Source: a virus | IMG/VR virus record: IMGVR_UViG_3300025771_000175 | Coordinates: 1 to 24,746 of that record | Length of the DNA stretch: 24,746 bases | Reading direction: 5' to 3' (one strand) | Shown here: positions 1 through 24,746 of the stretch, one piece after another | Numbering within the stretch: position 1 is the stretch's first letter | Layout of the letters: every line of letters starts with the position of its first letter | Position numbers and translations under genes: made by a program | The notes under the pieces: generated by a model | What the model saw: the letters and a program-made list of their open reading frames with translations, nothing else | What the model was told of the DNA's origin: nothing | Database searches by the model: none

Positions 1-415
1 GTATGTACTTGCTAGGTACTACGCCTTCACGCAGATAAGCAATGTGCGTATTGGGTAAAGGACACTTAATCTCTATCCCGCCATCAACGCCTATCAACCC
101 GTCTGGGCTAGCGCCACAATCCAAAGTGTCATGCAAGCACAATCCAACCTGTACCACCTCAACGCCATTGATAAACTCATACAGCGCTTTGGCAGCAGGT
201 TCTAACTCATTACCCCGTTCCATTGCCGCATTTGTGTAAAACTCTGGCAATTCTCCAGTAATCCTTTGAGCAATTAACTCGTTAATATAACCTTCAGCAG
301 ACGTACTGGGCTTGCCTGTGGGTGTAATTAGCTTGCCAAAGTTGCTAGCCGTAGGTTTCCCTAAGCGGCTTTGCAACCACTCGCTAGAGCCTTGCTCGAA
401 GTTACTGACTAACAT
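1..415 (-). CDS. YqaJ-family (lambda exonuclease-like) recombination exonuclease, partial
   Basis: The reading frame starts at the ATG at 415-413, behind an AGGAAG ribosome site, and stays open for 138 codons to the window edge, so the C-terminus is missing. Residues 8-19 (QGSSEWLQSRLG) followed by PTASNFGKLI are the typical N-terminus of the YqaJ viral recombinase family. An RG-x3-E helix (E72), SPDG with D105, and IEIK with E115 and K117 match the PD-(D/E)XK nuclease core. Proteins of this family degrade one strand from DNA ends and load a single-strand annealing protein. The start overlaps the end of the ERF gene by 14 bases, so the two are probably co-translated as a two-component annealing system. 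Family assignment is firm; the exact biological role (recombination, end processing, replication) is inferred. Confidence 0.9.
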   Translation of the reverse strand, partial: MLVSNFEQGSSEWLQSRLGKPTASNFGKLITPTGKPSTSAEGYINELIAQRITGELPEFYTNAAMERGNELEPAAKALYEFINGVEVVQVGLCLHDTLDCGASPDGLIGVDGGIEIKCPLPNTHIAYLREGVVPSKYI

Positions 416-980
416 CTTTTAACTTCCTGTTAAGCTGGCTCATTGCCTTATCGAATTGACTAGACAGCATCGCCTCAACTCCCTTGATATTAAAGGCTTT
501 GCAAAACTTCTCAATGTCCGAATCGGTCTTATCTAACAGGTCGTAGATAACCGATAACTGCGACTCGTCAATCAGGCTTGGCTTGTCACCGCGAATCATT
601 GCAGACTCAGCATCGTCATCGACCGCAGGTATACCGAACAGCGCCTGTAAAGCGTACCGTCTTGCGTAGGTTATAGCCGACCCTGCCGCCTGCGGATCAG
701 ACTTAACCATTGGCAAGGTAAAGTCGTTCTCTAACCATTGACCAGAAACGTGCATCAACCGCGTAACCACCCCGATTGAACTGTCTGACCTGTGTGGTAG
801 CTGCACATAACTAAGACCGTGTTTAGAGCATGGCTCCTTGATAACTTTGATAACGCTTGGAAGGTCAGCGTAGCTTGATTTAAAGAAGGGGTTGGCACTG
901 CCTTTCACAGCGCCTCCCATCTCACCTTGAGCCGCACAGAGCGCCTCAGCTAGTTTCTCTATACTCTCACTTGATCTCAT
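402..980 (-). CDS. erf: ERF-family single-strand annealing recombinase
   Basis: This 192-residue protein has the ERF signature: NPFFKSSYADLPSVI at residues 30-44, then the conserved QAAGSAITYARRYAL stretch at 97-111 followed by FGIPAVDDDAE. ERF proteins, first known from phage P22, bind single-stranded DNA and anneal complementary strands during genome circularisation and recombination. The ATG at 980-978 overlaps the stop of the upstream zinc-ribbon gene (ATGA) and has a GGAGGG ribosome site. The exonuclease gene follows directly, so the pair is analogous to lambda Bet/Exo. Length is normal for the compact phage versions, with a short Lys-rich C-terminal tail. It lies in the second transcription unit, separate from the structural genes. 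Confidence 0.93.
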   Translation of the reverse strand: MRSSESIEKLAEALCAAQGEMGGAVKGSANPFFKSSYADLPSVIKVIKEPCSKHGLSYVQLPHRSDSSIGVVTRLMHVSGQWLENDFTLPMVKSDPQAAGSAITYARRYALQALFGIPAVDDDAESAMIRGDKPSLIDESQLSVIYDLLDKTDSDIEKFCKAFNIKGVEAMLSSQFDKAMSQLNRKLKDVSQ

Positions 981-1300
981 ATCTTGCCCTCCTGAGCTAA
1001 TCTAATTGCACCGACCATCGAGTCGGCAAACGTATCGAACATTAATTGTGGATCGTTGATCTCGTATGCTTGAATCATTGTTTTCTGATACTCGTCAAAG
1101 TCAACCGCGTACTGACCAGTAATAATCTCACTCGCAAAAGCTAGGTCTTCTTGCGCCATATCCATGACATAAGTCTCGGCACACTCAGCGCACTTGGTAT
1201 GCTCCTCTCTGGTTAAAGGTTCAAGGCAAACATCGCACTCGTGTTCCACCTCTCTCCAATCCTCGGGACTAACGTGACTTTCAGCTAACAAAATTTTCAT
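977..1300 (-). CDS. Small acidic protein with a zinc-ribbon-like Cys pair motif, unknown function
   Basis: I do not recognise this protein. I place the start at the ATG at 1300-1298, because GGAGGG lies five bases upstream (AATGGAGGGAAGTCATG). An alternative TTG start at 1339 has no such site and would lengthen the overlap with the upstream gene. The resulting 107-residue protein has CDVC and CAEC separated by 11 residues (residues 22-41 of this start), a plausible zinc-binding knuckle. The rest is strongly acidic and probably helical. It overlaps the 56-residue gene upstream by 20 bases and the ERF gene downstream by 4, so it belongs to the recombination unit. A zinc-binding regulator, a recombination accessory or a host-takeover protein would all fit; nothing in the sequence decides. 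Confidence 0.75.
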   Translation of the reverse strand: MKILLAESHVSPEDWREVEHECDVCLEPLTREEHTKCAECAETYVMDMAQEDLAFASEIITGQYAVDFDEYQKTMIQAYEINDPQLMFDTFADSMVGAIRLAQEGKI

Positions 1301-1451
1301 GACTTCCCTCCATTTGAATTTCTGCGTAGCCTTCGGCAAACCCAGCCATGTAATCTGGATCGCTGTCTAAAGGCCATGAGTACATCTCCGCATCACAGTA
1401 GCCACACCACCGTAGCCACTCCGCATATTCGACTTGATTTAATTCATCCAT
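1281..1451 (-). CDS. 56-residue acidic protein with a WCGYC motif, unknown function
   Basis: This is the first gene after the 1481-1509 promoter. I choose the ATG at 1451-1449 because GGAGGG sits seven bases before it. An in-frame ATG at 1469 would start almost at the predicted transcription start and place the ribosome site inside the gene. The protein is acidic, aromatic-rich at its N-terminus (EYAEWLRWCGYCDAEMYSW) and carries one CxxC pair, which could bind a metal or be redox-active. I see no signal peptide or membrane segment. A first-in-operon position behind a strong promoter suggests an early or middle product made in quantity. I do not recognise the family. Confidence 0.65.
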   Translation of the reverse strand: MDELNQVEYAEWLRWCGYCDAEMYSWPLDSDPDYMAGFAEGYAEIQMEGSHENFVS

Positions 1452-1478
1452 GTGGTTTCCCTCCGTCATTCCACAAAC

Positions 1479-1512
1479 ACAGGTTAACCGATCTGTTTAC
1501 AGGTGTCAACAG
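1479..1512. promoter_or_regulatory. Operator-like repeats overlapping the promoter
   Basis: Three overlapping repeats lie on the promoter. ACAGGT occurs twice in the same direction at 1479-1484 and 1499-1504, exactly 20 bases apart (two helical turns). GGTTAACC at 1482-1489 is a perfect 8-base palindrome over the -10 box. CTGTTTACAG and GTGTCAACAG (1493-1512) form an imperfect 20-base inverted repeat (8 of 10 positions) over the spacer and -35 box. This arrangement is what a repressor or activator site would look like. No regulator gene is visible in the window, so the binding protein is unknown. Confidence 0.5.
1481..1509 (-). promoter_or_regulatory. Sigma70-type promoter for the recombination unit
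   Basis: On the minus strand TTGACA (1509-1504, a perfect -35 consensus) is followed by exactly 17 bases and TAACCT (1486-1481, a -10 box keeping the key T-A-T positions). Upstream (about 1515-1546) is an A/T-rich stretch with an A-run and AAAATAAAT that could serve as an UP element. Transcription should begin near 1474, giving a leader of about 20 bases before the 56-residue gene. It would drive the two small Cys-pair proteins, ERF and YqaJ separately from the late genes. Strength and timing are inferred from sequence only. Confidence 0.8.
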
Positions 1513-1572
1513 ATGCAATGATTTATTTTAAAGTTTTTTTGTGGTCTACTTGGATGGTGTTAATTGCAACTT

Positions 1573-1594
1573 GCCCGCTTCGGTGGGCTTTTTT
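1573..1594 (+). terminator. Intrinsic terminator facing rightward
   Basis: The plus strand reads GCCCGC, a TTCG loop, GTGGGC and then six T. That is a six-pair stem (one G-U wobble) closed by a C(UUCG)G tetraloop with an immediate U-run, the classic rho-independent form. Read on the minus strand, the wobble becomes an A-C mismatch, the loop becomes CGAA and no U-run follows. The element is therefore clearly a plus-strand terminator, although all surrounding genes are on the minus strand. Its T-run overlaps the last two bases of the lysozyme stop codon. Confidence 0.8.
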
Positions 1595-2006
1595 ATATCA
1601 GATACTCGCCACGCTCCAGCATATAAGCCAGTTCGTTAGCCCTATCCCCTACTTGAATTGCGTAACGTGAGTTTAATAATTCAGCGGCAGCTTGTGAGTA
1701 GTCCCTATTAGATAGGTGTTTAATCATCTTCTTAAAGCCTAAGAACCTGGGCAACCCCAAGTTAAACAGCAGGTCAACCATTGCCTCCTGCCTTACTATA
1801 TCTAAGTTAACAAACCACTCAAAGACTTCTAGCTCGTTGTAGCATCGCTCGATATCTGAGACGAGCATAATCTCTGCCTCATACCGACTGATACCCATGC
1901 TTTCTAGGTTTCTACCATAGCCGATAGTTAACTGATCTGTAGTACAGAGATACGGCTTTAGCCTTAGCCCTTCGTGTCTCTTTAACATCTCGACCAGGTT
2001 GCGCAT
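1593..2006 (-). CDS. Endolysin: GH24 (T4-type) lysozyme
   Basis: The 137-residue protein cleaves the MurNAc-GlcNAc bonds of peptidoglycan at lysis. HEGLRLKPYLCTTDQLTIGYG matches the GH24 active-site region; the triad is E12, then eight residues, C21, then five residues, T27. This is the E-8x-D/C-5x-T pattern, with Cys in place of the Asp of T4 lysozyme, a variant known in this family. Further family features are a DLLFNLG helix and a C-terminal NSRYAIQVGDRANEL stretch. There is no N-terminal signal or membrane anchor, so release should depend on the holin. The ATG overlaps the stop of the 39-residue gene (TAATG). It is the last gene of the late unit. Confidence 0.93.
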   Translation of the reverse strand: MRNLVEMLKRHEGLRLKPYLCTTDQLTIGYGRNLESMGISRYEAEIMLVSDIERCYNELEVFEWFVNLDIVRQEAMVDLLFNLGLPRFLGFKKMIKHLSNRDYSQAAAELLNSRYAIQVGDRANELAYMLERGEYLI

Positions 2007-2125
2007 TACTTCTTCTTCTTAGGCAGAGCAATAGCCACCGCTTGCTTCTGTGGGTAGCCCTCAGATAACAAAGTCTTAATGTTCTTCTTAACCGTTTTCT
2101 TGGAATAACCTTTTAATAATGGCAT
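2006..2125 (-). CDS. 39-residue basic protein between holin and lysozyme
   Basis: This short gene starts at an ATG overlapping the holin stop (TAATG) and ends in a TAA overlapping the lysozyme start (TAATG), so its boundaries are set by coupling on both sides. The product begins MPLLKGYSKKTVKKNIKTL, has a PQKQAVAIAL segment and ends PKKKK. Very small Lys-rich proteins with a KNIKTLxxEGxPQKQAxAIAL core are recurrent in phage genomes; I recognise the pattern but know of no function. About a third of the residues are Lys. It has no membrane segment. Its place inside the lysis cassette may be incidental or it may modulate lysis or bind nucleic acid. Confidence 0.85.
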   Translation of the reverse strand: MPLLKGYSKKTVKKNIKTLLSEGYPQKQAVAIALPKKKK

Positions 2126-2514
2126 TAGTTTCTCACTGTCTGAATTACTTTCTCGGCTGAACGCCCAACAACGTAGCCACCCAGACCTAACTGTAACAGA
2201 GTCCAGGCTTCATCACGTAATGGATTTGGTAGCCAGCCCAAGGCATCGCCAACGGCTAGGGCTAGAAAGGTAAGCATGGTTATTGGTCGCCATGTGGCGG
2301 TTATCCAATGCTCTGACTTAGCCTCGGCTGATACGATCTCAGCTTTGGCTGTCATTATTTCACGTTCGTATTTTAGAGAGGAGTCTAGGACTAGGGCTTG
2401 TATCTCTAACAAGCGCCTGTGTTGTTTAATGCGTTCTTCTTCAGAGGTGTGTAGCTCGTCGATTAACTCAGCAGCGGGTTTGAATATCCCCGCTATTAGG
2501 TCGATGAAGCCCAC
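2125..2514 (-). CDS. Holin of the 3TM (gene-transfer-agent type) family
   Basis: The 129-residue protein has an N-terminal amphipathic part (LIAGIFKPAAELIDELHTSEEE), a charged helical middle, then hydrophobic segments at about residues 76-95 and 103-118. The WRPITM motif and the C-terminal GLGGYVVGRSAEKV are characteristic of the GTA_holin_3TM family. These proteins are thought to permeabilise the inner membrane so the lysozyme can reach the cell wall. The start is GTG at 2514-2512, overlapping the upstream TAG (TAGTG) behind an AAGGTGG ribosome site. It lies directly in the cassette with a second membrane protein and the lysozyme. Confidence 0.85.
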   Translation of the reverse strand: MGFIDLIAGIFKPAAELIDELHTSEEERIKQHRRLLEIQALVLDSSLKYEREIMTAKAEIVSAEAKSEHWITATWRPITMLTFLALAVGDALGWLPNPLRDEAWTLLQLGLGGYVVGRSAEKVIQTVRN

Positions 2515-2846
2515 TAGATTCCACCTTTAATCCACAACCCAATCACGCCCATGACACCAGCCATAATAAGCCTTTCGATCCACTGGTTCTTGGCTATTGA
2601 TATCTCGATTGCTTGCAGTCTTTTCTCATGCCCTTTAACTTCTTCTTTAAGAAGTGACTCGACGTTATCCAATCGCTTATGCGCCCTATCAATACTGGTG
2701 TGAGAGTTAGCTTGACGCTGTTCTAAGACACTAAGTTTTTCTAGTGATGATGCTATCGAGTTTAGCGCAGACTTCATGTCTCTTAGATCATCGGCCATAG
2801 CCTCTTGCTGCACTTGTAGCTTGGCTACTGCCGATTCAACAGACAT
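2514..2846 (-). CDS. Coiled-coil protein with a C-terminal membrane anchor (lysis accessory)
   Basis: The 110-residue protein is predicted to be a long helical coiled coil over residues 5-88, with heptad-like Leu/Ile spacing (LQVQQEAMADDLRDMKSAL and later RLDNVESLLKEEV). A single hydrophobic segment follows at residues 92-109. This is the layout of haemolysin XhlA-type and other phage lysis-accessory proteins, in which the tail anchors the coiled coil in the inner membrane. It starts at ATG with an AAGGGG ribosome site and is followed without a gap by the holin. It may regulate the holin or be a second holin; no spanin pair is recognisable nearby, so a spanin-like role cannot be excluded. Confidence 0.75.
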   Translation of the reverse strand: MSVESAVAKLQVQQEAMADDLRDMKSALNSIASSLEKLSVLEQRQANSHTSIDRAHKRLDNVESLLKEEVKGHEKRLQAIEISIAKNQWIERLIMAGVMGVIGLWIKGGI

Positions 2847-2849
2847 AAA

Positions 2850-3113
2850 TTACCCCTTAATCTGCTTGATATTGTGTAAGACAACAATAGTATAAACACC
2901 ATTCAATACCCATACAATCCAGTGGTCAAAGACCAGCAGACCAATGATGATTATTGATAGCGACTTCATTAGGATTAAACCCTGAACAGGCCCAATCATT
3001 CTAAAGACGTAGTTCAATAATGGATTTAACTCGCGCCCGTTCATCTTCAAAGCCGTAAGGGTAGTCCATGAGTCAGCGACTTGTAAGAGTATAAATAGTA
3101 AAAAGGCTATCAT
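2850..3113 (-). CDS. Small membrane protein resembling DUF5658
   Basis: The 87-residue protein has three hydrophobic segments, at about residues 1-14, 41-61 and 65-81. Between the first two it carries D14, TT at 17-18 and GRELNPL at 26-32, and K50 lies in the second. The D..TT....G.ELNP......K pattern is what I associate with DUF5658-type integral membrane proteins, whose function is unknown. The ATG overlaps the stop of the appendage gene (ATGA). Its position at the head of the lysis cassette suggests a role in lysis or membrane perturbation, possibly as a second holin-like protein. The family call is from memory and moderate. Confidence 0.7.
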   Translation of the reverse strand: MIAFLLFILLQVADSWTTLTALKMNGRELNPLLNYVFRMIGPVQGLILMKSLSIIIIGLLVFDHWIVWVLNGVYTIVVLHNIKQIKG

Positions 3114-5470
3114 CGCGCCACCGCATTCTTAAATGGTGCTTCGGCAAATGCCATGTATATGTATGTACCGCCAGATGCGTTGTGTGATGGTGCGGTGCTT
3201 CTAACTTTAAACCCATTTGCTGTCAGATCAATAGGCTGTGTTGAAAGTTCCGCACCACTACCGTTTGCTAACAAACGAAGATTAGCTGGGTTATATGATG
3301 GTCTTGCGCTGTCGTGCATTGCCCACTCATCAGAAGAATCAGTTCTCTTAATCATAACAAAAGCAGGTCTGAAACCCGTGTAAACAAATGGTCCATCCGC
3401 TGATCCATTTCCGACATACGAGCCGAACTTGCTGAAGCCCTCTACGCTGTGGAAGCAGTAGGCTATGTGTTTATCATTTAGTTGGTTGGTAGCCAAACTG
3501 GTTTCGACACTAAAAACAGATGAAGTTGGGGCTGTATCATTCCAAACTGTATTGTTGTCTACGGTAGCATCGGTTGAGTTTAATATAAGAGCTTCTGTCT
3601 CAGGTGCAGAAGTGTTTGATGAGTGATATACAACCCACAAAACAGCATAGTCTCTATTTTTAACAATTATCATATCAGGTGCAGAACTTAACCCATGGCC
3701 AATAGTAGCCGCTGCCCCAGTACCTGTATAGCCTACAATACTAAATCCAGCGTCTACGTTAGCACTGACCTGTGAAGTGATTGATCCGTCTGTGTTTGTT
3801 ACTGCTGTGCCGCCAGCTTTCCAACACCACGCTACATAGGTGTTTGTATTTCCATTCACCAACCCATTCCCAGTTAAACTAAACCCATCTGAATCAAACG
3901 ATGGGAAATACCCAGTACCGCCGCCAAAATACTCAGCATCAGTTGCATTGCTTTTCAAAACTTTATCAGGGCCACGAACAACATCAAATAAAAAGTGATA
4001 ATCGGCGGGATCTGATCTTCCTTTAATCCAAACAAAGTCAGGCTCAAATCCAACCCCTGTTATTGATCGAGGCGAACCTGTGCCAGTGTAAGTCACAACA
4101 TTAAACTGCGTCTCGCTGTCTACAATAGTAGGCTCTGGTAGGTTGTCAGCGCATAGTGCTAAGAAGCCAGCAGGTGGCGTGTAGGTGAAATCTAATTGGC
4201 CAAAGTTTACTAATGACCAAGAACCGTCTACCGATGATTGATTATTACCAACAAACGCAAAAAGTGTATCTGATGAATTTAATCCAAGTGATGTTATTGT
4301 TCCTTGAGAAACACCATTCTTAAAAAACTCTGCACTGTCATTCGTTATGTCGATTGCACAGGTAATAACGTCATTGGTTGTGTAAGTTGCCCCGTATGCT
4401 GAATTAACTCCCGCAACAGTTTTTGATCCACCACAAAAATATGCAACGACACAATCAGATGAGCTATGCGTTGCTGAGTTTGGAGATTGATCTTGTGTGA
4501 TAAACCCCATTCCTGTAAGTGTGGTTGCGCCTTCCAATGTGCCAAGAGTTGCTTCAAAAATAAATTTGCCGCCTTGATTTACAGGAAGACCTATAGTTGA
4601 CGCAAAGTTCCAAACATTTTGTGAACCTGTTGTGGTTGCTACTAGATTACCATCTGAAAGTGTTGCGTAAGTCGGTTTTCTTAGTGGGTTCAGCGTAGAA
4701 AAATTATTCGTAGGCGTATCAAGCATTTGATCTGTGCTTGCTAAGTTGGTAGGTGTCCAATCGTTAGTGTTACCGCTAGTATCATCGCCTAGTGCAGCAC
4801 CGTCTTTGAATTCTAAATAGAATCCGTTAGTGCCGTATGTGCCTTCGTATGCTTTTGGAACCCACTCGCCTGTGGTTGCGTTAATCTCACCGAAGTCGTC
4901 AGCGGTTAGGGCTTGGCCGTCAATGAAGTTGACTTCTGAGAGATAGCCGTCAAAATGATTACCACTACCAAAGTACCTTCCAATGTTATGAGCATTTGTA
5001 GCATTTATCATGTGGTCAACATTAGCAATCGCAGTTGTCACTGCGAGAGTTTGTTGCACCCCATTTATATATACAGACAAAGTTGTTGCTGAGGCGTTTA
5101 GCGAAATGACTAAATGATACCAGCCACTTGCGTCACGCAAACTTGCATTGGTATCAATTACACCCCTACTCACCCCGCCAACAGTAGATAAAAATCTAAT
5201 CTGGTTTGTGCTAGTTATAAATAAAATTTCCGTCCTGTTGTTGGCATCTGTTCCTGTGCTAAACAATCTTGGAAAGGTTTCTGATAAACCCCCAAATTTA
5301 ACCCACCCACTCCATGTCCACGTCTTACGGTTACCCGCACTTGCTGGAGTACGCGTTAGATAGGCTGAGTCATCATTGTTGAAGCGTAGGGAGTTCGAGA
5401 TTGAATAGCCCCCGCCACCACCACCAAGAGCCGCAATTTCTTGAAATAGGTTAATGCCGAGGTCAATCAT
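3110..5470 (-). CDS. LamG/SPRY multi-domain virion appendage (probable receptor-binding protein)
   Basis: This 786-residue protein has three regions. Residues about 24-210 look like a concanavalin A/LamG domain (WTWSGWVKF, GWYHLVISLNASATTLSVYINGV, DGYLSEVNFIDGQALT). Residues about 270-425 look SPRY-like (GKFIFEATLG, CAIDITNDSAEFFKNGVSQG). Residues about 457-780 hold three degenerate repeats. There is no signal peptide, and a Gly6 linker (16-21) precedes the first domain. Such lectin-fold assemblies occur in phage tail and capsid appendages that contact cell-surface glycans. It follows the spike-base-type gene by one base, which suggests the smaller protein attaches it to the virion. Host-receptor binding is inferred from fold and position; a decoration role is the alternative. 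Confidence 0.8.
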   Translation of the reverse strand: MIDLGINLFQEIAALGGGGGGYSISNSLRFNNDDSAYLTRTPASAGNRKTWTWSGWVKFGGLSETFPRLFSTGTDANNRTEILFITSTNQIRFLSTVGGVSRGVIDTNASLRDASGWYHLVISLNASATTLSVYINGVQQTLAVTTAIANVDHMINATNAHNIGRYFGSGNHFDGYLSEVNFIDGQALTADDFGEINATTGEWVPKAYEGTYGTNGFYLEFKDGAALGDDTSGNTNDWTPTNLASTDQMLDTPTNNFSTLNPLRKPTYATLSDGNLVATTTGSQNVWNFASTIGLPVNQGGKFIFEATLGTLEGATTLTGMGFITQDQSPNSATHSSSDCVVAYFCGGSKTVAGVNSAYGATYTTNDVITCAIDITNDSAEFFKNGVSQGTITSLGLNSSDTLFAFVGNNQSSVDGSWSLVNFGQLDFTYTPPAGFLALCADNLPEPTIVDSETQFNVVTYTGTGSPRSITGVGFEPDFVWIKGRSDPADYHFLFDVVRGPDKVLKSNATDAEYFGGGTGYFPSFDSDGFSLTGNGLVNGNTNTYVAWCWKAGGTAVTNTDGSITSQVSANVDAGFSIVGYTGTGAAATIGHGLSSAPDMIIVKNRDYAVLWVVYHSSNTSAPETEALILNSTDATVDNNTVWNDTAPTSSVFSVETSLATNQLNDKHIAYCFHSVEGFSKFGSYVGNGSADGPFVYTGFRPAFVMIKRTDSSDEWAMHDSARPSYNPANLRLLANGSGAELSTQPIDLTANGFKVRSTAPSHNASGGTYIYMAFAEAPFKNAVAR
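3131..4102 (-). repeat. Three degenerate ~100-residue protein repeats inside the appendage gene
   Basis: Residues about 457-554, 576-678 and 679-780 of the appendage protein share an order of motifs. Each has a YTGTG or YVGNG entry strand, then PDFVWIK, PDMIIVK or PAFVMIK, then a variable middle, then a DGF-like turn, and finally YVAWCW, IAYCF or IYMAF. The copies are diverged at sequence level, so they are old duplications rather than recent ones. Confidence 0.65.
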
Positions 5471-5471
5471 A

Positions 5472-5726
5472 TTAGTACACCGCTACAATGTTGGTTGCGT
5501 CAGTTCCAGTTGCATACACTTTCAATATTCGAACAGGTAGGATAGAGCCAGCCAATACACCAGTGAATGTCACTGTGTCACCGCCCAATGTATCCACTTT
5601 AACTGCTCCTGCACCACCAACAAACAAAGCGCGAGCCGCGTGTGTTAGGTTAGCTGAATCGTTAGGGGTTACAGCAAATGCGTTACTTGCTGGTGCGTCA
5701 TATCCGCTTGCGTCTTTCATAGCCAT
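5472..5726 (-). CDS. 84-residue beta-rich structural protein of the spike-base type
   Basis: The protein begins MAMKDASGYDAPASN and contains AVTPNDSANL, ALFVGGAGAVKV and a C-terminal PVRILKVYATGTDATNIVAVY. The pattern (TPxDS, a predicted strand with xxVGGAG, L-PVR, ATGT-A) matches small beta-rich proteins found beside phage tail or spike genes, including the spike base protein family of gene transfer agents. The ATG has an AAGGAG ribosome site seven bases upstream. The large appendage gene starts one base after its stop, so it likely forms the base of that appendage. The family match is from memory and should be treated as moderate. Confidence 0.7.
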   Translation of the reverse strand: MAMKDASGYDAPASNAFAVTPNDSANLTHAARALFVGGAGAVKVDTLGGDTVTFTGVLAGSILPVRILKVYATGTDATNIVAVY

Positions 5727-5729
5727 AAT

Positions 5730-5882
5730 TTAACTCCTTGCTGTTTTAGCAGCGTCTTTAAAATCTTTAGCCGTTGGCGCACCTTTAGTGCCAGGCTTTC
5801 TCATGCGCTCACCAGAACCAGAAGCAATACGCTCCCGCTTCTTCATTATGTTGTAGTATAAACCCTTCTTCGGTTTTCTCAT
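5730..5882 (-). CDS. 50-residue basic conserved phage protein
   Basis: The frame runs from the ATG at 5882-5880 (overlapping the HNH gene stop as ATGA) to a TAA just before the ribosome site of the next gene. The product starts MRKPKKGLYYNIMKKRERI and contains SGSGERMRKPGTKGAPTAKD. The KKGLYxNI-KR-RI-xGSGExMRKPGxKGAPTA pattern recurs in small phage proteins whose function I do not know. It is highly basic, has no membrane segment and is likely largely unstructured, so nucleic-acid binding or a minor virion role is possible. Confidence 0.85.
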   Translation of the reverse strand: MRKPKKGLYYNIMKKRERIASGSGERMRKPGTKGAPTAKDFKDAAKTARS

Positions 5883-6331
5883 AAATTAGTCCAATAGCCT
5901 TTTGGCAATCTGTTTTGTGCTTGCTCTGCAATTGTCGCCCATCTAACATTACCTTTCTCATAATGTCCTAGAGGGTCAATACGATCAATCGTTTTCCCTT
6001 CAGGTCTTAATCCAACTTCTGCAAGAAATTCCTCAAAGCTATTAAATCTAAACTCAACATCTCTATAACAGCGATGATGCCTCGATCCAAGTTTGCATCT
6101 TCTTTTAGCTTTGTAATAGCTGTCGCGCGTTCTTTTAAGTTCTGGATCATTTTTAATGCCAGTTCCTTTTGTTGGGTGAGGCTTATCTTCAAACCTTGTT
6201 TGATTCCGACATGGCTTGCAAAACAATTCTCTGCCTTCACGCTCAGCTTTCCTTACAACATCGCCCCTAGCTAATCTTTCCTGCTTGCATCGAGGGCATA
6301 CTGTTAACACTTTCAAATTGTAGTTCGGCAT
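5879..6331 (-). CDS. HNH-like endonuclease with N-terminal zinc ribbon (possible homing element)
   Basis: The 150-residue protein has a zinc-ribbon-like pair of CxxC motifs (C12/C15 and C38/C41). Its C-terminal half carries the order FNSFEEFLAEVGLRPEG, TIDRIDPLGHYEKGNVRWAT and EQAQNR. That order is typical of free-standing phage HNH-type endonucleases, where IDRID and the GNVRW helix form the beta-beta-alpha metal core. It starts at ATG behind a perfect GGAGG site, so it has its own translation signal. Such genes are often mobile and sit between structural genes. The start lies inside the extended end of the preceding gene, suggesting insertion or decay there. Activity is inferred; a DNA-nicking role in packaging is an alternative, though terminase-linked HNH proteins are usually next to terminase. 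Confidence 0.8.
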   Translation of the reverse strand: MPNYNLKVLTVCPRCKQERLARGDVVRKAEREGRELFCKPCRNQTRFEDKPHPTKGTGIKNDPELKRTRDSYYKAKRRCKLGSRHHRCYRDVEFRFNSFEEFLAEVGLRPEGKTIDRIDPLGHYEKGNVRWATIAEQAQNRLPKGYWTNL

Positions 6332-6653
6332 GGTTGTTACCTCCTGAGAGGATTATACTACCAGTTAGAACTATTATCCACTTAACTTTTGAGGCCCAAA
6401 AAGCCGCAGACATTCTACCCTTGGCTATGTTTCGTCTATGCCGAGCCTTGAATGACTCTCGCCTCTTTCTAGCTGCATCTGACTCGCCCTCTCTCTTAGG
6501 TGAACCAGATACGCCCTGCTGTCCAAAGCGTATTGTCTTTACCTTATCGCCCTCTTTAGCCACAACAACGTGCGACTTAGTGGGGTGACTAGGTGTACGC
6601 TTGGGCTTGTTGTACCCAGATACACCTATTCTTTTAAGTAATGACTTAGACAT
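6267..6653 (-). CDS. Conserved basic phage protein with an apparent frameshifted C-terminal extension
   Basis: Residues 1-92 are basic and contain VSGYNKPKRTPSHPTKSHVV, TIRFGQQGVSGSPKREGES and a RHRRNIAKGRMSAAFWASKVKW end. I recognise this pattern from small phage proteins that normally finish at the KVKW segment; their function is unknown. Here the frame continues for 36 more residues that are unlike the rest (IIVLTGSIILSGG and onward), running through the ribosome site and into the first 65 bases of the HNH gene. Immediately after the TGG codon the DNA reads ATAATAG, so a one-base shift would give TAA TAG. The extension therefore looks like the result of a single-base insertion, natural or from sequencing. 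The ATG overlaps the tail-fibre stop (TAATG). Confidence 0.8.
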   Translation of the reverse strand: MSKSLLKRIGVSGYNKPKRTPSHPTKSHVVVAKEGDKVKTIRFGQQGVSGSPKREGESDAARKRRESFKARHRRNIAKGRMSAAFWASKVKWIIVLTGSIILSGGNNHAELQFESVNSMPSMQAGKIS

Positions 6654-8830
6654 TAGAATGTCAACGCTGTTGTGCTGGTGTACTTGTAACCAGACGAAGT
6701 GTCTGTTCTAAATAAGGCTACTTCATTACCAACAAAATCGGTAAGCCTACAAAAGTTATGGCTTATTTTTTCAACTAACTGATATCTATTAAAGCCAATA
6801 GGCGCATTAACAAGACCACCAGACGCAGTATTATCAGTACTGAAATAAAATGAAGTGCCTTGCGGCAGCGTATTTACATCAATTCCTTTTGCAAGAACCT
6901 GAGAATCTGTAAAATTAGAGTTTCCACGAATCATTAAATGCTTCATATAAAGCGCATTGCCACCACTTGTCTGGGTATCAATTAAATCAATTCCAGCGCC
7001 TTCTGTTCTAACAGAATTGTTAATTAAACTTAACTTAAGTTTATCGGCAATAGATGGCCCTGTAACGGCATCGGCAAGATCAGCAAGAGACCCGCCATAA
7101 AACGAAAATAAAGCTCCAGAGCTTCCAAGGTATCCAAGCTGGTTATTGCTGATTGTTAAATCTAAAAACTCAATATTGTTGTCAATTCCAAGAACAGTAA
7201 AAAACTCTACGTCATAAGTATCAAATCTATCAGTAACAATATTGTCCGAAAACTTAACAGTGCCATTGCTAACCCCAAGCCCATCTTGGAACACAAATCC
7301 AAAGCAATACATATCGCCTTCAAGAATTACGGAGTTGTTTGAAACAATATAAACATTTTCATGTATGGCATAACTTCTTAATGAGCAACCAACAAATATT
7401 GCTTCCTGCCCATAACCAATAGCAGGATTATGAAAAGCAATGTTGTTTGCGCAAATACCGCCGCCAGATTGAAAATCAACATATCTAAAACCATCAACAG
7501 TTTCCATGTTGTTAATTTCAAAATGGTTGTTTGAAACTATGGCGTTGGCGCTTTGAAGTTTAACAAACCTACCTTTGCAGTTATAAAAATAGTTCTCTAC
7601 TATTTTTGGTGAAGCAGTTTGATGTTCCGTTAAAAGTCTATTATATGAGAATACATGAACCCCATCGGCATCCGCGTCACCCACAGGGCTTCCAACGTTT
7701 TCAATATGATTTTGGCTAATAACAGCGCCATGAACAACTTCATACACACCAATGCCAACCGAGGCAATTACGCCTGGGTTTACCTGTGTTCTGGTTACAT
7801 TGTAAACTCTATTACCTATAATTCTTACAGACTCAGCCCCAAGTGCATCGACCCTAATTCCGTAAGTGCTGCTAGTCGTAAAAAGATTATCAAACGCCTC
7901 GCAAAAATTATTTTGAACCGTTAATAACTGAACTGCACTTCCGTCGCAATCAACATGAATACCAGTTCTAGCATATCCGTTGCCGTCAAAATGCAGTCCT
8001 TCTACTGAAAATATATCAATAGCAGAGCCAATGGTAACACTTAACATATCCCCAATTTCAACCGAGTCCATGTCTATTTTTGCCCCATCACCAATAATTG
8101 AAAGATTATCAGTTACAGTGCAAACTATGCTTGAAGTGATCTTATAAGTACCAGTTGGAAAATATACGGTTGTTGCCCCACTGTTTAATGCAGCAGATAT
8201 AAATGCCGTGTCATCCGTTGTGCCATTACCTGTAGCGCCAAAGTCTTTAACAGATACAAACTCTCTCAACTTTGTCTGCACCGTTGTTTCTACTGCGCCA
8301 GCACCGCCAGGAGTATAAGTAACAGCCGATGCGTCAGAAGCGCCACCGCCACCACCGCCCGTTGTTACTGTGACATTACCGCCAGAATCAAAAGATAAAA
8401 CCTTTCCAGCCCTATCTAATGCAGCAGGCAATTCCAAATTTACGCTAGGGCTATCTCCTTCTGGGATAGTTATAACCCTACTAATGCTGTCATTGATTTG
8501 CTGTGATGCAAGCCAGAGACGATCAAAGTCATTGTTAACTTCTTGGGCTAAAAAGTCGCCAGACGTTTGGTAGTCACTTGTTCGTTCAAGCGCCATGTTT
8601 CGATAAATAGTAATTAAATCACCAGCGGTTGCGCCTATGGTTAGGGTTATATTCCCGCCATTTTCAGCACCAACACCAGAAACGGTATAGTTTGTTCCCT
8701 CTGCTAGCAGTACAGAATTTTTCAGAACCGCAACATCTTCCTTTTGAAATATCTCAAAAGTGTACGGAAATACCGTCTGCCCACTGGTTGCAGAATATTG
8801 GTCTCTACTTAGATTGTTTGCTACTGTCAT
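6653..8830 (-). CDS. Tail fibre/spike: T7-type N-terminus with a beta-helix body
   Basis: Residues 1 to about 120 (RDQYSATSGQTVFPYTFEIF, GDLITIYRNMALERTSDYQTSGDF, NNDFDRLWLASQQI) match the N-terminal attachment domain of T7-type tail fibres, which docks on the tail tube. A Gly-rich linker at 158-163 leads to VSVKDFGATGNGTTDDTAF (192-210) and TVYFPTGTYKI, the entrance of pectate-lyase-3-like right-handed beta-helices. The rest (about 250-650) shows the NN-x-F/V spacing of parallel beta-helix turns. Such bodies often degrade or bind capsular polysaccharide, but I cannot identify catalytic residues, so an enzymatic role is uncertain. The start overlaps the stop of the internal virion gene (ATGA). 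Confidence 0.88.
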   Translation of the reverse strand: MTVANNLSRDQYSATSGQTVFPYTFEIFQKEDVAVLKNSVLLAEGTNYTVSGVGAENGGNITLTIGATAGDLITIYRNMALERTSDYQTSGDFLAQEVNNDFDRLWLASQQINDSISRVITIPEGDSPSVNLELPAALDRAGKVLSFDSGGNVTVTTGGGGGGASDASAVTYTPGGAGAVETTVQTKLREFVSVKDFGATGNGTTDDTAFISAALNSGATTVYFPTGTYKITSSIVCTVTDNLSIIGDGAKIDMDSVEIGDMLSVTIGSAIDIFSVEGLHFDGNGYARTGIHVDCDGSAVQLLTVQNNFCEAFDNLFTTSSTYGIRVDALGAESVRIIGNRVYNVTRTQVNPGVIASVGIGVYEVVHGAVISQNHIENVGSPVGDADADGVHVFSYNRLLTEHQTASPKIVENYFYNCKGRFVKLQSANAIVSNNHFEINNMETVDGFRYVDFQSGGGICANNIAFHNPAIGYGQEAIFVGCSLRSYAIHENVYIVSNNSVILEGDMYCFGFVFQDGLGVSNGTVKFSDNIVTDRFDTYDVEFFTVLGIDNNIEFLDLTISNNQLGYLGSSGALFSFYGGSLADLADAVTGPSIADKLKLSLINNSVRTEGAGIDLIDTQTSGGNALYMKHLMIRGNSNFTDSQVLAKGIDVNTLPQGTSFYFSTDNTASGGLVNAPIGFNRYQLVEKISHNFCRLTDFVGNEVALFRTDTSSGYKYTSTTALTF

Positions 8831-11800
8831 AAGTCACCCACCTTTTCTTCTATTGTATCAAAACCTTGTCTAATAAACGTCAAGTTTTGGTACGGTATTA
8901 AACGTCTAAGGGCTCTCGTATCAGATTCACCCCAACCATCTTCTGCTAGTCCAGCATTTGCTACTCGCAACGAAGTATCCAATAAACTACCAACAGTAGG
9001 CCCAAGCAAATTTTCAGACATACTTCTTGAAACAAATCGTGCCGCGCCTCTTTCAATTCCAAGCAAAGGCCTTAGTCCAAAGTTATTGCTAGATAGTTTT
9101 TCTAACGTATTGTTGATTTCCATTAGGCTTCCAAGAACACCAGCCCTATCTATTCCCTCTACAATTAACTCTACAGGGTCATCAGATATTTCTCGCTTTG
9201 CGTCCCATTGCTTAAACGCGTATGCCATTGTTCCAATGCTAGTTAACATCAATACGCCAGCCATCGCATTATGATCTTGCCCTTGAAGTGCGCCAATCAA
9301 CATTCTTTGTGTGGAAGCAAACATAAACGAACGGAATTGAAATATTGTCTTGCCTAGCTCGCTAGACATAAACAATGGTTTTTCTTGCCCTGGAACAACA
9401 ATTACTCGATCAGATTCTTTTCTAATTGCTGCCGCCCACATCTCATAAAGAGCAGGTGAGTCCCAGTTTTTAGCATTAGATATCCACACGCCATCTACTT
9501 TTTCAGCGTGCTTTTTTAGCTGTCTAGCAATGTTTTCAGCGTTGGCGTTATCAATACCCAGCCGAGCAAGGCGTTTGTCAATTTTGCCTTTTAGTAAATC
9601 GTCGATAACACCGTTCTGCATTGTTACTGCGTGAAGTTGTTTAACACCAGCCGTCCAATAATCCATTAAATTGATTCGACCAAAGTTATCAGTCATAGAC
9701 TGTAATCCACGCTCAAATGCTGTGCCTGGCTGTGTATAGTCAACAATATCAGCAATAATTTGAGATCGACCACCCATTAAAGCGTCAATGCCAACACCGT
9801 ATCTTTTGGCTTCTGCGGCAGAAACTTTAAATGTTTTTAAATTTTTAGCTAATGGCAATAAGCCTTTTGAGAATGTCCTAGCAACACCCTCTGCCATAAA
9901 GATTCTGGCAACGTCTGGAACGGATGAGGCGACAATGCCACCCATAAATCTAAGATAATTAAGATTTCTTGACACGCGGCCAGCACGAACCCAGATGTTA
10001 TTAGGGTCAATATCACCATACACGCCACGAATTCTATCTCTCATGGCGGCAAGGTCTTTAATATCTGCGTCATACGCCGCTACTAATGCAAGGCGCTCTT
10101 TTTCAGTTTTGGCATTATCTAAAGCGGTTTTATGCCACGTTTCTATTTCTTTAAAAGCATCGGTCATTCCAACATCGCCAAACTTTTTGGTAAGCTCTAA
10201 GTCGGCGGCAGTCTGTCGAAGATACATACGCCCCAAGTCTTCAATATTGTTATCCATGAATTTCTCTACCATATTATCTGGTATCTGAAATACACGAGAC
10301 TTTAGCGGCCCCCTTAGACCACTAGCACCATTGAGACCTCCAGACTTTGAACCTTCACCCATTTTCCAATCATAGGGAAGTTTGCCATCTGGCGTACCCA
10401 TAATCCTCTGGGCTATCTGTCTAGCGATATCTTCATAGTCAAAATCTTCAAGCTCTTTAGCTTCTTTAAACTCTGCCTTATCAATAATAGCTTGTAGCTT
10501 TGTTCGTTCGGCTCCAGTTGCGTCAACAATCTTTATTCTTGCATCTTGGGCTTTAGCAAATAGATTTAGGTCTTCGTCTTTTAACCACCTAGACACTACT
10601 TTTACAAAGTCTGGAAGCTCTGCCGCCACTTTGTTTTTGTTCCATCTGCGGTTTAAATAATTAACAGCGGTAGTAACATCAACGTCTTCAGGCAACAACT
10701 TAGTTTCAATCAACTCATTTTTAATAGGATCGTACAATTCTTTTTGCCAAGCCTTAGCTGCCGCCTCAACTTCTGGAATATCGTGACGACCCTCGCGTAT
10801 GGCTGTAGAAACCGCCTCATTGAACTGCAAGCGCTTCATAGTACCTTTGCCCTTGTTGCGCTTCCTGTACGCCCTAAACGCGTCTGTATGCGACTGCAAG
10901 GCGGCATTGTAGTAGCCATCTTTAATCTTTGTTAAGCTCTCTGCCGCAGTCATAGATGGCCCGTCCATCTTGTATGGATTCTCAGCCAACATATTAGCAA
11001 TTCGTCTTGTCTCTGGATTTGCGCTAGTAAGGGTTCTTGATAGCGGATCAAAGCCCAAAGCCTTAGCTAAAAACTTTCCAGTTTTCCCAGATACCTGCTG
11101 ACCATTTGCTACTTGAGCAGCGCCCACGCTTAACTGCTCTGGAGTTATGCCCTCTGCCTCTGCTTCTGCTTTTATTTTTTCAGATTGAAAATCAAAAACA
11201 GTATCTTCGCCTCTAGCAATCTTTGGCTCCACATTCATAGAGCGTTCGATTTCTTCTAGTTGCGATTTGTTAATGTATCGGTTTAGTTGATTTGCCCCTA
11301 CACCAATGGCGCTACCAAGTAAAAACGATGCGCCAACATTGATAGCAGACTCACCTATGGTGCGCTCTAATTGTGTAGCGTGCAGTGCCGCCTCTGTAAC
11401 CGCAGAACTAGCAGAAGAAATAGAGCCAGTAATAATACCAGCGCTTAAAATAGAGTTGCCTGCCTTGTAGGTTTTAGCAACCGCGCCACCTATAGGGATT
11501 AGGTTAATTGGGTCAGCAATAGCTACGCCAGCACCAATTACAAACGACATAGCGCCGCCCTTTCGGATAGTTTCTCTATCTGCCTTTTCTTTAGCAGATT
11601 GTCTACGCAAAGCATCTATCTCATCGACTGTATCGGCAAGAGCAGCATTGCTAACAAAAACGTCGTCTAGCGCTTCTTCTTCAGTAAGATAGTCAAATGG
11701 ATTAAATGAGCGATCATCAACCCGTTTAGGCAACCCTTCTTCTTGGGCTAAAAACGAGCCTATTGTGTTTTCCTGTCTCCATAAAGCAGATGCAAGCTCA

Positions 11801-11889
11801 GACACCGTAGGCTTGTCTGGCTCGGTTTCAGCTAGGTTAACCAGTTTATTTTTTAAAACTGCGTCTTCTGGAGAAGAAACAAAAGGCAT
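8827..11889 (-). CDS. Large internal virion protein (T7 gp16-like position, DNA ejection)
   Basis: At 1020 residues this is the largest gene in the window, in the place held by the third internal virion protein of T7-like phages. It has an N-terminal acidic part, hydrophobic Gly/Ala-rich stretches at about 110-125 and 145-200 (MSFVIGAGVAIADPINLIPI, SFLLGSAIGVGANQLN) that could insert into a membrane, and long helical regions. Near residue 850 is FQFRSFMFASTQRMLIGAL followed by another hydrophobic stretch; this late region I associate with large ejection proteins of podoviruses. I see no lytic transglycosylase domain at the N-terminus, unlike T7 gp16. It presumably leaves the capsid at infection and forms part of a channel for DNA entry. 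Role is inferred mainly from position, size and composition. Confidence 0.8.
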   Translation of the reverse strand: MPFVSSPEDAVLKNKLVNLAETEPDKPTVSELASALWRQENTIGSFLAQEEGLPKRVDDRSFNPFDYLTEEEALDDVFVSNAALADTVDEIDALRRQSAKEKADRETIRKGGAMSFVIGAGVAIADPINLIPIGGAVAKTYKAGNSILSAGIITGSISSASSAVTEAALHATQLERTIGESAINVGASFLLGSAIGVGANQLNRYINKSQLEEIERSMNVEPKIARGEDTVFDFQSEKIKAEAEAEGITPEQLSVGAAQVANGQQVSGKTGKFLAKALGFDPLSRTLTSANPETRRIANMLAENPYKMDGPSMTAAESLTKIKDGYYNAALQSHTDAFRAYRKRNKGKGTMKRLQFNEAVSTAIREGRHDIPEVEAAAKAWQKELYDPIKNELIETKLLPEDVDVTTAVNYLNRRWNKNKVAAELPDFVKVVSRWLKDEDLNLFAKAQDARIKIVDATGAERTKLQAIIDKAEFKEAKELEDFDYEDIARQIAQRIMGTPDGKLPYDWKMGEGSKSGGLNGASGLRGPLKSRVFQIPDNMVEKFMDNNIEDLGRMYLRQTAADLELTKKFGDVGMTDAFKEIETWHKTALDNAKTEKERLALVAAYDADIKDLAAMRDRIRGVYGDIDPNNIWVRAGRVSRNLNYLRFMGGIVASSVPDVARIFMAEGVARTFSKGLLPLAKNLKTFKVSAAEAKRYGVGIDALMGGRSQIIADIVDYTQPGTAFERGLQSMTDNFGRINLMDYWTAGVKQLHAVTMQNGVIDDLLKGKIDKRLARLGIDNANAENIARQLKKHAEKVDGVWISNAKNWDSPALYEMWAAAIRKESDRVIVVPGQEKPLFMSSELGKTIFQFRSFMFASTQRMLIGALQGQDHNAMAGVLMLTSIGTMAYAFKQWDAKREISDDPVELIVEGIDRAGVLGSLMEINNTLEKLSSNNFGLRPLLGIERGAARFVSRSMSENLLGPTVGSLLDTSLRVANAGLAEDGWGESDTRALRRLIPYQNLTFIRQGFDTIEEKVGDL

Positions 11890-14267
11890 TATTGGTTTTC
11901 CTCACGAATTTTTCGTCTTAACCTTTCTTCTTCTTTGCGTCTCTTTTCGGTTGACTCTTGAAGGGCGGCACGCTGAGACTTGCCTTTCTTCGATATCACC
12001 TCGCCAACCTGACTAATAAGACCTAATGCCGCACGCTGTGGCGTTGTTGCCATAACAAGACCCCTTTCAACTAGGTCTGCATAGTCTTCATAAACGGTAA
12101 CATCTTTGTATATTTCAGATGCTGGTTTTACCTTGGTTCGAACGCGCTCTGGTTTAACGCCTGTTTCTTCTTCAATAATTCTATCAATTCGAGATTGCTC
12201 TAGCTTTTGTTGCGCAGGGGTTAAGGCTCTTTTTTCCTCTATCCTTGCTCTAGCTTCTTCCAACTTTCTTTGTCTTGCCGCATCAACATCTGGCATAAAA
12301 TATTCATTAGTAGTTTGAATGATTCCATTCTCATCTATAAATGATATTTTGTACATCGGCTTGCCTTCAGATGCAGTTCTGGCAGTTACATCGTCGCTTA
12401 ACAGCATGATGCTATCTGGGTCAATGTCCCCATAAATATCCGAGCCTTGAGACAAGCCAGCTATTATTTCTTCTCTCATGTACTCAATGTCACCGCTAAT
12501 AGCGTAATACTGCTCTGGCGGGTACATCATTGGCCCAAATGCAGAGTCAGAATAATTGGTATTCAAGAATTTTTCGGCTTGCTCTTGAGCGGTATCTTTA
12601 TCTGCGCCATTTGTAAAATACGCTTCAAACACGGTTTGATACTGCTGGACTGCCAGCCCCATAGATATAGGGCTAACGTCACCCACGATATCTTTTGTCC
12701 ACTGGCTATATTTTTCTGGATACTTTTCTTTTTTAATTTCAGCTTGTCTTTGGCTAATTCGTGCTTGATCCATTTCGCCACCAAGGTACTGCTTGCTAAG
12801 GTCATACGCCTTTTCTGGCGACATAACACTCATTAAACGAACCATGTTAGTGGCAAAGATTTTGGCCGACGGAGGAACCATTGCGTCAAACATTCCAGGA
12901 ATTTCATCAACCCGATCAACAAGCATAGCTGCTTCAGTAATTAATGCTGGGTCTCCAGACGATATAAACTGGTTTACCTGCCTCTTAATTTTGCTTGGAA
13001 CCATACGTGTAGCGCTAATGTAATTAGCTTGCACAAGTGACTTGTTTTCTACGCCTTCTAACTGCGGCTCTAATATGTCTTCGTAGTATTCATCAATACC
13101 TTTTTGCTCAACTACAACGCTAGAGTCTCCCTTAATCCTATCGGAAACATCTAGTATTCGACGATTCTTGTCTAGCGTTTTGCCTTGATTAGAGTAAACC
13201 CTATTAATGATAGACGTTCTTTCATCGCCAGTAATATCTTCGTTTTTAAATAAACGGTTAGCGTCTGCGATAATTTCATCGCCTGGTCGAAGGTTGTTTG
13301 CTGCCGCAATCTCTAGGTTAGATACTTCTAACGCAATTTCAGAGCTTCTTTGAGATGCCTCTTTTGCAACCGCTATACGAACATCATTAACTCGAACATC
13401 AATCTTTTGCTCTAACGCGCGCTTTTCATCTGGAGTTAAGTCTTCAAAAAAATCTAGCTCCCTTAGATCAGATAGGAACTTTTCACCTTTAGCAAGTCTT
13501 GTTGTTAAGGCCTCATCTTCATTAAAAACTATTCGGTCAATTTCACCCAAATAAATTTCTTCTGCAACATTCTTGCTCAAATTATCTAGGCGAGTCTTAG
13601 CTTCCGCTGGATCAACAAATGCCCCAACTTCTTCTATTCTTTTGTATAGCCTAGCCTCTAGCGCCTGTTGCTTCTCGGTATCATTGTTTCTAGCGGCATA
13701 AAGAATTTCATTCTCTAGCGAATCTAACTCAGACCGAACATCAGTTAAATTTTTCTGAAAAGTGCGATCAACAAAAGACTTTTTTAAGTCTCTTTCACGA
13801 AAGTAAATGTCTTGCTCTAACTGAGGCAGTATTTCTGCCTGTATTTCTGGTGGAAGCCCTTTGATTAAGCCAACTTGATACGCATCTGCTTTTTCTTTGT
13901 ATGCCGCTGGATCATCTTTAAACTCAACAGCAAGCTCATCTAGCCGTCGCTTTGCATCTAAAGCAATGCCAGACTTATAAGAATTAATTGCGGACTCATT
14001 AAATGCTTGCCCGTAATAAGTAGTATCTTCTTGTAGCTCTGGCGCAATGATATTTCCTTCTTCATCGCGCTCAACTTTAGCACCAGCTAAAGCACCTGCC
14101 TTAGACGCCTTATCTGCTCGCTCCTGTAATGCAACCTGCCCAAACTGCGAAGCCGCTTCGCCAACTTGATCGGCAAGACCTGCAAGTGCCTGAAAGCGTT
14201 TGGCAGTAGAAAAGTCTGGGCCTGTTGCCTCAAATCGACCGTAATAATCTATTTTCTTAATTGCCAT
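11889..14267 (-). CDS. Internal virion protein (T7 gp15-like position)
   Basis: The 792-residue protein starts MAIKKIDYYGRFEATGPDFS, is very rich in Glu, Lys, Ala and Gln, and is predicted to be mostly helical. Likely coiled coils lie at about 150-370 and over the C-terminal 90 residues, the latter ending in a Lys/Arg/Glu-rich tail. No catalytic motif is visible. Size, helicity and its place between the small gp14-like and the large gp16-like gene fit the middle internal core protein, which in T7 assembles into the periplasmic part of the ejection channel. The ATG has an AAGGAA ribosome site, three bases after the previous stop. Sequence identity to T7 gp15 is not evident by eye. Confidence 0.75.
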   Translation of the reverse strand: MAIKKIDYYGRFEATGPDFSTAKRFQALAGLADQVGEAASQFGQVALQERADKASKAGALAGAKVERDEEGNIIAPELQEDTTYYGQAFNESAINSYKSGIALDAKRRLDELAVEFKDDPAAYKEKADAYQVGLIKGLPPEIQAEILPQLEQDIYFRERDLKKSFVDRTFQKNLTDVRSELDSLENEILYAARNNDTEKQQALEARLYKRIEEVGAFVDPAEAKTRLDNLSKNVAEEIYLGEIDRIVFNEDEALTTRLAKGEKFLSDLRELDFFEDLTPDEKRALEQKIDVRVNDVRIAVAKEASQRSSEIALEVSNLEIAAANNLRPGDEIIADANRLFKNEDITGDERTSIINRVYSNQGKTLDKNRRILDVSDRIKGDSSVVVEQKGIDEYYEDILEPQLEGVENKSLVQANYISATRMVPSKIKRQVNQFISSGDPALITEAAMLVDRVDEIPGMFDAMVPPSAKIFATNMVRLMSVMSPEKAYDLSKQYLGGEMDQARISQRQAEIKKEKYPEKYSQWTKDIVGDVSPISMGLAVQQYQTVFEAYFTNGADKDTAQEQAEKFLNTNYSDSAFGPMMYPPEQYYAISGDIEYMREEIIAGLSQGSDIYGDIDPDSIMLLSDDVTARTASEGKPMYKISFIDENGIIQTTNEYFMPDVDAARQRKLEEARARIEEKRALTPAQQKLEQSRIDRIIEEETGVKPERVRTKVKPASEIYKDVTVYEDYADLVERGLVMATTPQRAALGLISQVGEVISKKGKSQRAALQESTEKRRKEEERLRRKIREENQ

Positions 14268-14270
14268 TAA

Positions 14271-14717
14271 TTATTCCTTAGCAGGAGTTTGACTTTGCAC
14301 ATAGCCCTGATATGCGCCAGCAATTTGTGTTCCAGTCTGCAACAATGTTGATGCTGCCTGTAGCTTTCCTGTTCGTGCCGCCTCAGAGCCTTGCCGTCGC
14401 AACTGTGCTTGTCTTAATTTGTCAGTAAGGCTAATAGCCCCCTCACTTATTCCAACTTGTTTAGCGCTTGCTAGGGCTATGCTTGCTGGAGTGCCTTCAC
14501 CTGCAAGACCAGACTGCCCCATGCCAACCATGTTAGACGCGAGCGCTCGGTTTAGCTCTTGTCGTCTTTGTAACTCACGGCTTTGTGCCGCCAGCTTCTC
14601 TTGCTCGGCTTGACGTTTAAGCTCATCTTCTTGCACCCTACCAGAAATATAAGAAGCCCTAGCAGATACACTGCCAGATGCCGCAGCCAAAATTGCAAAT
14701 ATAGTAAACGGGTCCAT
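14271..14717 (-). CDS. Small internal virion protein (T7 gp14-like position)
   Basis: The 148-residue protein begins with a hydrophobic segment (FTIFAILAAASGSVSA, residues 4-19). A strongly helical charged region follows (GRVQEDELKRQAEQEKLAAQ), then Gly/Ala/Ser-rich sequence with MVGMGQSGLAGEGTPASIAL, and a second Ala/Gln-rich helix at the end. This matches the pattern of the first internal virion protein in podoviruses, the one that inserts in the outer membrane during ejection. It lies directly after tail tubular protein B with a TAATG overlap, as in T7-like gene order. The call rests on composition and position. Confidence 0.8.
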   Translation of the reverse strand: MDPFTIFAILAAASGSVSARASYISGRVQEDELKRQAEQEKLAAQSRELQRRQELNRALASNMVGMGQSGLAGEGTPASIALASAKQVGISEGAISLTDKLRQAQLRRQGSEAARTGKLQAASTLLQTGTQIAGAYQGYVQSQTPAKE

Positions 14718-17197
14718 TAGCTTGACTCCACCTCGTATTCAATCGCCTGGATATGGAAAGGCGTTGGGTCTGGTACACTGATTGTTGGCATAACGTCTCG
14801 ATTCCAACCATTAACATCATATACGTCTGCTATTATGCCACTTAATGCTGTAGGGGCGCTATCTAAGGGCGTGGTTGGCGCAGAGCCAAACGTTCTGATC
14901 GGAACAGGGTTGCCGTCCACATGAACGCCATACGTCTCATAGACGCGCATATTCACTCGTATGATGCGCTTCAATCTCATCGCATTTTGCCCAGAACCCA
15001 TATTCGTATTTAATGGCATTGGTACTAATTCTGGTACAAAGTTTAAGCCCAATTCAATTTGAGAATAACCGATCTCGTTAGCGTCTAATTCAATCTGACC
15101 ACTCGCTACGGTTTTTGGACTAAGCACAATTCCATCACCGACAATCTGTACGGTCTCGCCCTCTAAATGGCTAAGACCTGTTATAACTGTTTGGGTAGGT
15201 GTTGGGCTTACTTTAATAGACGAGTCCATTAGATAAGAGAAATCCCAGCGCTCAACATACGATACGGTAGAGCCGTCAATCTCTCTTTCATTAACTACAT
15301 AGAATTCATCATCAACAACAGCGCCAGACTTCAATGATCCACTGGTAGTCCATTCTGTATAGCCGTTAATATCCTGAGAGCGCAAAGTATTTAGGATTGC
15401 CGCCCCGCCATCACTGTTAATGATGAATAGCCAGTTAGAATCTTCACTTTGAGTACCCGTTAACAAAGCTAGACCAATAGGCTGCTTGATTAGGTTAGAC
15501 GCTAGAACGGACTTATCCTGCGTTGTATAGGCATCCTCATTGAATGAGTAGATAAAGTCTCTTAATGTCTTGCCGTTGCGGTCGATAAATAGGGTAGAAC
15601 CGTCCACTTCCTGTACTTCAATGTTAGATGCACCGTGTGAAGTCTGTGGGGTAATCGCTACCGTACTTGGTGTTAATGGCTTAACTGTTACCGCAAACTC
15701 AGCGCCAGAAGTAAAGATTTGCAAAGTCCTGCCAGGGAATACATCAACAATGTCATTCAGCTTTCTTGACGAGATCGTTGCAAAGATTCCTTCATCGTCA
15801 TCGCCATCATCAATATCAAAGTCAAAGAACGAACCCGTCTTACTAGCAAACAGGCTTTGTCTCTTAGACTTAGTGCCGCCAATAACTAGCCGACTCTCAT
15901 AGAAACACGCAGTCTTAGGCCAGCCTCTAGTAGCAGACCATACGTCCTCTTTCCTTGGTGAGCCGCTTGCAGTCTTAACAAAGCCAACCGTCTTACTAGC
16001 CGTTCCACTGGTCGCAAATCCCGAATAAAGCTCAAAGTCTTTAGCTGACTCACCGCCTACGGTAATATCATACACACCCGCAGAAACATAGGAAACACTA
16101 ACGCCTGTATCGCCCATAACAGGCATTTCTTGAATGTTCTTCTGTATGTTAAATACAGTTGACTCTCTCTGATCTGCGTTAGCGTCACCAGCAAAAGTAA
16201 TGTTCTTAGATAACACGCCCTCAATGTCCACCTGAAACGTATCGCCAGCCACAAAAGACGTTAGCGTCATTCTTTGTACGTCATTGACGGGGGTGGGGCT
16301 TAGGGCATCGTTATAATCAAACTGCGGGACGTTTACGAAAGGTGCAAGGTCTAAGAACCAATCGGAGTCAGTGCCTAAGTTAACTAATCGACTAGGCGCG
16401 TAGTCCTCTTGAAACAACAGCATGACGTTCTCAACCTGAGTATCTCGAACATCTGGAATGGCAGCAGACTGCATTGCCATCTTAACATCAGCTACATAAG
16501 TATCTGGTGTTCTAATAATCCGAACGTTCTTGTCTGTTAAGATCAATAAATAATGTCGATCAGATTCTACGGAGAAGTCTAACAGCTTGACGTTAGATGC
16601 CGTTGCAGACTCATTAAATAGGTTAAAGTCAGATAATGTGACCTTAGCAGTACCTAAGTCTGTGGCGGTTGTTTTGACGATTCGCCAGTATCTTTTGGTG
16701 ACTCCTGCCTTGAATCGGAAGTCTTGTGCGCTCGGCCCAAGCAAAGGGATATCAACGAGCTTTGTCCAAGCCGACCCATCGTCAGAGTGTTCGATATCAA
16801 ACTCATCAGATGTACCAGACGTAAGTAGTATGCCCCTAACATCAACCACTTCAATATATTCTGCGCTGCCCAAATCCATTTGCGCCACAATATACGGGTT
16901 TGTCGTACTAATATTCGTTGTCGTGCTCGTAGACGTAGCGTCATCTTCATCGTCAATGTCTCCAGGTGTGCCCCCGTTAGGCATTGTCATAGTGCCTGTA
17001 AGACGCTCTAAGACGTTTAACGCTTGGTCTATATACTGAGTGCCAGCCCTACGCTTCATGCCGCCCTGTGGGACGATAACAAGGTTCTTAGCAACCTCTG
17101 CGCCTTGGTAGTATTGGTCGATATCTACCCGACCTTTTAATAAAGGGGATAGAGCGCCACTAACTAGGCTGGTTTGAAAGAATCTTGACTTAGCCAT
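14717..17197 (-). CDS. Tail tubular protein B (nozzle) with an inserted discoidin-like domain
   Basis: The 826-residue protein has family hallmarks: FQTSLVSGALSPLLKGRVDI and PQGGMKRRAGTQYI at the N-terminus, then GWPKTACFYESRLVIGGTKS and LFASKTGSFFDFD near the middle. It forms the distal nozzle of the short tail. Residues about 76-198 are an insert: a low-complexity Asp/Ser/Thr linker (DDEDDATSTSTTTNIST) followed by a beta-rich unit. That unit has YIEVVDVRGILLTSG, DIEHSDDGSAWTKLVDI and KRYWRIVKT, which resemble an F5/8 discoidin or galactose-binding fold. After it the nozzle sequence resumes (LLDFSVESDRHYLLIL). The insert could extend from the nozzle and bind sugars. The ATG overlaps the upstream stop (TGATG) behind GGAGG. 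Confidence 0.88.
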   Translation of the reverse strand: MAKSRFFQTSLVSGALSPLLKGRVDIDQYYQGAEVAKNLVIVPQGGMKRRAGTQYIDQALNVLERLTGTMTMPNGGTPGDIDDEDDATSTSTTTNISTTNPYIVAQMDLGSAEYIEVVDVRGILLTSGTSDEFDIEHSDDGSAWTKLVDIPLLGPSAQDFRFKAGVTKRYWRIVKTTATDLGTAKVTLSDFNLFNESATASNVKLLDFSVESDRHYLLILTDKNVRIIRTPDTYVADVKMAMQSAAIPDVRDTQVENVMLLFQEDYAPSRLVNLGTDSDWFLDLAPFVNVPQFDYNDALSPTPVNDVQRMTLTSFVAGDTFQVDIEGVLSKNITFAGDANADQRESTVFNIQKNIQEMPVMGDTGVSVSYVSAGVYDITVGGESAKDFELYSGFATSGTASKTVGFVKTASGSPRKEDVWSATRGWPKTACFYESRLVIGGTKSKRQSLFASKTGSFFDFDIDDGDDDEGIFATISSRKLNDIVDVFPGRTLQIFTSGAEFAVTVKPLTPSTVAITPQTSHGASNIEVQEVDGSTLFIDRNGKTLRDFIYSFNEDAYTTQDKSVLASNLIKQPIGLALLTGTQSEDSNWLFIINSDGGAAILNTLRSQDINGYTEWTTSGSLKSGAVVDDEFYVVNEREIDGSTVSYVERWDFSYLMDSSIKVSPTPTQTVITGLSHLEGETVQIVGDGIVLSPKTVASGQIELDANEIGYSQIELGLNFVPELVPMPLNTNMGSGQNAMRLKRIIRVNMRVYETYGVHVDGNPVPIRTFGSAPTTPLDSAPTALSGIIADVYDVNGWNRDVMPTISVPDPTPFHIQAIEYEVESS

Positions 17198-17850
17198 CAG
17201 ACCTCCATAAAGGTCAAATTCATCGAGAAAATGTCCACAACTAGAGAAGTTGTGCCATCTCCCTTAATCATTACATGAAACTCATCGCCCGTATTAATCT
17301 GAAATATGCCGTTAGATGAAGCAGAGCCACGCTTATTGGCAGACGTAAACGACCGCACAATAGACTGAGGGCTAATAACGTCATTGATAGATAGGGCTAT
17401 GGTTACGTCAGCAACCTTTTGTGAACTCATATCAACCGAACCAACAAACTGGAATAATCCACCAACACCAGTATAAGTCAGAGTATTATCGGCTAGAGTA
17501 AAGTCTCGCGCTGAACCAAGCGCCATGTTAGGTACTTCAGTATACGTTACACCATCGTCATTCAGAGGCAAAACTGTCTCTGTGCTCAAGTAGTAGTAAG
17601 CATACTCTCGGTCTAAAAAAGACGTTTTTGCGACCACCACGCTGTTTTTAGATACCGCTGTGACCTTGGCTGTGTAAACCTCAACCGAGTTATTAACAAT
17701 GATTAGGTCTTTAACCTGTAGCTTTGTGTACGCTTCGTTAAAATAGCCAGCGCCTAAAACTACTGTACGTTCATCCAGTGTTTCGTAAGTATAGATTCTG
17801 GGTGCGGGTGAGCTACCGCCAACGTGGGAAAAGCTCTCGTTATCAAACAT
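17197..17850 (-). CDS. Fibre-like virion protein with decoration-type N-terminus and possible C1q/TNF-like jelly roll
   Basis: Two parts can be seen in the 217 residues. The N-terminal about 75 (HVGGSSPAPRIYTYETLDE, GAGYFNEAYTKLQVKDLIIV) align motif for motif with the 85-residue protein at 18452-18709, so the two are likely paralogues in this part. The C-terminal about 110 (from PNMALGSARDFTLADNTLTY to the end) are all beta, with the QFVGSV, ASSNGIFQINTGDEFHVMI and NLTFMEV strands expected of a C1q/TNF-like jelly roll. That fold usually trimerises at fibre tips. It lies between tail tubular proteins A and B, so it may be a head or tail fibre. The fold call is by pattern only. Confidence 0.7.
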   Translation of the reverse strand: MFDNESFSHVGGSSPAPRIYTYETLDERTVVLGAGYFNEAYTKLQVKDLIIVNNSVEVYTAKVTAVSKNSVVVAKTSFLDREYAYYYLSTETVLPLNDDGVTYTEVPNMALGSARDFTLADNTLTYTGVGGLFQFVGSVDMSSQKVADVTIALSINDVISPQSIVRSFTSANKRGSASSNGIFQINTGDEFHVMIKGDGTTSLVVDIFSMNLTFMEV

Positions 17851-18407
17851 CAGAACCTCACATTAGTGAACGGGTTAGACGTAATCGGAACCTGTGGATA
17901 TTGTTGTGAGTCAGTGTATCGAGCCATGCGTGACTGATTAATGTACTCGTTAGTCATTGTCTGACGCGCTGAATCGCTGTCTCGGATAGATGCGGCAAAG
18001 TCCCTAGCTAGGGCATACTCAATCATCTTAGAGAAGTATACAGGCCATTCAGACTCTGGTGCGTTGTATATGTAATCAGCGTACAAAGCACTTGAAGTGT
18101 CCGTGTAAACCTTGTCACCGTACAGTTGATAACTTGTATTGGGGTACAGCTTGATAAGAAAAAGCATATCAGTAGGTAATTGATATATGCTGCGCCACTC
18201 ATCGTCCACTGGGGTTTCAGTTGTTAGGGATAACTGCGCCTTTTTCTTGGCAAAGCCCCAACGATGTTTAGTCAATTCATTCTGCACGATATTGTCGTAC
18301 AGGTTCGATGCCACTTGTTGCGCGCGAGTGCCACCAGTAAGGGAGTTAATAGGAGTGTCTCCAATTAGAATGAGAGCATTACTAATTAGGTCTATCTTAG
18401 AAGCCAT
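17850..18407 (-). CDS. Tail tubular protein A (gatekeeper)
   Basis: The 185-residue protein starts MASKIDLISNALILIGDTPI and contains NELTKHRWGFAKKKAQLSL, YQLPTDMLFLIKLY, DYIYNAPESEWPVYFSKMI and EYALARDFAASIRDS. These are the conserved blocks of T7 gp11-like tail tubular proteins, which sit under the portal and close it after packaging. Length is typical for the family. The ATG has an AAGGTGAG ribosome site. It is the first gene after the UUCG hairpin that closes the capsid unit, and its stop overlaps the next start (TGATG). Confidence 0.92.
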   Translation of the reverse strand: MASKIDLISNALILIGDTPINSLTGGTRAQQVASNLYDNIVQNELTKHRWGFAKKKAQLSLTTETPVDDEWRSIYQLPTDMLFLIKLYPNTSYQLYGDKVYTDTSSALYADYIYNAPESEWPVYFSKMIEYALARDFAASIRDSDSARQTMTNEYINQSRMARYTDSQQYPQVPITSNPFTNVRF

Positions 18408-18418
18408 AACTCACCTTT

Positions 18419-18443
18419 AGAATAGATGGGGGCCGAAGCCCCC
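18419..18443 (-). terminator. UUCG hairpin after the capsid unit (probable terminator or attenuator)
   Basis: On the minus strand GGGGGC, a TTCG loop and GCCCCC form a perfect six-pair GC stem with the very stable C(UUCG)G loop. It is followed by ATCTATTCT, a weak U-rich tail. It sits in the 44-base gap between the small head protein and tail tubular protein A, the same place as the T-phi terminator of T7 (just after the capsid gene). The weak tail suggests partial termination or 3'-end protection of the capsid message. Confidence 0.65.
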
Positions 18444-18451
18444 GATTGTGC

Positions 18452-18709
18452 TTATACGTTGCCTACAGCCGTACCAGAAGCCAAGTCAACTACACCAGCG
18501 CTATTAGAAATAACGAAGGATACAGTGACAGCAGGTGCGTCAGTATCAACAATCAGAACTACGTCACCAACGGTAAGCTCGGCGCTTGCGTTGTTGAAGA
18601 AGCCAGAACCAGCAACAGTTGCAGGTGCTTCAGTAGATGAGTAAACCCATACAGCGTTTGCATCACCAGAACCACCAATGCGTGAAAGACCGTCTCTTGA
18701 AAATGCCAT
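18452..18709 (-). CDS. Small head/decoration-type protein
   Basis: The 85-residue protein (MAFSRDGLSRIGGSGDANAV, TEAPATVAGSGFFNNASAEL, TVGDVVLIVDTD) is beta-rich, with no charged helices, signal or membrane segment. It follows the major capsid gene after 13 bases and shares its promoter, so it should be made in high amounts. Small proteins with GGS, W/Y-x-Y-x-T and F/YFNxAxxxLxVGD motifs next to capsid genes behave like capsid-surface or head-fibre-base proteins. The N-terminus of the 217-residue protein at 17197-17850 has the same motif order, suggesting that the two occupy related sites. A good AAGGAGA ribosome site precedes the ATG. Confidence 0.75.
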   Translation of the reverse strand: MAFSRDGLSRIGGSGDANAVWVYSSTEAPATVAGSGFFNNASAELTVGDVVLIVDTDAPAVTVSFVISNSAGVVDLASGTAVGNV

Positions 18710-18722
18710 GATTTAGTCTCCT

Positions 18723-19556
18723 TTACGCTGTGCGATCATATTGAACTTTAACCAAACCACCCTCGTCGCGTACGACAGAGCCAGCCTTCAGCATACCATT
18801 GGTAAGCCATGCGGTTCGCTCGGGAATCCAGTTAATTTCGGTTTTCATGTCAATGCCGATAGCAAGGCCAACAGCGGGACGCTGGAAGAACCAAGAGTCA
18901 ACAATGTCTGCAGCTACAGTCAAACCGCCTTCGTTTCGTGTCTCAATGACAATGAAGTTAAATCCACACAGAGTGTTGATCTCTCCAGAAACAAGAGCTT
19001 TGATTGCCTGATAGTCAGCAGAAGTTGCCTTCTCGTCGTTCAACAAGCCACCCAAACCATTCGCGTCAATAGCCGCAAACAGTTCAGTGTTAGGTACACC
19101 TTGGTCACGGAGTGCTACTTGAGCCTCAATAACTTTAGCCATAGTGAGGTTAGTGCCGCCCTCTGGAATAGCAGTAGTTAATGGGGTAGAAGCGTCCATT
19201 GCATCAATAACGAGTTGGTCAGAACGACGACCAAGAGCGCCTGCGATAGTGCTTGCAAGCTCCTGCTTCTCGTCAAAGTTGACTTCAGCAGCGTCAAAGA
19301 TGTCAGTGTACTCGGGCGCGTTCCAGTTGCTAAGAGTAGCAGTCTTGAACTCGTGCCCTACGTCCATTGGGGTCACTAAGTCAGAAGTTGACTTCTGGTT
19401 AGCAAGACCTTTGCCCATACGGCGGAATTTGTAGGTATCGCCTACAACGTTATTACGGACGGTTACTGCGCCTTTCAGTAGGCCCATGCCCTGATAGGCA
19501 TGCTTGACCATACTGTCAAACTCAATTACCGCTACAGCTGATAAATTTTTACTCAT
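18723..19556 (-). CDS. Major capsid protein
   Basis: The 277-residue protein starts MSKNLSAVAVIEFDSMVKHA and has GDTYKFRRMGKGLA, DVGHEFKTATLSNWNAPEY, FDEKQELASTIAGALGRRSD and a C-terminal AVGLAIGIDMKTEINWIPER. This is the pattern of the short HK97-fold capsid proteins of podoviruses (about 270-330 residues) that use a separate scaffold. It lies directly after the scaffold gene, has its own promoter and structured leader, and is followed by a decoration-type gene. The ATG has a GAGGG ribosome site seven bases upstream. I see no delta-domain or protease gene, so assembly should rely on the scaffold alone. Confidence 0.9.
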   Translation of the reverse strand: MSKNLSAVAVIEFDSMVKHAYQGMGLLKGAVTVRNNVVGDTYKFRRMGKGLANQKSTSDLVTPMDVGHEFKTATLSNWNAPEYTDIFDAAEVNFDEKQELASTIAGALGRRSDQLVIDAMDASTPLTTAIPEGGTNLTMAKVIEAQVALRDQGVPNTELFAAIDANGLGGLLNDEKATSADYQAIKALVSGEINTLCGFNFIVIETRNEGGLTVAADIVDSWFFQRPAVGLAIGIDMKTEINWIPERTAWLTNGMLKAGSVVRDEGGLVKVQYDRTA

Positions 19557-19591
19557 GTGATAACCCTCAAAACGAGTAATTAATAAAAGTT

Positions 19592-19637
19592 TTGTAGGCT
19601 TTCGACTGAGTGCCCGACAGATTCGGTCAGTCTACAA
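19592..19637 (-). promoter_or_regulatory. Structured RNA element in the capsid-gene leader
   Basis: On the minus strand TTGTAG-ACTGA-CCGA (19637-19623, 15 continuous bases) can pair with TCGG (19617-19614), TCAGT (19609-19605) and CTACAA (19597-19592). The loop is ATCTG, and the 3' side carries bulges of 4 (GCAC) and 7 (CGAAAGC) bases. All 15 pairs are Watson-Crick. The element ends about 35 bases before the capsid ATG and downstream of the predicted promoter, so it would be in the leader RNA. AATCTG in and beside the loop can also pair with CAGATT at 19650-19645, giving a competing fold. A role in mRNA stability, RNase III processing or translation control is inferred. Confidence 0.6.
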
Positions 19638-19680
19638 CCTTAATAATCTGCCAGGCCTCAAAGGGGTATCCGACTACACT

Positions 19681-19708
19681 ATAATAACACTTGGTTATAA
19701 GAAATCAA
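19681..19708 (-). promoter_or_regulatory. Putative promoter for the capsid gene
   Basis: On the minus strand TTGATT (19708-19703, four of six consensus positions) is followed by 16 bases and TATTAT (19686-19681, five of six). It starts just after the scaffold stop and lies in the only long gap (153 bases) of the late gene block. Transcription would begin near 19674, giving a leader of about 118 bases before the capsid ATG. It would let the capsid and decoration genes be expressed above the rest of the late operon. Fit is good but not perfect. Confidence 0.55.
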
Positions 19709-19709
19709 A

Positions 19710-20450
19710 TTAACCAAACGTTTGTGTATAAGGACGATCTCCACCAAACTCTTTCATCATGCGTTGAATCTTAGCTTCATGGTTCCGATCAACCGAACGA
19801 AGTAGGTTTCCGTTCTGATCTTTCTTGTACATTTCAGCTTCGATTGCTTCCCATGTGATACCGCCTGGCTCAACTACGCCATCAATCGGCAGTTTAGCGG
19901 GAGCAGTAGCGCCAATCAGAGCCTCAACCAATTCAACCGCCTCAGCGCTGTTTACACCGTACCGAACGCGCTCATAGGTCTCTGGGTCTAGGTTATTCTT
20001 CATGAACTGCTCAACAGTCTTAATGCGCTGCTGTCCATTGTCGCCAAGTTTAGCCAGTTCGGTTTCTACAGAAACTTCCTCGACCGCTTGTGACTGTGCA
20101 ACCAACAAATCCCACGCACGATTAAATGCGTCTTGTGACATATTGGTTTCTTCAGCAAACGTCTTTAGCTCAGAGAGTAGCTCGTCGCCATCCTCTACGC
20201 CCTCGGGTATAGAGTAACCCTCTTTAGGCGCACCTTTAAAGCCACCAAAGCGCTTCTCTAGCTCTGTATACGCCTTGGCTTGGTCTGCTATTGATTTATA
20301 TTTGTCAGCCTTAAACCACTCTGGGGTTTCCCCTGAGCCTTTAATGCCTTCAGTTAAAAAGTATTCACCCTCTGACAACGTAGGGCTTGATTCATCTAAC
20401 AAAGACTCCCCGCCTTGCAGGGTATCGTCTATGACGGCCTGATCTTCCAT
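19710..20450 (-). CDS. Scaffold protein for capsid assembly
   Basis: The 246-residue protein is acidic and mostly helical, with a charged disordered N-terminus (DDTLQGGESLLDESSPTLSE) and TPEWFKADKYKSIADQAKAY, ELEKRFGGFKGAPKEGYSIP and DGDELLSELKTFAEETNMS. These motifs are characteristic of podovirus scaffolds, including the W-F/L-x-x-KY-KS-xxDQAKAYxELEKRFGxFKGAP segment. The C-terminus is basic and helical (KIQRMMKEFGGDRPY), as expected for the capsid-binding end. It sits immediately before the capsid gene. The ribosome site is GGAG about nine bases from the ATG. Confidence 0.9.
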   Translation of the reverse strand: MEDQAVIDDTLQGGESLLDESSPTLSEGEYFLTEGIKGSGETPEWFKADKYKSIADQAKAYTELEKRFGGFKGAPKEGYSIPEGVEDGDELLSELKTFAEETNMSQDAFNRAWDLLVAQSQAVEEVSVETELAKLGDNGQQRIKTVEQFMKNNLDPETYERVRYGVNSAEAVELVEALIGATAPAKLPIDGVVEPGGITWEAIEAEMYKKDQNGNLLRSVDRNHEAKIQRMMKEFGGDRPYTQTFG

Positions 20451-20454
20451 AACT

Positions 20455-20769
20455 CTATCTCCAAGGATATTGAATAACAGCCCTTTTCGGACTGACCTGC
20501 TGGTGTTTCAACAGGATTTCCATGATTCGACGCTCACCATTCAATAAAGCCAAATCGTTAACGTCGATCCAATCTAAATGCTTATCGCCTTGATAACAGC
20601 GAAACGCACGAAACTTGTGGATATATTGGAACTTATCGAACTTGTACTGCTCTGCAATCTTATCTAGCCATTCAAACTTGAACTTTGACGATATCAACCA
20701 ATCTTTCTCATCGCAGATCAAAGTGTATTTAGGCTGAACAGCCCTCGGCTTTCTCTTAGTCTCGGTCAT
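20455..20769 (-). CDS. 104-residue protein of unknown function between Bbp19-like gene and scaffold
   Basis: I do not recognise the family. The protein has a basic N-terminus (MTETKRKPRAVQPKYTLICD), then an aromatic and charged stretch (SSKFKFEWLDKIAEQYKFDK, FRAFRCYQGDKHLDWIDV) and a helix LLNGERRIMEILLKHQQV. It has no membrane segment or signal. The ATG overlaps the upstream stop (ATGA) and has a GGAGGAG site. Lying among head genes, it may be a minor head or assembly protein. The many aromatic and Lys residues would also suit nucleic-acid binding. Confidence 0.75.
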   Translation of the reverse strand: MTETKRKPRAVQPKYTLICDEKDWLISSKFKFEWLDKIAEQYKFDKFQYIHKFRAFRCYQGDKHLDWIDVNDLALLNGERRIMEILLKHQQVSPKRAVIQYPWR

Positions 20770-21041
20770 AACTCCTCCGCTTGCCTTACTAAATGCAGGA
20801 TAAACTTAACTACACCACCCTCACCATTGTGATAGGCCGCTTCATAGTTGATATTCTGCGAACTCAGTGGGGTATTGTTGTCGATTAAGAACCTGCGACT
20901 TAAATCCTCAATAACTTTAAACCCGTCATCAGTAGAAAAACAGCGATGATAAGCCTTGGCTAACTCGACTTGTTTTTCTCTGATCTGGGCTTTGCTCTTA
21001 TTTGCTTTTTCTTGGTCTATCTCTAAATTTTCCCAACTCAT
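20766..21041 (-). CDS. Bbp19-like small phage protein
   Basis: The 91-residue protein carries AYHRCFSTDDGFKVIEDLSR at residues about 30-49 and a C-terminal YEAAYHNGEGGVVKFILHLV. The A-Y-x-x-x-F-x-T-x-x-G-x-x-V-x-x-D-L pattern and the late G-x-x-x-VV-x-x-I segment match the small proteins of the Bbp19 type that lie next to portal genes in podoviruses. Their function is not established. The ATG overlaps the portal stop (ATGA). It is helical at the N-terminus (NKSKAQIREKQVELAK) and soluble. Confidence 0.7.
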   Translation of the reverse strand: MSWENLEIDQEKANKSKAQIREKQVELAKAYHRCFSTDDGFKVIEDLSRRFLIDNNTPLSSQNINYEAAYHNGEGGVVKFILHLVRQAEEL

Positions 21042-22603
21042 TCAACCGCCCGTAATTGTGGTTGTTGTTGCATCTGTGCAGCTTCCGCGCCTGCTTGGAT
21101 GATCTGCTGTTTCTCAGAGTCAGATCGTACCAACTCACTAGACATACCCGTCTTTTCAGCCGCCCATGTACCAAAGTTTTCAGTCTTAAACGCCATCATT
21201 ACCTGCTCTGGACCTGCTGTCTGGAGTACAAACTGCACCGCCTGCTGTACTGCAAGTAAGTCCTCGGCATCCTGCGCCCTAGCCAGTGGAGAAGTGAACT
21301 TCACGTCTACATCTACGCCATCTAATTGGATAGGTGTAATCAATCCTCGACGCGTTAGAATAGCAACGCAACGCTTCAGAACTGGCATTAGGACTTCAGT
21401 CTGTAATCGACCGAATGCTGAACCGATACGCTTGGCTAACTCTCTCGACTCAATGGCTATTTCAGTGGCAGATCGTACAGGGCCAGTAGGGTCACGCAGA
21501 TCATTGAACAACGCCACCTTGATCGCGTTTTGTAGCTCGCTAATCTCGAACTGCGCTAGCTGTAAATTGCTCGAAGTGTCTAAACGTTGTATAGACGGAT
21601 TGCTTGTGTTGTTAGAACCTACAGGGATAACGATACCTGGGGCAATTGTTAGGTTATATGGGTTGGTCACACCGTCATCAGTAGCGGTGTACATACCCGC
21701 CAGGTCAATAGCCGCCTTCTGGAGTACAAACTCCTTCGCTTTATTCAGCGATCGAACATCGGGTAAGGTCTGCATAGCAGGGCCACGACCTCGAACCTCG
21801 CCTGCTACCTTGGTGTATCGACCAGTAACCCAAGGCGAAGTATCTCCGAAGTCCTCGAACCATGATATCTGTGCCTCTTTCTTTACCCATACCATGCCGT
21901 AATACTTCTTAGTCTTAGGGCAGTAAACAACGCCTTCTGATATCTCAACCTCTTGGTCTGGCTGGTTCTCGATAATGTTCCGAGTTGTCGATGATGGCTC
22001 AAAGCCTCGCCACATTCTTTCCAATAGACGCGCCTTAACCTTCATTCGTCGCCAGTGAGTCTCTATCGTGCCGTATGGCCCTTCTTCAAACGCGATTCCC
22101 TTCTGTGGGATGGCATGAAACACAAACGGCATTGTATCGTCGTCAGTTTCATCTATCCGTAAAGTCGCAGTACCCACCAATAAATCAAGGGCGGCCTCAT
22201 AAAACTGAGTGCCGAAGTTTGATCGGTTGATATAGTCAAAGACAATACTGGCCTGAGTCTCTAGGTTCTCTCTGATATCCTGCTCTGACACGCCAAAGTC
22301 ACCAGATTCTAAAGCCCTTAATACCTGCTCACTAGGCTGGAATGTAGCCCAACGCGCCCAGATAGGTGCAATGCTTTCCTGTAACTTGCTTGCGCCCTGC
22401 TGGATAGCAGTCAGAGAAGTGGAATCGAATATGCGATCCATCTTTTTCTGACCTTTATCCTCTCGGTCGAATAGGTTTCTTTGTGGCAGGAAATACTCGT
22501 AAACATCTGACAATTGAGTGTGCCACATAGCCTCCGAATCGAAAGCCTTTGCCTCTCGCGTCACCATGTCATTGAGCGAGCCTAAGTGAGAAGGTAATTG
22601 CAT
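21038..22603 (-). CDS. Portal (head-to-tail connecting) protein
   Basis: The 521-residue protein begins with a short segment, then FDSEAMWHTQLSDVYEYFLP and QKKMDRIFDSTSLTAIQQGA. It continues with IAPIWARWATFQPSEQVL and, in the middle, GRYTKVAGEVRGRGPAMQTL and ALFNDLRDPTGPVRSATEIA. These are the standard blocks of T7-like head-tail connector proteins, which form the dodecameric ring through which DNA is packed and ejected. Length is normal. The C-terminus is Gln-rich, as in the family. The ATG has a strong AGGAGG ribosome site. It follows the Gly-rich gene by nine bases and overlaps the Bbp19-like gene. Confidence 0.93.
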   Translation of the reverse strand: MQLPSHLGSLNDMVTREAKAFDSEAMWHTQLSDVYEYFLPQRNLFDREDKGQKKMDRIFDSTSLTAIQQGASKLQESIAPIWARWATFQPSEQVLRALESGDFGVSEQDIRENLETQASIVFDYINRSNFGTQFYEAALDLLVGTATLRIDETDDDTMPFVFHAIPQKGIAFEEGPYGTIETHWRRMKVKARLLERMWRGFEPSSTTRNIIENQPDQEVEISEGVVYCPKTKKYYGMVWVKKEAQISWFEDFGDTSPWVTGRYTKVAGEVRGRGPAMQTLPDVRSLNKAKEFVLQKAAIDLAGMYTATDDGVTNPYNLTIAPGIVIPVGSNNTSNPSIQRLDTSSNLQLAQFEISELQNAIKVALFNDLRDPTGPVRSATEIAIESRELAKRIGSAFGRLQTEVLMPVLKRCVAILTRRGLITPIQLDGVDVDVKFTSPLARAQDAEDLLAVQQAVQFVLQTAGPEQVMMAFKTENFGTWAAEKTGMSSELVRSDSEKQQIIQAGAEAAQMQQQPQLRAVE

Positions 22604-22612
22604 ATCAGCCTC

Positions 22613-22981
22613 CTAGCGCTGTTGACTGCCTGGCATACCTGATCGAGAAGTATTAGCGCCACTGGTGAGACCTCGGAGAGTGCTACCCATGCCACCATAA
22701 CCGCCAGCCGTTCTTACTGTACCGCCACCCATGCCGCCCATCATACCGCCAACAAGTGACCGACCAGCAGAGCCACCAAGCCCAGCAGCACGACCACGGC
22801 CTGCCGCTTCTTCACGGCTTCGAGGTGCGCCACCTAATAGGCTAACGGTTCCACGCTTACCGCGAGCCAGAGCGCGAAAGCGATCTTCTTGCTCCTCGAT
22901 CTCTTTATCTAGCATGATAGTTTGACGACGTTCTACAGCGACTTCCTGCGCTGTCTTCTTTGGAGCTTTAGGCTTTTTCAT
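22613..22981 (-). CDS. Gly-rich small protein preceding the portal gene
   Basis: The 122 residues divide into a Lys-rich start (MKKPKAPKKTAQEVAVERRQ), a charged helix with EIEEQEDRFRALARGKRG, and a Gly/Ser/Met-rich, probably unstructured tail (VGGMMGGMGGGTVRTAGGYG). Small proteins with a KPxxP start and RRxxMLxxEI-like helix are common just upstream of portal genes in podoviruses; I know of no function. The ATG has a GAGG site and overlaps the preceding gene by 14 bases. It may be a minor head protein. The tail is rich in Met and Gly, and this is composition rather than a repeat. Confidence 0.75.
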   Translation of the reverse strand: MKKPKAPKKTAQEVAVERRQTIMLDKEIEEQEDRFRALARGKRGTVSLLGGAPRSREEAAGRGRAAGLGGSAGRSLVGGMMGGMGGGTVRTAGGYGGMGSTLRGLTSGANTSRSGMPGSQQR

Positions 22982-23309
22982 GTAATAACCTCACATAGAG
23001 TTGATAAGGTGTCAGAATCAACGGGTTATTGATTCCTAGTATTTGTTTAACGTGTCCCACGCAAGTATTCAGCATGATCGGACTACGCTTGCATTCTTTC
23101 ATCTGTGCCTTAATGACAATCACGTCATCTAGTGTAAACGGTTTATCATCTACTGTAAAAATATCCAGTGAACCAACAGTCTTGCCGTACACTATCCAGC
23201 GCCCACGGTCGGGAATAACTACGTAACAATGACGCCAGAATGGTTGCAGGAATCGAGACCACCAATGCCCATCATCGTCACAGAATACAACGTACACTTC
23301 AGAAGACAC
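22968..23309 (-). CDS. Possible permuted papain-like (NlpC/P60-LRAT type) protein next to terminase
   Basis: The 113-residue protein starts at GTG (23309-23307) behind AAGGTGG and overlaps the terminase end by 11 bases. It has HWWSRFLQPFWRHCYVVIPD with H27, then RWIVYG, and later IMLNTCVGHVKQILGI with C83, followed by LTPYQLYVRLL. The order, His in an RHCYVV strand and then Cys in an NxCxxHVKxxL helix start, resembles circularly permuted papain-like folds, where His precedes the nucleophilic Cys. If so, H27 and C83 are the catalytic pair. Alternatively it is simply a conserved packaging-region protein with no enzyme role. No signal or membrane segment is present. Confidence 0.7.
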   Translation of the reverse strand: MSSEVYVVFCDDDGHWWSRFLQPFWRHCYVVIPDRGRWIVYGKTVGSLDIFTVDDKPFTLDDVIVIKAQMKECKRSPIMLNTCVGHVKQILGINNPLILTPYQLYVRLLHEKA

Positions 23310-24746
23310 TGAAAGCCACCTTGGCGGTTGTAGGACGATGAAAGCCCTGCGCCCTAGTCAATGCCTGTCTTCCTTCACCTTCGCCCTGTAGCGCGTATTC
23401 AAGAGCCTCTACGGGGTGTGAGTATTCGTTCTTATCGGGTTCATCAGTGTATCGATCACCTGAGACTTGGATACGTCGATAACAGAAACCACCTTGTAAG
23501 CCCTTGCGTATCATCTTAGCTTTACTCAATAGCTGAAACCTTGGCTTACCATCCATACAGTTTTCTTTCATCGGCAGTTCAAGGGCAGCCCTTCGCATTG
23601 CAGGATCGTTAGTGCTAGTCGGTGAGCATGGAATGCCTGCCGCCCTTATAATCTTGAATGGTGTGTCTGCATTCGCCTGGTTCTTGTTGTCACCCGATGG
23701 ATCGCCCCAGCCCTTAAACTTGTGATCGGGGTAGTTAGCGTCGATATATCGTTTGAGTTGTGGTGCAAAGTCCACCGCCCCGCTATCCGTTAAACAGAAT
23801 TCATCGAAGCACACCCATCTACCCATTGACGTACGCTGTAGGAATGCACACGCAGGGGTTCGCCCAAAGTCAAAGCCTAGAATTATCGGGATATCCTTTG
23901 ATGGCTCGAAGTGATCTTGCGAACAGTGTACCGAATCAACGTACATCGGATGCACTGGCTTACCAGATGAAACGAACCCGTATTCATTGGCTAGGTTTAC
24001 CTTGATCCAATCGTCAGTCTTACCTTGCAAGCCTCGTGAGTAGTAAGCCGTTGGCAGGTTGGTTAGGTTCTCAGCGTTGGGATTGACTGCCCATGACTCA
24101 CCGTCTTTATAGACTCCACCTGGTTGACGATGGAAAGCCCAGCCTTCGGGGCGTTCTTCTTCTGCCAGCTTGTAGTACCAATGGTCTTCATCGGGAGCGT
24201 TCGAGTCACCTACTATCCCGTAGTGCGTAGGACGTGCGCCTTCCTTTGGTGATGGATAACGACCAGCCCGTAGGTCGAGCATATCAACAACGGCCTTGCT
24301 GTGCTCCTTGGCTTCGTTCAGCCACACCCATGTGGTCTGAATACCCCGAGCCTTTTTAACGTGATCGGGCCGATCAAACGCGATAAAGATAACCTCACAC
24401 CTAACACTAGTCCCATCGTCCAACTGGAACGCTAGGCGATGCGTAGGCGGTTCTTTATTACCCTGTTTAAACTCGCCAAGGTCGCCGAGTATCTCGAGCC
24501 AATCCTTGATCGTCGTACTGAATAGTTCGCTGTATGTATTACGAGCCGCAATGATTCTAGTCAACCTCACCCCGTGATTAGGATGTTGTTCGCTTTTAAC
24601 TGGCGCTTGCTCACACATTAGGTCGAATAGTTTGAGGATCGTTTGAACTGTCTTACCACTACCCAACGGCCCCATAATAAATGAGTTACGCTCTCGGCAA
24701 TCTGCGAACTCCTGCAGCACTTGCCCCTGCGGTTTGAGATGATACT
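23299..24746 (-). CDS. terL: Terminase large subunit, partial at its N-terminus
   Basis: The frame is open to the right window edge, reading YHLKPQGQ before the GTG at 24720, so the true start is outside and GTG is probably internal. Numbering from that GTG, Walker A is GPLGSGKT (17-24). Walker B is WVWLNEAKE (131-139), with Asn where Asp is usual before the catalytic Glu. The nuclease domain has GFDFG (D284) and GWGDPSGD (D340) and ends near NEYSHPVEALEYAL. The enzyme cuts concatemers and pumps DNA into the head. It heads the late gene block; any small subunit gene would be to the right, outside the window. Confidence 0.93.
   Translation of the reverse strand, partial: YHLKPQGQVLQEFADCRERNSFIMGPLGSGKTVQTILKLFDLMCEQAPVKSEQHPNHGVRLTRIIAARNTYSELFSTTIKDWLEILGDLGEFKQGNKEPPTHRLAFQLDDGTSVRCEVIFIAFDRPDHVKKARGIQTTWVWLNEAKEHSKAVVDMLDLRAGRYPSPKEGARPTHYGIVGDSNAPDEDHWYYKLAEEERPEGWAFHRQPGGVYKDGESWAVNPNAENLTNLPTAYYSRGLQGKTDDWIKVNLANEYGFVSSGKPVHPMYVDSVHCSQDHFEPSKDIPIILGFDFGRTPACAFLQRTSMGRWVCFDEFCLTDSGAVDFAPQLKRYIDANYPDHKFKGWGDPSGDNKNQANADTPFKIIRAAGIPCSPTSTNDPAMRRAALELPMKENCMDGKPRFQLLSKAKMIRKGLQGGFCYRRIQVSGDRYTDEPDKNEYSHPVEALEYALQGEGEGRQALTRAQGFHRPTTAKVAFSVF

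Follow-up and report, generated by a model that had tools for sequence, protein, structure and literature searches.

What does the leader in front of a phage capsid gene do, and can it govern how much capsid is made? The question is raised by the window, the whole stretch of 24,746 nucleotides of the IMG/VR virus record IMGVR_UViG_3300025771_000175 that was analysed here. Capsid protein is usually the most abundant late phage product, and a preliminary description had placed upstream of its gene a cis-acting RNA with two competing folds. Both folds were found to be evolutionarily kept, with compensatory changes in each, and the conservation and covariation in relatives that had been proposed as a check were both present.

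Locus, relatives and start of the transcript

The features of the locus are given in Table 1. The capsid ATG (19556-19554, minus strand) stands where it had been described, as does the promoter upstream of the leader, which reads TTGATT-16-TATTAT with a TG extension.

Table 1. Coordinates of the capsid gene, its promoter and the strands of its leader in the window
Feature	Position	Strand	Remark
Weak -35, TTGATT	19703-19708	(-)	Promoter reading
-10 box TATTAT with TG extension (TGTTATTAT)	19681-19686	(-)	Fixed spacing in relatives
P0 5' strand GTCGG, from predicted +1	19670-19674	(-)	Pairs with 19650-19654
P0 bulge and loop ATACCCCTTTGAGGC	19655-19669	(-)	ATACCC kept in nearly all relatives
P1 5' strand GCCTGGCAGATT	19645-19656	(-)	Bases 19650-19654 are also the P0 3' strand
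P3 5' strand AGGTT, anti-anti-SD	19636-19640	(-)	Canonical pairing, one-sided changes only
P2 5' strand GACTGA	19627-19632	(-)	Compensatory change in L056
P2b 5' strand CCGA	19623-19626	(-)	Compensatory change in L062
P1 3' strand AATCTGTCGGGC	19612-19623	(-)	TCGG 19614-19617 is also the P2b 3' strand
P2 3' strand TCAGTC	19604-19609	(-)	4-nt bulge GCAC (19610-19613) parts P2 from P2b
P3 3' strand AGCCT	19596-19600	(-)	Also start of the anti-SD strand
Anti-SD strand AGCCTACAAAAC	19589-19600	(-)	SD pairing probability 1.00 in the window's own sequence (L001)
SD-side strand GTTTTGAGGGTT	19562-19573	(-)	SD GAGG at 19565-19568
Capsid gene, 277 aa	18723-19556	(-)	PHROG 3437 major head protein, E 1.8e-50
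Terminator-like hairpin, GC-rich, 3' of the 85-aa gene that follows the capsid gene	18428-18443	(-)	Consensus scan only

For comparative analysis, a search with the capsid protein gave at least 80 viral contigs at 87-100% identity. Capsid scans with several clade members and DNA pattern scans were combined into a set of 45 distinct leader versions, lying upstream of closely related capsids among the matches listed; the contigs are metagenomic and often fragments. When the capsids of L056, L069 and L104 or a looser pattern were used, nothing more divergent than L104 was found among the matches listed.

When the 45 leaders were aligned on the first base of the element, the motif TGnTATnnT ended 6 bases upstream of it in nearly every one, and the key positions of the extended -10 (T, G, T, A, T) were common to 41-43 of the 45. 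The 6-nt discriminator carried little information and its sequence was not conserved; conservation set in sharply at +1, which was a purine in all aligned leaders (n=45). From this fixed spacing and sharp onset, the RNA most likely starts at 19674 from a host-type sigma70 extended -10 promoter, and with this predicted +1 the element is most likely the literal 5' end of the capsid transcript. The predicted start lies upstream of 19592 and not downstream of it, a point on which the preliminary description had made its proposal depend. The whole element spans 19674 to the capsid Shine-Dalgarno (SD) sequence at 19565-19568, and the region described before is its middle. No upstream ORF was seen in the window leader.

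The predicted start also bears on an RNase III or other processing or stability signal at the 5' end of the capsid mRNA, which had been suggested before and appears highly improbable. T7-like phages use RNase III sites, and stable irregular hairpins do stand at the mRNA 5' end. However, the transcript is predicted to begin at the element, so that no upstream RNA needs removal; the helices are short, interrupted and without a link to any nuclease, and the conserved competition with the SD would be left unexplained.

Since the terminator-like hairpin lies downstream of the 85-aa gene, this gene and the capsid gene may form a transcription unit of their own, closed by that hairpin. The 85-aa protein (18452-18709) and the N-terminal part of a 217-aa protein (17197-17850) both match PHROG 18004 (unknown function), which suggests a duplicated domain. 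On the opposite strand, 19668-19690 (+) reads CCGACTACACTATAATA and resembles a T7-type promoter; the sequence is not kept in relatives, and the likeness is therefore probably chance.

Two conserved folds

Parsing of the 45 leaders into strands gave five conserved helices, P0, P1, P2b, P2 and P3. P0 joins +1 to +5 with +21 to +25, and P1 joins +21 to +25 plus flanks with a strand at about +52 to +63. In P2b the P1 loop pairs with the P1 3' strand and in P2 with UCAGUC, and P3 joins AGGUU with AACCU. Uninterrupted helices are short (4-12 bp). P0 is incompatible with P1, and P1 with P2b, because each couple shares one strand.

The 15-base arm on which the preliminary description had built its first fold (TTGTAGACTGACCGA, 19637-19623, minus strand) is complementary throughout to TCGG (19617-19614), TCAGT (19609-19605) and CTACAA (19597-19592), which are separated by bulges of 4 (GCAC) and 7 bases (CGAAAGC). 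All three segments exist, but the TTGTAG/CTACAA pairing is confined to the sub-clade of the window; CTACAA was rejected as a third conserved segment, and the register kept instead in all 45 leaders is that of P3, AGGTT/A(A,G)CCT in the window and its variants. The alternative CAGATT/AATCTG pairing was recovered as part of a 12-bp helix, GCCTGGCAGATT/AATCTGTCGGGC (19656-19645 with 19623-19612), and this helix is the fold of minimum energy. The region 19557-19680 folded at -38.3 kcal/mol, whereas its shuffled versions averaged -27.9 (z -3.22, with 0 of 200 shuffles as good), and the mean folding z across the leaders of the 45 relatives was -3.3.

Canonical pairs filled 225/225 cells in P0, 478/483 in P1 and 180/180 in P2b (45 leaders), and 269/270 in P2 and 225/225 in P3 by the segment-based count. 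The helices that exclude one another are thus all 99-100% canonical. P3 was 91.7% paired in the MAFFT alignment, in which a few rows were misplaced. Compensatory changes occur in P0 (G-C to A-U; G-U/A-U/G-C), in P1 (C-G to U-A; A-U to U-G), in P2b and in P2. In the L038 clade, a C to U change in the shared strand is matched by two G to A changes, one at +1 (P0) and one in the P1 3' strand. In L062 the P2b pairing CCGA/UCGG has become CCAA/UUGG, with P1 kept by wobble, and in L056 the P2 pairing CUGA/UCAG has become CUAA/UUAG (G-C to A-U). In P3 only one side of each pair varies, via G-U. The G-U pairs occur on the capsid-sense strand, so the conserved object is this RNA strand.

Substitution simulations were run on a tree built from the capsid gene. 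The observed pairing was reached in 0 of 400 simulations for P0, P1, P2b and P2, and for P3 in 4 or 34 of 400, depending on the transition rate. With one strand fixed and the other resimulated (2000 runs), it was reached 0 times for P1, 0-1 for P2b, 1-10 for P2 and 29-94 for P0. A stricter null that reused the observed types of change gave 22/500 for P0, 7/500 for P1, 3/500 for P2b, 1/500 for P2 and 500/500 for P3. Double changes on the same branch were few, with 1-3 per helix in P0, P1, P2b and P2 and none in P3. In a separate covariation count, both folds outscored each of the 500 shuffles and exceeded slid controls by far. These comparisons give good support to the two conserved folds; among the four helices with compensatory changes P0 is the least certain, given its 29-94 of 2000, and P3 is the least certain overall.

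It is very unlikely that one fold alone matters and the other is a by-product of short repeats (GUCGG twice, CUGAC twice). The repeats are real, and the support for P0 is moderate once the other strand is fixed; yet the P1-only and P2b columns vary in concert with those they pair with (0 and 0-1 of 2000 simulations), and the repeats are kept in step, as in the L038 clade with AUCGG twice. The loop CUGAC was rejected as an alternative to the P1 strand in pairing with the 5' GUCGG, since the clade starting with A changes along with the P1 strand and not with the loop. For a UACCC/GGGUA pairing, covariation was absent by eye. At its 5' end the RNA nearly repeats the P1 3' strand with its bulge (window 19670-19674 and 19614-19618), and in L104 the 5' strand GUCGGGCACUC is identical over 11 nt to the P1/P2 3' strand, which is consistent with a leader 5' end that mimics the P1 3' strand.

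The two folds had been described as unable to form together. This is strict for P0 against P1 and for P1 against P2b, which share strands, but P2 could in principle form together with the inner half of P1, giving a pseudoknot. A single static pseudoknot (inner P1 with P2 and P3), serving without rearrangement as a protein-binding operator like that of T4 gene 32, is quite unlikely. The strands of P2 and P3 are placed within the P1 loop and shortly downstream, which makes an H-type topology possible, and P1, P2 and P3 are all conserved. With full P1, however, a joining strand of 2-3 nt must span 10-12 bp, and P0 and P2b would be left unexplained, two helices that have strands in common with P1 and are no less conserved. 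The T4 gene 32 leader is a static pseudoknot that nucleates autogenous repression. Both are structured 5' leaders acting, by prediction for the capsid leader, on translation of an abundant phage protein; the T4 pseudoknot is static, whereas the capsid leader has two exclusive conserved folds.

Pairing of the ribosome-binding site and a predicted switch

A sequence complementary to the SD region follows the P3 3' strand. The probability of anti-SD:SD pairing exceeded 0.75 in 42 of the 45 leaders (not in L027, L064 and L074, which lack the pairing), with a mean of 0.91 against 0.58 when the spacer was shuffled. The paired extension differs by clade yet is kept (CAAAAC/GUUUUG, UAGAGU/ACUUUG). The effect was strongest with an extended helix, CCUaCAAAAC/GUUUUGAGG in the clade of the window and CCUUAGAGU/ACUUUGAGG in that of L015. 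In many leaders with the plain CCUC/GAGG core the spacer shuffle did as well or nearly as well, so their pairing is not independent evidence, and the AGG/CCU core is partly dictated by the SD itself. L012 and L013 are nearly the same over the first 79 nt and differ from the anti-SD to the start codon with the anti-SD pairing kept, which suggests that the downstream half was exchanged by recombination. Between anti-SD and SD, L045, L058, L061, L079 and L104 carry an extra hairpin (for example GUUUCAUGUGAAAC), and the L015 clade a GAGGC-loop-GCCUC hairpin.

When helices were imposed, the SD was unpaired with a mean of 0.46 in fold A (P0, P2 and P3) and 0.10 in fold B (P1). Its exposure was greater in fold A in 45/45 leaders; in L056, L079 and L090 the SD was largely paired in both folds. 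Fold B was the more stable by 1 to 15 kcal/mol (mean 5.5), and at the large gaps often seen (5-8 kcal/mol), few molecules may adopt fold A without a partner. In growing chains of L001, L015 and L038, the first 30-36 nt folded most stably as P0, which gave way to P1 as the best fold at about +60, a length at which P2 and P3 are not yet possible.

The preliminary description had left open whether stability, processing or translation is controlled. Translation, with a switch, is favoured here, because one of the two conserved competing folds can bury the capsid ribosome-binding site. The leader thus probably switches capsid production on and off. With a probability of roughly 0.6, the 5' leader of the capsid mRNA would be a bistable translational switch, off by default through P1 and turned on when P0 and P2 are stabilised. 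We infer translation as the regulated step, the direction of ON and OFF, the folding order, and the existence and identity of a trigger. Transcription from the sigma70-type extended -10 promoter would start the RNA at 19674, and the P0 5' hairpin could form first. As the P1 3' strand emerges, P1 would capture the P0 strand; the P3 3' strand, left free, would then pair with the SD and translation would be low (default OFF). A protein or small molecule, for instance, could hold P0 via the bulged helix modules, for which GUCGG-AUAC-YC in P0 and UCGG-GNAC-UCAG in P2 are candidates. With P0 held, P1 would be blocked and the P2b/P2/P3 hairpin would form, in which P3 would occupy the anti-SD strand and leave the SD exposed (ON).

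The same folding order bears on a ligand-free kinetic switch or timer, in which the fresh transcript would be translated in the P0 and P2 fold and then relax into P1 with the SD buried, limiting the capsid yield per mRNA. The hok and MS2 maturation-gene leaders are precedents, the strands follow one another in an order that suits stepwise strand displacement, and P0 does prevail early. Such a timer is nevertheless unlikely: P1 wins at about +60, ahead of P2 and P3, so that the leader is predicted to be OFF from the start, and neither the conserved unpaired AUACCC nor the GNAC bulge would be required.

Known RNAs and leaders of related phages

No Rfam family matched the element at gathering score, and no riboswitch family was among the matches; a search to E 10 gave only chance matches (best E 7.4-9), including a weak alignment to RAGATH-12 (E 7.4). 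GAUACC...GGCAG presumably resembles the synthetic theophylline aptamer, most closely only in the variant of the window itself. By DNA, the element had no homologue in annotated phages, where two short matches were chance, and a specific core pattern gave 7 matches in bacterial genomes with covariance-model scores near chance. The covariance model found one copy in the window and one in each of the 8 element-bearing related contigs searched, with no second copies in the window or related viral contigs; in MEP301-like, pelagiphage or bacterial loci it gave no convincing match.

As expected of a bistable leader, two mutually exclusive helices are both conserved and, computationally, one fold hides the SD and the other exposes it. 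The initiation region of lambda cIII mRNA also adopts either of two exclusive folds, of which one buries the ribosome-binding site and the other exposes it; that switch is situated around the start codon, with temperature, Mg2+ and RNase III playing a part. Both are phage mRNAs with exclusive folds around this site, but gene, sequence and phage are other, and the capsid leader is long and runs from the predicted +1. Translational riboswitches likewise have a strand that pairs with an upstream partner (here P3) or with the SD, and the conserved unpaired upstream bases of the capsid leader could bind a ligand, a suggestive likeness; those riboswitches serve metabolism, whereas a phage structural gene without an Rfam family match is concerned here. 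A compilation of candidate structured RNAs in viruses reportedly exists, and the capsid-leader motif may be listed there. Conserved structured RNAs of aquatic phages include manA, wcaG and PhotoRC-II of marine phages (PMC2864571) and a glutamine riboswitch in the OM43 phage Melnitz (PMC9004378). In contrast to the capsid leader, these accompany host-like metabolic or photosystem genes or tmRNA.

By capsid protein, the nearest isolates are OM43 phage MEP301 (45%) and Dunaliella-associated virus SI2 (43%), followed by Vibrio podoviruses (32-37%) and Pelagibacter phages including HTVC010P (about 26-31%). At the same place upstream of the capsid ATG, MEP301-like phages carry another leader, highly conserved, multi-stem and about 110 nt long, AAGGCAUACCG...CGACCCUU...GCUGGCGUAACCAGCAAGC...GGCCC...GGCAUACC (L295-L374 and L082). 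It begins near the promoter start, has several stems and conserved loops, and carries a GG-CAUA-CC / GG-C-CC module twice. Its stem C (GYNNN-CGUAA-NNNRC) was canonical in 271/285 cells with many pair types, and stem B nearly always, scored with the best spacer chosen; no Rfam family matched this leader at gathering score. Tentatively, and with considerable doubt, the capsid leader could belong to a new ligand- or protein-sensing RNA class for phage capsid synthesis, default-off and with two copies of one bulged-helix module as its sensor, of which the MEP301-like leader would carry a similar sensor in another architecture.

If the proposed switch is true, RNA-gated capsid synthesis would be a layer of control absent from the T7 textbook model, in a clade of widespread aquatic podoviruses whose capsids are related to those of pelagiphages and methylophages. 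The leader would then offer a compact natural switch open to testing, for which promoter, start, folds and readout are predicted, as well as a lead to what is sensed.
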